Assembly (NCBI GenBank): GCA_016872555.1
Contig: VGZO01000006.1
Coordinates: 59,711-123,710, forward strand
Direction of reading: 5' to 3'
Length of the DNA: 64,000 bases
Origin: Planctomycetota bacterium
GTDB taxonomy: Bacteria > Planctomycetota > Planctomycetia > Pirellulales > UBA1268
Made by a program: the position numbers and the translations under genes. Shown here piece after piece: positions 1 through 64,000 of this stretch (within the stretch, counting starts at the first letter, position 1; every line of letters begins with the position of its first letter). Below the pieces are notes generated by a model. It was not told the DNA's origin. It searched no databases and was given only the letters and a program-made list of their open reading frames with translations.

Positions 1-372
1 GATCCGGAGATCGCCTGGGCGGGGCTCACCGAGCAGGAGGCGGCCGCGACGGGGCGGACCGTCGAGATCAGCCGATATCCCTGGGCGGCGAGCGGGCGGG
101 CGCAGGCCCTCGGCCGGACCGACGGGTTGACGAAGCTGGTCGTCGATCCCGAAAGCGAGCGCGTGCTGGGGGTGGGGATCGTCGGCGCCGGGGCCGGCGA
201 ACTGGTCGCCGAGGGGGCGCTGGCGATCGAGATGGGGTGCACGGCCCGCGACCTCGCCGAGACGATCCACCCGCATCCGACCCTCGGCGAGACGGTCGCG
301 TTCTCGGCCGAAAACCACCTCGGTACGGCGACCGAGATCTACCGCCCGCGCGGTGACGCGCTGGCCCGCTGA
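1..372 (+). CDS. lpd: Dihydrolipoyl dehydrogenase (E3), C-terminal part only
   Basis: The reading frame is open from the first base of the window, so only the last 123 residues are present. They form the dimerisation domain of the FAD pyridine-nucleotide disulfide oxidoreductases. The HPHPTLGET motif holds the His of the catalytic His-Glu pair of dihydrolipoyl dehydrogenase, and the ending (sequence around TEIYRPR) resembles the E. coli type of Lpd. E3 reoxidises the dihydrolipoyl arms of 2-oxoacid dehydrogenase complexes with NAD+. It lies directly upstream of aceE, so it may be the E3 of the pyruvate dehydrogenase complex. The N-terminal FAD domain and redox disulfide are outside the window, so a related reductase cannot be fully excluded. 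Confidence 0.85.
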
Positions 373-703
373 GGCCGGCGGGGCCGACCTGCGGGCCGTG
401 GAGCGGGTGAGGCTTGGGGGAAACAAGGGCTGCCTGTCCCCTAACTTCATGCAAGCGAGTCGGTGTGCCGGTCACGGATGACCGGGGTGCAACCGCTCGG
501 CTCGGTGCATGCCGCCCAGGCGGCAGTCGCTGCTCCGCGGTGTTTCCTGCAACGGCAACGGTCCGATGCCCGGGCAGCCAGCGGGCCGGGAGGGCTTTTC
601 CGGCAGAGAGCGCGTGTCAATCCGCGCCGATGATGCGGCCTTTACGGTCAGCGGCAGTGGGGGAATAATGTCGGGTTTTCACCCACCGCGAGGGAGTTGC
701 GCC
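373..703 (+). other. Leader region between lpd and aceE, with a short hairpin
   Basis: This 331-base stretch has no convincing gene; the aceE frame is open through part of it but the base pattern is not coding-like. A perfect inverted repeat CCGGTCA-CGGA-TGACCGG lies at 468-485. No T-tract follows it, so it is not a standard terminator. The region could hold the aceE promoter and a leader structure, but no clear -35/-10 pair is visible. Confidence 0.4.
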
Positions 704-3502
704 ATGGCCAGTCCCGAGATCCGCACGACCGACGGTCGCTCCGACCCGCCAGGGAACGGTGCGCCCCGCGGCATGCCTGGGGGCGTCGCGCCCGGCGGTA
801 ACGATACCCCCGCCCGGGGGGATGGGGTGACTGCGGTCGACACCGATCCGTCGGAGACGCGGGAGTGGCTCGACTCGCTCCGCTACGTGATCTCCAGCCG
901 GGGTGAGGATCGCGCCGCGTATCTGCTGCAGGCGATCGAGCAGGAAGCAGCCCGGCTCGGCGTGCCGCTGCCGTTCTCCGTCACCACCCCCTACATCAAC
1001 ACGATCCCCGTCGACCGCCAGCCCCCGTTCCCCGGCAACCGCGAGATCGAACGGCGGATCAAGAGCATCATCCGCTGGAACGCGATGGCGATGGTTGTCC
1101 GTGCCAACCGCGAAGACAAGAGCATCGGCGGCCACATCTCGACGTTCGCCTCCTCGGCGACCCTGGTCGAAGTCGCCCTCAACCATTTCATCCGTGGCCG
1201 TGGCGACGACTGCTCCGGTGACCAGGTCTATTTCCAGGGACATGCCTCCCCGGGGATCTATGCCCGGGCGTTCCTCGAGGGGCGGATCAGCGAGAAGCAG
1301 CTGGAGAACTTCCGTCGCGAGCTGGCCACCGGGGGCGGACTGTCGAGCTATCCGCACCCCTGGCTGATGCCCGGGTTCTGGGAGTTCCCCACCGTGTCGA
1401 TGGGGCTCGGGCCGCTGATGGCGATCTACCAGGCGCGGTTCAACAAGTACCTCCAGGACCGTGGCATCAAGGACACCAGCCGGCAGCACGTGTGGTGCTT
1501 CATCGGCGACGGCGAGACCGACGAGCCGGAGACGCTCGGGGCGATCTCCCTGGCCGCCCGCGAGCGCCTCGACAACCTCGTGTTCGTCATCAACTGCAAC
1601 CTCCAGCGCCTCGACGGGCCGGTCCGCGGCAACGGCAAGATCATCCAGGAACTGGAAGGGGTGTTCCGGGGTGCCGGCTGGAACGTCGTCAAGGTGATCT
1701 GGGGCGACGAGTGGGATCCGCTCCTCGAGCGCGACGACAAAGGGCTGCTCGTCCGGCGGATGAACGAGGTCGTCGACGGGCAGTTCCAGAAGTACGTCGT
1801 CATGCCCGGCAACTACATCCGCGAGCACTTCTTCGGAGTTGCGCCCGAGCTCGCCGAGATGGTCTCCCACCTCTCCGACGAGAAACTCAAGAAGCTGCGC
1901 CGCGGCGGCCACGATCCCGAGAAGGTCTATGCCGCCTACGCCGCGGCGATGCAGTGCCACGGCCGCCCGACCGTGATCCTCGCCAAGACGATCAAGGGCT
2001 ACGGCCTCGGCGAGGTCGGCGAGGGGCGCAACGTCACCCACCAGCAGAAGAAGCTCAACGAGGAAGAGCTGCGCGCCTTCCGCTCGCGGTTCGGCATCCC
2101 GATCTCCGACGACGAGGTGGCCAAGGCCCCGTTCTACCGCCCGGCCGAGGATTCTCCGGAGATGCGCTACCTGCGCGAACGGCGTGAGGCGCTCGGCGGC
2201 TACGTCCCTTCCCGGCCGACCGACAGCCCGCGGCTGAAGACGCCGGCGCTGGCCGACTACCTCGGCTTCATCGAGAAGAGCGCCGGCCGCGAGGTCTCGA
2301 CGACCACCGGCGCGGTGACGCTGATGGCGTCGCTCCTCAAGGACAAGTCGGTCGGCCGCCACATCGTGCCGATCGTCCCCGACGAGTCGCGGACGTTCGG
2401 GATGGACCCGCTGTTCAAGCAGTGCGGTATCTACGCCCACACCGGCCAGCTCTACGAGCCGGTCGACTCCGACCAGCTCCTCTACTACCGCGAGGCCAAG
2501 GACGGCCAGATCCTCGAGGAGGGGATCACCGAGGCGGGGAGCATGTCGAGCTTCATCGCCGCCGGGACGGCCTACGCCAGCCATGGCGTGCCCATGATCC
2601 CGATCTTCATCTACTACTCGATGTTCGGGTTCCAGCGGATCGGCGACCTGATCTGGGCCGCCTGCGATTGCCGGGCGCGCGGCTTCCTCCTCGGCGGCAC
2701 CGCCGGGCGGACGACGCTCGCGGGCGAGGGGCTCCAGCACCAGGACGGCCACAGCCACCTGTTCGCGATGGCCTACCCCACCGTCCGCGCCTACGATCCG
2801 GCGTTTGTCTACGAGACGACGGTGATCATGCTCGACGGGATGCGGCGGATGTACGCCGAGAGCGAAGAGTGGATCTACTACATCACCGTCTACAACGAGA
2901 ACTACGAGATGCCACCGATGCCCGCCGGCTGCGAGGCGGGGATCCTCGAGGGGGCGTACCGGCTCCGCGAGGTTCCGGCCAACGGCCCGGCGGTCGCGCC
3001 GCGTCTGCCGCCCGTGCAGCTGCTCGGATCGGGTGCGATCCTCCGCGAGGTGATCCGGGCCTCCGCGATCCTCGCCGAGCAGTACGGCATCGCCTCGACG
3101 GTGTGGAGCGTGACCAGCTGGAAGGAGCTCCGCCGCAACGCCCAGGAGTGCCGGCGCTGGAACATGCTCCACCCCGAGGCGGAGCCGCGGCGCAGCTACC
3201 TCGAGACCACGATCGGCGCGGCCGATGGCGTGTTCGTCGCCGCCAGCGATCACGTGCGCGCCGTCCCCGAGCAGCTCGATCCGTGGATCCCTGGCGGCCT
3301 GTTCGTCCTCGGCACCGACGGCTTCGGGCGCAGCGACACGCGCGGTCCGCTCCGCCGGCACTTCGAGGTCGACGCCGAATGCGTCGTGATCGCGACGCTG
3401 TCGCGGTTGGCGGCAGCGGGCGCGATCAACGCCGATGTCGTCGCCGCCGCGATCCGTCGGCTCGGCGTGAATCCCGACAAGATCGACGCCGCGCTGGCCT
3501 GA
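704..3502 (+). CDS. aceE: Pyruvate dehydrogenase E1 component, homodimeric type
   Basis: The 932-residue product is the thiamine-diphosphate E1 that decarboxylates pyruvate and acetylates the lipoyl arm of E2. The ThDP motif begins with GDGETDEPE (about residue 267) and closes with the NCNLQRLDGP segment that is diagnostic of the AceE family rather than of two-subunit E1. The length is close to E. coli AceE (887) plus a low-complexity N-terminus of about 45 residues. The frame is open from 509, but the ATG at 704 is preferred because GAGGGAG lies 7 bases upstream; an ATG at 668 is the alternative. aceF follows after 65 bases, so the two are probably co-transcribed. Confidence 0.96.
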   Translation: MASPEIRTTDGRSDPPGNGAPRGMPGGVAPGGNDTPARGDGVTAVDTDPSETREWLDSLRYVISSRGEDRAAYLLQAIEQEAARLGVPLPFSVTTPYINTIPVDRQPPFPGNREIERRIKSIIRWNAMAMVVRANREDKSIGGHISTFASSATLVEVALNHFIRGRGDDCSGDQVYFQGHASPGIYARAFLEGRISEKQLENFRRELATGGGLSSYPHPWLMPGFWEFPTVSMGLGPLMAIYQARFNKYLQDRGIKDTSRQHVWCFIGDGETDEPETLGAISLAARERLDNLVFVINCNLQRLDGPVRGNGKIIQELEGVFRGAGWNVVKVIWGDEWDPLLERDDKGLLVRRMNEVVDGQFQKYVVMPGNYIREHFFGVAPELAEMVSHLSDEKLKKLRRGGHDPEKVYAAYAAAMQCHGRPTVILAKTIKGYGLGEVGEGRNVTHQQKKLNEEELRAFRSRFGIPISDDEVAKAPFYRPAEDSPEMRYLRERREALGGYVPSRPTDSPRLKTPALADYLGFIEKSAGREVSTTTGAVTLMASLLKDKSVGRHIVPIVPDESRTFGMDPLFKQCGIYAHTGQLYEPVDSDQLLYYREAKDGQILEEGITEAGSMSSFIAAGTAYASHGVPMIPIFIYYSMFGFQRIGDLIWAACDCRARGFLLGGTAGRTTLAGEGLQHQDGHSHLFAMAYPTVRAYDPAFVYETTVIMLDGMRRMYAESEEWIYYITVYNENYEMPPMPAGCEAGILEGAYRLREVPANGPAVAPRLPPVQLLGSGAILREVIRASAILAEQYGIASTVWSVTSWKELRRNAQECRRWNMLHPEAEPRRSYLETTIGAADGVFVAASDHVRAVPEQLDPWIPGGLFVLGTDGFGRSDTRGPLRRHFEVDAECVVIATLSRLAAAGAINADVVAAAIRRLGVNPDKIDAALA

Positions 3503-3567
3503 CCCGTCCGCCGCCTCCGTCACCCCCGCTTCCCTCCCGTTCCCTTCCTCCGTCCGAAGCGACCAGC

Positions 3568-4902
3568 ATGGCCACCGAATTCAAGCTGCCCGACCTGGGC
3601 GAGAACATCGCCTCCGGTGACGTCGTCACCGTGTTCGTCAAGCCCGGCGACGTCATCCGCCCGGGTCAGGCGATCCTCGAGGTGGAAACCGACAAGGCGG
3701 TGATCGAGGTGCCCTGCCCGCCGGGGGGCACCGTCGCCGAGGTCCTCGTCTCCAAGGGAGATACCGTCACGGTCGGCCAAGCGCTGATCACGCTCGGGGG
3801 CGCGGCCGGCGCCCCGTCTCCGGCGGCCACCGCGGCGCCAGCCCCGGCTCCCGCGGCCCCGGTTGCCACAGCCCCCGTGCCGGCCGCGCCGGCGCCGCGG
3901 CCGGCGGCTTCCGCGCCCCCCGCCGCGCCGGCTCCCGAGCCGGTCGCAAGCGCGCCGCCGAGCCGGCCCGCCGCCCCCGCCCCCGAGCCGCCTGCGACGA
4001 TCGAACCGGCCGGCCCCGCGGTGCGGCGCCTGGCGCGCGAGCTGGGCGTCGAATTGGCGGCCGTGCGCGGCAGTGGTCCGGGAGGGAGAATCGTCCGCGA
4101 GGACGTCGTCGCCGCGGTCCGGCAGTCGGCCGGGCAGGCGCGCCCGGGCGGCACGCCGGCCGTGCGGTCCCGCGGGGCGGGGGGCGAGAGCGACGACTGG
4201 GGGCCGATCCGCCGCGAGCAATTGTCGCGGATGCGCAAGACGATCGCCGCCAACATGGTGCGCAGCGTCACCACGATCCCGCACCTCACCAATTTCGACG
4301 ACGCCGACGTCACCGAGCTGGAGCGGCTCCGTAAGGCGAGCGCCGAGGAGCATGCCAAGGCCAACGTCAAGCTCACGGCGCTGAGCTTCGTGATCAAGGC
4401 GGTGAGCCTGTCGCTCCGGCTCCACCCCACGATCAACGCCACGATCGACACCGACAAGGGGGAGATCGTCTACAAGGACTACGTCAACATCGGCCTCGCA
4501 GTCGACACCCCGCGCGGGCTGGTCGTCCCCGTGCTCCGCGACTGCGACACGCTCTCGATTCCCGAGATCGCCCAGGCCGTGGCGGCGACGGCCGACAAGG
4601 CGAAGAACGCGCAGTACGGCCTCGAGGATCTCCGGGGCGGCACGTTCACGATCAGCAATCTCGGCGCGATCGGCGGCACCTACTCGACGCCGATCATCAA
4701 CTGGCCCGAGGTGGCGATCTTGCTCGTCGGCCGGTCGCGGAAGATGCCGGTCGTCCACGAAGACCGGATCGAGCCGCGGTTGATGATGCCGCTGTCGCTG
4801 TCCTACGACCATCGCCTCGTCGACGGCGCCGCGGCGGCCCGCTTCCTCTCCGAGGTGATCGGCTACCTCGAGAGCCCCGGCCGGCTGCTGCTGGCCCGCT
4901 GA
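3568..4902 (+). CDS. aceF: Dihydrolipoamide acetyltransferase (E2p) of pyruvate dehydrogenase
   Basis: The 444-residue E2 has three parts. An N-terminal lipoyl domain (1-80) carries the lipoylation site ETDKAVIE, with Lys43. A long Ala/Pro linker (about 85-150) leads to a peripheral subunit-binding domain (about 151-185, [17 protein letters not shown]), and a catalytic chloramphenicol acetyltransferase-like domain carries DHRLVDG near the C-terminus. There is one lipoyl domain, whereas E. coli AceF has three. It transfers the acetyl group from lipoamide to CoA. The position right after aceE supports assignment to the pyruvate rather than the 2-oxoglutarate complex. Confidence 0.93.
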
Positions 4903-4931
4903 CATCCCGCTTCAATCTGGAAACCCATCTC

Positions 4932-7868
<2,937 letters not shown>

Positions 7869-8034
7869 GCCGCGGACGGTGCCGGTGCGGGCGGCCGCAG
7901 CGGGATCCGCCGGGGTTTCCAAGCCCGCCCGTCCGATGGTCAACTAGTCGCGGAGCCGGGCGGCCCCCCGAAGCCCTCCCCGAGCCGATTCCGTCTCCTC
8001 CCCACCCATGCCCCGCCCCGGCGGTGATTCACCC

Positions 8035-9306
<1,272 letters not shown>

Positions 9307-9341
9307 GCACGGCACGGGATGACGCGAGCGGAGGAGCGAAC

Positions 9342-10727
9342 GTGCGGCACGAGTTGGTGATCATCGGCGCCGGTCCCGGCGGCTATGTGGCGGCGATCCG
9401 GGCGGCGCAGCTGGGGATCGCGACGGCGATCGTCGAACGCGAGCCGCGCCTCGGGGGCACCTGCCTGCGGGTCGGTTGCATCCCCTCCAAAGCGCTCCTC
9501 GAATCGAGCCACCGCTACGAGGAGGCGGCCCACGGGCTCTCCGTCCACGGCGTGAAGGTCAGCGGTGTCGCGCTCGACTTGGCGACGATGCTCGCCCGCA
9601 AGGACGAGGTCGTCGCCACGCTCGCCAAAGGGGTCGAGGCCCTGCTCGCCAAGCACAAGGTCACGCGGCTCCGGGGCACCGGCCGGCTCGCCGGGCCAGG
9701 GCGGGTCGAGGTCACCGGCGACGACAACGTGAAGACGGTCATCGACGCCGACAAAATCCTCCTCGCGGTCGGCAGCCGCCCCGTGGTGCTGCCCGGCGTG
9801 GTCGTCGACGGCCAGCGCGTCGGCACGAGCACCGAGGCGCTCGCCTTCGACACGGTGCCCGCCCACCTCGTGGTGATCGGAGGCGGCTACATCGGCCTCG
9901 AACTGGGGAGCGTGTGGCGCCGTCTCGGGGCGAAGGTCACGGTGCTCGAATACGCCGACCGGATCCTCACCGGGATCGACGGCGAGATCGCCACCGAAGC
10001 CCTCGGCCTGTTCCGCCGCCAGGGGCTCGAGATCCGCCTCGGCGCCAAGGTCACCAGCGCCCGGGCGGTCGAAGGCGGCTGCCTGGTCGAATGCGAGGGG
10101 ATGGAGCCGATCCGCTGCGACCGCGTCCTGGCCGCCACCGGCCGGCGTCCGGCGACCGACGACGTCGGGCTCGAGACGGTCGGAATCACGCCCGACCGGC
10201 GCGGGTTCATTCCCGTCGACGACCATTTCCGGACGTCGGCACCGGGCGTGTGGGCGATCGGCGACTGCATCCCGGGGCCGATGCTCGCCCACAAGGCGGA
10301 GGAAGACGGCGTCGCCTGCGTCGAGGGGATCCGCGGCGGCTGGGTCCACGTCGACTACGACCTCGTCCCCGCCGTCGTCTTCACCCATCCGGAGATCGCC
10401 GCGGTCGGCAAGACCGAGGAGCAACTCGTGGCCGCCGGCGCGCCGTACGTGAAGGGGGCGTTCCCGTTCCGGGCCAACGGCCGGGCGCGGACGATCAACG
10501 ACACCACCGGGAAGGTCAAGCTCCTCGCCGACAAGGCGTCCGGCCGCGTGCTCGGCGTCCACGTCATCGGTCCGTCGGCCGGCGACATCGTCGGCGAGGC
10601 GGCGGCGGCGATGGCGTTCGGGGCGACCGCCGAGGACATCGCCCGCGTCTGCCACGCCCACCCCACGCTGCCGGAAGCGCTCAAGGAGGCGGCGCTGGCG
10701 GCGGAGGGGCGGGCGATCCACGCCTGA
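9342..10727 (+). CDS. lpd: Dihydrolipoyl dehydrogenase (E3), second copy
   Basis: The complete 461-residue flavoprotein has an N-terminal FAD motif GAGPGGYVAAIRAAQLG, the redox-active disulfide in GGTCLRVGCIPSK, an NAD-binding GGGYIGLELGSVW, a second FAD motif (WAIGDCIPGPMLAHKAEEDG), and HAHPTLPE with the catalytic His-Glu pair. It starts at GTG 9342 with GGAGGAG upstream and lies 35 bases after sucB, so it probably serves the 2-oxoglutarate complex. Its C-terminal region differs clearly from the partial E3 at the window start; the two are not a recent duplication. Confidence 0.96.
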   Translation: MRHELVIIGAGPGGYVAAIRAAQLGIATAIVEREPRLGGTCLRVGCIPSKALLESSHRYEEAAHGLSVHGVKVSGVALDLATMLARKDEVVATLAKGVEALLAKHKVTRLRGTGRLAGPGRVEVTGDDNVKTVIDADKILLAVGSRPVVLPGVVVDGQRVGTSTEALAFDTVPAHLVVIGGGYIGLELGSVWRRLGAKVTVLEYADRILTGIDGEIATEALGLFRRQGLEIRLGAKVTSARAVEGGCLVECEGMEPIRCDRVLAATGRRPATDDVGLETVGITPDRRGFIPVDDHFRTSAPGVWAIGDCIPGPMLAHKAEEDGVACVEGIRGGWVHVDYDLVPAVVFTHPEIAAVGKTEEQLVAAGAPYVKGAFPFRANGRARTINDTTGKVKLLADKASGRVLGVHVIGPSAGDIVGEAAAAMAFGATAEDIARVCHAHPTLPEALKEAALAAEGRAIHA

Positions 10728-10748
10728 CGCCTGCCGCCGTACGGTCGC

Positions 10749-11840
10749 TCATGCCGGCCAGGCCGTGCGGAGGAACCGCAGCCAGTTGCCGTGCATGACC
10801 TTCGCGACGTCGCCGGCGGGATAGCCCCGGGCCGCGAGCAGGTCGGCGACCCGCGCCAGGTCGGCGATCGTCGTCACGTCGGCCGGGCACTGCTCGCGGC
10901 CGTAGCCGCCGTCGAGGTCGGAGCCGATGCCGACGTGGTCGGCGTTGCCGGCGATCTGGCAGACGTGGTCGAGGTGGTCGATGAGCACCTCGAGGCGGCA
11001 GCCGGTCCCTTCCGGCGTCGACGTGCCCCGGATCCACCCCGGGACCATCATCCAGGCGTCGAGCGCCCCGCCGATCACGGCGCCGCGCTCCACCAGCGCG
11101 CGGATCATGTCGTCGGAGAACTGCCGGTTGTGGTCGACCAGCGCCCGGCAATTGTTGTGGCTCGCCCACACCGGCCCGTGGAAGTGATCGAGTGCCGCCC
11201 AGAAGGCGGCGTCGCAGAGGTGGGTGGCGTCGAGGATCATCCCCAGCCGGTCCATCTCGGCGAGCAACTCCCTGCCCGCGGCGGAGAGCTCGGCCGAGGC
11301 GTTGGTGCCGTGGGCGTAGCGGCCGGGGCCGTAATGGGCCGGACCGCAGGCGCGGAGACCGTAGGCATGCGCCCGTTCGAGCCACGCCGGCGTGATCAGC
11401 GAATCGGCCCCCTCGAGCGAGAGGATGCAGCCGATCGGCAACCGGGCGGTATCGGCACCGCGCGCCAGCGCGTCCTGCCAGCGGGCGATGTGGGCGTCGA
11501 GCTCACGGCGGCCGGTGATCATCGCGATCTCCCCCGCCTCCTCCATCACCAGGTACCAGTGGCGCTGGGCCTGCGTCTGGGCCCAGGCCTGCTCCGGCGA
11601 ATGCCAGCCGGGGAGGGGATTGTCGGGGGCGACGGCGCGGGCGATCTGCGTCGCCACGACCAGGCCGATGCCGCCGCGCCGCAATTCGGGCAGCGCGACC
11701 ACGGCGTTGCCCCGGTCGGGCTTGTCGGTGAGGCCGCGGGCGCGCTCCCGGGCATTGATCGCCGCCACCGGGAAACGCAGGTCGCGGTTCCACTCCATGG
11801 CGTTCATCGCCAGGTCGAGGTGGGCATCGACGACGAACAT
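10749..11840 (-). CDS. Membrane dipeptidase (M19, renal dipeptidase family)
   Basis: The 363-residue protein begins with VVDAHLDLAMN, the metal-binding HxD motif of family M19, and carries further conserved elements in SLEGADSL, DATHLCDAAFW, WASHNNCRAL and GIGSDLDGGYG. The family consists of zinc dipeptidases, with amidohydrolase fold, that act on diverse L-L and L-D dipeptides. No signal peptide is seen, which suggests a cytoplasmic enzyme. The ATG at 11838-11840 follows GAGGAG and is chosen over longer readings of the frame. It is the last gene of a probable RidA-permease-dipeptidase operon, converging on lpd. Confidence 0.9.
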   Translation of the reverse strand: MFVVDAHLDLAMNAMEWNRDLRFPVAAINARERARGLTDKPDRGNAVVALPELRRGGIGLVVATQIARAVAPDNPLPGWHSPEQAWAQTQAQRHWYLVMEEAGEIAMITGRRELDAHIARWQDALARGADTARLPIGCILSLEGADSLITPAWLERAHAYGLRACGPAHYGPGRYAHGTNASAELSAAGRELLAEMDRLGMILDATHLCDAAFWAALDHFHGPVWASHNNCRALVDHNRQFSDDMIRALVERGAVIGGALDAWMMVPGWIRGTSTPEGTGCRLEVLIDHLDHVCQIAGNADHVGIGSDLDGGYGREQCPADVTTIADLARVADLLAARGYPAGDVAKVMHGNWLRFLRTAWPA

Positions 11841-11944
11841 CGCGTCGCTCCTCGGGGGGATCGGCCGCCGGCCCCGTCGGCAGGCGGTCGACACAGTATG
11901 CGGTCGGCCGGCGGTGAACGCCGAGGGCTGTCGCCGATCGATCC

Positions 11945-13276
11945 CTACAGGACCCGGTCGAGGACGACCACGGTCGCCAGCGCGACTACCGAGACGATCG
12001 ATTCCATCGCCGTCCAGCTCCGCGCCGTGTCGGCGAGGGAGGTGCCGAACGCGTCGCGGAACATCCAGAACGCCACGTCGTTGACGTGGGAGCAGAACAG
12101 CGTCCCCGCGCCGACGGCGAGGACCGCCAGGTCGGGATCGGTACCGGCGTCGGCCAGCAGCGGCGCGAGGATCCCGGCCGCCGTCAGCCCCGCCACCGTC
12201 GCCGAACCGATGCACACCCGCAGCACCGCCGTCACGCCCCAGGCGAGGAGGAGCGGATCGAGCGGCAGGCCGCGGAGCGCGTCGGCCAGCGCCGCGTCGA
12301 CACGCGTGTCGACGAGCACCTGCCGGAACGCCCCCGACCCGGCGATCACCAGCAGCGTCGGTGCCACGTCGGCGATCGCCGTGCCGTAGATCCCCATCAC
12401 GTCCGGGAGGCTCGTGCCCCGGGCGATGCCCAGGGTCACTGCGGCGATCGCCAGCGCCACCAGCATCACCAGATCGGGCGCCGAGGCGAGGGCCAAGAAC
12501 CGGGCGACGATCGGGTCGGACGGCGGCCGCCAGGCCAGCAGCGAGGCGCCGCCGAGCAGGTAGACCGGCAGCAAGGCCGTGAGGAAGCTGACCACCGTCC
12601 CCGGCAGGGCGTCGTCGGTGGCGGGTGGGGCGGCCGACGTGTCGGGGGGAGCCGCACGCAGACCGCGCAGGCAGCGGACGAACAGCGGCCCGCCGACGAC
12701 GATCGCCGGCAGCGAGACGATCGTGCCGAGGAGCAACGTCCGCCCCATGTCGGCCTTGAACAGCGGCACCAGCGCCGTCGGCGCCGGATGGGGCGGGAGG
12801 AGCCCGTGGGCCACGCTCATCGCCGCGCAGGCCGGCAGGGCGACGCCGATCAGCGGCAGCCGGCCGCGCGCCGCGACGGCGCGGATGATCGGGAGGAGGA
12901 GCATGAAGGCGACGCCGTAAAACAGCGGGATTCCGACGACGAACCCCGTCGCCGCCATCGCCCAGCCGACGCGGCCGGGGCCGGCGGCCGTGCATAGCAC
13001 CCCCGCGATCCGCTGCGCGGCGCCGCTGGCGACGACGAGCCGGCCGAGCATCGCACCGGCGACGAGGGTCACGGCCAGTTGGCCGAACACCGCCCCCATC
13101 CCCTTCTGGAGCGTGCCGGCGATCGACGGTTCGGCGACGTCGGCTGGGTAGCCGAGGCCGATCAGGGCCCCGATCGAGACCACGAGGAAGGCGAGGAACG
13201 GCGGCACGCGCCATGCCGTGACCAGCGCCACCAAGGCGACGATCGCCGCGGCGACGGTGAGGAGCTGGGCCGGCAT
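11945..13276 (-). CDS. GntP family permease (gluconate/D-serine type)
   Basis: The 443-residue protein is hydrophobic throughout, with about 12 predicted membrane segments. The segment SVAHGLLPPHPAPTAL is the most conserved loop of the GntP gluconate:H+ symporter family, which also includes the D-serine carrier DsdX. The substrate cannot be read from sequence. The neighbours (RidA-like upstream by 13 bases, dipeptidase downstream) may favour an amino-acid or peptide-derived substrate over gluconate. The ATG at 13274-13276 opens directly on a membrane segment. Confidence 0.88.
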   Translation of the reverse strand: MPAQLLTVAAAIVALVALVTAWRVPPFLAFLVVSIGALIGLGYPADVAEPSIAGTLQKGMGAVFGQLAVTLVAGAMLGRLVVASGAAQRIAGVLCTAAGPGRVGWAMAATGFVVGIPLFYGVAFMLLLPIIRAVAARGRLPLIGVALPACAAMSVAHGLLPPHPAPTALVPLFKADMGRTLLLGTIVSLPAIVVGGPLFVRCLRGLRAAPPDTSAAPPATDDALPGTVVSFLTALLPVYLLGGASLLAWRPPSDPIVARFLALASAPDLVMLVALAIAAVTLGIARGTSLPDVMGIYGTAIADVAPTLLVIAGSGAFRQVLVDTRVDAALADALRGLPLDPLLLAWGVTAVLRVCIGSATVAGLTAAGILAPLLADAGTDPDLAVLAVGAGTLFCSHVNDVAFWMFRDAFGTSLADTARSWTAMESIVSVVALATVVVLDRVL

Positions 13277-13289
13277 CGGCGGGCGGTCC

Positions 13290-13769
13290 TCACGCCAATT
13301 CGAACGCCGCCTCGATCTCGACCGGAATGTCGTCGGGGAGGCAGGCCATGCCGACGGCGCTGCGGACGCCGATCCCGTGATCCGGTCCCCACACCGCCGC
13401 GAACAGCTCGCTGCAGCCGTTGATCACCGCCGGGTGCCGGGTGAAGTCGGGCGTGGCGTTGACCATCCCCAGCACCTTCACCACCCGGCCGATGCGGTCG
13501 AGGCTGCCGAGGCCGGCGACGAGCGTGGCGAGGATCGCCAGGCCGACCTGCCGGGCCGCCTCTTTCCCGGCGACCTCGTCGAGGTCGCGGCCGACACGCC
13601 CGCGGAGGAGCGTGCCGTCGGGAAGGAGCGGGCCGTGGCCCGAGACGAGCACCGTCCGCTCGACGATCACCAGCGGCTTGTAGACCCCCTTGGGCTTGGG
13701 TGGCGGCGGGAGCACGAGCGAGAGTCGCGCGAAGGCCGCAGTCGCGCCGTTACCCGTTGCCATTTCCAT
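13290..13769 (-). CDS. RidA/YjgF-YER057c-UK114 family protein
   Basis: The 159-residue product belongs to the longer RidA-like subfamily often annotated as endoribonuclease L-PSP. The conserved tail is visible: NATPDFTRHPAVINGCSELF, then RSAVGMACLPDDIPVEIEAAF. RidA proteins hydrolyse reactive enamine/imine intermediates released by PLP enzymes, although this longer subfamily has not been firmly assigned that activity. A second ATG six bases further in is an alternative start. It precedes the GntP permease by 13 bases. Confidence 0.85.
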   Translation of the reverse strand: MEMATGNGATAAFARLSLVLPPPPKPKGVYKPLVIVERTVLVSGHGPLLPDGTLLRGRVGRDLDEVAGKEAARQVGLAILATLVAGLGSLDRIGRVVKVLGMVNATPDFTRHPAVINGCSELFAAVWGPDHGIGVRSAVGMACLPDDIPVEIEAAFELA

Positions 13770-13925
13770 CGCGTTGCTCCCGAAATCCCCGGCCCGGCCG
13801 ACAGGGGCCACCAGGATACTCCGCCGCGTGGTCGCGCGCCGGCCCCGCCGCCTTGAATGGCAGCCGCGTGGCGGCGTAGGCTTCTTCTCGGCCGACCCCC
13901 TCGGGACCCGGCCGGGGAGGTGGCC

Positions 13926-15305
13926 ATGCTGTCGGTTTCCACCGGCGTCGCGCGGGGCTCCTTGCATGGCCTGCCACGGCGCAGTTTCGTGCAGCTCGGC
14001 GTCGCCGGGATGGCGGCTGCCGGTCTGCCGCGGGTGCTCGAGGCACGGGCAGCGGGGCGCGCGGCCGGTCTCCCGGCCAAGGACACCGCCTGCATCCTGC
14101 TGTGGCTCGACGGCGGTCCGGGCCACCTCGATCTCTACGACCTCAAGCCCGCGGCACCGGCGGAGTACCGGGGGATCTGGCGGCCGATCCGCACGGTCGT
14201 CCCCGGGATCGAGATCACGGAGCTGTTTCCGCGCCAGGCGCGGGTCGCCGACCGGTTCTCGTTGATCCGGTCGCTCCACCACGACAACGGCGACCACTTC
14301 ACTGCCGCCCACTACCTGCTCACCGGCCGCGGCGGTCCCAACGGCAGCAACACCGCCGGCCGCAATCCCTCGGTGGCGGCGATCGCCGCGCGGCAGTGCG
14401 GCCCGCGCCAGCCGGGGATCCCGGCCTACGTCGCGGTGCCCCATGCCTCGAGCGTCGGGCTCCGTCCCGGTTACTTCGGCGGCAGCTACCTGGGCGCCCA
14501 GTGGAACCCGTTCGAGACCGACGGCGATCCCAACGCCGCCGCCTTCCAGGTCCGCAACCTCGTGCCCCCCGAGAGCCTGTCGCTCGGCCGGCTCGGTGAC
14601 CGTGCCGGCCTGCGCCACGCGCTCGACGGCCTGCGGCGGCGCTTCGACACCGGTGGCACGGGACTGGCGCTCGACCGCTTCCAGACGCAGGCCCTCGACC
14701 TCGTCTCGAGCCCGGCGGCGCGGCGCGCCTTCGACATCGGGCTGGAGCCCGCCGCCGTCCGCGACCGTTACGGGAGGACGAGCTTCGGGCAGAGCACGCT
14801 GCTCGCCCGCCGGCTGGTCGAGGCCGGCTGCACGTTCGTGACCGTCCACTCCGGCGGTTGGGACCACCACTGGGATCTCGAGGCGGGGATGAAGAGCCGG
14901 CTCCCCGAGGTCGATGCCGCGGTGGCGGCGTTGCTCGACGACCTCGCCGAGCGCGGCCAGCTCGAGCGCGTGATGGTCGTGCTGTGTGGCGAGTTCAGCC
15001 GGACGCCGAAGATGAACGACGGTGGCAACGGCGGCCCGCCCCTCTCCAAGGGCACGCCGGGGCGCGACCACTGGGGCCACGCGATGTTCGCGCTGGTCGC
15101 CGGCGGCGGCATCCAGGGGGGGCGCGTGGTGGGGAGCACCGACGCCCGCGGTGAACGCCCGCGCGAGCGGCCGGTGACGCCGTTCGACCTGCATGCCACG
15201 ATCTACAAGGTGCTCGGGGCCGATCCCCAGGCGCACTTTCTCGATCACACCGGCCGACCGGTGCCCGCCATCGACGCCGGCGAGCCGATCTCCGAACTGT
15301 TCTGA
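13926..15305 (+). CDS. DUF1501 domain-containing protein with Tat-like leader
   Basis: The 459-residue protein starts at the ATG preceded by GGGAGG. It has an N-terminal RRSFVQLGVAGMAAAGLP leader that resembles a twin-arginine signal, followed by the DUF1501 fold, a sulfatase/alkaline-phosphatase-like domain abundant in planctomycetes. Recognisable blocks are LLWLDGGPGHLDLYDLKP, RSLHHDNGDHFTAAHYLLTG, SGGWDHHWD and CGEFSRTPKMN. The family often occurs next to DUF1549/DUF1553 cytochromes, but none is here. The activity is unknown and secretion is likely. Confidence 0.9.
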   Translation: MLSVSTGVARGSLHGLPRRSFVQLGVAGMAAAGLPRVLEARAAGRAAGLPAKDTACILLWLDGGPGHLDLYDLKPAAPAEYRGIWRPIRTVVPGIEITELFPRQARVADRFSLIRSLHHDNGDHFTAAHYLLTGRGGPNGSNTAGRNPSVAAIAARQCGPRQPGIPAYVAVPHASSVGLRPGYFGGSYLGAQWNPFETDGDPNAAAFQVRNLVPPESLSLGRLGDRAGLRHALDGLRRRFDTGGTGLALDRFQTQALDLVSSPAARRAFDIGLEPAAVRDRYGRTSFGQSTLLARRLVEAGCTFVTVHSGGWDHHWDLEAGMKSRLPEVDAAVAALLDDLAERGQLERVMVVLCGEFSRTPKMNDGGNGGPPLSKGTPGRDHWGHAMFALVAGGGIQGGRVVGSTDARGERPRERPVTPFDLHATIYKVLGADPQAHFLDHTGRPVPAIDAGEPISELF

Positions 15306-15449
15306 GCGCGGTGCCCAACGCGGCGGGCGGACCGATCGCGTCGCGCGCCGTCGCCCCGCGATGCCCGGCGAGCGCCGTGGCGCGACGGTCCGAGGGCATG
15401 GCTGCTATGCTCGGGGGTTCGCCGGGCCGGTTTCCCGCCGCGAGCACCC

Positions 15450-17759
15450 ATGAACTGGTACGCCGCCCTCCTCCTCCGCCGGAGTCCGTTCCTCGCCGTC
15501 GCTGTCGTCCTGGTCACCTGCCTGGCGGCGGCCGGTCTCGGCCGGCTCGACTTCGACGAGGACCCGCGGAACTTCATCCTCCGCGACGATGACGACCGGC
15601 GCGTCCTCGACCGGTTTTTCGCCGAGTTCGGCCCCGACGACACCGACGTCCTCGCCGCGGTCACCGGTCTCGACCCCGGCGACGTGCCCGCGATCGAGCG
15701 CGTCCTCCGCCTGATCGACGCGTTCCGGGCCGACGACGGGGTGCTGTTCGTCGCCAGCCCGTTCGACGCGCGCCGCGTCGGTCAGCCTCTGGTTCCGCTC
15801 TTTCCCCGGTCGCGCGACAACTTCACCCCGGAGCGGTTCCGCGCGGCGTTCGCCGCGGCCCGTGCCCACCCGGCCCTCGCCGGCCAGCTGATCTCCCCCG
15901 ACGGCTCGACGCTGTTCATCCTCGTCCGCCTCCGCGACGCCCCCGGGGGCATCGGGCCGCTGGCGGACCAGGTCGATCGGCTCCGCGGTCTCGTCGCCAC
16001 GGAACTGGCGGGCAGCCCGGTCAGCGTCACGCTCGCCGGCCATCCGCCGCTGCGCGTCGACGTCGTCCGTGCCGTGCAGTCGGAGTTCTACCGGATCCTC
16101 ACCCTGTCGGCGGCGGCCACCATCGTCGTCGCGGCGATCGCGTTCCGCGACTGGCGGGCGGTGATCATGGCGCTGGCCGGGCCGGCGGTGGGCCTCGTGT
16201 GGACACTCGGCTGGATGGGGTGGACCGGCCAGCGGATCAACGGCCTCAACACGATCCTCCCCAGCCTGATCTTCGTCCTCGGCTTCAGCGACTCGGCCCA
16301 TCTGATCGTCGCCTACTCCAACGCCCGCCGCGCCGGGCTGAACACGGCCGCGGCGCTCACGCGGACGCTCGTCACGGTCGGCCAGGCGTGCGTGCTGATG
16401 GTGGCGACGACCGCCGTCGGCTTCGGGGCACTGGGTGTGGCGGAGATCGCCAGCGTCCGGCAGTTCGGGATCGCCGGGGGAACCGGCACCGTCCTGGCGC
16501 TGGCGGCGGTGCTCACCGTGATGCCGCTGCTGGCGCTGGCCGGGACCGGGGCCCGCGCCGCGGGCACCACCGACGCCCCCCCGGGCGAAGACGTCGCCGC
16601 CGCCGACGCCGCAGGTGAGGGGACGGGCTCGGGCTGGCTCGGCCGGCTGGCGCTTGTGTGCCTCGCCCGCCCGCGGGCGTCGCTCGCCGTGGCGCTGGTG
16701 GCGCTGGTCGTCTGCGCCGCCGCGAGCCTCCGGCTCGCCAGCGACATCCGCTGGCTGGAGATGCTCCCCGCCGGCGATCCGACCGTCGCGGTGACGCGGT
16801 TGTGCGACGAGACACTCGGCGGATCGCTGCTGGTGTCGGCGACCGTCGCGTGGCCCGAGGGGACGGAGATCGGCTCCCCGGAGGTGCTCGCGGTGATCCG
16901 TGCCGTCGAGGACGAACTGGCGCGGACGCCCGACCTTCACGGCGTCTTCTCGCCGTGCACGCTCCTCACCGGCTTCGCCCGCGACGGCGTGATCGACGGC
17001 GACGCCGTCCGCCAGCTCGACCGGATGCCGGAGCGGCACCTCCACCGCTTCCTCCGCCCCGACCTCCGCCGCGGCGTGGTCACGGCCCACGTTCCCGACG
17101 TCGGTGCCGCGCGCCTGCTGCCGCAGTTCGAGGATCTGTCGCGGCGCCTGGCCGCGGTCGCGACCGCCCACCCCGGATTCGAAGTCGGCCTCACCGGGTC
17201 GGCCGTCACCGCCGCCCGCAACGTCTACCAGATCATCGAGGACACGCGCGCCAGCCTGTTCACCTCGGCCGGGATCATCCTCGCGATGACCGTCGTCGCC
17301 TTCCGTAGCGTCCGCTACGGGATGTTATGCATCCTCCCCAATCTCCTGCCGATGCTGGCGACCAGCGCCGTCTTGGTGGCGTTCGGCGAGCCACTGCGGC
17401 TGGCCAGCGCCGTCACGTTCAGCATCGCGCTGGGGCTCGCCGACGACAGCGCGATCCACTTCATGGCGGCGTTCCTCGCCGGCCGCCGCGCCGGCCTGTC
17501 GCGCCGGGCCGCGGTGGAGCGCGTCCTCCACACGAGCGGCCGGGCGATGGTGATCGCCGCGGCCACGCTGGCGGCGGGGATGGCGCCGCTGCTGTTCTGC
17601 CGGCTGCCGCCGCTGCGCGTGTTCGCGGGGTTGTCGATCTTCGCGATCACCGCGGCGCTGGTCGCCGACTTCCTCGTGCTGCCGAGCATCCTCGTGCTGT
17701 TTTCGGGGCCGGCCCCGGGCGACGGCGCAGCGAATGCCGGCGGGCCGGCCGACGCCTGA
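15450..17759 (+). CDS. RND superfamily (MMPL-type) exporter
   Basis: The 769-residue protein has the two-fold repeat of RND permeases: one membrane helix, a large periplasmic domain, then a five-to-six-helix block, twice. The conserved acidic motifs in the helical blocks are visible as GFSDSAHLIVAY (about residue 275) and GLADDSAIHFMAA (about residue 665). Such single-polypeptide proteins export lipids such as hopanoids or hydrophobic compounds, driven by the proton gradient. No membrane fusion partner is next to it, so it may work alone. The exact substrate is unknown. Confidence 0.9.
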   Translation: MNWYAALLLRRSPFLAVAVVLVTCLAAAGLGRLDFDEDPRNFILRDDDDRRVLDRFFAEFGPDDTDVLAAVTGLDPGDVPAIERVLRLIDAFRADDGVLFVASPFDARRVGQPLVPLFPRSRDNFTPERFRAAFAAARAHPALAGQLISPDGSTLFILVRLRDAPGGIGPLADQVDRLRGLVATELAGSPVSVTLAGHPPLRVDVVRAVQSEFYRILTLSAAATIVVAAIAFRDWRAVIMALAGPAVGLVWTLGWMGWTGQRINGLNTILPSLIFVLGFSDSAHLIVAYSNARRAGLNTAAALTRTLVTVGQACVLMVATTAVGFGALGVAEIASVRQFGIAGGTGTVLALAAVLTVMPLLALAGTGARAAGTTDAPPGEDVAAADAAGEGTGSGWLGRLALVCLARPRASLAVALVALVVCAAASLRLASDIRWLEMLPAGDPTVAVTRLCDETLGGSLLVSATVAWPEGTEIGSPEVLAVIRAVEDELARTPDLHGVFSPCTLLTGFARDGVIDGDAVRQLDRMPERHLHRFLRPDLRRGVVTAHVPDVGAARLLPQFEDLSRRLAAVATAHPGFEVGLTGSAVTAARNVYQIIEDTRASLFTSAGIILAMTVVAFRSVRYGMLCILPNLLPMLATSAVLVAFGEPLRLASAVTFSIALGLADDSAIHFMAAFLAGRRAGLSRRAAVERVLHTSGRAMVIAAATLAAGMAPLLFCRLPPLRVFAGLSIFAITAALVADFLVLPSILVLFSGPAPGDGAANAGGPADA

Positions 17760-17792
17760 TGCCGGGTCGCCGGGCGCCGCTGCCGCGGGCGG

Positions 17793-18623
17793 TCAGCGCT
17801 CCGCGCGAAACGGCTGGACCGGTTGCCGCTCGTGTCCCGGTGTGCCGCCGGCGTTCATCGCGAGGTTGCCGCCGTCGAGCGGGATCACGGCGCCGGTGAT
17901 CCAGGCCGAGGCATCGGAGGCGAGCAGGACTGCGATCCCCATGATGTCGCGGGGCTGGCCGAGGCGGCCGGCGGGAATGCCGTGGAGGAACCGCCCCTCG
18001 AGGCCGGGGTCGGCGGTCATCCGCGCCCCGAGGCTCGGGTTGACGACCTGCGCCGGGGCGACGCAATTGACGCGCACCCCGCGGTGCGACCATTCCGTGC
18101 TCAGCTCGCGGGTCATCTGCACCACCGCCCCCATCGCCATCGAGTAGGCGGCGTGACCGCGCCCCAGCGCCGTCGACGAGGCGAGCGAGCCGATGTTCAT
18201 GATCGAGCCCTGGCCACGGGCGAGCATCCGCCGCCCCGCCTCCTGGCACATCGCGAACCGGCCGACGACGAGATTCTCGAGCACCCGCCGCAGGTCGGCG
18301 ATCGCCAGGTCTTCAGGGGAGGCGAGGTGGCCGTCGCCGGCGATGTTGCCGAGGAAATCGACGCGCCCGAACACCTCGTCCACGCGGGTGAACAGTCCGG
18401 CGATCGCCGTCGGATCGGCGACGTCGGTCGCCAGCGCCAGCGTCCGTCGGCCGAGCCGGCCGATCTCGGCAGCCGTCGTCTCGGCGCCCGGGAGGTTGCG
18501 GTCGACGAGGACGACGTCGGCGCCGTGGGCGGCCAGCGCCAGCGCGGTCGCCCGGCCGAGTCCCTGCGCCGCCCCGGAGACGACCGCCACCCGGCCGGAG
18601 AGATCGAACAGGCCGTCAGTCAC
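17793..18623 (-). CDS. Short-chain dehydrogenase/reductase lacking the catalytic lysine
   Basis: The 276-residue Rossmann protein has the dinucleotide motif SGAAQGLGRA (about residue 16), NIAG, a catalytic-type Ser in IGSLASS and Tyr160. The YxxxK motif reads YSMAM, so the lysine is Met164. The segment after it (TRELSTEWSHRGVRVNCVAP) is normal for classical SDRs. NAD(H) or NADP(H) oxidoreductase chemistry on a sugar-derived hydroxyl or ketone would fit the cluster, but without the lysine the activity needs another proton path. It overlaps the transporter gene upstream by 8 bases and is the last gene of the cluster. Confidence 0.85.
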   Translation of the reverse strand: MTDGLFDLSGRVAVVSGAAQGLGRATALALAAHGADVVLVDRNLPGAETTAAEIGRLGRRTLALATDVADPTAIAGLFTRVDEVFGRVDFLGNIAGDGHLASPEDLAIADLRRVLENLVVGRFAMCQEAGRRMLARGQGSIMNIGSLASSTALGRGHAAYSMAMGAVVQMTRELSTEWSHRGVRVNCVAPAQVVNPSLGARMTADPGLEGRFLHGIPAGRLGQPRDIMGIAVLLASDASAWITGAVIPLDGGNLAMNAGGTPGHERQPVQPFRAER

Positions 18624-19899
18624 GCGGTTCCTCCTCGTGATCGCTGGCAGGGGTCGGTTCGAGTCGCGTCAGCGCGGCGAGGAGCGCACCGCCGACGAGC
18701 AGCGCCGCGACGGCGGGGATGCCGAAGGTGCCGAGGATCGTCGCCCCGAAGAACCCGCCGATGTTGGCGACCGAGTTGATCAGCGCGATCCCGCCGGCGG
18801 CCGCGGCTCCGGAGAGGAACGTGCCGGGGATCGTCCAGAACACCGGCAGCATGCTCATCATCCCCGCCTGGGCCAGGCACAGGCCGACCAGCGCGAGTGC
18901 CGGTGTCGGCGCCACGGCGGCGAGCGCCCAGCCGGCGGCTCCCACGAGGGCCGCGCCGGCGAGGTGGAAACGCCGTTCGCCGGAGCGGTCGGAGCTGATC
19001 CCGACCAGCGACATCGCGACCACGGCGCAGAGGTGCGGCAGCGCCGTCAGCAGGCCGATCGTGAGGTTCGATGCGCCGGCGTGACGCTCCTTGACGAGGG
19101 TCGGGAAATAGGCGCCGCCGGCGTTGGTGCCGACGGCGACGGTGAAATACAGCGCGATCAGCCACCACACCCGCGGCTGGAGCATCGCCTCCCAGTGGCC
19201 GGCGCCATGGCGGCGGCGCCGGGCGGCGTCCTCGCGCGCCAGGCAGCCGAGCAGACAGTCGCGCTGCTCGGCAGGGAGCCAGCGGGCCGTGTTCGGCCCG
19301 TCGTCGAGCCACCACAGCACCGCCACGCCGACCAGCGCCGTCGGCAGCCCCTCGAGGAGGAACAGCCACTGCCAGCCGTGGAGCCCGGCGACGCCGTCGA
19401 AGGTGTCCATGATCCAGCCCGAGAGCGGATTGCCGACGACGTTCGAGAGGCCGATCGCGAGCATGAAGAACGCCGTCATCTTCGCCCGCTGCCGGTCGGG
19501 GAACCAGTCGCCGAGGTAGAGGATGATCCCGGGAAAGAACCCCGCCTCGGCGATCCCGAGGAGGATCCGCAGCGCGTAGAAGGTGGTCGTGTCGCGGGCC
19601 AGCATCGTGGCCGCCGAGACCAGCCCCCAGCTGATCATGATCCGGGCGATCCAGCGCCTGGCACCGTAGCGGCGGAGGAGGAAATTGCTCGGCACCTCGA
19701 ACAGCAGGTAGCCGACGTAGAACATCCCGTAGCCGAGGTCGAACGCCTCCTTCGACAGCCCGAGGTCGTCCTGCATCGCCAGCCGCGCGAAGCCGACGTT
19801 GGCCCGGTCGAGGATGTTGAGCACGTACAACAGGCAGACGAAGGGCACGATCCGCCAGGCGACGGTGCGGAACGTGGCGCGCTCGAGGTCAGCGGCCAT
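18616..19899 (-). CDS. MFS transporter, anion:cation symporter type
   Basis: The 427-residue protein has 12 predicted membrane segments. The start (VPFVCLLYVLNILDRANVGFA) and the segment GIAEAGFFPGIILYLGDWFP are characteristic of the ACS family of major facilitators, which move organic anions such as glucarate, tartrate, phthalate or hexuronates with protons. The ATG at 19897-19899 is chosen because family members begin shortly before that first helix. It overlaps the cyclase-like gene by 11 bases and the SDR gene by 8, so translation is probably coupled. The substrate is likely the compound degraded by this cluster. Confidence 0.9.
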   Translation of the reverse strand: MAADLERATFRTVAWRIVPFVCLLYVLNILDRANVGFARLAMQDDLGLSKEAFDLGYGMFYVGYLLFEVPSNFLLRRYGARRWIARIMISWGLVSAATMLARDTTTFYALRILLGIAEAGFFPGIILYLGDWFPDRQRAKMTAFFMLAIGLSNVVGNPLSGWIMDTFDGVAGLHGWQWLFLLEGLPTALVGVAVLWWLDDGPNTARWLPAEQRDCLLGCLAREDAARRRRHGAGHWEAMLQPRVWWLIALYFTVAVGTNAGGAYFPTLVKERHAGASNLTIGLLTALPHLCAVVAMSLVGISSDRSGERRFHLAGAALVGAAGWALAAVAPTPALALVGLCLAQAGMMSMLPVFWTIPGTFLSGAAAAGGIALINSVANIGGFFGATILGTFGIPAVAALLVGGALLAALTRLEPTPASDHEEEPRD

Positions 19900-21637
19900 C
19901 CCGACCCCCGCTCGTCTGGCCGGCCGGCGCGTCGAAGAGCACGATCGCCCGCCCCGGTCCTGCATGGCAATCGCGGATCTTGACGGCGGCGAACAGGAAG
20001 TAGGCGCCGCGCGGCGGCACCGCCGCGACGTTGGCGAGAAACTCGACGCCCGCCATCCCCCGGCTGCCGAGGGCCCAGTAGACGTGGGCGGCGCGCTTCG
20101 GCTCGACGCCGCCGAGGTCCGGGGCATCGGTGGCGACACAGCGGATCCCCTTCGCGGCCAGGTACTCGATCGCCGCCGGCCCAGGGGCGGGCCAGCCCTC
20201 GGCCTTGCCGGCGAGCGCCGCCGCCCACATGCCGGGGTCGGTCCGCGACGCCGCGAGGTGACCGTCGACATGGTCGGTGCGGAAGATGACGATCTCTCCC
20301 GGTCGCAGGCCGCCGTGCGCCGCCTCGAAGGCCTCGATCGTGGCGACGGTGATCTCCGGCGAACGCGGCCAGCTCGCGGCGTCGGTCGAACCCGCGAGCG
20401 CCCGCACGTCGATCACGCGGGCCTCGCCGCAGGTCTGGTCGATCGGCACCTGCTCGGTGGTCTGCGAGCTGGTGCCGCGCGGGCCGTAACGGCGCTCGTA
20501 GTCCTCGAGCCAGCCGCGGACCTCGGGCGCCAGAGCGACCGCCGCACCGGCGGGGGGCAGTGCGTAGGCCGGCGGCACGAGGTGGGTGCCGGCGGCGGCG
20601 TCCATGAGGTGGCCGTGGTGCCACATGTCGAGATAGTCGGAATAGAGGAAGTCGACGCGCAGGTAGGGCTGGCGGTGGTTGCCGGTGCCGAGTCCCGGCG
20701 ACGTGACCGGGCAGTCGGCGGAGAGCGTCGGCGACAGGTCGATCGCACGCCCGTTGCGGCAGGCGTCGATCAGCCGGCGCGGCAGATCGCCGCCGACGAT
20801 CGAAAACGCGCGCCCTTCGCCATACGGGCCGCCCTGGTGCTTGGGGCCGAGGAAGCAATAGAAGGCGCCGACGGCGGGCAGCTCCCCGAGATTCGTCGCC
20901 CCCTCGGTCCAGATCATCCCGTACTTCAGCCCGGCGTAATGCGTCGGCTCGGCGAGGTCGGGGAGCGGCCCCATGCTCGCGCTGTCGGTGCCGGCTGCGA
21001 GGACACCGCGCTTGCCGAGCAGGTCCATGCAGTCAGGATCGGGGTCGGGGTAGCCGGGCGCCTTGCGATCGAGGACGTCGGCGATGAACCGCCGCCCTTC
21101 CGGCAGCGGCCGGTAGTAACGGTCGGAATAGTCGCTGCGAAACAGCACGACGTCGCCGCGCCCCACCGGGCGGTGCTCGCGCTCGAAGCGCTCGACCCGG
21201 TCGGGGGTCACCAGGGGGCTCGTGCCCGGCGGGGCCTTGTCGAGCAGGTCGCGCACGTCGACCACGCAGGCCTCGCCGCCGAACTGCCACGCCTCGATCC
21301 GGTCGGTGGTCGCCAGACCGAGCGGGCCCGATTTCTCACGCCCGAGCTCCGGCCGCGCGACCGAGTGCGGGGGCACGTCGAGCTGCGTGCCGGTGTTGCC
21401 GTCGATCAGCAGCGTGTCGACGTTGTAGGCCGACTCGGGGCCGATCGTGCGCTGGTGAACCAGCGCGAACCGCGGGAACGGATGGCTCGGCCAGGTGCAG
21501 GGGTATTCGGGGGCGATCAGCAGCGAGTGATCGACGAAGCGCGTCGGCCCGTCGGCCGCCGGCGTGCCGACCACGCGCAGGCTGGCAGCGGCGATCACCA
21601 GCGCCGCGACCGAGGAGAACCGCAGTCGTCCGTGCAT
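19889..21637 (-). CDS. Tandem cyclase-family (kynurenine formamidase-like) protein, secreted
   Basis: The 582-residue product begins after GGAGG with a signal peptide (RFSSVAALVIAAASLRVVG) and then holds two copies of the cyclase domain (about 31-310 and 315-575), each with the RxDH/RTDH stretch (FRSDYSDRYY, FRTDHVDGHL) typical of the fold. The metal motif HxGTHxDxPxH is degenerate in both. Copy one reads NTGTQLDVPPH (81-91), and copy two reads AAGTHLVPPAY. Known family members hydrolyse formamides or lactam-like rings with a divalent metal. Here catalysis may be lost or altered, or the protein may bind a ligand in the periplasm. Confidence 0.82.
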   Translation of the reverse strand: MHGRLRFSSVAALVIAAASLRVVGTPAADGPTRFVDHSLLIAPEYPCTWPSHPFPRFALVHQRTIGPESAYNVDTLLIDGNTGTQLDVPPHSVARPELGREKSGPLGLATTDRIEAWQFGGEACVVDVRDLLDKAPPGTSPLVTPDRVERFEREHRPVGRGDVVLFRSDYSDRYYRPLPEGRRFIADVLDRKAPGYPDPDPDCMDLLGKRGVLAAGTDSASMGPLPDLAEPTHYAGLKYGMIWTEGATNLGELPAVGAFYCFLGPKHQGGPYGEGRAFSIVGGDLPRRLIDACRNGRAIDLSPTLSADCPVTSPGLGTGNHRQPYLRVDFLYSDYLDMWHHGHLMDAAAGTHLVPPAYALPPAGAAVALAPEVRGWLEDYERRYGPRGTSSQTTEQVPIDQTCGEARVIDVRALAGSTDAASWPRSPEITVATIEAFEAAHGGLRPGEIVIFRTDHVDGHLAASRTDPGMWAAALAGKAEGWPAPGPAAIEYLAAKGIRCVATDAPDLGGVEPKRAAHVYWALGSRGMAGVEFLANVAAVPPRGAYFLFAAVKIRDCHAGPGRAIVLFDAPAGQTSGGRDGR

Positions 21638-21653
21638 GACCTTTCCTCCGGGC

Positions 21654-22961
21654 TTACGGGGCGGGGGCATTCTCGCAGGCGATGTCGAGGAGGCCCAGCA
21701 GGGTCTCCTCCTCGGGGGATTCCCGGAGCGGCGCGACGAACCGCTCCGCCAAGAGGGCCCGCAACCGCGGCGTCCGGCGGACGAGGCCACCGGAGACCAC
21801 GACCTCCCGCCAGGCGACCGGACCGAAGCGCGCGGCGACGCATGCGTAGGCGTCGGCCATCGCCCGGTAGGCGGCGAGAAACAGTGACCCGACCGTGAGG
21901 TTCCCGGTCGTGATCCCGCGCACCGACCCGTGCGTGCCGAGCGGCCCCGGGAAAAACGCCAAATCGACGTCGAGGTCGGTGTCGGCGACCGCCGCGACGC
22001 GCCGTTGGATCGACTCCCACGGGGCCGTCAGCGAAACTCCCTCGGCAGCGGCAACGTCGACGAGCAGGTCGACGAGCAGCTCGAGCGACCGCCCCGCCGG
22101 GAGGTGCGTGACGGTGTCGAGAAACATGCCGCCGAACGCCCGGCGGGTCTGGTAGGGGCCGGGCGCGAACGCCCGCGCGAGGCGACTGACCTGTGATCCG
22201 GTCGAGATGTTGAGCGACAGCTCGTCGGGGGCGAGCCCCGCGCCGCGCAGGGCACACGGTTGATCGCCATACGGCCCATGGACCTCCAGCCGCCGCCCGG
22301 CGACGACGGTCGTTCCCACCGGCGCTTCGCTCGTCGCCAGCGCCGGGAGGTGCAGCGACTCCAGGCCGATCCGCCCAAGTGCCGCGTGGTGCCAGCCGCC
22401 CCGCTCGAGGTCGAGCAGGCCGATCGCCGCGGTGGCATGCATCGGCACCCCTTCCCCGACCAAGCCCGCGGCGACCGCCTCCCCGATCCCGGCCAGCGTC
22501 GCTCCGTCGGTAAGGTGACCGTGGGTGGCGAGCCATGCCGCCAGGCTCGTCGCCGACCCCGCTTGTAATTCACTGCCGAGGGTCAGCAGATCGCCGTGGC
22601 GCTCCCAGGCGGCGCGGACGAGGGCGAGCGTCGAACCCGCTTCCCCGGCGGCCGAGCGCTCGTCGCGCCACGACAGGTAATTCGTACGCGGCCGACCATG
22701 CCCGTCGAGGAGCAGCAGCCCTCCCATCTGGCTCGACAGGTAGACCGCACCGACACCCGGGTGGGCGGCGACCAGCTCGGTCAGAACGTCGGCGACCGTA
22801 TCGCTGACCGCGTGGGGCTCGATCTCGACATGGCCTGCCGGCAGCCCGGCGAGCGGTGCCGGAAAGCGACGCGCGACGGGCGTGCCGAGGCAGCGCGAGT
22901 CGACATGGAGCACCGCTCCTTTGATCGACGTCGAGCCGATGTCGATGCCGATCGCGTCCAT
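21654..22961 (-). CDS. FGGY-family carbohydrate kinase
   Basis: The 435-residue protein starts with AIGIDIGSTSIKGAVL, the phosphate-1 motif of the actin-like ASKHA ATPases. It also has YLSWRDERS in the substrate region and NISTGSQVSRLARAF near the phosphate-2 position. The closest resemblance I can recognise is to sedoheptulokinase-like FGGY members. FGGY kinases phosphorylate pentuloses, heptuloses, glycerol or ribitol-like polyols, so this gene suggests that the cluster ends in a sugar phosphate. The gene lies 16 bases upstream of the cyclase-like gene. Confidence 0.88.
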   Translation of the reverse strand: MDAIGIDIGSTSIKGAVLHVDSRCLGTPVARRFPAPLAGLPAGHVEIEPHAVSDTVADVLTELVAAHPGVGAVYLSSQMGGLLLLDGHGRPRTNYLSWRDERSAAGEAGSTLALVRAAWERHGDLLTLGSELQAGSATSLAAWLATHGHLTDGATLAGIGEAVAAGLVGEGVPMHATAAIGLLDLERGGWHHAALGRIGLESLHLPALATSEAPVGTTVVAGRRLEVHGPYGDQPCALRGAGLAPDELSLNISTGSQVSRLARAFAPGPYQTRRAFGGMFLDTVTHLPAGRSLELLVDLLVDVAAAEGVSLTAPWESIQRRVAAVADTDLDVDLAFFPGPLGTHGSVRGITTGNLTVGSLFLAAYRAMADAYACVAARFGPVAWREVVVSGGLVRRTPRLRALLAERFVAPLRESPEEETLLGLLDIACENAPAP

Positions 22962-23070
22962 CGCTCGGGTTCCTGTCGCGGCGCTCGCGTCGGGATCGGT
23001 CAGGGAAGCGCCACGCCGCACGGGGCATGGCCGATCGCGTTGTCCCTTGGCCACGGGTCGATTCGGCGCG

Positions 23071-24045
23071 TCAGCCGACCGGCCGGGTCACGCCATTGAC
23101 CACGCTCGGCGGCAGTTCGCCGCGGAGTGCCGCGGCCGCACTTCGCGCCGCCGTCTCGCGCAGCGTCCGCACCGCCGTCGGACTCGCCGACGCGACGTGC
23201 GCGGCCACGGTCACGTTTGGAAGCCGGCGCAGCGGGCTGTCGGCGGGGATCGGTTCGGGATCGCAGACGTCGATCGCCGCCGCCGCGAGCCGCCCCGACT
23301 CGAGTGCCGCGACGAGGGCTGCGGTGTCGACCAGATCGCCGCGGGCGAGGTTGACGAGGATCGCGCCGGCGGGCAGCCGCGCCAGCGCCGCGGTGTCGAT
23401 GATCCGCCGAGTCGCCGGCGTCGACGGGCAGTGGAGTGAGAGGATGCTCGATCCGGCGAGGAGCTCGGGAAGTGCCACCGGCTCGCACCCGGCGGCCCGG
23501 ATCGAATCGGGGGGCACGAACGCGTCGCACACCAGCCGCCGGCACTTGAACGGCGCGAGGCGGGCGGCGACTTCGCGGCCGATCCGCCCGAAGCCGAGGA
23601 GGCCGACGGTCTGGTCGCGGAGCGTCTTCATCAGGGCGAGGTCGGTGGCCAGGCCCCAGCGACCGTCGCGGATCGTGAGCGTGTTGGGCACCACCTGGCG
23701 GGTGGCGGCGAGGATGAACGCCAGCGTGTGGTCGGCGACCTCGTCGATGCAGTAGTCGGGGACGTTGCAGACGGGGATCCCGCGCGCCCGGGCGGCGTCG
23801 AGGTCGACGTTGTCGACGCCGATCCCGTAGCGGACGATCACCCGCGCTCTCTCCATCGCACCGATCACGCCGGCATCGACGCGGGCGAATTGCGTGATCA
23901 CGGCGTCGGCGGTGGCGACCAGCGCCGCCAGTCCCGCGGGGCTCGGGTCGGTGCCGCGGACGACCCGCGCTCCGGCAGCGGCGAGGATCTCCTCCTCGAC
24001 ATCGAGCGCGGGAAACGTGGCGTCGGTGATCGCGACGGTGGCCAT
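23071..24045 (-). CDS. D-isomer-specific 2-hydroxyacid dehydrogenase
   Basis: The 324-residue enzyme has the two-domain fold of D-2-hydroxyacid dehydrogenases: the hinge region with VRYGIGVDNVDLDAARARG, the NAD-binding GLLGFGRIGREVAARL (about residue 146), LVNLARGDLVDTAAL with the catalytic Arg, and IDVCDPEPIP with the catalytic Glu. The usual catalytic His region reads VTVAAHVASASP, so it is retained. It probably reduces a 2-oxoacid or oxidises a 2-hydroxyacid derived from the imported substrate. It is the first gene of the minus-strand cluster, 109 bases before the kinase gene. Confidence 0.9.
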   Translation of the reverse strand: MATVAITDATFPALDVEEEILAAAGARVVRGTDPSPAGLAALVATADAVITQFARVDAGVIGAMERARVIVRYGIGVDNVDLDAARARGIPVCNVPDYCIDEVADHTLAFILAATRQVVPNTLTIRDGRWGLATDLALMKTLRDQTVGLLGFGRIGREVAARLAPFKCRRLVCDAFVPPDSIRAAGCEPVALPELLAGSSILSLHCPSTPATRRIIDTAALARLPAGAILVNLARGDLVDTAALVAALESGRLAAAAIDVCDPEPIPADSPLRRLPNVTVAAHVASASPTAVRTLRETAARSAAAALRGELPPSVVNGVTRPVG

Positions 24046-24074
24046 GGCAGGTGCTCGACGAGGGCTATTCGAAC

Positions 24075-24148
24075 TGCGCCCGGGTGGGATCGAACCACCG
24101 ACCCTGGGATTAGAAATCCCATGCTCTATCCGACTGAGCTACGGGCGC
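24075..24148 (-). tRNA. tRNA-Arg (anticodon TCT)
   Basis: The 74-nt minus-strand sequence folds as a complete cloverleaf: acceptor GCGCCCG/CGGGCGC, D arm with GCTC/GAGC, anticodon arm TGGGA-TTTCTAA-TCCCA giving anticodon TCT, and T arm GGTGG-TTCGATC-CCACC. CCA is not encoded. An IS256-family remnant lies directly on its 5' side. Confidence 0.97.
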
Positions 24149-24169
24149 GTGTGCTTGCTTGAGAGGGTG

Positions 24170-24895
24170 TTGCGAACTTCTTGTCCAAGGTGACTTTTTC
24201 GACTACACCCGATACTACACGGGGTGCTGCCTTGGGAGGGCCCTCGAGCCACTGCCTTGTGCGGCGATGCCGCAATCGGATCGTCGCGAAGGTGCTCTCG
24301 ATGGTGTTGGTGGTGCGGAGGTGGCTCCAGTGCTCGGCTGGGAAGTTGTAGAAGGCCAGGAGCACGTCGCGGTCCTTCGCCAGGAGTGTACATGTCGCGT
24401 CGTATTTGACGCCGTACTCCAGGAGGAAGTGATCGAAGGCCTTGTTGGCCATCTCCCTGGTCTCTGCGAGCCAGATCTGGTGCAGGTCGGCCTTGGCCTT
24501 GGGCTGGATCGCCTTGGGCATGGAGTTGATGACGTTGGCGGTCTTGTGGACTCGTGCAGCGTTGCTCACGCGTCGTCGGGTAGGCCTCCCGCAAGGTGGC
24601 CCAGAAGCCGAGGGCACCATCGGCGACGACGATCGTCGGCGGGATAGAGAGCCCACGGTTCTGGAGGTCGAGGAGCAGCTCGAGCCAGCTCGGCTTGCTC
24701 TCACGGAGGCCGTCGATGACGGCGATCAATTCCTTCCGGCCGTCGGCCATCGCTCCCATGAGCACGAGCAGGCACTGCTTCGGATTGGCCGGGTCTTCCA
24801 GGCGGATGCTCACGTGGATCCCGTCCGCCCAGACGTAGACGTACTGCTTGCCGGTGAGGTCGCTTGGGGCATGCGCGGTAGAATTCGGTGGTTGC
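24170..24895 (-). pseudogene. IS256-family (mutator-type) transposase remnant
   Basis: The minus strand encodes pieces of an IS256 family transposase split over frames. VYVWADGIHVSIRLE and ELIAVIDGLRESKPSW lie in one frame (to about 24570). VHKTANVINSMPKAIQPKAK, WLAETREMANKAF and FPAEHWSHLRTTNTIESTFA lie in another. A further small deletion interrupts the segment near 24868, and the C-terminus is lost after about 24240. The N-terminal 130 or so residues are missing. With at least two frame disruptions and both ends gone, it cannot make active transposase. No terminal inverted repeats are recognisable. The remnant abuts the tRNA gene. Confidence 0.88.
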
Positions 24896-24959
24896 TGGCT
24901 TTGTGTAGGATCCGGCCCGGTCACTTGATCGTCGGATCTTCCTTTGAGGAGTCGTCGTG

Positions 24960-25196
24960 ATGAACTGGCAGGACCGCATCAGGTTTGACCCGGGCATTCT
25001 CGGTGGAAAGCCGGTCATCAAAGGCACAAGACTAGCCGTTGAGAAGATCGTCGAACTCATGGCTACCGGTTGGTCTGAGCAGCAGATCATCGGGAACTAC
25101 CCCGGCCTGACACATGACGACATTTCTGCGTGCCTCTTCTACGCGACCGAGATCCTGAAGTCGGAGCGCGTTGTGGCTCTTGCCTCCCCTGAATGA
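24960..25196 (+). CDS. DUF433 protein, probable antitoxin
   Basis: The 78-residue protein matches the DUF433 pattern: DPGILGGKPVIKGTRLAVE followed by a winged-helix-like segment (GWSEQQIIGNYPGLTHDDI). DUF433 proteins are paired with DUF5615 or PIN-type toxins in many bacteria and probably act as DNA-binding antitoxins. GAGGAG at 24946-24951 favours the ATG at 24960; a GTG directly before it is an alternative. The partner toxin gene downstream is interrupted by a stop codon, so this antitoxin may be an orphan. An intact homologous pair lies at 61077-61656. Confidence 0.85.
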   Translation: MNWQDRIRFDPGILGGKPVIKGTRLAVEKIVELMATGWSEQQIIGNYPGLTHDDISACLFYATEILKSERVVALASPE

Positions 25197-25208
25197 GAGC
25201 AGGCAGGC

Positions 25209-25577
25209 ATGCAGTTTCTCGCAGACGAGGATTTCCCGGGTATCGCCGTGCGGTGGTTACGGTAGGTAGGGCATGACGTGCTTTGGGCAAGGACGAGCTT
25301 GCCCAGCCAGTCCGACGCCGCGCTGCTCGAGGCCGCCCAGCGAGAGTCCCGTGTCGTCCTGACCTGCGACAAGGACTTCGGTGAGCTTGCCTTTCACTGG
25401 GGCCTTCCCGCTTCGTGTGGCGTCGTCCTCTTTCGTTTTCCCTCGTCGTCGCCCGAGATGTTTCTCGACCGGGTCAAGGAACTGCTGGCAGCCGAGAAGG
25501 AAATCGGTGTGAGCGGGACGTTCTGTGTCGTCGAGGCCAATCGCGTGCGGGTTCGGCCGCTGCGTGGTCGCGTTTGA
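25209..25577 (+). pseudogene. DUF5615 PIN-like toxin gene with in-frame stop
   Basis: The frame starts at ATG 25209 with MQFLADEDFPG, the normal beginning of DUF5615 proteins, and is cut by TAG at 25263 after 18 codons. The same frame continues for another 104 codons with recognisable family sequence (VGHDVLWA, LTCDKDFGELAF). A single substitution in one codon explains the damage. The downstream part could only be made from an internal GTG at 25278, without the first acidic residues of the PIN-like site. The gene is therefore probably dead. It lies 12 bases after the DUF433 gene. Confidence 0.85.
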
Positions 25578-25852
25578 TCACGTGAACGCACGACCTGACT
25601 TCGGCAATGCCGTGCGCATCCCAGACGGCCCGCTATGCGGCTGGAGACCGACGGTTGTCCTACAACCGCAAGCAAAAACGCGCGTTGACCTCCCAGGGCA
25701 GCCGAGGCACGTGTGCTCCGCCGAGCCGACCCGCGAGGCGCTCGCGCATTGGACCGGCGCCCGCCGCCGAGGTTTCGTGGCGTTGGCCAGTGGTGCACAC
25801 TCCGCGTATGGCATGTGCCCCTCAGCCGACGAAGAAACCGAGATCACGGCCG

Positions 25853-26461
25853 ATGACACCCGCTCCAGGCTACCGTCGCGTTCTCGGCCGCGACCCGGTC
25901 ATGCGACGCGTCATGGCACAGGTCGGGCTCCTGCCTGGCTACTACCGCGAGCGGACCGACTTCGAGACCGTCTGCCGGATCATCACCGGCCAACAACTCT
26001 CCTCCGTCGCCGCCACTTCGATCTGGAAGCGCGTCCGGGCACTGCGCCGGTCGTGGCAACCCGGGAATGTTGCCACGCTCTCCCTGGCGAGCCTCCGCGG
26101 CTGCGGCCTGAGCCGAAACAAGGCGGCGTTCATTCTTGAAGCCGCCGAGCGCACGGTCCGGAAGGAGCTCGACTTCGCCGTGATCCGCAGACTGGCAGAC
26201 GCTGAGGCCCATCGCACGTTGCTTGCGATCAAGGGGTTCGGACCTTGGTCGGTCGAGATGTTCATGATCTTCGCCCTCGAGCGGGAGGATGTTTTTTCCA
26301 TCGCGGATGCGGGCTTGCGCAGGGCCATCGTCGCGCTCTACGGCATCCCCAAGGCGCGCTATGAATCGCGCGTGGTGACGGTGGCGAATACCTGGCGCCC
26401 GTATCGGAGTTTCGCCTGCCGGTACCTGTGGGGATGGCTGGATGTCGCCGGACAGCCGTAG
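25853..26461 (+). CDS. HhH-GPD DNA glycosylase, AlkA-like 3-methyladenine type
   Basis: The 202-residue protein has the helix-hairpin-helix and GPD elements of this superfamily: IITGQQLSSVAATSIWKRV, GLSRNKAAFI, LLAIKGFGPWSVEMFMIFAL (the HhH), and IADAGLRRAI with the catalytic Asp. It would remove alkylated bases in base excision repair. The start is uncertain: ATG 25808 would add 15 residues, and neither has a good ribosome binding site. The protein begins at the catalytic lobe, so it lacks the extra N-terminal domain of E. coli AlkA, as in many short homologues. It lies inside the accessory patch. Confidence 0.85.
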   Translation: MTPAPGYRRVLGRDPVMRRVMAQVGLLPGYYRERTDFETVCRIITGQQLSSVAATSIWKRVRALRRSWQPGNVATLSLASLRGCGLSRNKAAFILEAAERTVRKELDFAVIRRLADAEAHRTLLAIKGFGPWSVEMFMIFALEREDVFSIADAGLRRAIVALYGIPKARYESRVVTVANTWRPYRSFACRYLWGWLDVAGQP

Positions 26462-26609
26462 CGGGCAGTGGACGAAGTGATTGTCTCCGCCCTCGATGCC
26501 AAGATGGCGATGCCGGCACGGCTCGTGGGGGTGCTCGCCGGGGCGCCTTGACGAGAAAAGAGCCGGGATCGACGCTGGCATCGGAGTGTCGAGCGGTATA
26601 CTCGCCATC

Positions 26610-26939
26610 ATGCCCGAAAACGACGACCTCCCCCGCGACGCCGATCTCGTGCCGCTCGGGTTTGGTCAGCGGTGGGCGTTGTTCGACGCGGTGTGCACGG
26701 AAACGATCCAAAACCGGGATGCCGCGTGGGTCGCCACCCTCTCGCCTGCCGCGCGCCTCGCCGTGGCTGATGACCTGCTCACGACGATCCGCGCGGTGCG
26801 TCTCGCGGCGGGAGACTGGCAGGCGGTGGACGAGCGGGCATGGCGGGAGACGCTCTCCGAACGCATGCAGCAGGTGAGAGCCTTCCGCAGCCTCGACGAG
26901 GCGAACCATGGAACCGGCCCTGTGGCCGACGCTCGCTGA
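26610..26939 (+). CDS. Small hypothetical protein paired with a nucleotidyltransferase
   Basis: The 109-residue protein is mostly helical by composition (SPAARLAVADDLLTTIRAVRLAA, RAWRETLSERMQQVRAF) with no recognised domain. It overlaps the following nucleotidyltransferase gene by 32 bases, which suggests translational coupling and joint function. The arrangement resembles toxin-antitoxin modules with a nucleotidyltransferase partner, but this is inferred from gene order only. There is no obvious ribosome binding site before the ATG. Confidence 0.6.
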   Translation: MPENDDLPRDADLVPLGFGQRWALFDAVCTETIQNRDAAWVATLSPAARLAVADDLLTTIRAVRLAAGDWQAVDERAWRETLSERMQQVRAFRSLDEANHGTGPVADAR

Positions 26940-27483
26940 TGCCGCGGCGATGTTCGAGGCTCGCGGAATCGCCTTCGCCCTGATCGGCGGACTGGCGGTG
27001 GCGCTCCGCGGGCAGCCGCGGATGACGGTCGATGTCGATGTGGTGATTCTCGCCGATGTCGAACGGGCGCTGCGGCTCGTGCGAGAGATCGCTGCCACGC
27101 CGTTCGAGCCACTGTTCCCGGGCGTGGAGGAGGTGGTCGCGCGGTCGTTCATCCTCCCCCTTCGTCATCGCACGACGGGTATCAGGTTGGACGCCGCGAT
27201 CGGGATGTCGGGCTTCGAGCGACAGGCCGTCGGCCGCGCGGCACCGATCGTGATCGGCGGCGTCCGTGTGCCCGTGGTCGTGACCGAGGATCTTCTCGTG
27301 ATGAAGGCCCTCGCTGGCCGACCGCAGGACGAGCAGGACATCCGCGGCCTGATCGCCGCGCAGCGCGGTTCGATCGACTGGCCGGGGTGCCTCGATCTGG
27401 CTCGGAGGCTCGGCGCCGCGGTCGATGTCGACGTGGCAGGCCGCCTCGAGGCCGCCCGCGGGTCGATCACGCCGGAGGGCTGA
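26908..27483 (+). CDS. Nucleotidyltransferase family protein (AbiEii/MNT-like)
   Basis: The 191-residue protein has the pol-beta-type nucleotidyltransferase motif: FALIGGLAVALRG followed by the metal-binding TVDVDVVI, and a later supporting Asp in IRLDAAIG. Related proteins act as toxins or antitoxins by transferring nucleotides to tRNA or to a partner protein (AbiEii/AbiGii and MenT types, or MNT with HEPN). No HEPN gene is beside it; the neighbour is the 109-residue helical protein whose gene it overlaps. A housekeeping role cannot be excluded. Confidence 0.75.
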   Translation: MEPALWPTLADAAAMFEARGIAFALIGGLAVALRGQPRMTVDVDVVILADVERALRLVREIAATPFEPLFPGVEEVVARSFILPLRHRTTGIRLDAAIGMSGFERQAVGRAAPIVIGGVRVPVVVTEDLLVMKALAGRPQDEQDIRGLIAAQRGSIDWPGCLDLARRLGAAVDVDVAGRLEAARGSITPEG

Positions 27484-27625
27484 GCGATCGCCGCCGCGTC
27501 GACCGAGTTGGTCGTCGCTCGGCCGGTTGGGGGCCACCAAAAAGGCCGGCTCCCGGGCGGGCGTCGGACTGCTTGCGGAACGCCCGATGGAAGACCTAAG
27601 GTATCGCTCCCGAGGAGCGCCCATC

Positions 27626-28338
27626 ATGCGACTGCCAGCCTTCGTCCGCCATGCCTCTCGCGCCGTGGTAGATGCTTTCGTTCACCGGGTGATGCTCCAC
27701 CCGACTGTCTACGAGCGGTATTCGCGAAGCATTTTCCTCAACAATGCCGCCCACGCGCTCCAGTTCAACGGGATCGACGGCGACTACGTCGAGTTCGGCT
27801 GCCATGGCTGCCGGACGTTCGCGCTGGCGTATCACTCACTGCGGCGGTTCGGGATCAACTGCCGGCTGTGGGCGTTTGATTCGTTCGAGGGCCTGCCGCC
27901 CGCGGCCGACGAGCGGGATTCGCATCCTCAGTGGCGTGAGAAGGCGATGTGCACTGGCTTGGATGAATTCCATCGGCAGTGCGCCGCCCAAGGGTTGCCA
28001 CGCGATGCGTATCAGACGGTGCCCGGGTTTTATTCCGATTCGCTTCCGCCGCTTGGCGGGGTGGTGAGCCCCGGAACATCGCGCTGGCGTACGTCGATTG
28101 TGACATGTACTCCAGTACGATGGACGTGCTTCGGTTCCTCGAACCGCGGCTCAAGCACGGCATGATCATTGCCTTCGACGACTACTTCTGCTGGTCGGCG
28201 ACCGAGGCCGCCGGTGAGCGCCGTGCCGCGATCGAGTTTTTCACGGCCAGCCGCGAATGGCAAATCGTGCCCTATCTGCAGTACAGCTGGGCCGGGCAGT
28301 CGTTCGTCGTCGAGCGCAAAGACGCGATCCGACGATAG
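27626..28338 (+). pseudogene. TylF/MycF-type methyltransferase, frameshifted
   Basis: The first frame starts at ATG 27626 after GAGGAG and carries NNAAHALQFNGIDGDYVEFG and the SAM-related FDSFEGLPPAADE. It loses family sequence at about 28060, and the rest continues one frame over with NIALAYVDCDMYSSTMDVL, the metal-binding FDDYF, and GERRAAIEFF. One missing G in GGCGGGGTGGTG at 28055-28066 would restore a protein of about 237 residues. TylF-family enzymes O-methylate sugars in natural products and surface glycans. It is either a real inactivation or a sequencing error in a G-run. Confidence 0.8.
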
Positions 28339-28456
28339 AAACCCACGACCAGGGTGATCGGCCGCCCGATGCGGCCGGTGGCGACCGCCACACGCCGGTG
28401 GGCTACCATTCACGGTGGTTTCGGTGGGCTGCCCGCGTATTCCCGGAGTGTGTGCC

Positions 28457-31400
28457 GTGGCCTGGCCATTTGACCGCACGCGTTGCTTCGCCCGATCCTG
28501 CGTTGCCCTCGCCGCGGCACTCGCGCTTGTCGGCCCCGCGCAGCGTGCCGCCGCGGCCGAGCGCGACGATCCGTTTGCCTCGCACGTCCGCCCCACCGCG
28601 CCACTGTCGCCGGCCGACGAGCGGGCGGGGTTCACGCTGCCGCCGGGGTTCGTCGCCGAGCTGGTCGCCGCCGAGGACCGGATCGCCAAGCCGATGAACC
28701 TCGCCTGCGACGACCGTGGCCGGCTGTGGGTGAGCTGCTCGCGCGAGTACCCGTATGCCGCGCCGGCCGACCGGCCGGGGCAGGATTTCATCCAGGTGTT
28801 CGCCGATCGCGACGGCGACGGCGTGTGGGAGGAGTCGACGACGTTTGCCGACGGGCTCAACATCCCGATCGGCCTCCTGCCGGTCGCCGACGGCGTGATC
28901 TGCTTCAGCATCCCGAACATCTGGCACCTCCGCGACGTCGACGGCGACGGCCGCGCCGACGAACGCAAGGTGCTCTACGGTCCGCTCGGCTGGCAGAAGG
29001 ACACGCACGGCATGTGCAACGCCTTCCGCCGCGGCCCCGACGGATGGATCTACGCTTGCCACGGGTTCAACAACGAGTCGACCGTCGCCGGGACCGACGG
29101 CCACTCGATTGCGATGCAGTCGGGCAACACGTTCCGGTTCCGCCCCGACGGCAGCCGGATCGAGCACTTCACCTGGGGGCAGGTCAATCCGTTCGGCATG
29201 GACTTCGACGAGCAGGGTGACCTGTTCACCGCCGACTGCCACACCAAGCCGGTCACGCTGCTGCTCCGCGAGGGGCGCTACGAGAGCTTCGGCCGGCCGC
29301 ACGACGGACTCGGCTTCGTGCCCGCCGTGATGGACCACCTCCACGGGTCGACGGCGATCGGCGGGTTGGCGATCTACGACGACGTCCGCTTCCCGCCCGA
29401 GTACCGCGGCAACTGCTTCGGTGGCAACGTCATGACCAGCCGGATCAATCGCAACCGTCTGGTGCGTGACGGCGCGACCGTCCGCGCCGTCGAGGAGCCC
29501 GACCTCCTCGCCGCGGCCGATCCCTGGTTTCGCCCGGTCGACCTGCGCCTCGGCCCCGACGGCGCGCTGTATGTCGCGGACTTCTACAACCGGATCATCG
29601 GCCATTACGAGGTGCCGCTCGACCACCCGGGGCGCGACCGGACCAGCGGGCGGATCTGGCGGATCTCCTACCGCGGTGCAGGCGTGCCACCGACGCCGCT
29701 GCTGGCGTCGACCCGCCTCGATATTCTCCCTCCCGACGAGCTCGTCGCCGTCCTGCGCGATGCCAACCGGACGCGGCGCGAGCTGGCTCGCGAGCGGATC
29801 GTGGGGGGCGCCGCCGCTGCCCTCGCGCCGCCGCTGGCCGCGCTCGCCGCCGACACGACCGCGCCCGCGGTGGCCCGCGCCGCCGCCGGATGGTGCCAGG
29901 CCCGGCTGGGGCTGCTCGACGCCGTCGCGCTCGGCAGGTTGGCGCGGGACTCCGACGCCGTGCTCCGCCAGCACTCGCTGCGGATCGCCGGGTCGACCCT
30001 GGTCGGCGATCCGGCCGGGCTGATGGCGATTGTCTGCGAGGCGCTTCGCGACGGCGATCCGCTCGTCCGCCGGGCTGCCGCGCTGGCGGCCGCTCGCCTG
30101 CCGGCCGCGATCGACGGCGGCAGTGGCGCCACGCTCGTCGCGGCCCTTGCCGACGCCATCCGGGGCGGCGCTCCGGCCGACGTTCACCTCCGCCACGCCC
30201 TGCGCCTCGCGCTCCGCTCCCGGCTCCGCGACGAATCGTCGCTCACCGCAGCGGTGGCCGCCATGGCGGGGAGCCCGCGCGAGGAAGTGATCGCCGACGT
30301 CTGCCTCGGGCTCGACTCGGAGCCGGCCGGCGACGCGATCGCCGCCTTTCTCGCCAGCGGCGGGATCCCCGGGACCGATCCCGCCTCCCGCGACAGGCTC
30401 GCGGCGCTGGTCCAGCATGCCGCCACCCACGCCTCGGCGGCCGGTCTTGCCCGTCTCGCCGCCGTGGTCGAGGAGCGCTTCGCCTCCGACCTGCCGTTTC
30501 AGGTGCGGCTGCTCGAGACGGTGCGGGCGACGCTCGCCCGCGAAGGGCAGCGGGCCGCGCCCGCGGTGGTCACCTGGGCCGACAGGGTCGCCCGCCAGCT
30601 CCTCGATCTCGATGGCACCGGCCGGCCGCGCGATCTGCCGGCGGCCCTCGACTGGTCCGTCGCGCCGCTGCCGGGGCGGAGCGGGTCGAGCGAGGCGTGG
30701 CCGGTCCGCGAGCGGCCGTCGGCCGATGGCGTCGCCGCCCCATTTCGCGTCAGCACCGCGCGCGGCGAGCAGTCGACCGGCGTCCTCCGCTCCGAGCCGT
30801 TCGCCGTCGGCAGAGAGCTGACATTTTTCCTCGCCGGGCACGACGGCCATCCGGAGCACGGCCCGCAGGGAAAAAACCTGATCCGCCTCCGCGATGCCAT
30901 GACCGAGGAGATCCTCCGCACCGCCTCCCCGCCGCGAAACGACATCGCCCAGCCGGTCGCCTGGGACACCGCCGACATCGCGGGCAGGCGCGTGGTGGTC
31001 GAGGTGGTCGACGGCGACGACGGCGGCGCCTATGCGTGGCTGGCCGTGGGGAGGTTTTCCGATCCCCGCCTCGATCCCGGCGCCTCCGACACGGCCCGCC
31101 AGTCGGCCGCGGCGCTGGCGGCCGGTTTCGGTCTCGACGGTCTGGCCGCGCCCTTGGCGCTGTTGCTCACCGACGTGCCGGCGGCGACGGCGACGCGCGT
31201 CGCGGTGGCAGGTGCGCTCGGTGCGCTGGCACCCGATTCCCGGCTCGACGCGCTGGCACTGGTGCTCACGCTCCCCAATGCGACCGAATCGGCGCGGGCC
31301 GAAGGGGCCCGACTGATCGCGGCCCGTGACGGCGAGGCCTCCGTGGCGATCCTCCATGATCTCCTCCGCACGGCACGGGCCTCCGACCAGCGCGAAATCG

Positions 31401-32065
31401 CCCTCCGGCTGGCGGGAGACGACGCCGGCTGCCGGGTGCTCGCCGATGCGGTCGAGCGCGGCCGTTGCTCGGCCCGGTTGCTCGTCGAGCCGGCGGTGGC
31501 CGCGCGGCTGGCCGGCCTTCGCGCCGGGCCGCTCCGTGAGCGCGTCGAGCGCCTCGCCGCCACCGCCCCGGCCGACGACGCGGCACTGGCGCAGATCATC
31601 GACGACCGCCGTCAGGACTATCGTCAGCATGGCGGCGATGCCGCCGCGGGGAAGGCGCTGTTCGGCAAGCACTGTGTCCAGTGCCATCAGGTGGCCGGTG
31701 CAGGGGCGAAGGTCGGGCCGCAACTCGACGGCATCGGCAACCGCGGCCTCGACCGGGTCGCCGAGGACCTCCTCGATCCCAACCGCAACGTCGACGTTGC
31801 CTTCCGGGTGACGACGATCCTCACCACCGGCGGGCGCGTGCTGGCCGGGATCGTCGTCCACGAGACGCCCGACGCGCTGGTCTGCGCCGACAACCAGGGG
31901 AAGGAGTTCGCGGTCGCGCGTGCGGAAATCGACGAGCGCCGTCCGTCGGCGCTGTCGCTGATGCCGGCCAACTTTCACGACACGACGTCGGCCGACGACA
32001 TGCGCCACCTGCTGGCGTATCTGTTGTCGCTGCGCGGTCCGGCCGAACCGCGCGACGGCCGTTGA
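28457..32065 (+). CDS. PVC-type heme-binding CxxCH protein (large cytochrome)
   Basis: This 1202-residue secreted protein is of a type largely restricted to the Planctomycetes-Verrucomicrobia-Chlamydiae group. After a signal peptide (CVALAAALALVGPAQRAAA) comes a beta-propeller dehydrogenase-like domain (about 60-400; RIAKPMNLACDDRGRLWV), a long helical HEAT-like region (about 430-720), a carbohydrate-binding-like part, and a C-terminal cytochrome c domain with CVQCH at about residue 1073. It probably passes electrons from oxidation of a carbon substrate, but the substrate is unknown. The GTG at 28457 is chosen because CGGAG lies nine bases upstream; the frame opens at 28415. Confidence 0.88.
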   Translation: MAWPFDRTRCFARSCVALAAALALVGPAQRAAAAERDDPFASHVRPTAPLSPADERAGFTLPPGFVAELVAAEDRIAKPMNLACDDRGRLWVSCSREYPYAAPADRPGQDFIQVFADRDGDGVWEESTTFADGLNIPIGLLPVADGVICFSIPNIWHLRDVDGDGRADERKVLYGPLGWQKDTHGMCNAFRRGPDGWIYACHGFNNESTVAGTDGHSIAMQSGNTFRFRPDGSRIEHFTWGQVNPFGMDFDEQGDLFTADCHTKPVTLLLREGRYESFGRPHDGLGFVPAVMDHLHGSTAIGGLAIYDDVRFPPEYRGNCFGGNVMTSRINRNRLVRDGATVRAVEEPDLLAAADPWFRPVDLRLGPDGALYVADFYNRIIGHYEVPLDHPGRDRTSGRIWRISYRGAGVPPTPLLASTRLDILPPDELVAVLRDANRTRRELARERIVGGAAAALAPPLAALAADTTAPAVARAAAGWCQARLGLLDAVALGRLARDSDAVLRQHSLRIAGSTLVGDPAGLMAIVCEALRDGDPLVRRAAALAAARLPAAIDGGSGATLVAALADAIRGGAPADVHLRHALRLALRSRLRDESSLTAAVAAMAGSPREEVIADVCLGLDSEPAGDAIAAFLASGGIPGTDPASRDRLAALVQHAATHASAAGLARLAAVVEERFASDLPFQVRLLETVRATLAREGQRAAPAVVTWADRVARQLLDLDGTGRPRDLPAALDWSVAPLPGRSGSSEAWPVRERPSADGVAAPFRVSTARGEQSTGVLRSEPFAVGRELTFFLAGHDGHPEHGPQGKNLIRLRDAMTEEILRTASPPRNDIAQPVAWDTADIAGRRVVVEVVDGDDGGAYAWLAVGRFSDPRLDPGASDTARQSAAALAAGFGLDGLAAPLALLLTDVPAATATRVAVAGALGALAPDSRLDALALVLTLPNATESARAEGARLIAARDGEASVAILHDLLRTARASDQREIALRLAGDDAGCRVLADAVERGRCSARLLVEPAVAARLAGLRAGPLRERVERLAATAPADDAALAQIIDDRRQDYRQHGGDAAAGKALFGKHCVQCHQVAGAGAKVGPQLDGIGNRGLDRVAEDLLDPNRNVDVAFRVTTILTTGGRVLAGIVVHETPDALVCADNQGKEFAVARAEIDERRPSALSLMPANFHDTTSADDMRHLLAYLLSLRGPAEPRDGR

Positions 32066-32106
32066 GAGGCGGCCGGGCGGACCTGAGCGCTTCCCGACCG
32101 GGAGTG

Positions 32107-32523
32107 TCAGGCTTTGCCGGCCGCGGGAGCCGGCGGCGTGGCGACGCGTGGTTCGAGCTGGAAGATCTGCACCAGCGTGCCGCTGGTGAAGGAGTGGACG
32201 ATCGCGCCGGTGGCTGGCTCGACGACGACCGCCGCCTCGCGGACGCGCTGGCCGGTGAGCCGTTGGACCTCCCGGCGGAGCTCGTCGCAGGAGACGGCGA
32301 ACAGGGCACGGTGGTATTCCTCGACCTTCGCTGCTCCGGCCGCGGACCGGGCGAGCAGCTTTTCCGCCGGCGTCAGCGCTTCGTGGAGCGTCACGACCAC
32401 CGTCTCGGGGCCGGTGACCACGGTCACCGCCTTCGGGGCATGGCCGGTGCGTTCCGTCTGCATGGCCAGCGCGATGCCCGCCAGTTCCTTGGACACCGAT
32501 GCTTCAGCGACGGGCGTGGTCAT
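32107..32523 (-). CDS. DUF2294 domain-containing protein
   Basis: The 138-residue protein matches the DUF2294 (YbcI-like) pattern: GHAPKAVTVVTGPETVVVTLHEALTPAEKLL and then a central VEEYHRALF and C-terminal AVVVEPATGAIVHSF. The family is found near cation antiporter and kinase genes in some bacteria, but its function is not established. The start at 32523 follows GGAGAGA on the minus strand. It is followed by no other minus-strand gene nearby, so it appears to be a single-gene unit. Confidence 0.75.
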   Translation of the reverse strand: MTTPVAEASVSKELAGIALAMQTERTGHAPKAVTVVTGPETVVVTLHEALTPAEKLLARSAAGAAKVEEYHRALFAVSCDELRREVQRLTGQRVREAAVVVEPATGAIVHSFTSGTLVQIFQLEPRVATPPAPAAGKA

Positions 32524-32703
32524 GCTCTCTCCGGGAATGTCGTGCGCGGTTTCAAGGCTTCGTCGAGCGGGGAATGATACGGCGATCGACCGTAAGTCTC
32601 CTCCGCGACCACGGGGAGCCGGCGACGAAGTGGCTGCACCCCGAGACGCAGCGCCCAGCGCCGGTCCTGCCGGGGGCGAGGGCCTGACACCCGCGCCGCC
32701 CAC

Positions 32704-33057
32704 CTACTCGGGCTGCGGTTCGAGCGGCGGCAGTTCCCAGGGATCGACCTCCACCACCGCGACGACGTGTGAGGCGTTGATCGAGCACATCGCCCGGTCG
32801 GGCCGCGTCGACTTGATCACCGGGAAGTGTCCCCACGGGAACCCGTCCTTGCGGTGGGGCACCATCACCTCGGCGTCGATCCACACGGCGCCCGTCGGGC
32901 TCTCGCGCACCGCGCGGATCCGGTCGACGACCAGCACCTGCTTCGTCACCAGCAGCAGCGCCAGCCGGCACGGCTCGGCGGCGAGCCGATCGGTGAACCA
33001 GGCCGGGAGCAGTTCCTGGATCGGCCGCCGGCGCGGGGGAGTGTCGTCGCTGGACAT
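32704..33057 (-). CDS. Hypothetical protein, 117 residues
   Basis: The protein has a conserved-looking core (LLPAWFTDRLAAEPCRLALLLV, VLVVDRIRAVRESPTGAVWIDAEVM, GHFPVIKSTRPDRAMCSINA) and an acidic, proline-rich tail. I do not recognise a family. The frame is open upstream of the ATG at 33055-33057 into the sulfotransferase gene, which is on the opposite strand, so the start is a choice. The repeated hydrophobic stretches alternate with charged residues as expected for a compact soluble domain. Confidence 0.55.
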   Translation of the reverse strand: MSSDDTPPRRRPIQELLPAWFTDRLAAEPCRLALLLVTKQVLVVDRIRAVRESPTGAVWIDAEVMVPHRKDGFPWGHFPVIKSTRPDRAMCSINASHVVAVVEVDPWELPPLEPQPE

Positions 33058-33162
33058 GCGGGGCCTCGTCGCGGGTGCGGCCGCCCGGGGAACCGCCGGT
33101 GGCGGCAGGCCGGGGGGAGGCTGGGCTTCCGTCGGCCTGCCGGGGGCTTGTATACACGCCGC

Positions 33163-33876
33163 ATGCTCCACTTTCTCGGGATCGGTGCCCAGAAGTCGGG
33201 GACGTCGTGGCTCTACGAGGTGCTCCGTCGGCACCCGGAGGTGCGGTTTCCCGGTGTCAAGGAGGTCCATTTCTGGGACCAGCAGCGGCACCTCGGCCTC
33301 GATTGGTACCGGGGCCTGTTCGCCGGCGATGATCCACGCCGCGCCGGCGAGATCACCCCCGCCTACGCGATCCTTCCGGCGGCGGTGATCGCCGAGGTCC
33401 ACGCCGCCTTTCCTGCCGCGCGGCTGATCTACCTGATCCGCAATCCGATCCAGCGCGCCTGGTCGAGTGCGAAGATGGCGGTCGGCCGGGCGGAGATGCG
33501 GATCGACGAGGCCTCCGACCGCTGGTTCTGCGACCACTTCCGCTCGGCCGGCTCGCTCGCCCGCGGCGACTACGAGACCTGCCTGCGGGCCTGGCTGTCG
33601 CACTACCCGGCTTCGCAGCTGCTCGTCCTCCGCTACGAGGCGATCGCCGCCGACCCCGATGGAGTCGCGGCGGCGTGCTGCGACCACCTCGGCGTCGCCC
33701 GCTTCGCCGCGCCCCCCGCGGAGCTGCGGCAACGGGTGTTCGGCGGAACGCCGGAGCCGCTGCGCGACAGCCTGTGGCCCGAACTGCTCTCCATCTACGG
33801 AGCGCGGATCGAGTCACTGGCGCGGTTTCTCGGCATCGATCTGCGGGAGTGGCTCGATCCGCCGGGGAGCGCCTGA
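33163..33876 (+). CDS. Sulfotransferase family protein
   Basis: The 237-residue protein has both PAPS-binding elements: the 5'-phosphosulfate loop GAQKSGTSWLYEVLRRHP at the N-terminus and the 3'-phosphate element YLIRNPIQRAWSS (about residues 88-100). GEITPAYAIL is a further typical block. It transfers sulfate from PAPS to a hydroxyl or amine of a carbohydrate or lipid. The start at 33163 gives the usual spacing before the first loop. It lies 105 bases from the divergent 117-residue gene. Confidence 0.9.
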   Translation: MLHFLGIGAQKSGTSWLYEVLRRHPEVRFPGVKEVHFWDQQRHLGLDWYRGLFAGDDPRRAGEITPAYAILPAAVIAEVHAAFPAARLIYLIRNPIQRAWSSAKMAVGRAEMRIDEASDRWFCDHFRSAGSLARGDYETCLRAWLSHYPASQLLVLRYEAIAADPDGVAAACCDHLGVARFAAPPAELRQRVFGGTPEPLRDSLWPELLSIYGARIESLARFLGIDLREWLDPPGSA

Positions 33877-33919
33877 CCTACGGCAGGCCGCCACGACCGG
33901 ACAATCGATTCACGCTGTT

Positions 33920-34127
33920 TTTTCGGGGAAAACCGCTTTCTCCCGTCTCACCAAAACGGTGAGAGCCTCACGATCTTGGTGAAACCGCGTTTTTTCCCGC
34001 AAAAAACGCCCTCTCATCCCCGGACCGGCATCCCCGGCGCCCGCGTCTCACCAAGATGGTGAGGCCGGGGCCATCTCGCCGATCCGACCCCCGGGGCGCG
34101 ATGTTCACCGTTTTCATCGGTGTTTTT
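33920..34127. repeat. Cluster of short palindromes and three copies of a TCACCAAGAT-GTGAG repeat
   Basis: Six inverted repeats lie within 210 bases. TTTTC-GGG-GAAAA is at 33920-33932. CTCACCAAAACGGTGAG is at 33947-33963. CTCACGATCTTGGTGA is at 33967-33982. GCGTTTTTT-CCCGC-AAAAAACGC, with nine-base arms, is at 33987-34009. CTCACCAAGATGGTGAG is at 34047-34063. CACCG-N7-CGGTG followed by TTTTT is at 34106-34127. The second, third and fifth are copies of one degenerate element, consensus TCACCAAGATsGTGAG; the copy at 33967 is on the opposite strand. They could be regulator binding sites or transcription-stop structures. Confidence 0.7.
34106..34127 (+). terminator. Possible rho-independent terminator
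   Basis: A short stem CACCG (34106-34110) and CGGTG (34118-34122) with a 7-base loop is followed by TTTTT. It could end transcripts from the sulfotransferase gene, which stops 230 bases upstream. The stem is only five base pairs, so termination would be weak. Confidence 0.35.
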
Positions 34128-34401
34128 GCAGATCCTCCGGTTTTTCGAATGTCCCAGCGTGTTTGGCACGAGGGGTGCCTTAGGTGATTCCGCCGCGAGG
34201 AGCGACGGCCGGGGAGTCTCGAAAGGGCTCGCCGGTCGCCGTGAGCCGGGGCTGCCGGTCTGCCCGAGCAGGCCGCTCGTGGCATGGGTCCGTCTGTCGG
34301 GTCCGTGCTGCGGGTGGCAGAGACGAGGGGCCGGAACGACGGGCGTGCAGAGAGGCTGAGTTCAGTCGTGGCGGGACCATCCGCCTAACAGGAGGGGCAT
34401 C

Positions 34402-34911
34402 ATGATGATGATGGTTGCGTTGGGCATCACAGCCGAAGAGCTGTCGAATTCGGTCAAGACTCGGGAGCCGGAAGGGTGGGGCGGTCGCCTCGCCGGACCG
34501 CAGTTGTCCTGCCTCGTGATGTCCGGCGATGCCGGCTTGCGGCAGCGGCTCGGGGCGGTCACCGAGTTGAGTGGTTGGAGCGGGTGCGAGACGCCGGCGT
34601 CGTCCCAAGGACTGCGGCAGGCGGTCGATCGCGAGTTCCAGCTGGTCGTCGTCGATCTCGCCAATCCGGTCGCGGGCGACTCGGCCGAGGCGATCGCGGT
34701 TGCCGAGGAGTTCGCGAGCCGTCCGTCGACGTTGCTGTTGGTCTGCGGCCGTGAGGATCGTTTCGAGGACGAGCTCTGGGCCCGCCAGCTCGGGGCGTTC
34801 GTCTACCTGCCCGGGGTGTCGACCGGGGATTCGTTGGTCTCGTTGTTCACCGAGGCCCGCAAGGTTTCGGAGCAGCGTGGCGTCAACCGCCTCGTCAAGG
34901 CGGCGATCTGA
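34402..34911 (+). CDS. Pseudo-receiver-like protein of unknown function
   Basis: The 169-residue protein starts MMMMV after AGGAGG, and any of the four Met codons could be used. The middle looks like a response-regulator receiver fold: LSCLVMSGDAGLRQRLGAV, then FQLVVVDLANP, LLLVCGREDR, and GAFVYLPGVSTG. The usual acidic pair of strand 1 is absent and no switch Lys is present, so phosphorylation is unlikely. Related degenerate receivers act as protein-interaction modules. It may be co-transcribed with nothing: the PEP-CTERM gene begins 395 bases on. Confidence 0.6.
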   Translation: MMMMVALGITAEELSNSVKTREPEGWGGRLAGPQLSCLVMSGDAGLRQRLGAVTELSGWSGCETPASSQGLRQAVDREFQLVVVDLANPVAGDSAEAIAVAEEFASRPSTLLLVCGREDRFEDELWARQLGAFVYLPGVSTGDSLVSLFTEARKVSEQRGVNRLVKAAI

Positions 34912-35306
34912 GTGGTGACGTGCAGCCGGCCGAACAGCCGTACGCCCGCGGGGGCACGGAGACGGACGGCGAACGAAGAGAACGGGCGGTCCGGTCGCCA
35001 CTCGGTGGTCGGCTGGTGACGGTCCCGGGGTGCTGTGCGGCCTTGGCGTGCAGTCCTGGAAGGTGATCGTGGCAGGCGTGGGTGGCGCGGTGGCGAGGAA
35101 GCGATTCCCTCGCCGTATGCCGGTGCCATCAGCGAGGCAGAGCGGTGTCGAGGGAGCCCGCGGGGCGGTCCGCGGGACATGGCTGCTCTGAAAAAGTCCC
35201 TGGGTCGGTGCTGCGGTCGCTCGCAGACTGGCGTAGTAGTGTACGGAAGTTCATTCCCAAAAACGTTTTCAACTCGCCCCTCGGGGCACAGCGAAAGGAA
35301 CTGCTC
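34912..35306 (+). other. Spacer without recognised gene upstream of the PEP-CTERM gene
   Basis: The 395 bases have no coding signature on either strand; the open frames are GC-driven. Just before the next gene lies a region of lower GC (about 35220-35280, including CCCAAAAACGTTTTCAAC), which could contain its promoter, and AAAGGAA at 35294-35300 is a plausible ribosome binding site for the GTG at 35307. Confidence 0.45.
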
Positions 35307-36560
35307 GTGAGCACGTTCGTGGATTTCGACAACGTCGATGATGGAGAGAATCGTCCCCGCGCCGTGGGCTTCGGCAGGGCTCGCGAGCCGATGATGGGGA
35401 AGAAGAAGCGGCCGGAATACCGCCGCAAGGGCGCTGCCCCGCAAAACAGCGGCATGTGCCGCCGAACGAACAAAAAGTGGACGTGGGGCAGCGGCCGGTC
35501 GGCCCGGATCCTCGACGCCCGTGGCCGAACCTTCTCCGGCTGCCTCGCCTTGCTGCTCGTCGCTGCCGCATCGGCGTGCTACGCCGGGCCGGTGTTGTCC
35601 GTCGACATGACCGTGGTCGGTGACCCCGGCAATACCGTCACGGCAGGCAACGGCTTCGGTAGGGTCGGCTACTACTACAAGATGGCCAACACCGAGACGA
35701 CCAATTCGCAGTACGTCACGTTTCTGAACAATTCGTCGGCGGGGAAGCAGGGGCTGTACGGTGTCTACGACGAGACCGCCGCCAACAGCGCCGGCAGCGC
35801 CTACATGATCCGCCGCGCCGGCACGGTCGGCAGCTACACCTACTCCGTGGTCGGCACCGGCAACGACAACAAGCCGATCAACTGGGTGTCGTGGTTCAGC
35901 GCCGCCCGGTTCGCGAACTGGCTTTCCAACGGAGCCGATCTCAGCGCCAACACGGAGACGGGCAGCTACACCCTCGACGGTCGCACCTCCGGCAACATCG
36001 CCACCCGTAATGCCGGTGCTGTTTACTACCTGCCGAGCATGGACGAGTGGACCAAGGCAGCATTTTACGATGTCGCCACGACCAGCTACCTCAACTATCC
36101 GTCCATCTCGTCGGTCAACCCAGCGCTCAATGGCACGCTCCCGGCCATCGGCAACGCCTCGACCCCGACCAATGCCTTCGCTGCCAACTATGCCGGTGGA
36201 GCGAACGGATCAGTGCTGCCGGTCGCCAACTTCTCGACCGTGACGTCGGCCTACGGCATGTACGACATGCTCGGCAACGTCAATGAGATGACCGACACCG
36301 TGAGCCCGACCGATTCGACCCGCTATGCCCAGGTGTCGGGCAGCTACGCGACCACCGAAAGCGGTATCAGCACGTTCAACAGCGCGACCGCTCCTCCCTA
36401 CGTGCTCGGTTCGATGGCCAATGCTCCCCGTGGGTTCCGCATCGCCGCCGTCCCCGAGCCGTCCTCCGTCGCACTCGTCGGTACTGCAGGTGCTCTGGGC
36501 TTCGTCGGCAACTGGATCCGTCGCCGCCGCCTCGTGGCATCGACCGCCCTCGGCTGCTGA
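35307..36560 (+). CDS. PEP-CTERM protein with a formylglycine-enzyme-like (SUMF1) domain
   Basis: The 417-residue protein carries a signal-type segment (SGCLALLLVAAASACYA, about residues 75-91), then an FGE/SUMF1-like domain: YYYKMANTETTNSQYVTFLN, PINWVSWFSAARFANWLSNG, YYLPSMDEWTKAAFYD and YDMLGNVNEMTD, ending RGFRIA. The C-terminus is a PEP-CTERM sorting signal (VPEPSSVALVG, a hydrophobic helix, then RRRR), so the protein is probably processed by an exosortase and held at the cell surface. The start is uncertain: GTG 35307 has AAAGGAA upstream but puts about 70 residues before the signal; ATG 35391 or 35454 would shorten this. It is followed by a terminator at 36607. Confidence 0.85.
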   Translation: MSTFVDFDNVDDGENRPRAVGFGRAREPMMGKKKRPEYRRKGAAPQNSGMCRRTNKKWTWGSGRSARILDARGRTFSGCLALLLVAAASACYAGPVLSVDMTVVGDPGNTVTAGNGFGRVGYYYKMANTETTNSQYVTFLNNSSAGKQGLYGVYDETAANSAGSAYMIRRAGTVGSYTYSVVGTGNDNKPINWVSWFSAARFANWLSNGADLSANTETGSYTLDGRTSGNIATRNAGAVYYLPSMDEWTKAAFYDVATTSYLNYPSISSVNPALNGTLPAIGNASTPTNAFAANYAGGANGSVLPVANFSTVTSAYGMYDMLGNVNEMTDTVSPTDSTRYAQVSGSYATTESGISTFNSATAPPYVLGSMANAPRGFRIAAVPEPSSVALVGTAGALGFVGNWIRRRRLVASTALGC

Positions 36561-36606
36561 CCTCTCGATCCGTCCGCGGGCGCGGGGCATCACCCGCCCC
36601 GTAAGA

Positions 36607-36641
36607 CCGATCCACCCTCTGCGTGCGGTGGATCGGGTTTT
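36607..36641 (+). terminator. Rho-independent terminator after the PEP-CTERM gene
   Basis: A perfect ten-base stem, CCGATCCACC (36607-36616) and GGTGGATCGG (36627-36636), with a ten-base loop, is followed by GTTTT. It lies 46 bases after the PEP-CTERM stop and before the kinase gene, so it separates the two units. Confidence 0.75.
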
Positions 36642-36742
36642 GGCCGCCGTCTTGCGAAAAGCCCTCCCCGACACCGACGGGTGATCGACAGGTCGAGGGC
36701 TCGGGAGGTCAGACCCTCCCGCTGCCGAGTAAGATCGCCTGC

Positions 36743-38869
36743 ATGGACGATTCCCACGGCTCGGCCGCCGGTGCCGCCTCCCGCGCACCGCTCCCGGACG
36801 AAGCCACGATCCTCTCCGCCCGCCCCGAAGACGCGGCGCTCGCGACGGCGACCGTCAACGAGATCGGTCGCGCCCTCGAAGGCCGCGTCCTCGGCGCCTA
36901 CCGCCTCGACGAGTTCGTCGGGGGTGGCGGGATGGGGGCGGTGTTTCGCGCCCTCGACACCACGCTCGACAGGCCGGTCGCCGTCAAGGTGCTGTCCCGG
37001 CGGCACTCCGCCGATGCCGAGATGCTGCGCCGCTTCAACGTCGAGGCGCAGTCGGCGGCCCGGCTCGATCACGAGAATATCGGCCGGGTGTACGCGGTCG
37101 GCAGCGAGGATGGTTGGCATTTCATCGTTTTCGAGTTCATCGACGGCACCAATCTCCGCGACGTGGTGGCGCGCGGCGGACCGCTCGACGTCGCCAGCGT
37201 GATCCGCTTTACCGTGCAAATCGCGGCGGCTCTCGACCATGCCGCCGAACGTGAGGTGGTCCACCGCGATATCAAGCCCTCGAACATCATCATCACCCCC
37301 GAAGGCCGGGCGCGGTTGGTCGACATGGGGTTGGCCCGCCGACACCGGATCGCCGAGGACGAGGATCTGACGCAGAGCGGGATGACCCTCGGGACCTTCG
37401 ACTACATCTCCCCCGAGCAGGCTCGCGACCCGCGTGCCGCCGATGTCCGCAGCGACCTCTACTCGCTGGGGTGCACGGTCTATTTCATGCTCGCCGGCCG
37501 CCCGCCGTTCGCCGACGGCACGCTCCTGCAGAAGCTGCTGCATCACCAGCAACTGCGTCCGGTACCCGTGGAGCAACTCCGCCCCGACGTACCCCGCGGC
37601 TTGGCGGCCGCCGTCGGCCGGCTGATGGAGAAGGACCCTGCCGACCGCTACCAGACCCCGGCCGATCTCGTCGCCGACCTGATCCCGATCGCCGAGGATT
37701 GCGGGATCGACCTGACGGTGTCGCGGGCCGCTGGCGCGAGCGAGATCGCCGCGGAGAGAAGCGGCGGGGGGATGTCGCGCGTCACCTGGCTGCTACCGCT
37801 GGCAGCGTTGGCGGTGCTCGTCGCCGGCCTGCTCGTGGCCTCGGCGCGGGAGCGCTTCCGGCTCGCGGCAACCGACCCCGCAGCGCGTCCGGCGCCGGTG
37901 TCGGCCCGGGGGGAGCTGGCCGTGGACCGGCCGCCCCGGCGCGTCGTCGACGCCCCCGCCGGACCGGCAGAATGGGAGTCGGTCGCCGCCGCCCTCGCCG
38001 GCGCCGCGGAAGGGGATGTCGTCGAGTTGGCTTTCGACGGCGTCCACGACGAACCGGCATGGTCCGTGGGCGATCGGAGCGTGACTGTCCGTGCCGCTCC
38101 CGGGCACGCGCCTGTGGTCCACTTCGCCGACGAGGCCGTCGTCGGCGCGGAGGGGGCCTGCCGTGTCGGCAAGGGAGCGCTGTCGATCGAACGGGTGTCG
38201 TTCCGCGCCGCGGGCCGCCGGCCGTTGTTCTCCGTCGGACCGGGTGGCCGGCTGGTCTGCGATCACGTCGCGATCGACGGCGACGGCGCTGCGGTGGTAA
38301 ACGGCGCGGACCCGACCGGAGCGGCGACGGTCGTCCGGTTTCGGGGCGTCGACGAGCCGGCCGAGCCGCTGCCGAGCCACCTCCGCTTCACCGCCACGCG
38401 AGTTCGCGGCATGGCGATCCTCGTCGAGGCCTCGGGCGGCGGAACGCTGTCGTGCGAGTGGATCGACGGGGAATGCGATCTCGCCGGCAGGTTTCTGGTC
38501 GCCGACGGCAGTCCGCGGGGGGGCACCGCCGGCCTGACGGTCAATCTCGACCTGCGGAACGCGACGTTCCGCGGCGCGGAGGGGTTCGCCGCGCTGCTCG
38601 ACTCGCCGGCCCGCCCGGTGCCGCCGCGGCTCCGGGGCGAGGCGACCGGGTGCCGGTTCGTCGTCCCCGACGGATCCGCCTTGATCGAACAGACGGGGAT
38701 CGACGTGCCGGCCGCGTACCGGCCGGGGGTCGAGTGGTCCGACAGCGGTGGCCGGTACGAGGGGAGCGGCGTCTGGCGCCGGATCGACGGCGCCGCCGAG
38801 CGGATCGACATCGACTACTCGTCGGCTCCCCGCCCGTTGACGCACGAGCCGGTGCCGCCGCGAAGGTGA
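36743..38869 (+). CDS. Serine/threonine protein kinase with membrane anchor and repeat-like C-terminal domain
   Basis: The 708-residue protein has a complete Hanks-type kinase domain (about residues 50-310): glycine loop FVGGGGMGAVFRA, VAVKVL with the ATP-binding Lys, catalytic HRDIKPSNIII, DMGLAR in place of DFG, and SPEQARDPRAADVRSDLYSLG. A single membrane segment follows (about 346-366, WLLPLAALAVLVAGLLVA). The large extracytoplasmic part (about 430-700) has short hydrophobic strands (GDRSVTVRAAP, LRFTATRVRGMAILVEASGG, AGLTVNLDLRNATFRG) resembling a right-handed parallel beta-helix. The kinase may sense a cell-envelope ligand through that domain. Confidence 0.9.
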   Translation: MDDSHGSAAGAASRAPLPDEATILSARPEDAALATATVNEIGRALEGRVLGAYRLDEFVGGGGMGAVFRALDTTLDRPVAVKVLSRRHSADAEMLRRFNVEAQSAARLDHENIGRVYAVGSEDGWHFIVFEFIDGTNLRDVVARGGPLDVASVIRFTVQIAAALDHAAEREVVHRDIKPSNIIITPEGRARLVDMGLARRHRIAEDEDLTQSGMTLGTFDYISPEQARDPRAADVRSDLYSLGCTVYFMLAGRPPFADGTLLQKLLHHQQLRPVPVEQLRPDVPRGLAAAVGRLMEKDPADRYQTPADLVADLIPIAEDCGIDLTVSRAAGASEIAAERSGGGMSRVTWLLPLAALAVLVAGLLVASARERFRLAATDPAARPAPVSARGELAVDRPPRRVVDAPAGPAEWESVAAALAGAAEGDVVELAFDGVHDEPAWSVGDRSVTVRAAPGHAPVVHFADEAVVGAEGACRVGKGALSIERVSFRAAGRRPLFSVGPGGRLVCDHVAIDGDGAAVVNGADPTGAATVVRFRGVDEPAEPLPSHLRFTATRVRGMAILVEASGGGTLSCEWIDGECDLAGRFLVADGSPRGGTAGLTVNLDLRNATFRGAEGFAALLDSPARPVPPRLRGEATGCRFVVPDGSALIEQTGIDVPAAYRPGVEWSDSGGRYEGSGVWRRIDGAAERIDIDYSSAPRPLTHEPVPPRR

Positions 38870-39015
38870 CGACGGCGCCGGTTTGTTGACAGCGGTAGTG
38901 ACCGCCGATTCCAATTTTCCCCGGCGTCGGGCCGTGGTGGCCGGCGCCCCGAGCGACCGCCGTGTGCCAGCCAATCAGGATGGCCGCGGGGCCGCGATTC
39001 CCTGGGAGTGTTCCG

Positions 39016-39417
39016 ATGTTGCGCGGTTCTTCGATCGGTGGTGCGGGCGCGATCGCGGTGGCGCTGGTGACGGCGGCTTCGGCCCGTCCGGCTTTCGCCA
39101 TCAAGCAGTTCTTCGACGAGTTCAAGGCCGTGTACGTCAAGCCCGACAGCGGTGCTCCGGCCGACAAGGCGCTGGCCGCCGCGGTCGAAACCGCGAAGTG
39201 CAACGTCTGCCACATGGGGATGAACAAGAAGGACCGCAACGCCTACGGCAACGCGCTGGCCGATCTCCTCGACAAGAAGGACGACGCCAAGAACGTCGAG
39301 AAGATCAGGGCATCGCTCGAGAAGGTGGCGGCGATGCCGAGCGATCCAGCCAAGCCCGATTCGCCGAAGTTCGGTGACCTGATCAAGGAAGGAAAGCTCC
39401 CTGTCCCGGCGCAGTGA
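39016..39417 (+). CDS. Small secreted cytochrome c-like protein (CxxCH)
   Basis: The 133-residue protein has an N-terminal signal (GGAGAIAVALVTAASARPAFA) and one CNVCH heme-binding motif (residues 62-66 region) followed by MGMNKKDRNAYGNAL. The rest is charged and helical. A single c-type heme in a small periplasmic protein would fit an electron carrier, but the sequence lacks an obvious distal Met ligand pattern, so redox function is inferred. GGGAG lies 8 bases before the ATG, and TTGACA at 38886 could be a -35 element, but its -10 is not clear. Confidence 0.78.
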   Translation: MLRGSSIGGAGAIAVALVTAASARPAFAIKQFFDEFKAVYVKPDSGAPADKALAAAVETAKCNVCHMGMNKKDRNAYGNALADLLDKKDDAKNVEKIRASLEKVAAMPSDPAKPDSPKFGDLIKEGKLPVPAQ

Positions 39418-39502
39418 GCCACTGGACGGGCGGACGCAGCGATCGATCGTGATGTCGGGACGGCTCCGCGAGGGGCCGGCCCGACGCGTTTTCCACGGGG
39501 TT

Positions 39503-40828
39503 TCACTGGCCGTCGGCGACCGCCGCGAGGAGGCGCGCCGCCAGATCGGTCCGTCCCGCGAGCCGTTCGGCGGCCCCGGCGGGGGCGAACAGGCGGACCC
39601 GCTTCACGAGCCGGTCGAACTGTTCCCGCGCCAGCGCCCGCACCACCGGACTGCACTCGGCGAGGGGCCGCTCGCGCCGATCCGGCCCGGCGGAGCGGAC
39701 CGCGATGTCGAACTCGACCTCGCGGTGCACCGGCGGGGCGTCGATCAGCAGGTCGTCGTCGGCCACGGGGATCCTCAGATCGTGGGCCAGCGCCGCGGAG
39801 AGCCGCCGGGCGGTGGCGACGAGCCGCGGATAGGGCAGACCGGCCAGCGCGCCGTGGACGGCGGGTTCGTCGACCGCGTCGAACACGGCGACGCGCTTGT
39901 GGAGCGCGCGGCGGGAGCCGAACAGGCCGTCCACGAGCCGCTCGGCCGCGGTGCCACGGGCGGCGGCGGTGATCCAGGCGGTGAAGCCGGCGTCGTCGGT
40001 CCGCGTCAGCATCGCCACGTCGAGCACCGGGCGGAGGATCCACACCGCGCGCTGCAGCATCGCCGTGGCCGAGCGCACGGCATGGTGCCAGTAGACCTCG
40101 GCGAACATCACGTAGCGGGCGAAGACCATCAGCTCCGCGGCGCAGCGCCCCTTGTCCCCGATCGCCAGCCGGCCCCGGCGGTCGATGCACAGGCTGGCGA
40201 GGAGGCGATCCTGATCGAAGTGCCGGCCGTAGGGCACGCCGGCATGGAGACTGTCGCGCGCCAGGTAGTCCATCTTGTCGACGTCGATCGGGCCCGACAG
40301 CAGGGTCCCGATCAACCGGCCGGCGGGGTCGTCGGCCGTGCCGGCGACGAGGGAGGCGACGCGGCGATGGTCGAGCCTCCACTCGTCCGCGAGGACGGCC
40401 GCGACCTCGGGGAGCGCCAGTGCCGCGGCGGCGAGATCCTCGTGGCGCGGCAATTCCTCGAGCCCCATGTCCTCGAGCGGGTGGCAGTAGGGCCAGTGCC
40501 CGATGTCGTGCACGAGTGCGGCGACGAGGAACGCGGCCGCGTCGTCGGGCCCGACGGTGGCGCGGAAGGTCTCGTCGTGCCGGAGGCGGGCGAGGTAGTC
40601 GAGCGCCAGCCGGTAGACCCCCAGCGAGTGCTCGAGCCGCGAGTGGACGGCCCCGGGATAGACCAGTGCCACCAAGCCGAGCTGGCTGACCCGGGCGAGG
40701 CGACGGAGGGGGGGCAGATCGAGCAGGTGCCGGGCGCGGTCGGTGAGCGGGACGGTGACGTCAGGGGGGACGCGCACGCCCGGCGTGTCGGAAAGGGCCG
40801 TCAGCTCCGGAAGGTCGTCGTACGGCAT
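39503..40828 (-). CDS. HD domain phosphohydrolase (dGTPase/SAMHD1-like)
   Basis: The 441-residue protein has the HD-domain metal signature H...HD...D: HSRLEHSLGVYRLA supplies the first His, LVHDIGHWPYCHPLEDMG the HD pair, and SGPIDVDKMDYLARDSLHAG the last Asp. These are the features of the SAMHD1/dGTPase-like branch of HD hydrolases, which act on nucleotides. The gene begins 7 bases after the upstream membrane protein gene ends, so they are probably one operon. The substrate is not readable from sequence. Confidence 0.88.
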   Translation of the reverse strand: MPYDDLPELTALSDTPGVRVPPDVTVPLTDRARHLLDLPPLRRLARVSQLGLVALVYPGAVHSRLEHSLGVYRLALDYLARLRHDETFRATVGPDDAAAFLVAALVHDIGHWPYCHPLEDMGLEELPRHEDLAAAALALPEVAAVLADEWRLDHRRVASLVAGTADDPAGRLIGTLLSGPIDVDKMDYLARDSLHAGVPYGRHFDQDRLLASLCIDRRGRLAIGDKGRCAAELMVFARYVMFAEVYWHHAVRSATAMLQRAVWILRPVLDVAMLTRTDDAGFTAWITAAARGTAAERLVDGLFGSRRALHKRVAVFDAVDEPAVHGALAGLPYPRLVATARRLSAALAHDLRIPVADDDLLIDAPPVHREVEFDIAVRSAGPDRRERPLAECSPVVRALAREQFDRLVKRVRLFAPAGAAERLAGRTDLAARLLAAVADGQ

Positions 40829-40835
40829 GTGCGCT

Positions 40836-41504
40836 TCAGACCGGCGGGAAACCGGCCAGCCAGCGGGCCAGGGCGGTGACGATCGCGTACAGCGAGAAAT
40901 GGGCCACGGCCGTGCCCCAGTCGAAATCGAACGCCGCCAGCGCCGCCAGCGCGCCGACGCCGAAGAAGATCGGCCCGATGAACAGCCACTGCCACAGCTC
41001 GCGCGTCATGTCGGGCGGGATGAAGCCGTGAGCGAACCACAGCAGGGCCCAGGCGGCGCCGCAGACGAGCGTCCGGAGCGTGAGCGGCAGGCCGCGGTAG
41101 GGCTCGAGCTCTCGGTCGCGGATCGCCTCGTAGCCGAGCCGTGCGCAGGGAATGGCGAACAGCAGCGCGGCGGCGGCGAGGCACCAGCCCGGTGCCTGCC
41201 CGGCACCGAACAGGAACCGCGCGGCCAGGGCGAGGAACAGCCCGAGGGGCAAGAGCATCCCCCAGACCACCCACTGCGTGGTGCTCATCGGCAGGTCGAA
41301 GCGGACAAGCGGCGCCGTCGGCGCCCGCCCGGAGGCCGTCGAGGTCGTCGACGGGGCCTCGGGCTCGTGGATCACGATCCCCTTGCTCGCTGCCGGGACG
41401 GTGATCTGCTGCTTGCATTTCGGGCACGGTCCGGTCTTTCCGGCGAACTTGTCGCTGACGGAAAACACCGTCTTGCAGCCCGGGCACATCACCGAAATCG
41501 CCAT
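40836..41504 (-). CDS. Zinc-ribbon membrane protein of unknown function
   Basis: The 222-residue protein starts with a four-cysteine zinc ribbon (CPGCKTVFSVSDKFAGKTGPCPKC, cysteines at about residues 7, 10, 27 and 30), then a short acidic/Thr-rich linker and five to six membrane segments, for example VVWGMLLPLGLFLALAARF and ALLFAIPCARLGYEAI. I do not recognise a family for the membrane part. The gene is the first of a unit with the HD hydrolase. The divergent neighbour at 41723 begins with a related cysteine cluster. Confidence 0.7.
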   Translation of the reverse strand: MAISVMCPGCKTVFSVSDKFAGKTGPCPKCKQQITVPAASKGIVIHEPEAPSTTSTASGRAPTAPLVRFDLPMSTTQWVVWGMLLPLGLFLALAARFLFGAGQAPGWCLAAAALLFAIPCARLGYEAIRDRELEPYRGLPLTLRTLVCGAAWALLWFAHGFIPPDMTRELWQWLFIGPIFFGVGALAALAAFDFDWGTAVAHFSLYAIVTALARWLAGFPPV

Positions 41505-41722
41505 GGTCGCTCCCGCCGCCCGAGAAGAGGCCCACCCCGTGGCGGGCAGTGTCAGACCGTGGCCCGCGGCCGTCAAGCCAACGCCGCGTCCCTCCTTCGG
41601 CGTGCGCGCGCCGGGCCGGCGGTCGCGTGCGGCGGGATCGCGGCGCCGCTCCGGCTACACTCGGAGTCCGGGGGCGAGCGGGAGGGCGGCCGCCGAGGGA
41701 GCGGGCTCGCGAGGAGGTCGTG

Positions 41723-42385
41723 ATGGGTGATGCGAAGGGCGTCGAGGGCAAGTCAGCCGATCAGGCGGGCACCGATCCCTCCCGGCAGGCGGGCGGCGTG
41801 ATCTCCTTTCACTGCCCGAACGGGCACCACATCAAGGTCGCGGCCCGCCTGGCCGGGAAACGAGGCGCCTGCACGAAGTGCGGTGTCGACGTCGTCATCC
41901 CGGCGGCGCCCGCCGCGTTGCCGCCCAGCCCGCCTCCAGCCGTCAAGGCGCCGGCCGCGGTCCCGCCACCGGCCAAGCCCCCCGCACCTGCCGCCCGTTC
42001 CGGCAACGACGCTTCGGCGCTCGACGCGCTGTTCGAGGCGGTCGGCGGACCGGCCCGACCCGAGGAGGAGAACACGATCATGATACACGCGCCGCCGCGC
42101 GAATGGGCGGCGCCCGACGCCGACCAGCCGGTCAACCCGACGGCGCGGCTCGTCGCCCGGTTGTGGGCGGAGCGCGAGCACGGCGGGATCGTCGAACTGC
42201 ACGTCAGCGGCGGCAGCGTGATCCTGCCGGAGTGGTACGAGCCGCACTGGTCGAGCGGCTCGCACGGGCTGTTCGCCAGCCAGGCCGCCGACGGGAGCGT
42301 GACCCTCACCGCCGTGTCGTGGGATTCGATCCAGAAGATCGTCGTCCGGCAGGTCGAAGGGCTGCCCGACGGGATGTTCGAATGA
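41723..42385 (+). CDS. Zinc-ribbon protein with proline linker, divergent partner
   Basis: The 220-residue protein has a cysteine/His cluster near the N-terminus (FHCPNGHHIKVAARLAGKRGACTKCGV), a Pro/Ala linker (about 70-100), and a compact C-terminal domain (ARLVARLWAEREHGGIVELHVSGGSVILPEWYEPHW). The start follows GAGGAGG by 5 bases. The N-terminal motif matches that of the divergent zinc-ribbon membrane protein at 40836-41504, so the two probably share an ancestral ribbon module. No enzymatic motif is visible. Confidence 0.65.
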   Translation: MGDAKGVEGKSADQAGTDPSRQAGGVISFHCPNGHHIKVAARLAGKRGACTKCGVDVVIPAAPAALPPSPPPAVKAPAAVPPPAKPPAPAARSGNDASALDALFEAVGGPARPEEENTIMIHAPPREWAAPDADQPVNPTARLVARLWAEREHGGIVELHVSGGSVILPEWYEPHWSSGSHGLFASQAADGSVTLTAVSWDSIQKIVVRQVEGLPDGMFE

Positions 42386-42412
42386 CGGCGGACGCCCGCC
42401 GCCGCGCGGGCC

Positions 42413-42913
42413 TCATTCGACGTCGTCGAGATCCGATTCCGAGATCATCGTGAACCCCTTGCGGCCGAGGGTTTCCAATCCCATCTCCGTGTTGTCGACC
42501 ATCAGGGCGACCACGGGGCGGCCGCGCGGCCGGACCATGATCGGATACGCCTGGATGATGTTGACCTCGGCCTGCAACAGCGCCGTGCAGACCTGGAGGA
42601 GCGGCTGCGGTGCGTTGGAGAGCTCGACGCCGATCAGGTCGCTCTCGATCAGCGGCAACCCGGCGCGCTCGAGGATCTCGCGCCCCTGGTCGGGATGGCT
42701 GACGAGGAAGCGGACGAACGAGCACTCCCCCGAATCGGCGATCGACAGCGCCACGACGCGGACGCGCGAGCCGTCGAAGCGCCGCACCACCTCGAGCAGC
42801 TGTCCGACCCGGTTCTCGAGGAACACGGTGAACTGCCGGAGCGTCGGCCACTGCCGGCCCCGGGCGGTGGCGAAACCGATGCCGGAGTTGCCCCCGCTGT
42901 CGTCGGTGCTCAC
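42413..42913 (-). CDS. Two-ACT-domain protein
   Basis: The 166-residue protein contains two ACT-like stretches: LRQFTVFLENRVGQLLEVVRRF (about 24-95) and the second (about 100-160), with LLQAEVNIIQAYPIMV. The first resembles amino-acid-binding ACT domains of the IlvH/acetolactate synthase regulatory type, but no catalytic subunit is next to it, so the role is not assigned. It starts at GTG 42911-42913. Converges on the zinc-ribbon gene. Confidence 0.75.
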   Translation of the reverse strand: MSTDDSGGNSGIGFATARGRQWPTLRQFTVFLENRVGQLLEVVRRFDGSRVRVVALSIADSGECSFVRFLVSHPDQGREILERAGLPLIESDLIGVELSNAPQPLLQVCTALLQAEVNIIQAYPIMVRPRGRPVVALMVDNTEMGLETLGRKGFTMISESDLDDVE

Positions 42914-43051
42914 GTCGCGGCTCCGTGGGGTTGCTGACGGCCGGACGCGGCAGGCGGGGGTGGAGTCCCATCCCCGGTCCGGACCGCCCAGAATATGGAC
43001 GGTCCGCGCGACGGGTCAAACGACCGCCGCGATCCGCCGAGGGAGTCCTCC

Positions 43052-43438
43052 ATGACGGCAGCCAGCCACGACGTCCAGATCCGCGTCCGCTACCAGGAGA
43101 CCGACGGTCAACAGCGGGTCCACCACGCCAACTATTTCACCTACTTCGAGATCGGCCGGACCGAGATGCTCCGCTCGACCGGCGCGACATACAGGGCGTT
43201 CGAGGAGGCGGGGCTGATGCTGGTGGTGTCGGAGGCCACCTGCCGCTACCGCGAGGCGGCCGCCTACGACGACCTGCTCACGCTCCGCACCACGCTCGAG
43301 GCCGTCGGGGGGGCGAGCATCACCCACGCCTACGAGATCATCCGCGACGGGCGGATCCTCGCCACCGGGCGGACGGTCGTCGTCTGCGTCGACCGCGACG
43401 GCCGCGTCCGCCGGCTGCCCGACTGGTTGCGCGGCTGA
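43052..43438 (+). CDS. Acyl-CoA thioesterase, YbgC/4HBT family
   Basis: The 128-residue hotdog protein has the family signature QETDGQQRVHHANYFTYFEIGRTEML: the Asp of the active site in ETD and the HANY motif. It would hydrolyse short- or medium-chain acyl-CoA. GAGGGAG lies 5-10 bases before the ATG. Hotdog proteins of this size act as homotetramers. Confidence 0.9.
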   Translation: MTAASHDVQIRVRYQETDGQQRVHHANYFTYFEIGRTEMLRSTGATYRAFEEAGLMLVVSEATCRYREAAAYDDLLTLRTTLEAVGGASITHAYEIIRDGRILATGRTVVVCVDRDGRVRRLPDWLRG

Positions 43439-43447
43439 CGACGTCCC

Positions 43448-44245
43448 TCAGCCCGGTAGCGGCTCGAACACGAACCGCTGCTCGCCGCACTGGAACTGCG
43501 CCGCGGCCGAGAGCCGGACCGGCCGCTCGATCCGCATCCACAGCCCGTTGCGGCCGCGGTTGACGATCCGCCACTGGCGCTCGACGCGGAATACCTCGGC
43601 GTGGAGCGGGCTGACGAACGGGTCGTCGAGGACGATCGCCGCCGATCCGCCGTGGCCGCCGACGGTGCACCCGGTGGCGCCGCAGGGGTGGCGGCGATGC
43701 GGCCCGTCGTCGGGTCGGTGGACGAGCCAGGCGACGTCACCGGCGGTGTCGCGTTCGAAGCGGAGCCGGGTCGCTCCCATGAGGAGGCAGCCGCCGTGGC
43801 GGAGCCGGGCTTCGGTGACGCGGACGAACGTTCCGGTCGTGCCCCCGAGGTCGATCAATTGCCAGGTGCCGTCGGGCAGGAGCACGATCCGGGCGTGGAG
43901 CGGCGCCATCGCGTCGTCGTGGGGGATCACGACACCGGCGCCCGAGCGGCCGATGTCGATGCCCGCCCCGCGCAGCCGGATCGTCTCGCCATCCTCGCGG
44001 CCGTCGTCGATGACCCGCACCAGCGCCATCGGGGGACGGTGCAGCGGCCGGTAGGGGAAAGCCTCCGGCGGGGGGCGCCGTGGGCCGGCCGGGACGAAGC
44101 TGGCGGTGTCCGCGGGAACCGTGGCCGCGACGTCGACCGGCGCGGGCTGGCGGAGGAGTTGGGCCCAGCCGTCGAACGAATCGAACAGCGAATCACTGCC
44201 GGACGACTCGCCGGCCGAGGAGATCTCCGAATCCGCGGCACTCAT
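43448..44245 (-). CDS. Tandem FHA-domain protein
   Basis: The 265-residue protein has an acidic Ser-rich N-terminus followed by two forkhead-associated-like domains. The first (about 85-165) has IDIGRSGAGVVIPHDDAMAPLHARI and LIDLGGTTGTFV; the second (about 195-265) has IVLDDPFVSPLHAEVF and RIVNRGRNGLWM. FHA domains bind phosphothreonine, so it may report on Hanks-type kinases such as the one at 36743. The unphosphorylated Ser/Thr-rich N-terminus could itself be a kinase target. Confidence 0.85.
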   Translation of the reverse strand: MSAADSEISSAGESSGSDSLFDSFDGWAQLLRQPAPVDVAATVPADTASFVPAGPRRPPPEAFPYRPLHRPPMALVRVIDDGREDGETIRLRGAGIDIGRSGAGVVIPHDDAMAPLHARIVLLPDGTWQLIDLGGTTGTFVRVTEARLRHGGCLLMGATRLRFERDTAGDVAWLVHRPDDGPHRRHPCGATGCTVGGHGGSAAIVLDDPFVSPLHAEVFRVERQWRIVNRGRNGLWMRIERPVRLSAAAQFQCGEQRFVFEPLPG

Positions 44246-44471
44246 CCCGGCACCTCCTGCGCGAGGGGAGCGGTGCCCCGCTGCTCCCCCGCTCCATGCT
44301 ACCCCGCGCTCGGGAAAAACCAGCGACGGCCGCGGCTTTCGGCCAGGGCACGCGCGGCTGCGGGATCGCCGCCACCGTCGCCCCGCGCCGGCGGCAGGTG
44401 GTATGGTTGCCCAGCCGGGCGGCGACGGTCGTCGCCGCCAGCGCCGCCGCACGGTCGCCGGAGGGGTGTCG

Positions 44472-45392
44472 ATGAAGGGTACGCACACGGTCGGGCTCGT
44501 CGCCGCCCCGTTCACGCCGTTCACGGCCGACGGCGACCTGGCCCTCGACGTGATCCCGGCCTACGCCGCGCATCTCGCCGGCTCTGGCGTCGTCGGCGCC
44601 TTCGTCTGCGGTACGACCGGCGAGGGGATGTCGCTGTCGCGCGAGGAGCGGCAGCGCGTCGCCGAGGTGTGGATCCGCTCGAGCCCGCCGGGGTTCCGGA
44701 TCTTCGTCCACGTCGGCGGGCTGGCCCTGACCGACTGCCGGGCGCTCGCCGCCCATGCCGAGGCCGCCGGGGCGTACGGGATCGCGTGCCTGGCGCCGTT
44801 CTTCTTCCGGCCGGTGGGGCTGGAAGGGCTCGTCGACTGGTGTGCAGCCGTCGCCGATGCCGCGCCGAACACGCCGTTTTATTTCTACCACATCCCGTCG
44901 ATGACCGGCGTCGCGGTGAGCGTGGCCGAGTTCCTCACGCATGCGGGCTCGCGCGTGCCGTCGCTGGCGGGGGCGAAGTTCACCCACGACGACCTCGACG
45001 ATCTCGCCGCCTGCCTGCGCGTCGCCGGTGGCCGCTACGATCTCCTCTTCGGGCGCGACGAGCGGCTCGTCGAGGCGCTCGCCCTCGGCGTGCGCGGGGC
45101 CGTGGGGAGCACCTACAACTTCGCCGCGGCACCGTTCGTCGGCATCGCCGCCGCACGCACCGGCGGCGACTGGGGTGAGGCGGAGCGGCTCCAGGCCGGG
45201 GCGACGCGCTTGATCGAGGAGATCGCCGCCTGTTGCCCGCAACCGCTGCCCGCCTTCAAGGCGGCGATGGCCCGCGTCGGGATCGACTGCGGTCCGGTGC
45301 GCCCGCCGCTCCGCCAGCCGTCGGCCGAGCAACGCGGCCGGATCGAAGCCGTGCTCGCCGCCCACGGGCACCACGGGCGCGGGGTCAGTTGA
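44472..45392 (+). CDS. N-acetylneuraminate lyase-like member of the DHDPS/NAL family
   Basis: The 306-residue TIM-barrel aldolase has GTTGEGMSLSREER near the N-terminus, the FYFYHIPSMTGV block with the Tyr of the catalytic site, and GAKFTHDD with the Schiff-base Lys. FYFYHIP..TGV is closer to N-acetylneuraminate lyases than to DapA. It would cleave N-acetylneuraminate to N-acetylmannosamine and pyruvate, or act on a related 2-oxo sugar acid. GGAGGGG lies before the ATG. No other sialic-acid genes are adjacent. Confidence 0.82.
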   Translation: MKGTHTVGLVAAPFTPFTADGDLALDVIPAYAAHLAGSGVVGAFVCGTTGEGMSLSREERQRVAEVWIRSSPPGFRIFVHVGGLALTDCRALAAHAEAAGAYGIACLAPFFFRPVGLEGLVDWCAAVADAAPNTPFYFYHIPSMTGVAVSVAEFLTHAGSRVPSLAGAKFTHDDLDDLAACLRVAGGRYDLLFGRDERLVEALALGVRGAVGSTYNFAAAPFVGIAAARTGGDWGEAERLQAGATRLIEEIAACCPQPLPAFKAAMARVGIDCGPVRPPLRQPSAEQRGRIEAVLAAHGHHGRGVS

Positions 45393-45834
45393 CCTGCGGC
45401 CCGTCGGCATCCAGCCCGGCACCGTGCTGCTGGCGGATGACGAGGTGGAGGAGGAATCCGACCGGACCGGCGAGGAACGTCAGCGCGAGGGCGACGGACC
45501 GGAGCGGCCAGGGCACTCCGCAGCGGACGGCATCGCGGGCCACCCACGCGCCGACCACCATGTCGAAGACGAGGTAGTGGGTCCAGGCCGCTGCCAGGAC
45601 CCAGTCGTCGGCGAAGGCGCCGCGCAGGCCCGCCAGCGTCGTCAGATCGCCCGGCGGCGGTCCCCCCGTGGCCAGTTTCCAGCCGATCACCGCGGCGTAG
45701 GTCACCGCGAGCAACCCCGGCACCACCGTCGCGCACAGCCGCTGGGAGACCCAGCGCTGCCCGGGCTGAACCAGGAGGAGGATCCAGGCGAGAAGGGCCA
45801 CCGTGTTGGTGACTCGGAAATAGGTCTCGGCCAT
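45385..45834 (-). CDS. ABA4-like (DUF4281) membrane protein
   Basis: The 149-residue protein has four hydrophobic segments and ends with the characteristic THYLVFDMVVGAWVARDAV block, as in the ABA4/DUF4281 family. Plant ABA4 is required for neoxanthin formation, and the bacterial members have no established role. The gene overlaps the end of the lyase gene by 8 bases on the opposite strand. Confidence 0.82.
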   Translation of the reverse strand: MAETYFRVTNTVALLAWILLLVQPGQRWVSQRLCATVVPGLLAVTYAAVIGWKLATGGPPPGDLTTLAGLRGAFADDWVLAAAWTHYLVFDMVVGAWVARDAVRCGVPWPLRSVALALTFLAGPVGFLLHLVIRQQHGAGLDADGPQVN

Positions 45835-46227
45835 CAGCAGCCTCCAGGGTGCGGGGAAGGGGGAGCATCACCCGCTCCGACCGGTCGCGGCAAGCCGGCC
45901 AGGCCACCGGCTCTCGCCACGGGGGTTACGAGGGGCTAAACCTTTTGCCAAAGGTGTTTTCGGGCCGATTTCCAGGGGATGGGATCGGTTCGGCGCGGGA
46001 TGTGCTGCCGGGGCCGCGTGTTGGCGGGAATGGCATCGTGGGCTAACGTACCGCGTGTTCCTACCCCCGCGAGGGGTGCCGTAGCCGCCCGGCCACACCG
46101 TGCACTCCTTGCCGCAGTCGTGCAGTTCCCCTCCGAGGCGGATGGGACCTTGAACTGCCCCGCCCCGCTCGGCCCGCGGTTCCTCCCGGAACCGTACCGC
46201 GGCCTCCAACCCGCAGGAGACATCCCG
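45835..46227 (+). other. Upstream region of the prepilin-like gene
   Basis: The 393 bases are not recognisably coding. A short hairpin, CCTTT-TGCC-AAAGG with TGTTTT behind it, is at 45941-45960. AGGAG at 46215-46219 is the ribosome binding site of the next gene. A promoter probably lies here but cannot be pinned down. Confidence 0.4.
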
Positions 46228-47199
46228 ATGTCGTCCCGGCCCCTCTTCCGTCGTCCCGGCCGCTCCCGTGCCGCCTTCACGCTCGTCGAACTGCTCGTCG
46301 TGATCGCGATCATCGGCACGCTCGTCGGCTTGCTCCTGCCGGCCGTCCAGGCCGCCCGCGAGGCCGCCCGCCGGATCCAGTGCAAGAACCACCTCAAGCA
46401 GGTCGGCCTGGCGCTGCACAACATCAACGACGCCAAGCGCTACCTGCCGCCGATCACCGCCCCCACCAGCCGCGATCCGCTCCTCCAGCGCGGCCCGTTC
46501 TACGGCGTCGTCGGCTTCACCGTCTTCACGTGGCTCCTGCCGTATGTCGAGCAGGCGCCGCTGTATGACCTGGCGATGACCCAGCGCTCGGTCTACACAC
46601 CGGTGCCCGGAGCGCCAGGAGCCGGCGTGATCTATTCGGTGTCGATTCCGCTCTACATCTGCCCCACCGAGACCTCGAGCCCCGGCGGCATGGGAGCGAC
46701 CACCAGTGGCGGCGCGAACCAGTGGGCGGTCGGCAACTATGCCACCAACTACAACGTCTTCGGCAATCCCGGGGCAGCGACGCCAGACCTGCGGATGCAG
46801 GGGGCGTCACGGATTTCGCAGTCGTTTCCCGACGGCACCAGCAGCACCGTGATGGTCGCCGAACGCTACGGCACGTGCGGCTCGAGCGGCGTCGCCGATG
46901 ATCCGAGCACCAACGGCTGCCTGTGGTCCGACAGCAACAGCCGGTGGCGGCCGGTGTTCTGCGTCAACGAGACGATGCAGTCCCCGAGCAATCCCGGGTA
47001 CACGACTTGCGCGATGTTCCAGTCGTCGCCCAACTGGAAGAGCTCGTGCGATTCGTCGCGTGCCCAGACGCCCCACGGCGGGATCATGAACGTCACGCTC
47101 GGCGACGCCAGCGTGCGGAGTGTCGACGATTCGATCGCCCCGGCGACGTGGGCGGCGGTCTGCCATCCGGCCGACGGCGCGGTCGTCGGCGACTGGTGA
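46228..47199 (+). CDS. DUF1559 type prepilin-like protein
   Basis: The 323-residue protein has a class III-type prepilin leader ([36 protein letters not shown]), with cleavage expected before Phe, and then the DUF1559 body with the [25 protein letters not shown]-type helix and C-terminal [20 protein letters not shown]1559 proteins are expanded in planctomycetes, and they are probably secreted pseudopilins whose role is unknown. AGGAG precedes the ATG by 8 bases. Confidence 0.9.
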
Positions 47200-47226
47200 G
47201 CAGCATGTGAGCCGGAGGGCGCGCGG

Positions 47227-48816
47227 TCACGCGGGGCCGCGCGCCAACCGGGCCACGCGTGCCACGGTCGCGGCGTCGAACGCCCCGGTGGCCGCCACCG
47301 GCACGACACTCGCACGCCCGCCGGTAGCGGATGCGAGCTCGGCGGCGGTGATCGGTTCGCGGCTCGCGACCTGCGCGGCGACCACCGCGGCGGTGGCGTC
47401 GGACGGGTCGGCCCCGCCCCGCGCCCTGACGCGCTCGGCGGCGACGGCCGCCGGGAGGTCGAGGTCGAGCCATACCAGCTCCACGGCACCGCGCGCCGCG
47501 ACCGCCGCGATCGTGGCGCGCTGCTCGCGGCGCAGGCAGGCGGCGTCGATCACGACGCTCCACCCCGCCGCCAGCGCGGCGCCGGAGAGATCGGCGAGCC
47601 GCTCGTAGGTGCGGCGCGTCGTCGCCGCCGAATACAGCAGGGCGACGGCGGTGGCGTCGGCCGGTCGGTCGGTCGGGGCGAGGCCGGCGCCGCGCTTCCG
47701 CTCGACGTCGCTGCGCAGGCGGATCGCCCCCAGCGCCGCGGCGACCGCCGCGGCGAGCGTCGACTTGCCGCTCCCCGAGATCCCGCAGGTGGCCACGAGG
47801 AGCGGTCGCGTCGGGGTGGCGAGGCGCTCGGCGAGGGCCAGGTAGCGCACGCAGTCGTCGTCGGCCGTGGGCCCGGAGCCAGCCGTCTGGCCGGCGCGGA
47901 TCGCCGCCACCGCCGCCCGGACGATCGCCCGGTAGACGAGGTACATCGGCAGGATCGGCAGCGCGGCATGGTCGTCGGCGGCCTCGACCCACGCGCTGAC
48001 GACCGTCGCGGCGAGGTCGGGGCGGCCGCGCGCGTGGAGATCCATCGCCAGGAAGGCGACGTCGTTGGCGACGTCGATCCAGCGCAGCGACTCGTTGAAC
48101 TCGATCCCGTCGAAGGCCACGATCCGCCCCCGGTGGCGCACGAGATTGCCGAGGTGGAGGTCGCCATGGCACTCGCGGACCCGGCCGGCTCCGCGCCGCG
48201 CCGCGAGACGCTCGCCGTGCCGTGCCAGTTGGCCGTCGATCCAGGTGGCGAGCCCCCGCGCGCGGTCGGCGAGATCGGGGCGGTGCTCGACCAGCTGATC
48301 GAGGTTGAGGTGGACGATCGCCCGGAACGTCGCGGCCGTCCCCCACGGCGCGGCGGTGTCGGCGACGAGCAGATCGCGCTGCACAGCGGCAACGTCTCCG
48401 GCCAGCGTCGCGCAATCCTCGGGCGAGAGCTCGCCGCGCTCGAGGACGTGGTCGAGACGGTCGCGCTCGGGAAACTGCTCGAGGCAGACCGCCCACTCGA
48501 TCGGCTCACCGGCGCCACCGATCGTGGCGGCCTCGGGCGGGCCGGCGATCGGCACGGCCCCGAGGTACAGCTCGGGAGCGAAGCGGCCGTTGAGCCGCAC
48601 CTCCTCGCGGCAGAAGGCGCGGCGGCGCTCGAGCGAGGTGAAGTCGAGAAACCCGAGGTCGACGGGCTTCTTCACCTTGTAGGCCCGCGCGCCGGTGAGG
48701 AACACCCAGGAGATGTGGGTTTCGACGAGGTGCAGGTCGCTCACCGGGTGCGGGTAGGCCGCCGGCTCGAGCAGGCGACGGACGAGCGGCGGGGCGGCAG
48801 CGGGCGGGAGATCCAT
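47227..48816 (-). CDS. Aminoglycoside-phosphotransferase-like / AAA-kinase fusion protein
   Basis: The 529-residue protein has two domains. The N-terminal half (about 30-330) is an APH-like kinase fold with ECHGDLHLGNLVRH, matching the HGDLHxxN catalytic loop, and FDGIEFNESLRWIDVANDVAF. The C-terminal half (about 345-529) is a P-loop kinase beginning TCGISGSGKSTLAAAVAAALG, with the Arg-rich LRSDVERKRGAGL. Proteins of this arrangement are widespread but the substrate is unknown. The start at 48816 is the first Met with homology. Confidence 0.85.
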   Translation of the reverse strand: MDLPPAAAPPLVRRLLEPAAYPHPVSDLHLVETHISWVFLTGARAYKVKKPVDLGFLDFTSLERRRAFCREEVRLNGRFAPELYLGAVPIAGPPEAATIGGAGEPIEWAVCLEQFPERDRLDHVLERGELSPEDCATLAGDVAAVQRDLLVADTAAPWGTAATFRAIVHLNLDQLVEHRPDLADRARGLATWIDGQLARHGERLAARRGAGRVRECHGDLHLGNLVRHRGRIVAFDGIEFNESLRWIDVANDVAFLAMDLHARGRPDLAATVVSAWVEAADDHAALPILPMYLVYRAIVRAAVAAIRAGQTAGSGPTADDDCVRYLALAERLATPTRPLLVATCGISGSGKSTLAAAVAAALGAIRLRSDVERKRGAGLAPTDRPADATAVALLYSAATTRRTYERLADLSGAALAAGWSVVIDAACLRREQRATIAAVAARGAVELVWLDLDLPAAVAAERVRARGGADPSDATAAVVAAQVASREPITAAELASATGGRASVVPVAATGAFDAATVARVARLARGPA

Positions 48817-48854
48817 GGCCCAAGTATCGCCGCCCCGGCACTGCCGGCGAGTGG

Positions 48855-50744
48855 CTACTTCGCCGCCGGCCGTGGAACCTCTTCGACAGGTGGGCGGGCC
48901 GGTGCCGCCGGCAGCATCATCAGCACCTCGGGGAGCGCGTCGCGGCCGAGCGACGTGTCGGCGGCGCGGAGGTCGCTGTCGGCCCGCCAATATTCCTGGC
49001 GGGCGAGGATCTCGAGGATCTGGGCGTCGAACTTGGTCTGCTCGCGGAGCGTGACGCGGAGGATGTCGCTGCGGCCGAGGCGGAGTTGCTCGCGCTCGGC
49101 CCGGGCGACGAGCGTGGCGAGCTCGGCTTGGCGCGTCGCCTGCTTGTAAAATTCGTAGGCGCGTTCGAGGAGCGAATAGGCGTCTTGGATCTCGGCGCGG
49201 ACGTTGTCCTCGGCATACTCCAGCTGGCGGTCGATCTGGATCAATTGCGAATCGATCGTCTCGAGGCGGCCGCGGGCGTCGCGCCGCTGGGCCGGCAGTT
49301 GGAATACGAGCGACGCCTGGAGCACCTGGCGGTCGAGCCCGTCAGGCCCCGAGAGCGGGCTCTTGCCGAAGGCGGCGTCCTGGTTGCCGACGAGCTGGCT
49401 GTCGATCACCGGCAGCATCTGGTTGGCGGCGAAGCGGCGCTCGACGACCAGCTTCTCGCGCTGGAGCGCGAGGCGGGCGAATTCGGGGCGCTCGGCGAGC
49501 GCCCGGGAGAGGGCCGTCTCGAACGTCGTCCGGTCGGGGGGCACGGGCTTGGCCATCGGGCGGATCCGCCGGCGCGACGCGAGTAGCGGTCGGCCCGACG
49601 CATCGCGGAAGAACAGCGACAGGTCGATCGTCGCCTGCTGCAGCGAGCGGTCGGCCTTGACGACCAAGCCGTTGCGGAGAGCGACGTTTTGCTGGTTGTC
49701 GATCCGTTCGATGTTCGCCGCGGCGCCGCGCTGGACGCGCGTCTCGAGCGCGGAATCGCGCTCGACGGCCAGATCGACCAGCTCCTCGGTGGCCTCGAGC
49801 CGCTCGCCGTTGCCGAGCCAGTTCCAGTAGGTGCGGGCGGAGGCGCGCAGGTAGTCGAGCCGCGTGCGCTCGATGACCGGCTCGGCCAGCGCGATGTCGA
49901 GCCGGGCTTGGTCGCGCGTGGCGCGCGGGCGGTCGATGTCGCGGTTGCGGGCCAACGGCATCGTGACCCCGCCGCGCCATTCGCCGCCGGTGGCGGTCTT
50001 CTGGGCGAGGTTGTAGGTGGGGAAGTCGCCGTAGCCGTTGCGGAAGCCGCCGAAGGCGCTGATGCCTGCCGTGGGGAAGAGCTGCGTCAAGCCGAAATCG
50101 GAGCGGTAGTTCTCGTAGGTGCCCGGAGCCAGGGCGTTGCCCGACATGCCGATCCCGGTGTCGAAGGCTCCCATCGCGGTGGTCAATCGCCCGGCGGCCA
50201 CCCCGCGCTCGCGTTCGATCGCCTGGAGCAGCGGATAGTGGAGTTGCACGCTCTCCAGGACGTCGGAGAGGAGCAGGGGAGCGTCGCGCTCGTCGACGTC
50301 GCCGCCGTAGTACTCCGACGGTTTGGCAGGAGGTGGGAGGAGCGTGTCGGGATCGCGCGGGTTGCCGGGTGGGAGCGCTCCCGACGTGGCGGCCCGCTCG
50401 AGCGCGGTGTCGTCGTCATCGTCGTCGGCCGGTCGGGGCAGCGGCGCCGGATCGCGCTGGGGCTCCGCGTTCGGGTCGGTCGGGGCGTCGACGTCGTCGC
50501 GCCGGGGCGTCAGGCCCTCCGGAGCCTCGTCGGCGAGTCGGAGAAACGACGCACTGACCACCGACTCGAGGCGCAGTTCGGCCTCGGGACCTGGCGCGAG
50601 AGGTGCGACCCTTCCTGCCGGCCGGAAGCGGCGCGGCTCGGTGGCTTCGGCGATCCCGCCGTGCACGACGAGGGCGACAACGAGCGCGGCCAGCGGCCTG
50701 CGCGACCGGACACCGCCCCGCGTTGGCGGCCGTTTGGCCGTCAG
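48855..50744 (-). CDS. TolC-family outer membrane efflux protein
   Basis: The 629-residue protein has a signal-like segment (RPLAALVVALVVHGGIAEA), an acidic, Pro-rich stretch (about 65-140), and the outer membrane factor body of helical repeats (about 150-600) with NLAQKTATGGEWRG and QEYWRADSDLRAAD. It would form the trunk-like export channel. No ATG begins it in a sensible place. The most likely start is CTG at 50742-50744, whose bases overlap the TGA of the HlyD gene (CTGA), which would couple translation. GTG downstream would cut into the signal. Confidence 0.85.
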   Translation of the reverse strand: MTAKRPPTRGGVRSRRPLAALVVALVVHGGIAEATEPRRFRPAGRVAPLAPGPEAELRLESVVSASFLRLADEAPEGLTPRRDDVDAPTDPNAEPQRDPAPLPRPADDDDDDTALERAATSGALPPGNPRDPDTLLPPPAKPSEYYGGDVDERDAPLLLSDVLESVQLHYPLLQAIERERGVAAGRLTTAMGAFDTGIGMSGNALAPGTYENYRSDFGLTQLFPTAGISAFGGFRNGYGDFPTYNLAQKTATGGEWRGGVTMPLARNRDIDRPRATRDQARLDIALAEPVIERTRLDYLRASARTYWNWLGNGERLEATEELVDLAVERDSALETRVQRGAAANIERIDNQQNVALRNGLVVKADRSLQQATIDLSLFFRDASGRPLLASRRRIRPMAKPVPPDRTTFETALSRALAERPEFARLALQREKLVVERRFAANQMLPVIDSQLVGNQDAAFGKSPLSGPDGLDRQVLQASLVFQLPAQRRDARGRLETIDSQLIQIDRQLEYAEDNVRAEIQDAYSLLERAYEFYKQATRQAELATLVARAEREQLRLGRSDILRVTLREQTKFDAQILEILARQEYWRADSDLRAADTSLGRDALPEVLMMLPAAPARPPVEEVPRPAAK

Positions 50745-52153
50745 GTGACCTTGATCTTGGGCGCCTTCGACTTGCCGTCCTTGTCCTTTTCTTTGGCCTT
50801 GTCCATGGCCTTGGGGCCGGGGGCGAGGACCGGCGGGAAGCCGTTGAGCCTTCGCCAGATCTCGTAGCCGAGCGTGACCCGGTTGAGGAACACCCACCCG
50901 ACGGCCTGGTTGCCCTGCCGGAGGAAGTTCTCGTCCGGCCAGGCATCGCCCTGGAGCTTTGCTTCTGGTTCGACGAGCACCCTGAACTGGCCGCCACCGC
51001 CGCTGGCCGGATCGACCTGACGGACCCGGCCGCCGAACGTGCCGATCGCCAATTCCGGCCAGCCCGAGAACTGCAACGCCGGCCAGCCCTCGAACTGCAG
51101 CCGGACGTGCGGCATCTGTTTCTTCTGCTCGGCATAGGCGAGCACGATCGGCGCGTCGATGCCGTCGAGAAACAGCTCGATGACGCGGTCGGTGGTGTCG
51201 GGAACGATCGTACACAGCTCGTCGCCTTCCTTGACGTACTGCCCGCCCTGACCGACGTTGGCCGACACCCGGTAGACGATCCCGTCGCACGGGGCGACGA
51301 CGTTCCGGGCCTTGAATCGCTCGATACGGTTGTCGATGTCCTGGATCTCGCGCTCGATCGAAAACAGGTTTTGCTCGCTCTTCCTCAGGTTGCTGCGGGC
51401 CACGGCGATCGCCGACAGGCCGGCGGCATCGGCCTGGAGGAGGAGGGCCTCCTGGGTGAGGAGGGCCGCCTCGGCCCGCTGCAGCTCGGCCTGGGCCTTG
51501 TCGGTGTCGGTCGTCGCCCGGTCGGCCCGCATCCGGGCCTCGTCGCGCGACAGCCGGCTCTCGAGGCCGCCGAATTGCGGGTTGTTGAACAGGTCGTCAA
51601 ACATCTCGAAGCGGTCGCGCTCGAAGTTCCTGGCGAACTCGGTGTTCGCCAGGGACTGCTTGGAGACGTCGATCGCCTTGCGTGCCGCTTCACGGTTGGC
51701 CTCCGCCGCCTTGACCGCCGCGGCCCGGGCGCCTTCCTGGGCCCGCGCCGCCGCGGTGTTCTCCACCACCTCCTCGCGGGCCGCCTCCAGCCGCTCGCCC
51801 AGGAACCTCCGCTGGGCCTCGAGTCTCCCCTCCAAGTCGGGGTCGTTGTCTTCGATATCGACAACCGGATCGTTCATCTTGACCCGGCTTCCCTCGACCA
51901 CGTGCCAGGTCGTGACCTGCCCCGAAACGCGGGCTGTGAGGACCTGCATCCGCTCCACCGGCGCGTAGGCGATCACGGTTCCCTGGCACATGACGGTCTG
52001 TTGCCAGGGGACGAAGGCGAGGACAATTGGGGTGACGAGGAAGATGAGGAGAAGGAGAACAGCGACGAAGCGCACGCCCGACGGCGTCGCGGCCCGTGAC
52101 AAGGCCGAGCCCGGTTGGCCGCTGCTGCGGGGGTGTGCAGGTGTCACGCCCAT
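50741..52153 (-). CDS. HlyD-family membrane fusion protein
   Basis: The 470-residue protein has one membrane segment (VRFVAVLLLLIFLVTPIVLAFV, about 28-49), a biotinyl-lipoyl-like half (QTVMCQGTVIAYAPVERMQV), a long coiled-coil region (about 105-290, EGRLEAQRRFLGERL to SEQNLFSIEREI), and the second lipoyl half with PCDGIVYRVSANVG. The tail is lysine-rich. It would bridge the inner-membrane transporter and TolC. It overlaps the ABC gene by 10 bases and the TolC gene by 4. Confidence 0.9.
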   Translation of the reverse strand: MGVTPAHPRSSGQPGSALSRAATPSGVRFVAVLLLLIFLVTPIVLAFVPWQQTVMCQGTVIAYAPVERMQVLTARVSGQVTTWHVVEGSRVKMNDPVVDIEDNDPDLEGRLEAQRRFLGERLEAAREEVVENTAAARAQEGARAAAVKAAEANREAARKAIDVSKQSLANTEFARNFERDRFEMFDDLFNNPQFGGLESRLSRDEARMRADRATTDTDKAQAELQRAEAALLTQEALLLQADAAGLSAIAVARSNLRKSEQNLFSIEREIQDIDNRIERFKARNVVAPCDGIVYRVSANVGQGGQYVKEGDELCTIVPDTTDRVIELFLDGIDAPIVLAYAEQKKQMPHVRLQFEGWPALQFSGWPELAIGTFGGRVRQVDPASGGGGQFRVLVEPEAKLQGDAWPDENFLRQGNQAVGWVFLNRVTLGYEIWRRLNGFPPVLAPGPKAMDKAKEKDKDGKSKAPKIKVT

Positions 52154-53778
52154 TCCACGGCCTCGTCGCAGCGTCGGCGGATGTCGTCACGGGCCGTGAC
52201 GATGACGAGCGTCCAGGGGGCCTGGCGGTCGAACAGCGACTCGATCAATTGCGGGCAGTCGGCGATGTCGAGGGCGTCGAGCATCCCGTTGATGAGCAGC
52301 AGCCGTGGGCGTCCGACGATGGCCCGGGCGATCGACAGCCGGGAAATGGCGTTGGCCGACAGCGGGCGGCCGTCGGCGGCCAGCGCCGTGCCGACCCCCC
52401 GGGGCAGGCGCGCGACGTCGTCGGCGAGACCGACCATCTCCAGCGCCCGACGCACGTCGACGGCCGAAATGTCGCTGCGGCCGACGCGGACGTTCTCGGC
52501 GACCGTGTCGGCGAACGTCTCCGATTGCCCGACGTAGGCCACCTGGAGACGGGTCGCGGTCCGGTCGAGCGACCGGGCGTCGAGCCCGTCGAATTCGAGC
52601 AAACCCTGGTCGGGCAGGCGGAGCAGGGCGAGCGTCTCCAGCAGCGTGGTCTTGCCGCTGCCGGACGGTCCGTAGACGGCGATCCGCCGCCCCGGCGGCA
52701 CCTCGAGCCGGAGCGTCTTGCCCGGGCGGCTCACCACCTCGGCGACAACGGCCATCGGCCGCTCGGTCGCCGGCAGCAGTTCGCCGCCAGAGTGCTCCAG
52801 CGGCAGCGTGTCGATGACGCCGAGCTTGTCGAGCGCCGCCTGGAGGTCGTAGAAGGTCTCGATGTACTTGCCGATCTTCGAGATCGCCGACAGCACCAGC
52901 GCCACCATCAGCTCGCCGGCGACGAGCTGGCCGAGCGTCAGCTGGCGGTTGATCACCAGCCATCCGCCGAGGCCGAGAAGCACCGTGCTGCCGATCGCGT
53001 CGAGGAGCAGGGCGAACAGGTTCTGCCGCCAGACGACGGAGAAGTGGCGCCGCCGCGCCTGCACGTAGGCGTCGGCGAGCTCGTCGGCACGGGCGTGGGC
53101 GAGGTCGCCGCCGCGGCCGAAGCGGAACGTGTGGGGGCACTTGGCGAGCTCCTCGAGCCAGGCCGCCACGTCGAACTTGGCGTAGCTCTCGGCGATGCTC
53201 GTCCGCACCCCGCCGCGTCCCAGGATCGTGAGCATGAAGATCACGAGGATCGCCGTGACGACCGCGAACGTCAGCAGCGTGGGGTGGTAGAAGGCGAGTA
53301 CCATCAGGCCGACCACCGAGATCATCAGGATCCCGATCCCCTCGACCAGCAGCGAGGCGACTGCCTTTTGCACCGACGAGACCTCGAAGAACCGGTTGAC
53401 GATATCGGTCGGGTTGCGGCCGTCGAAGGCGGCGATCTCGGCCCGGGCGAAGTGGTCGGCGAAGGCATCGGCGGTGCGCACGAAGATCCGCCGCTGCAGG
53501 CACTCGGCGACCAGCAGCTGCAGCGAGCGCAGCGCCGCCGAGAGGAGCAGGAAGCCGAGCATCACCCCCGAGAGCACGAGCACCGGCCAGAGCTGGAAGC
53601 CGAAGCTGACGGTCGTCACCAGTTGCTCGATCGCGACCGGCGTCACGATCGAGAGGATACCGACGGCGGTGGCGAACAGAGCCAGCGTGAGGCAATCGGA
53701 GCGCTCGAGGCGCAGCAGCACAGCGAGCCGCTGCCAGCTCGACACGGAGGCCGCGCCGCTGCCATGGTCACCGCCCAT
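52144..53778 (-). CDS. ABC transporter membrane/ATP-binding protein with degenerate ATPase motifs
   Basis: The 544-residue protein has an N-terminal membrane domain (about 25-320, five or six helices) and a C-terminal nucleotide-binding domain. Walker A is intact (GPSGSGKTT, about 365-373). The signature LSGGQ reads LSANAISRL (about 473), Walker B reads LLLINGMLDALD so both the Asp and catalytic Glu are replaced, and the H-loop reads VTARDD without His. ATP binding may remain but hydrolysis is unlikely. In type I exporters these residues are essential, so the complex may use another energy source or act as a scaffold. Confidence 0.88.
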   Translation of the reverse strand: MGGDHGSGAASVSSWQRLAVLLRLERSDCLTLALFATAVGILSIVTPVAIEQLVTTVSFGFQLWPVLVLSGVMLGFLLLSAALRSLQLLVAECLQRRIFVRTADAFADHFARAEIAAFDGRNPTDIVNRFFEVSSVQKAVASLLVEGIGILMISVVGLMVLAFYHPTLLTFAVVTAILVIFMLTILGRGGVRTSIAESYAKFDVAAWLEELAKCPHTFRFGRGGDLAHARADELADAYVQARRRHFSVVWRQNLFALLLDAIGSTVLLGLGGWLVINRQLTLGQLVAGELMVALVLSAISKIGKYIETFYDLQAALDKLGVIDTLPLEHSGGELLPATERPMAVVAEVVSRPGKTLRLEVPPGRRIAVYGPSGSGKTTLLETLALLRLPDQGLLEFDGLDARSLDRTATRLQVAYVGQSETFADTVAENVRVGRSDISAVDVRRALEMVGLADDVARLPRGVGTALAADGRPLSANAISRLSIARAIVGRPRLLLINGMLDALDIADCPQLIESLFDRQAPWTLVIVTARDDIRRRCDEAVEWA

Positions 53779-53791
53779 GCCGAGCCGTCAC

Positions 53792-54172
53792 CTACGCTTC
53801 GGGGAGCAGGGGGGTGCGCTCGTCGCGGGCCGGGGCGGAAGCGGTGCCGACGGGTGCCGGCCGCGGCAGCCGTCGGGCCCGTTCGATTTCGCGGCCGACC
53901 GACTGGCCGATCCGCTGGCAGGCACGCTCGATGGCCATCTCCCAGTCGGAATCGACGACCAGCGCGAAAACGTCACCCGCGTTTCGCACCCGGGCCCGGA
54001 TCCGGCACGACTTGTCGATGCCCGCGCCGAGATCGCGACCGCCATGGAGGAGCACCACGACGCTGCTCACGGCGCGACGGTGCCGGCCGAGCGCCAGGCG
54101 CAGGCGGACGTCGATCGAGTCACGGAGCCGGTCAGCCCCGGGAAGCCCGTCGTGAAGTAATTCCCACTCCAT
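53792..54172 (-). CDS. HPF/RaiA-like ribosome-associated protein
   Basis: The 126-residue protein starts after GGAGG and matches the planctomycete HPF/RaiA-like pattern: LRLALGRHRRAVSSVVVLLHG, DKSCRIRARVRNAGDVFALVVDSDWEMAIERACQRI, then a Pro/Arg-rich tail. HPF proteins bind the ribosome and silence translation in stationary phase. The gene lies 13 bases before the ABC gene and is probably the first gene of that operon. The combination is unexpected, and it could also be a paralogue with another role. Confidence 0.78.
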   Translation of the reverse strand: MEWELLHDGLPGADRLRDSIDVRLRLALGRHRRAVSSVVVLLHGGRDLGAGIDKSCRIRARVRNAGDVFALVVDSDWEMAIERACQRIGQSVGREIERARRLPRPAPVGTASAPARDERTPLLPEA

Positions 54173-54409
54173 CGCCACCTCCGCCACTCGGTCGATACCC
54201 GAACCCGCCTTCTCTTCTCATCGTCATTGGTAGGCAGGCAGCTTCCATTGGACAAATAGAATGTTTTGGTTCGGGATATTGAAAAAATCTTTTTCCTGCA
54301 GTGAACTTCGTTATTTTCGTGGGTACAGGCCGATCCTGCCCATCTGTTGAGGGGGGTCTGGGGAGGCCGCTGTGGCGGGTTTGGCGCGCGGGGAAGGGAG
54401 CGAACCGGG
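54173..54409. promoter_or_regulatory. AT-rich divergent regulatory region
   Basis: Between the RaiA-like gene and the NhaR-like gene lies a 237-base region whose middle (54226-54300) is far richer in A+T than the rest of the window. It contains a direct repeat CATTGG at 54225-54230 and 54246-54251, and the palindrome GAAAAA-ATC-TTTTTC at 54281-54295. LysR-type regulators usually bind near their own divergent promoter, so this may be an autoregulatory site. No -35/-10 pair is clear. Confidence 0.5.
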
Positions 54410-55312
54410 ATGGAATGGCTCAACTACCACCACCTCCTCTATTTCTGGATGACCGCCCGGGAAGGGAGCATCACGCAAGCCTGCCGCAGGCTCCATCTCA
54501 CCCAGCCCACCGTGAGCGGCCAGATCCGGGCCCTCGAGCGGTCCGTCCAGGCGAAGCTTTTCGAGCGCTCCGGGCGGTCGCTGGTGCTGACCGAGACCGG
54601 CACCGTCGTGTTCCGCTACGCCGAGGAGATCTTCGCGCTCGGCCGCGAGCTTCAAGATGCCCTCGCCGACCGCCCGACGGGGCGTGCGATGCGGTTCTCG
54701 GTCGGTGTCGCCGACGCCCTCCCCAAGGTTCTCGTCCACCGCCTCCTCGAGCCGGCGCTCCACCTCGACGCCGACATCCGGGTGACGTGCATCGACGGCG
54801 AGCCGGAGCGCCTCCTGGCAAGGCTGGCGCTCCACGAGCTCGATCTCGTGGTCACCGACTATCCCGCCAGCCCGCGGGTCGGCGCCAAGACGTTCAGCCA
54901 CTTGCTCGGCGATTGCGGCGTCTCCTTCCTCGCCACCGAGACCCTGGCCCGCCAATACAGGCGCGGGTTTCCGCAGTCGCTCACCGGCGCGCCGCTGCTC
55001 CTTCCGGTGCCCGGCACGACACTCCGCCGGTCGCTCGACCAGTGGTTCGACGAGGAGGAAATCCGCCCGCGGATCCGCGGTGAGATCGCCGACAGCGGGC
55101 TGCTCAAGGCGTTCGCCGCGAGCGGCGCCGGCATCTTCGCCACCCCTTCGGCGGTCGAGGAGGAAGTGGCCCAGATGTACGGCGTGACCGTCGTCGGACG
55201 GGAGGAATCGCTTCGCGAGCGGTTCTACGCGATCTCGGTCGAAAAACGCCTCAAGCATCCGGCCGTCGTGGCGATCTCGCAGCAAGCGCGGCGGCAGGTG
55301 TTTCGCAGCTGA
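54410..55312 (+). CDS. LysR-type transcriptional regulator, NhaR-like
   Basis: The 300-residue protein begins MEWLNYHHLLYFWMTAREGS, the helix-turn-helix opening typical of NhaR, followed by ACRRLHLTQPTVSGQIRALE and the periplasmic-binding-like effector domain. E. coli NhaR activates the Na+/H+ antiporter gene nhaA, but no antiporter is beside it here. The ATG at 54410 follows AAGGGAG. The divergent operon on the other side (RaiA-like, ABC, HlyD, TolC) is a plausible target. Confidence 0.88.
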   Translation: MEWLNYHHLLYFWMTAREGSITQACRRLHLTQPTVSGQIRALERSVQAKLFERSGRSLVLTETGTVVFRYAEEIFALGRELQDALADRPTGRAMRFSVGVADALPKVLVHRLLEPALHLDADIRVTCIDGEPERLLARLALHELDLVVTDYPASPRVGAKTFSHLLGDCGVSFLATETLARQYRRGFPQSLTGAPLLLPVPGTTLRRSLDQWFDEEEIRPRIRGEIADSGLLKAFAASGAGIFATPSAVEEEVAQMYGVTVVGREESLRERFYAISVEKRLKHPAVVAISQQARRQVFRS

Positions 55313-55324
55313 CGGGCCGGACCG

Positions 55325-57019
55325 TCAGGGAGCGGCGGGGAGGAGCCGGGCGAGCGCCGCGCGGACGGCGGCCGCCGGCAGGGCGTGGGTCGTCGTCCGG
55401 TCGAAGCGGGCGATCGACAGGCCCACCGCCCGCCCGTCGAGACCGACGACGACGCCGCCGCAGGCGTCGGCGGGGAGCACCGAGTCGTGGCTGAAGGCGG
55501 CCGGGAAGCCCTGCCGACGCTCGCTCACCGGACCACTGAAGGCCAGATCGCGGCGCCGGGGACGGTCCGACTGGGCGTCGGCCATCGGCACGAGCGTCGC
55601 CTCGGTCTGGCGCCATAGCCCTTCGCGGCAGTAGTCGATCGTGACGCGGTCACCGATCGCACCGGCCCTGATCGCCGTCGCGAGATCCTCGGCGGTCAGC
55701 GTGGGCAAGCCGTCGAGGGCGACGATCCGGTCGCCGCGCCGCAACCCCGCGGCGCGGGCCGGGCCGCTCGGGCTGACGCGCTTGAGGACCGTGCCGGTAA
55801 CCGCCGGATCGTCGTCGAGCGTGATCCCCAGGGCGGGCGTGTCGTCGTCATCGCCGACGTAGCGCGTCCGCGCCGGAATCGGCCGCGTCCCCACGCTCAC
55901 CGCGCCGACCGCCAGCGGCCGCCGCGCCGGGCCAGGCGTCACGACGAAGCGCCCTACCTCGGGCTCGCCGTCGGCCCAGCGAATCGGCTCGAGACCGGTG
56001 GCCTCGACCTTGACCAGCACCAGATCGAGCGCCTCGTCGGCGGCGACGAGCGTGGCGTCGAGCGAGCGCCCGCCGACGCGGCAGCGGATCTCCCCGGGCA
56101 GTTCGCTGCGCTTGGTGAGGATCCACCCGTCGGCACCGACGACCACGCCGAGCGCCACGCGGCGGTCGTCGTCGAGGATCTCGACGACCGACAACGCCGC
56201 CTCGGCCGCGATCGGCGCGAAGCGGTCGCGGATCGCCGGGTGGCGGAGGCTCTCGTCGCGGAAGTCCGACTGCAGCGCCGGCGACGTCGGCTTGCCGTCG
56301 GCCCGCTTGCCGCCGCGCAGTTCGTCCCACTGCCGGCGGTAGACCTCGATCGGGACGCTGAAGTTGTCGCGGACGTCGGTGGCGATGCTCGTGCCGATCC
56401 CCACCAGCCGGCCGTCGAGATCGACCAGCGGCCCCCCCGAGTCACCCGGCTGGAGCGTGCAGTCGGTGACCAGCGAGAAGCGCTGGAAACGCTCGTCGCG
56501 GAGCACGCCACGGAGCCGTCCGAGGCGCACCGGCGCCGGCCGCCCCGCGACGATCCCGTCGGAGTGGCCGGCCGCGAGGCACCAGTCGCCGATCGACAGC
56601 GACGTCGAATCGCCAAGCTCCACATGTGGCCACGGGCCCGGCTCGCTGATCTGCAGCATCCCGGCGTCGGTCGCCCGGTCGTGGCCGAGCGCCGTGGCGC
56701 GCGTGACGCGGCCATCGGAGAGGAGCACGGCGAAGTCACCGTCGAAGCCCTCCATCGCATGGGCGACGGTGAGGATCAGCCCGTCGGGGGAGACGATCAC
56801 GCCGCTGGCCACGCCATGCTCGATCAAGCCGCCGTCGGCGCTGCCGAGGCCGACGGTGGCCGCGAGCATCCGCCGGGCGGCGGCCACGCTCCGCACTTCC
56901 TCGGCGAGAAACGGCGCGGCGCCACGCTCCTGAGCATGCGCCTTTCCGGACTGCACGAGCGCGACGGCCAGGACCACCGCGAGCCCCGCGCCACGCAGGA
57001 CGGCGTTCGATCGGCTCAT
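55325..57019 (-). CDS. Trypsin-like serine protease with PDZ domain (DegP-like, atypical)
   Basis: The 564-residue protein has a signal peptide (LAVVLAVALVQSGKAHA) and a complete N-terminal chymotrypsin-like domain: His in VAHAMEG, Asp in ATDAGML, Ser in GDSGGPLV (around residue 195). A second protease-like module (about 260-370, GVVVGADGWILTKRSELPG) lacks the triad. Then comes a PDZ domain (about 375-470, GLRRGDRIVALDGLPTL), and a C-terminal half-domain with ACGGVVVGLDGRAVGLS. It starts at ATGA shared with the upstream gene's stop. Confidence 0.86.
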   Translation of the reverse strand: MSRSNAVLRGAGLAVVLAVALVQSGKAHAQERGAAPFLAEEVRSVAAARRMLAATVGLGSADGGLIEHGVASGVIVSPDGLILTVAHAMEGFDGDFAVLLSDGRVTRATALGHDRATDAGMLQISEPGPWPHVELGDSTSLSIGDWCLAAGHSDGIVAGRPAPVRLGRLRGVLRDERFQRFSLVTDCTLQPGDSGGPLVDLDGRLVGIGTSIATDVRDNFSVPIEVYRRQWDELRGGKRADGKPTSPALQSDFRDESLRHPAIRDRFAPIAAEAALSVVEILDDDRRVALGVVVGADGWILTKRSELPGEIRCRVGGRSLDATLVAADEALDLVLVKVEATGLEPIRWADGEPEVGRFVVTPGPARRPLAVGAVSVGTRPIPARTRYVGDDDDTPALGITLDDDPAVTGTVLKRVSPSGPARAAGLRRGDRIVALDGLPTLTAEDLATAIRAGAIGDRVTIDYCREGLWRQTEATLVPMADAQSDRPRRRDLAFSGPVSERRQGFPAAFSHDSVLPADACGGVVVGLDGRAVGLSIARFDRTTTHALPAAAVRAALARLLPAAP

Positions 57020-58125
57020 CGGGTCGGCTCCTCGGCGAGCGCCTCGCGGTAGGCGCGCAGCCGGCGCCGAAACGCCCGCTTCTCCGACTTGTCGCCCCGA
57101 TCGGCGACGAGCTCGACCGCCCGTTCCTGGTGCGTCACGGCCGCCGCGCGGTCGCCGGCGAGGAAGTGCGCATGGGCCAGCGTGTCGAGGGCGAACGGAT
57201 CGGCGTGGTCGAGGAGGTCGTCGGCGCGGGTCGCGAGGCGGAGCGCGACGGCGATCGCGGCCGGCGTCGCCCCGGGCAGGTCGAGGATCCGCTGGGCGAC
57301 GTCGTTGAGGAGCTCGGCGTCGTGATCGGCCGGGCCATCGAGGAGGTCGGCCGCCGCGGCGCAGCCGGCCTCGAAATCGCCTTTCTGGAACAGGAGCACC
57401 TCGACCTTCATCCCGGCGGCCCGCCCCGCGAGGCGCGGCTGGGCGGCGGCCATCGCGCGAATCGTGTCGAGCGCCTCGTCCCAGCGCCCCCGTTCGACCG
57501 CCGTGAACGCCGCCTCCTCGAGGAGCCGGGCCCTCTTCGCGGCGGCCGCCTCGGCGGCGGCGTCGAACCCCCCCGAGATCATCCGCTCGACGACGTCGTC
57601 GAGCCCGTCGAGCGGGTGGCCGATCCAGGCGATCGTTCCCGCGCCGTCGACGACGAACGACGTCGGCACGCCCGCCTCGCCGGCCGGCACCATCCACCCC
57701 TTCCACGACACCCCCTCCGGCTCCTCGTCGCGCCGCCGCCGCGGCTGTTCGTCGTAGCGGTCGACGGCGATCCGGACGCCGAGCGGTGGTTCGAGATCGG
57801 CAAGCAAGCCGGTGGCCTCTTCCTCCCGCTCGGGAGGGTCGGTGACGATCAGGACGAACTCCACCCCGCGGCGTTTGAACCGGCCGGCGAGATCGGCGAC
57901 GTGGGGGAGCGACTCGAGGCTCGAGGCGCTGCGCGTGTCGATGAAGGTGAGGGCGTAGATGCGGCCCGGTTCGAAGCGGCCGATCGGCTGGCCGCCGATC
58001 CAACGGCTCGCCGCCAGCACCGGCGCCGGGTCGCCGACGGCGAGCGACCCCTCGTCGGCCGCGGCGGCCCGCGCTCCGACCAGCAGCCCGACGACCACAC
58101 CGAGAGCCGCGAGCCTGCCATGCAT
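57016..58125 (-). CDS. TlpA-like thioredoxin-fold protein with TPR-type C-terminus, no active-site cysteines
   Basis: The 369-residue protein has a signal peptide (LAALGVVVGLLVGARAAAA) and a thioredoxin-like domain (about 30-180: LAVGDPAPVLAASRWIGGQPI, VPTSFVVDGAGTIAWIGHPLDG). The position where CxxC normally sits reads IDTRSASSLE, so the protein cannot do thiol-disulfide exchange at that site. The C-terminal half (about 190-365) has TPR-like helices. Its stop overlaps the protease start (ATGA), so the two are translationally coupled and probably act together in the periplasm. Confidence 0.82.
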   Translation of the reverse strand: MHGRLAALGVVVGLLVGARAAAADEGSLAVGDPAPVLAASRWIGGQPIGRFEPGRIYALTFIDTRSASSLESLPHVADLAGRFKRRGVEFVLIVTDPPEREEEATGLLADLEPPLGVRIAVDRYDEQPRRRRDEEPEGVSWKGWMVPAGEAGVPTSFVVDGAGTIAWIGHPLDGLDDVVERMISGGFDAAAEAAAAKRARLLEEAAFTAVERGRWDEALDTIRAMAAAQPRLAGRAAGMKVEVLLFQKGDFEAGCAAAADLLDGPADHDAELLNDVAQRILDLPGATPAAIAVALRLATRADDLLDHADPFALDTLAHAHFLAGDRAAAVTHQERAVELVADRGDKSEKRAFRRRLRAYREALAEEPTR

Positions 58126-58354
58126 CGGATGACCTGCCAATCCCTGGGCCGAGCGGTCGCACCTCGCGACGCTCTCGACTCTACCCCTCCTCCGCCAGCC
58201 GCTCAACGCGTCGACTGCCACGGCGGCTATTGCCGCTGCGCACACTCCTCCCCGCAACTCTCCCGGCGGAAAACCGTTTCCTGGTCGATCGGGCAGCCTG
58301 GTTCGATTCGATAGGAAGGCAGCGCCGAGTCCGCCCCCCTCGGCAGGAGCTCCG

Positions 58355-59305
58355 ATGAGTGACTTCGGAAACCACCGTTCGAAGGATCGCTCCGGTCAGC
58401 TGGCACTTCGCGGCAGAGCCGCGGCGCTCGTGCTCGCCGCCTTGGCCATGGCGCTCCCCGCCGTGGCAGCCGACGCGCCGGTGCGCGTCCTCGCCCGTGA
58501 CGTCGCCTGCACTGCCGACGCCGCCGAGACCGCGGCGGGAGGAGCACGGCTCGACCTCTACGGCCCCGCGGCGCCCGGCGGCCCGCCGCGGCCGGTCGTC
58601 CTCTTCGTCCATGGTGGCGGCTGGCGGAACGGCGACAAGGCGCACGTCTGGGCGAAGCCGGCCGCGTTCGTCGCTCATGGCTGCCTGTTCGCCAGCGCCG
58701 GCTACCGGCTCGCGGCGCCGGCGACACCGCGCGACCAGGGGGCCGACGTGGCCGCGGCCGTCGCCTGGCTCCGCGACCATGCGCGTGAGCATGGCGGCGA
58801 CGGCAACTCGATCTTCCTCGTGGGCCATTCGGCGGGGGCCCATCTGGCGGCGCTCGTCGGCACCGACGAGCGCCTGCTCGGCCACCACGGGCTCGCCCCC
58901 GCCGACCTCGGCGGTGTCGTCCTCCTCGACGGGGCAGGGTACGACATGCCCCGGCAGATGGCGGCGGCGCGGCTGCCACGGATGAAGGAGCTGTATCGCG
59001 ATGCCTTCGGCGACGATCCGGAGGCGCAGCGCGACGCCTCGCCGATCACGCACGTCGCGCCGGGAAAACGGTATCCACCATTTCTGATCTTCCACGTCGG
59101 CCAGCGCCTCGACAGCCGCCAGCAGTCGGAGGCGCTCGCCGAGCGGCTCCGTACGGCCGGCGGCGCCGCGACGACCGTCCACGAGCCCGACAAAAACCAC
59201 CTCACGCTCAATCGCGAGTTGGGCACTGCCGGCGACGGCCCGACGGCGAAGGTCCTCGCGTTTCTCGACGAGTGCCGTGCTTCACGCGCGGCGGCGGGGC
59301 ACTGA
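58355..59305 (+). CDS. Alpha/beta hydrolase, esterase-like, secreted
   Basis: The 316-residue protein has a signal peptide (AALVLAALAMALPAVAA) and then the carboxylesterase/lipase fold: oxyanion HGGGW, nucleophile elbow GHSAGAHLA with Ser, and a C-terminal DKNHLTL with the likely His. AGGAG precedes the ATG. It belongs to the HSL-like/kynurenine-formamidase-type esterases, but the natural substrate is unknown. Confidence 0.88.
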   Translation: MSDFGNHRSKDRSGQLALRGRAAALVLAALAMALPAVAADAPVRVLARDVACTADAAETAAGGARLDLYGPAAPGGPPRPVVLFVHGGGWRNGDKAHVWAKPAAFVAHGCLFASAGYRLAAPATPRDQGADVAAAVAWLRDHAREHGGDGNSIFLVGHSAGAHLAALVGTDERLLGHHGLAPADLGGVVLLDGAGYDMPRQMAAARLPRMKELYRDAFGDDPEAQRDASPITHVAPGKRYPPFLIFHVGQRLDSRQQSEALAERLRTAGGAATTVHEPDKNHLTLNRELGTAGDGPTAKVLAFLDECRASRAAAGH

Positions 59306-59454
59306 AGGGCTCGGTCCGCCCGGACCACCGGTCCGTCGTGCGCGCCGTGGGAACCCGCCACCGCCACCGGGTGGGCGACCCGGACCGAAAACCGGTCCTA
59401 TACTCCCCCCGTCACGTATTCGTGAACGGCGACGCAACTCCCGCGAGAGTGGCC

Positions 59455-60336
59455 ATGGAGAAAAAGCAGCACGCGATCCTCGCCGCGCAGTCGGTCGCCG
59501 AGTGCCTCGTCGAGCAAGACTGGGGGGCCTACACGCCGACCGAGCACAAGACTTGGGAAACGCTCTACAACCGGCAGATGGCCACGCTCGAGGGCCATGC
59601 CTGCGACGAGTATTTCGCCGGCCTGAAGACACTCCGCCTCGGCGCCGAGCGGATCCCCGAGTACGCGGAGATGAACCGGCACCTCCGCGCCGCGACCGGC
59701 TGGGAGGTGGTCGCCGTCCCGGGTTTGATCGCCTCGCGCCCGTTTTTCACGATGCTCGCCAACCGGCAATTCCCGGCCGGCACGTTCGTGCGCACCCCGG
59801 AGCAGCTCGACTACCTCGAGGAGCCCGACATCTTTCACGACGTGTTCGGGCACGTGCCGTTGCTCACGCATCCGGCCTACGCCGCCTACATGGAGTCCTA
59901 CGGCCGGGCCGGTCTCGACGCGATCGACCGCAAGGGGGTGAAGTTCCTCGCCCGGCTCAATTGGTACACGATCGAGTTCGGCCTGTTGCTCGTCGGCGGC
60001 ACGCTGAAGGCCTACGGCGCCGGGATGATGTCGTCGTTCGGCGAGGCGCGGTACGTGCTGAACGACCCCTCGCCGCACGTCCTGAAGTTCGATCTCGAGC
60101 GCGTGCTGCGGACGGGCTACTACATCGACGACTTCCAGGCGACCTACTTCGCGATCGACAGCTTCGAGAAGCTGTTCACCGAGTGCATCGAGCGGCCGTT
60201 CGCGCCGCTCTACGAATCCTGCCGGCAGCAGCCGCCGCTGACGCCGTTTTCGATCGAGGCCACCGACACGGTGGTCCGCCGCGGGAGCGGCGCGTACTGG
60301 CAGGATTTCCCCGCGCGCAAGACGGCGCTCAAGTAA
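59455..60336 (+). CDS. phhA: Phenylalanine 4-monooxygenase
   Basis: The 293-residue enzyme has the iron-binding 2-His-1-Glu set: IFHDVFGHVP (two His) and WYTIEFGL (Glu). PAYAAYMESYG is typical of the family. It hydroxylates phenylalanine to tyrosine using tetrahydrobiopterin or a related pterin. The length is near that of bacterial PhhA (262-300). The start at ATG 59455 is the one giving the usual N-terminus; an upstream GTG is possible. No pterin dehydratase gene (phhB) is adjacent. Confidence 0.93.
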   Translation: MEKKQHAILAAQSVAECLVEQDWGAYTPTEHKTWETLYNRQMATLEGHACDEYFAGLKTLRLGAERIPEYAEMNRHLRAATGWEVVAVPGLIASRPFFTMLANRQFPAGTFVRTPEQLDYLEEPDIFHDVFGHVPLLTHPAYAAYMESYGRAGLDAIDRKGVKFLARLNWYTIEFGLLLVGGTLKAYGAGMMSSFGEARYVLNDPSPHVLKFDLERVLRTGYYIDDFQATYFAIDSFEKLFTECIERPFAPLYESCRQQPPLTPFSIEATDTVVRRGSGAYWQDFPARKTALK

Positions 60337-60480
60337 GTTCGCGGTTTGCCCTCTCCATCCGCGGTCGCTGGGTGTCGGCGTCGCGCGTTCGGCAGGGAGC
60401 ACCGGCCGATCGGTGGTCAGCGTCCGTGGTTTCTCGATCGATATCGGTTCTCGTGTGGCCGCAGTACCGGAGCCATCGAC

Positions 60481-60970
60481 CTACGCGATGTTATCGACGG
60501 CATTGGCATGTGGCGGTTGGCGGATGTTGCGGCGGAGGAGGAAGACCTGGCGACGTTGATCGGGCGCCGAGCGGGTTGAAGAGCCTGATGCTGGGATCGG
60601 CTCTGCGCGGAACCCCTGTTCCCGGGCGGCAAGCGCCCGGCGGATCTTGGTGCGCAGCGAAGCCTCCTGGTGCTCCCACTCGGCGAACGCGACCAGGACG
60701 TGGAGCACGAACTGCCCCATCGGCGTCGAGGTGTCGATCTTCAGGTCGATCGAGTTGGTGTGGACGCCGTGCTCCCGGAACAGGTGCATCTGCTGGGCGC
60801 CGTCCCGGACCGAGCGGAACGCCCGGTCGAGCTTCGACCAGCCGACATGGTCGCCGCGCTCTCGCAGCCGCTGCACCTCGGGCCGCTCGGTCAGCGGCGT
60901 CTTGCCCGACGTCGCCTTGTCGTGGAAGAACCCACCCTTGTCCCGACCGAGTTGGCGCGGGGGGCCGGCG
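60481..60970 (-). pseudogene. Serine recombinase (resolvase-type) remnant
   Basis: The minus strand carries part of a serine recombinase catalytic domain: DKATSGKTPLTERPEVQRLRERGDHVGWSKLDRAFRS, then STPMGQFVLHVLVAFAEWEHQ, EASLRTKIRRALAAREQG. The first residues with the catalytic Ser are missing, and the open frame then ends in unrelated sequence with a stop near 60481. It cannot be active. The reading DKATSGKTPL is outside the annotated start, because no ATG is available before it. It sits next to the intact DUF433/DUF5615 pair. Confidence 0.82.
60593..60645. repeat. 53-bp direct repeat, copy 1
   Basis: GGGATCGG to CGGAT at 60593-60645 is repeated at 61713-61765 with 50 of 53 bases identical (differences at three sites). 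It corresponds to the recombinase tail sequence IRRALAAREQGFRAEPIP on the minus strand. The two copies bracket the DUF433/DUF5615 pair. Confidence 0.85.
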
Positions 60971-61076
60971 GAACGACGGCTGTGGATACACCCCGAAAAG
61001 AGCCGCGTTATCTTGAATATCGGATGGGGGCGTCGTGGGATGGTCTGCTCACGTCGAAGCGGCGTAGGATATCGGT

Positions 61077-61310
61077 TTGGCGTCTTCCCCCTCTCCGTCG
61101 CGAATCACGGTCGAGCCCGGCAAATGCGGCGGTCGGCCGTGCGTTCGCCACATGCGCATCCGCGTCAAAGACGTTCTGGACATGCTGGCCGCCGGGGCGA
61201 CTGAGGATCAGATCCTCGTCGACTACCCCGACTTGGAACGTGAAGACATCCGCGCGTGCCTCGGATACGCGGCCCGGTATCTCGATCATCCCGTCGTCCT
61301 AGGCCGCTGA
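61077..61310 (+). CDS. DUF433 protein, antitoxin of an intact pair
   Basis: The 77-residue protein matches the DUF433 pattern (ITVEPGKCGGRPCVRHMRIRV, then GATEDQILVDYPDLEREDI). It starts at TTG 61077, since no in-frame ATG occurs before the conserved part; a weak AGGAT lies upstream. The DUF5615 toxin gene follows one base after its stop. A similar pair with a broken toxin lies at 24960-25577. Confidence 0.82.
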   Translation: MASSPSPSRITVEPGKCGGRPCVRHMRIRVKDVLDMLAAGATEDQILVDYPDLEREDIRACLGYAARYLDHPVVLGR

Positions 61311-61311
61311 C

Positions 61312-61656
61312 ATGCGGTTTCTGGTCGATGCCCAGTTGCCGCCGTCGTTGGCCCGATTCCTGCGGGCACTCGGCGAAGAGGCGACGGCGTGTCGGGACGA
61401 GGGGCTGCGAGACGCCGACGATGGCGAGATCTGGCGATACGCGACAGCAGGGGGATATTGCATCGTCACCAAAGACGAAGACTTCGCGCTTCGCCAGATC
61501 GCCGACCCGAGCGGCCCGCAGTGGGTTTGGCTTCGGATCGGCAACAGCACCAACCCCGCCTTGCTCGAATGGCTGGAACCGCTTTGGGGCGACGTCGTGC
61601 GGGAGCTCCGAAGCGGACAAGGGTTGGTTGAAGTGGCAGAACGGGCACAAACCTGA
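61312..61656 (+). CDS. DUF5615 PIN-like toxin
   Basis: The 114-residue protein begins MRFLVDAQLPPSLARFL and has DADDGEIWRYA and VTKDEDFALRQIAD, the acidic residues expected in the PIN-like RNase site of DUF5615 toxins. It is probably a ribonuclease toxin neutralised by the DUF433 protein. The start is one base after the antitoxin stop (TGACATG), which suggests translational coupling. It is intact, unlike the other copy. Confidence 0.83.
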   Translation: MRFLVDAQLPPSLARFLRALGEEATACRDEGLRDADDGEIWRYATAGGYCIVTKDEDFALRQIADPSGPQWVWLRIGNSTNPALLEWLEPLWGDVVRELRSGQGLVEVAERAQT

Positions 61657-61712
61657 CAGCCGACGCGATACCACTGCGGAACTGCTTGCTCCGGCTGCGG
61701 AACTGGCCGTCG

Positions 61713-61765
61713 GGGATCGGCTCCGCGGGGAACCCCTGTTCCCGGGCGGCCAGCGCCCGGCGGAT
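61713..61765. repeat. 53-bp direct repeat, copy 2
   Basis: Second copy of the repeat at 60593-60645, 1120 bases away in the same orientation and identical at 50 of 53 positions. On the minus strand it encodes IRRALAAREQGFPAEPIP, a short recombinase-tail fragment flanked by unrelated sequence. Confidence 0.85.
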
Positions 61766-61796
61766 GCCGACCGGGAACCACTGGCCGTCCGGCGGA

Positions 61797-62010
61797 ACAC
61801 CCTTGCGCTTTTCAGGGCGTTGAAGTACGGCGGCCGTCGGATGGCCTCAGCGAAGCGATTGAAGGACCTCGAGAAGGAGAACGCCAGCCTGATGCGGCTT
61901 CTGGCGGACGCGGAGCTGGACAATGTGATCCTTCGGGAGGCCGCTCGGGAAATTTCTGGGCCCGGCGAAGCGCCGCCCGCCGGCAGCCGCACGACGTGCA
62001 ACCCTCCGGT
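61797..62010 (+). pseudogene. IS3-family orfA remnant
   Basis: The plus strand encodes KYGGRRMASAKRLKDLEKEN and RLLADAELDNVILREAA, the typical C-terminal leucine-zipper part of IS3-family OrfA. One frame over, GKFLGPAKRRP continues the usual sequence, so there is a frameshift near 61945. The N-terminal DNA-binding part and all of OrfB are missing. It is an insertion-sequence scar on the distal side of the DUF433/DUF5615 pair. Confidence 0.75.
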
Positions 62011-62243
62011 GATGGCGTTGGGTGGAAGGGCCCCGCCGCCACTGCCCTCCAGACCCGCTCGACGGTCGCCTGGGTTCACGCCGCCTTCTCCGGCCGGAGA
62101 TCGCCCGAGGGCTCCTCGACGGAGGGCTCGCGAGCCGCTCAATCACCTCGGCAATGTTGCAGCCGTGCCGGTAACCGGGCCATACTCGAGAATAGTTCGG
62201 GGGGTAGGCCGCACTCGTTCGACATGTTTGGTGAGGTAACTCA

Positions 62244-62543
62244 ATGTCCGTCATCGATGCCACTCGCATTGCACTGAACCTTGACATGCTCGCGCTTCCA
62301 GCGAGCCTGCGTGTCAAGCGTCTCGAAGTGCAGGAATACACCGACACCGATGGAGAGCCGGCTCTGCGCATTCTCGCGGTGATCGATGACGCCGTGGACG
62401 TCGAGCATGTCAGCGGTGGCGACGTCAGCAACATGAAGTCGGCGATTCGGGAGAGTCTGCGACGTGGCGGAATCCGGCAATTTGCGTACGTGTTCATCGC
62501 CAAGCAAAGTGAACTCGACGACGATGACGGTGAGGAGCGCTGA
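62244..62543 (+). CDS. 99-aa protein of unknown family, partner of a HEPN-like gene
   Basis: The protein starts MSVIDATRIALNL after GAGG and has alternating strand-like and helical stretches (SLRVKRLEVQEY, EPALRILAVIDDAVDVEHVSGG, KSAIRESLRRGGIRQFAYVFIA) with an acidic C-terminal tail (DDDDGEE). I do not recognise a family and no nucleotidyltransferase motif is present. The HEPN-like gene follows three bases after its stop. Gene order and size suggest an antitoxin or regulatory partner, which is inference. Confidence 0.6.
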   Translation: MSVIDATRIALNLDMLALPASLRVKRLEVQEYTDTDGEPALRILAVIDDAVDVEHVSGGDVSNMKSAIRESLRRGGIRQFAYVFIAKQSELDDDDGEER

Positions 62544-62546
62544 CGC

Positions 62547-63071
62547 TTGCACGACGACCTCCTCGACCAGGCGAAGAGACTGGCGACGCTCGACAAGGGA
62601 AAACCGAAGCAGGCGAGCCTTCGGCGGGCTGTGTCGGCCGCCTATTACGCCCTGTTCCACTATCTGGTGTCCCAATCCTGCCGTGCGATCATCGGCGCCC
62701 ACCGCGGCCAACGCGGGTATCGCGACGCACTTTCTCGTGCCTACGTGCACACCACGATGAGTAAGGCTTGTCGGTCATTCTCCTCGTGCCAGTTGCCAAC
62801 CGCCGTCGCCAAGCCGCTTCCGGGTGCCAGCGGGAGTGCTGTCGTCGTTTCGAACGAGATCAAGGCGATCGCTGCGACGTTCCACGAACTGCAGCAGAAG
62901 CGTTGCATGGCAGACTACGATCTCGCCGAGCGGTTTTGCCGATCGGAAGTGCTCACCGTCATCGAACAAGTCACGGACGAAATCCAAAAATTCGATGCAA
63001 CGCCAAACACCGACGAACGGCAGTTCTTTCTGGCTTGCCTGCTGGCCTGGAAAGAGCTCGCCAACCGGTGA
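62547..63071 (+). CDS. HEPN-like domain protein
   Basis: The 174-residue protein starts at TTG 62547, with GAGGAG 9 bases upstream. ASLRRAVSAAYYALFHYLVS is the typical HEPN-family helix, as in UPF0332/nucleotidyltransferase-associated HEPN proteins. A possible Rx5H (R-AIIGA-H) follows in the next helix, which would be consistent with RNase activity. The C-terminal half (MADYDLAERFCRSEVL, QFFLACLLAWKELANR) is helical. Its partner is the 99-residue gene upstream, not the usual MNT nucleotidyltransferase. Confidence 0.75.
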   Translation: MHDDLLDQAKRLATLDKGKPKQASLRRAVSAAYYALFHYLVSQSCRAIIGAHRGQRGYRDALSRAYVHTTMSKACRSFSSCQLPTAVAKPLPGASGSAVVVSNEIKAIAATFHELQQKRCMADYDLAERFCRSEVLTVIEQVTDEIQKFDATPNTDERQFFLACLLAWKELANR

Positions 63072-63202
63072 TGGGTGTGCCAATTCAGAGGCACGTTCCC
63101 GCGGGGTCTGGCAGGGAATCGCACCGAAAAACAGAACCCGCTGTGAAGACTCGGCTTACGGCGAAAACCCCGAGAATCGTGCCGGTTTCGCAGACCCGGC
63201 CA

Positions 63203-63385
63203 ATGGGCGACGAGGGACTCGAACAAACGACGTTTTCCTCGGGGAAACAGGGGGTCGGCCCCGAGTGCAGCGCATTTTGCAGCGCACTTTCGCCCGACCT
63301 CGCCCTCGTCGTCGAGTGCTGGGAGCGACTGCCCGACGCGGTCAGGGCCGGGATGGTGGCGATGGTGAAGGCGACGGGGGGCTGA
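63203..63385 (+). CDS. Short ORF over a tRNA-fragment scar, integrase-tail-like
   Basis: The 60-residue reading MGDEGLEQTTFSSGK ... DLALVVECWERLPDAVRAGMVAM begins on a tRNA 3' fragment (see 63204-63224). Short planctomycete ORFs with GDEGLExxT starts and a tail like this typically sit at the end of integrases. It has no upstream integrase body in this window and is probably a remnant; whether it is translated is unknown. Confidence 0.35.
   Translation: MGDEGLEQTTFSSGKQGVGPECSAFCSALSPDLALVVECWERLPDAVRAGMVAMVKATGG
63204..63224 (-). other. tRNA 3'-end fragment, probable attachment-site scar
   Basis: On the minus strand, GTTCGAGTCCCTCGTCGCCCA (21 nt) equals the T loop, T-stem half and acceptor 3' half of a tRNA with discriminator A. 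The preceding bases do not complete the T stem, and no other part of a tRNA is present. Site-specific integrases often recombine within tRNA 3' ends, so this is the expected product at one end of an integrated element. Confidence 0.72.
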
Positions 63386-64000
63386 GGGGCCGCGGCGCGG
63401 CAGCGCCCAGGGAGGTCGGGTTTGGCACCAGCCGGCTTTCCCGGGGGCGATGTCGGCGACGGGATCGCGCTGGTCGGCGAAGAGGGGATTTTGGCGGTCG
63501 GGCGGCAGCGGGCGCGGGAGGTCGTCGGGCATGGCGGGGCTCCGTGGGCGTGTTTTACCGCCGGCGGGGCTCAAGGGGATGGGGGTGGGGCGGTGGTGAC
63601 CGGCGCCTGTTGACATCCTGGAATGAGGGCGGTAGAAAGCCCTCCATCGAAAATTCCTTTTCTGGATCCGCTCCTGCAAGCACCCGCCCGTCGCGCTGAA
63701 CTTTAGTCGCTGACGGCAATCTGAACCGGCTTGGCCCCGATTCGTCGGGGTTGTCTGCCGGTGGTGCTTGGGTTTCTCCGGGGTGAGTTGCTCGGGGAAG
63801 TTCCTGCTTTGCGGGTTGCGTCTGTCGTCGGTGGTTCGTCGTGACGGGGGAGTGTGCCTCTGCACCTCGTTCCCCCCGGAGACACCCATGACCACCTGAC
63901 ACCCGCCTGTCGCGCTGCTGCGCGCCTGGAGATCCCGCGCCCTGACTGCCCATGCGGGCGCGTCCGGTCCCCGGGAGCCCAGTCCGACAGCCCCACACCC
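63386..64000. other. Window end without recognised gene
   Basis: The last 615 bases are GC-rich and show no frame with protein-like composition. One hairpin is visible: GAGGGC (63625-63630) and GCCCTC (63639-63644) with an eight-base loop, without a T-tract. Confidence 0.5.

Follow-up and report, generated by a model that had tools for sequence, protein, structure and literature searches.

A four-gene operon in the 64,000-nucleotide stretch of planctomycete DNA analysed here (the window) encodes an ABC protein, an HlyD-type adaptor, and a TolC-family channel that, on balance, appear to make up a type I secretion-like tripartite envelope complex no longer dependent on ATP hydrolysis, a reading in which both the conduit function and the independence from ATP are drawn from sequence comparison. 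By a conserved signature in their membrane domain, the ABC proteins are classed as a distinct subfamily of HlyB-like half-exporters. Hydrolysis of ATP is considered the engine that defines both ABC exporters and type I secretion. Within this one subfamily, some motors are near-intact and others dead, and the membrane signature is shared, as are the HlyD/TolC partners in the cases checked; such a natural series lets one ask whether transport requires ATP, what else could drive it, and in which order the motor was dismantled.

Operon structure and the ATP site

The minus strand carries the RaiA-like, ABC, HlyD, and TolC genes in a head-to-tail series (48855–54172; Table 1), with a gap of 13 nt between the RaiA-like and ABC genes and overlaps of 10 nt (ABC/HlyD) and 4 nt (HlyD/TolC); the coordinates, gene order, and overlaps of the original prediction were correct on recheck. 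The 4-nt overlap with the HlyD stop implies a probable CTG start for the TolC gene, and at the matching site two homologous loci (L009 and L011) have ATGA, an ATG start. The ABC_tran, ABC_membrane, HlyD_3, and OEP domains of the operon proteins all exceeded their Pfam cut-offs, and the window has all three genes of a type I secretion set, for exporter, adaptor, and channel, in one place.

Table 1. Features of the operon and its upstream region in the window
Feature	Position	Strand	Details and basis
HPF/RaiA-fold protein (P0001), operon gene 1	53792..54172	-	126 aa; Pfam, predicted fold
ABC half-exporter, degenerate ATP site (P0002)	52144..53778	-	544 aa; Pfam, motifs, Foldseek
Walker A GPSGSGKTT, intact	52645..52671	-	P0002 residues 370-378
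Degenerate signature RPLSANAISRLSIARA	52321..52368	-	P0002 residues 471-486
Degenerate Walker B RPRLLLINGMLDALD, NG replacing DE	52267..52311	-	P0002 residues 490-504
H-loop region TLVIVTARDD, without His	52183..52212	-	P0002 residues 523-532
HlyD-type periplasmic adaptor (P0003)	50741..52153	-	470 aa; Pfam HlyD_3
TolC-family outer-membrane factor (P0004)	about 48855..50744	-	Pfam OEP
Intergenic element CATTGGACAAATAGAATGTTT	54246..54266		21 nt; genus comparison
LysR-family regulator gene, divergent	54410..55312	+	Pfam, neighbourhood comparison

The ABC protein has the fold of an ABC exporter, with ABC_membrane (about residues 1–340) and ABC_tran (the nucleotide-binding domain, NBD; about residues 345–544) in one chain and a Foldseek match to HlyB at E = 7e-24. 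Against the HlyB subfamily model (TIGR01846) it scored 146.7 bits, below the cut-off of 725.55. Canonical exporters carry a Walker A motif, a Q-loop, LSGGQ, LLLLDEATS, and an H-loop His; the corresponding series in P0002 reads GPSGSGKTT, VGQSE (Q-loop Gln present), LSANA, LLLINGMLD (RLLLINGMLDALD; Walker B), and VTARDD, with Ala at the position of the His. Motif alignment thus bore out each part of the earlier reading of this site, which had noted an intact Walker A, NG in place of the Walker B pair, LSANA, and the missing H-loop His. Set against the features of an active ABC ATPase, P0002 has the Walker A pattern GxxGxGK[ST] and lacks the Walker B Asp-Glu, the H-loop His, and LSGGQ; as far as sequence can tell, the catalytic residues by which ATP hydrolysis would energise a type I system are absent.

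Distribution and motif conservation

A genome scan recovered 25 planctomycete relatives of the ABC protein, 43–98% identical to it. Matches to the ABC gene occurred in 39 of 72 genomes of the window's family, in 86 of 197 genomes of its order (about 40%), and in 30 of 294 genomes of a phylum-wide sample; many of the assemblies among the 33 family genomes without a match are incomplete. In nearly all planctomycete neighbourhoods examined, the ABC, HlyD, and TolC genes sit next to one another. Of the 86 ABC proteins examined for motifs, 82 are without the catalytic Walker B Glu (its position holds Gly in 58 and Glu in 4). Nine retain the second signature Gly (with an LSxxQ-like signature in part of the family), and at most three the H-loop His. 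The GK[ST] of Walker A is retained in 69 and lost in 17 of these proteins; the loss encompasses a whole genus of the window's family (g7; L190–L193, L204, L205, and L116), and every member of the window's own genus has the motif. Conservation of the Walker B and signature changes had been proposed as a check, and the same losses are indeed shared by dozens of homologues that are full-length and lie in a conserved gene order, so that the loss of motifs goes beyond chance.

Outside the Planctomycetota, a protein search of plasmids recovered the trio, with its ABC-HlyD-TolC order preserved, in Sphingomonadales (Croceicoccus, Novosphingobium, Sphingobium, and Sphingomonas) and Bacteroidota (Aureibacter and Riemerella), along with the ABC protein of Persicobacter, whose records carry no gene annotation. 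The Novosphingobium carriers include N. aromaticivorans DSM 12444. The motor residues of the trio in these two groups are more decayed still: in the sphingomonad ABC proteins neither Walker A nor the Walker B Asp persists, and in Aureibacter Walker A is lost with the trio intact. Most relatives outside the window's family possess an N-terminal extension (about 165 residues) that P0002 lacks; considered as a possible C39-like domain, the extension had no match in Pfam or PDB sequences. Annotated public plasmids name the ABC gene just ‘ABC transporter ATP-binding protein’ or ‘transmembrane-domain protein’, and because of such generic names the loss of the motor is easy to miss.

Selection and the membrane-domain signature

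Purifying selection acts on both the membrane domain (pairwise dN/dS, 0.02–0.22) and the NBD (0.05–0.28). Within the window genus the NBD (dN/dS, 0.05–0.14) is constrained at least as strongly as the membrane domain, and in two canonical exporters from the same genomes, used as controls, the NBD is likewise the more constrained half; in clades without Walker A, the NBD tends toward being the more relaxed of the two.

The best-conserved portion of the ABC protein is the membrane domain, the hydrophobic stretch of TM6 included. Ten of its residues (N128, Q137, K138, H165, S198, K201, W207, Q252, A287, and D311) are 97–100% conserved in the subfamily and mostly differ in a comparison set of 40 canonical exporters, and midway along the hydrophobic part of TM6, residue 289 is Glu in 95% of the subfamily, compared to Val, Ile, or Leu in canonical exporters. 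This signature holds across three phyla, and the ATP-site residues drift. The earlier proposal that the loss is not decay finds support in its fixation in the window's family, in open reading frames, in low dN/dS values, and in a near-invariant membrane signature of the subfamily's own. Decay of one gene is ruled out by the family-wide conservation and the low dN/dS.

History of motor loss

With the most complete protein from Gemmataceae as query, a search of the class yielded sister proteins at 30 loci in other Planctomycetia families (4 of the 30 repeat loci recovered earlier), with the catalytic Glu present in 28 and the H-loop His in 25. These sisters carry GxxGxGK[ST], LSLGQ-like signatures, and a membrane signature that is almost unchanged. 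In their Q-loop another residue, usually Lys or Arg, stands in for Gln, and the loop is one residue shorter, as in most of the family. Because proteins with the same membrane signature have nearly complete ATPase motifs, loss of the ATPase is the derived state.

On a tree of the membrane domain, state changes number at least seven for Glu, four for His, and ten for Walker A; two of the Glu changes stem from Riemerella and Croceicoccus, where an isolated Glu occurs without the Asp. The full-length tree, which included fewer near-intact sisters, gave one change for Glu and nine for Walker A. The membrane-domain tree, which took in more of these sisters, is preferred; support for the deep forks of the trees is weak, which leaves the exact number of losses uncertain. 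On both trees, Walker A has clearly changed many times.

The view that all hydrolysis residues had gone together does not survive this comparison, as Glu, His, and Walker A are still present in the sisters and change separately on the tree. The interpretation as a changed function rather than decay stands in its latter part, with repeated state changes in place of a simultaneous loss. Homologues with complete ATPase motifs had been named in advance as evidence against the original prediction; nearly complete ones do exist, which counts against the prediction for the family as a whole and not for the window's own clade.

Mechanism and alternative explanations

Since the motor residues have decayed repeatedly and the membrane part is nearly constant in three phyla, the trio probably works without ATP hydrolysis. 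Under this preferred reading, the coupling of the NBD to the membrane domain would have been altered early in the subfamily, with a Q-loop one residue shorter and its Gln usually lost; several lineages, including the whole of the window's family, would later have lost the catalytic Glu, the H-loop His, LSGGQ, and sometimes Walker A, the membrane domain, adaptor, and channel remaining under selection throughout. The order of events would thus be a change in the membrane signature and Q-loop, after which catalysis became dispensable. The ABC protein would most likely act as a dimeric inner-membrane platform or conduit, opened by the substrate, the adaptor, or an ion gradient, with the NBD retained as a structural clamp or, where Walker A persists, as a nucleotide-binding gate. 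Neither a substrate gene nor a conserved energising neighbour recurred beside the operon in the neighbourhoods examined. ATP may be turned over without the classical Glu and His, which would count against the conduit reading. A bolder generalisation, that ABC-fold exporters across phyla have repeatedly swapped ATP hydrolysis for another driving force (a proton or ion gradient, or external folding of the substrate, either one coupled by the conserved polar membrane-domain residues E289, H165, K201, and D311) in exporting through HlyD-TolC, is rather doubtful; were it true, an ABC exporter would have turned into a secondary or ratchet transporter.

The alternative nearest to the preferred reading is that Walker A binds ATP, whose binding and release without hydrolysis gate a passive conduit, somewhat as in CFTR, which is gated by ATP binding. 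The presence of GK[ST] in 69 of the 86 proteins and throughout the window genus, where the NBD is under at least as much constraint as the membrane domain, as in the canonical controls, makes such gating possible, albeit not probable. Nucleotide binding may still matter in the proteins with Walker A, an observation that counts against a complex free of ATP altogether. Walker A has, however, been lost repeatedly with the trio intact (genus g7, sphingomonads, and Aureibacter), so at least some members can do without nucleotide binding. Ranked next is a hidden heterodimer, in which an intact half-transporter encoded elsewhere would hydrolyse ATP on behalf of the dead half, as in TM287/288 or TAP. 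An unlinked partner of this kind could exist, considering that the genome encodes several canonical exporters, that the degenerate halves of known heterodimers are without the same catalytic residues (PMC7756269), and that LSxxQ-like signatures persist in part of the family. Such a pairing is nevertheless unlikely: the dead chain also lacks the canonical signature, leaving the partner's site incomplete too, and since a single chain has both its signature and its Walker B degenerate, the heterodimer would contain no canonical site; moreover, the decay extends to Walker A in many lineages. A linked intact ABC partner was rejected, as none recurs in the neighbourhoods examined, and an HlyB-type partner elsewhere was rejected on the content of the window's genome, in which six ABC_membrane proteins above the cut-off were found, with no HlyB-type motor or paralogue and no second HlyD of the P0003 kind.

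That the ABC protein is a scaffold or sensor only, assembling HlyD and TolC for use with another inner-membrane partner, ranks after the heterodimer and is improbable; the lost motor would suit this role, and the strictly conserved K201, D311, Q137, and K138 in the cytoplasmic helix extensions could hold one conformation, but the membrane domain is best conserved right through the TM6 hydrophobic stretch and no alternative inner-membrane partner recurred in the neighbourhoods examined. A pseudogene-like relic in the course of being lost might be read from the freely varying ATP-site residues and the 33 of 72 family genomes without a match, many of them incomplete; with open frames, low dN/dS, and a trio spread over three phyla with a near-invariant membrane signature, this very improbable reading is already contradicted by the data on selection and conservation.

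Comparison with known systems

The HlyB/HlyD/TolC type I system has the same ABC-HlyD-TolC gene trio as the operon, and HlyB is both the best NCBIfam match (TIGR01846) and the best Foldseek match (PDB 8DCK, the HlyB/HlyD complex) of P0002. Unlike the HlyB type, the ABC protein of the window scores far below the subfamily cut-off (147 vs 726 bits), has a dead ATP site, and is linked to no recognised substrate gene, and the N-terminal extension is absent in the window's family and not detectably C39-like in the relatives. The degenerate ABC exporters described in a review retain one active site (PMC7756269). In the heterodimers TM287/288, TmrAB, BmrCD, and TAP, the same catalytic residues are replaced as here, but one canonical site is kept (PMC7756269), whereas in the present proteins Walker B, the H-loop, and the signature are degenerate in one chain with no linked partner. 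The type I-like loci of Planctomycetes that carry SecA_DEAD, M50, and GAF proteins (PMC4452313) resemble the operon in combining HlyD/TolC-type parts without a working ABC motor; they differ in having no ABC protein, and window-type loci widely share only the LysR gene beyond the trio, such that the two were judged to be different systems. A search of largely open-access literature returned nothing relevant on the operon or on exporters with both sites degenerate.

Accessory genes and regulation

The first protein of the operon scored 15.9 bits against Pfam S30AE (PF02482), below the cut-off of 23.7, and its co-located homologues at three loci (L148, L184, and L016) scored above it. Its predicted fold (beta-alpha-beta-beta-beta-alpha; pLDDT, 83) had its best PDB matches among HPF/pY structures (E = 1e-6), and by this modelled fold and sequence relationship P0001 is assigned to the HPF/RaiA superfamily as a divergent member whose fold is like that of the HPF/RaiA/pY hibernation factors and whose ribosome binding is putative. 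Because the window's genome also encodes an ordinary HPF (61 bits) at another site, the operon copy is considered a divergent paralogue. A RaiA-like gene lies upstream of the ABC gene at 14 of 74 loci, 12 of which also have a divergent LysR gene. The hibernation-like protein noted at the head of the operon therefore has the expected fold, but its gene is an optional accessory outside the core; it may perhaps tie the operon to slow growth or stress.

A LysR gene is the divergent neighbour at 24 of the 74 loci and, beyond the trio, is the only widely recurring gene in the neighbourhoods examined. The LysR-family regulator of the window, which we take to be NhaR-like, may regulate the operon. The intergenic element CATTGGACAAATAGAATGTTT is identical in three of four genus members, with one mismatch in the fourth, and fits a LysR T-N11-A operator, making it a candidate binding site; its core, ACAAATAG, recurs at some loci outside the genus.

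A RaiA-like paralogue and recurrence of the operon

The genome to which the window belongs (G000) encodes a second, ordinary HPF/S30AE protein, and the RaiA-like protein of the operon is therefore a paralogue. In another genome (G083), the operon is present twice, as diverged copies (L159 and L160), both with the RaiA-like gene and the divergent LysR gene; the L160 copy has a short ABC frame (498 aa) and one in-frame TGA.

On plasmid pHAL16 of Sphingobium sp. KCTC 72723, the trio of degenerate ABC half-exporter, HlyD and TolC genes follows a DUF2309 gene, of the DabA type for inorganic carbon uptake; genes for a LysR protein and a carbonic anhydrase lie close by. In Bacteroidota, the trio on a plasmid record of Riemerella anatipestifer is flanked by thymidine kinase/alanine racemase genes and murB, and its ABC protein reads LLKEP at the Walker B position and lacks LSGGQ.

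Coordinates of the loci and neighbouring genes
Feature	Location	Strand	Remark
Ordinary HPF/S30AE protein	G000:C3:26472-26750		61 bits
Sphingobium locus with the trio	L226:1362-9069		
Riemerella trio	L233:4947-9301		
AAA_33 kinase-domain protein	window 47227-48990	(-)	Immediately downstream of TolC gene
Long putative frame	window 55325-58162	(-)	Two trypsin-like stretches, one PDZ domain; tentative gene boundaries
Second long putative frame	window 57016-58257		Overlaps the preceding frame

The AAA_33 kinase domain is C-terminal, and the long N-terminal half of that protein has no Pfam matches.
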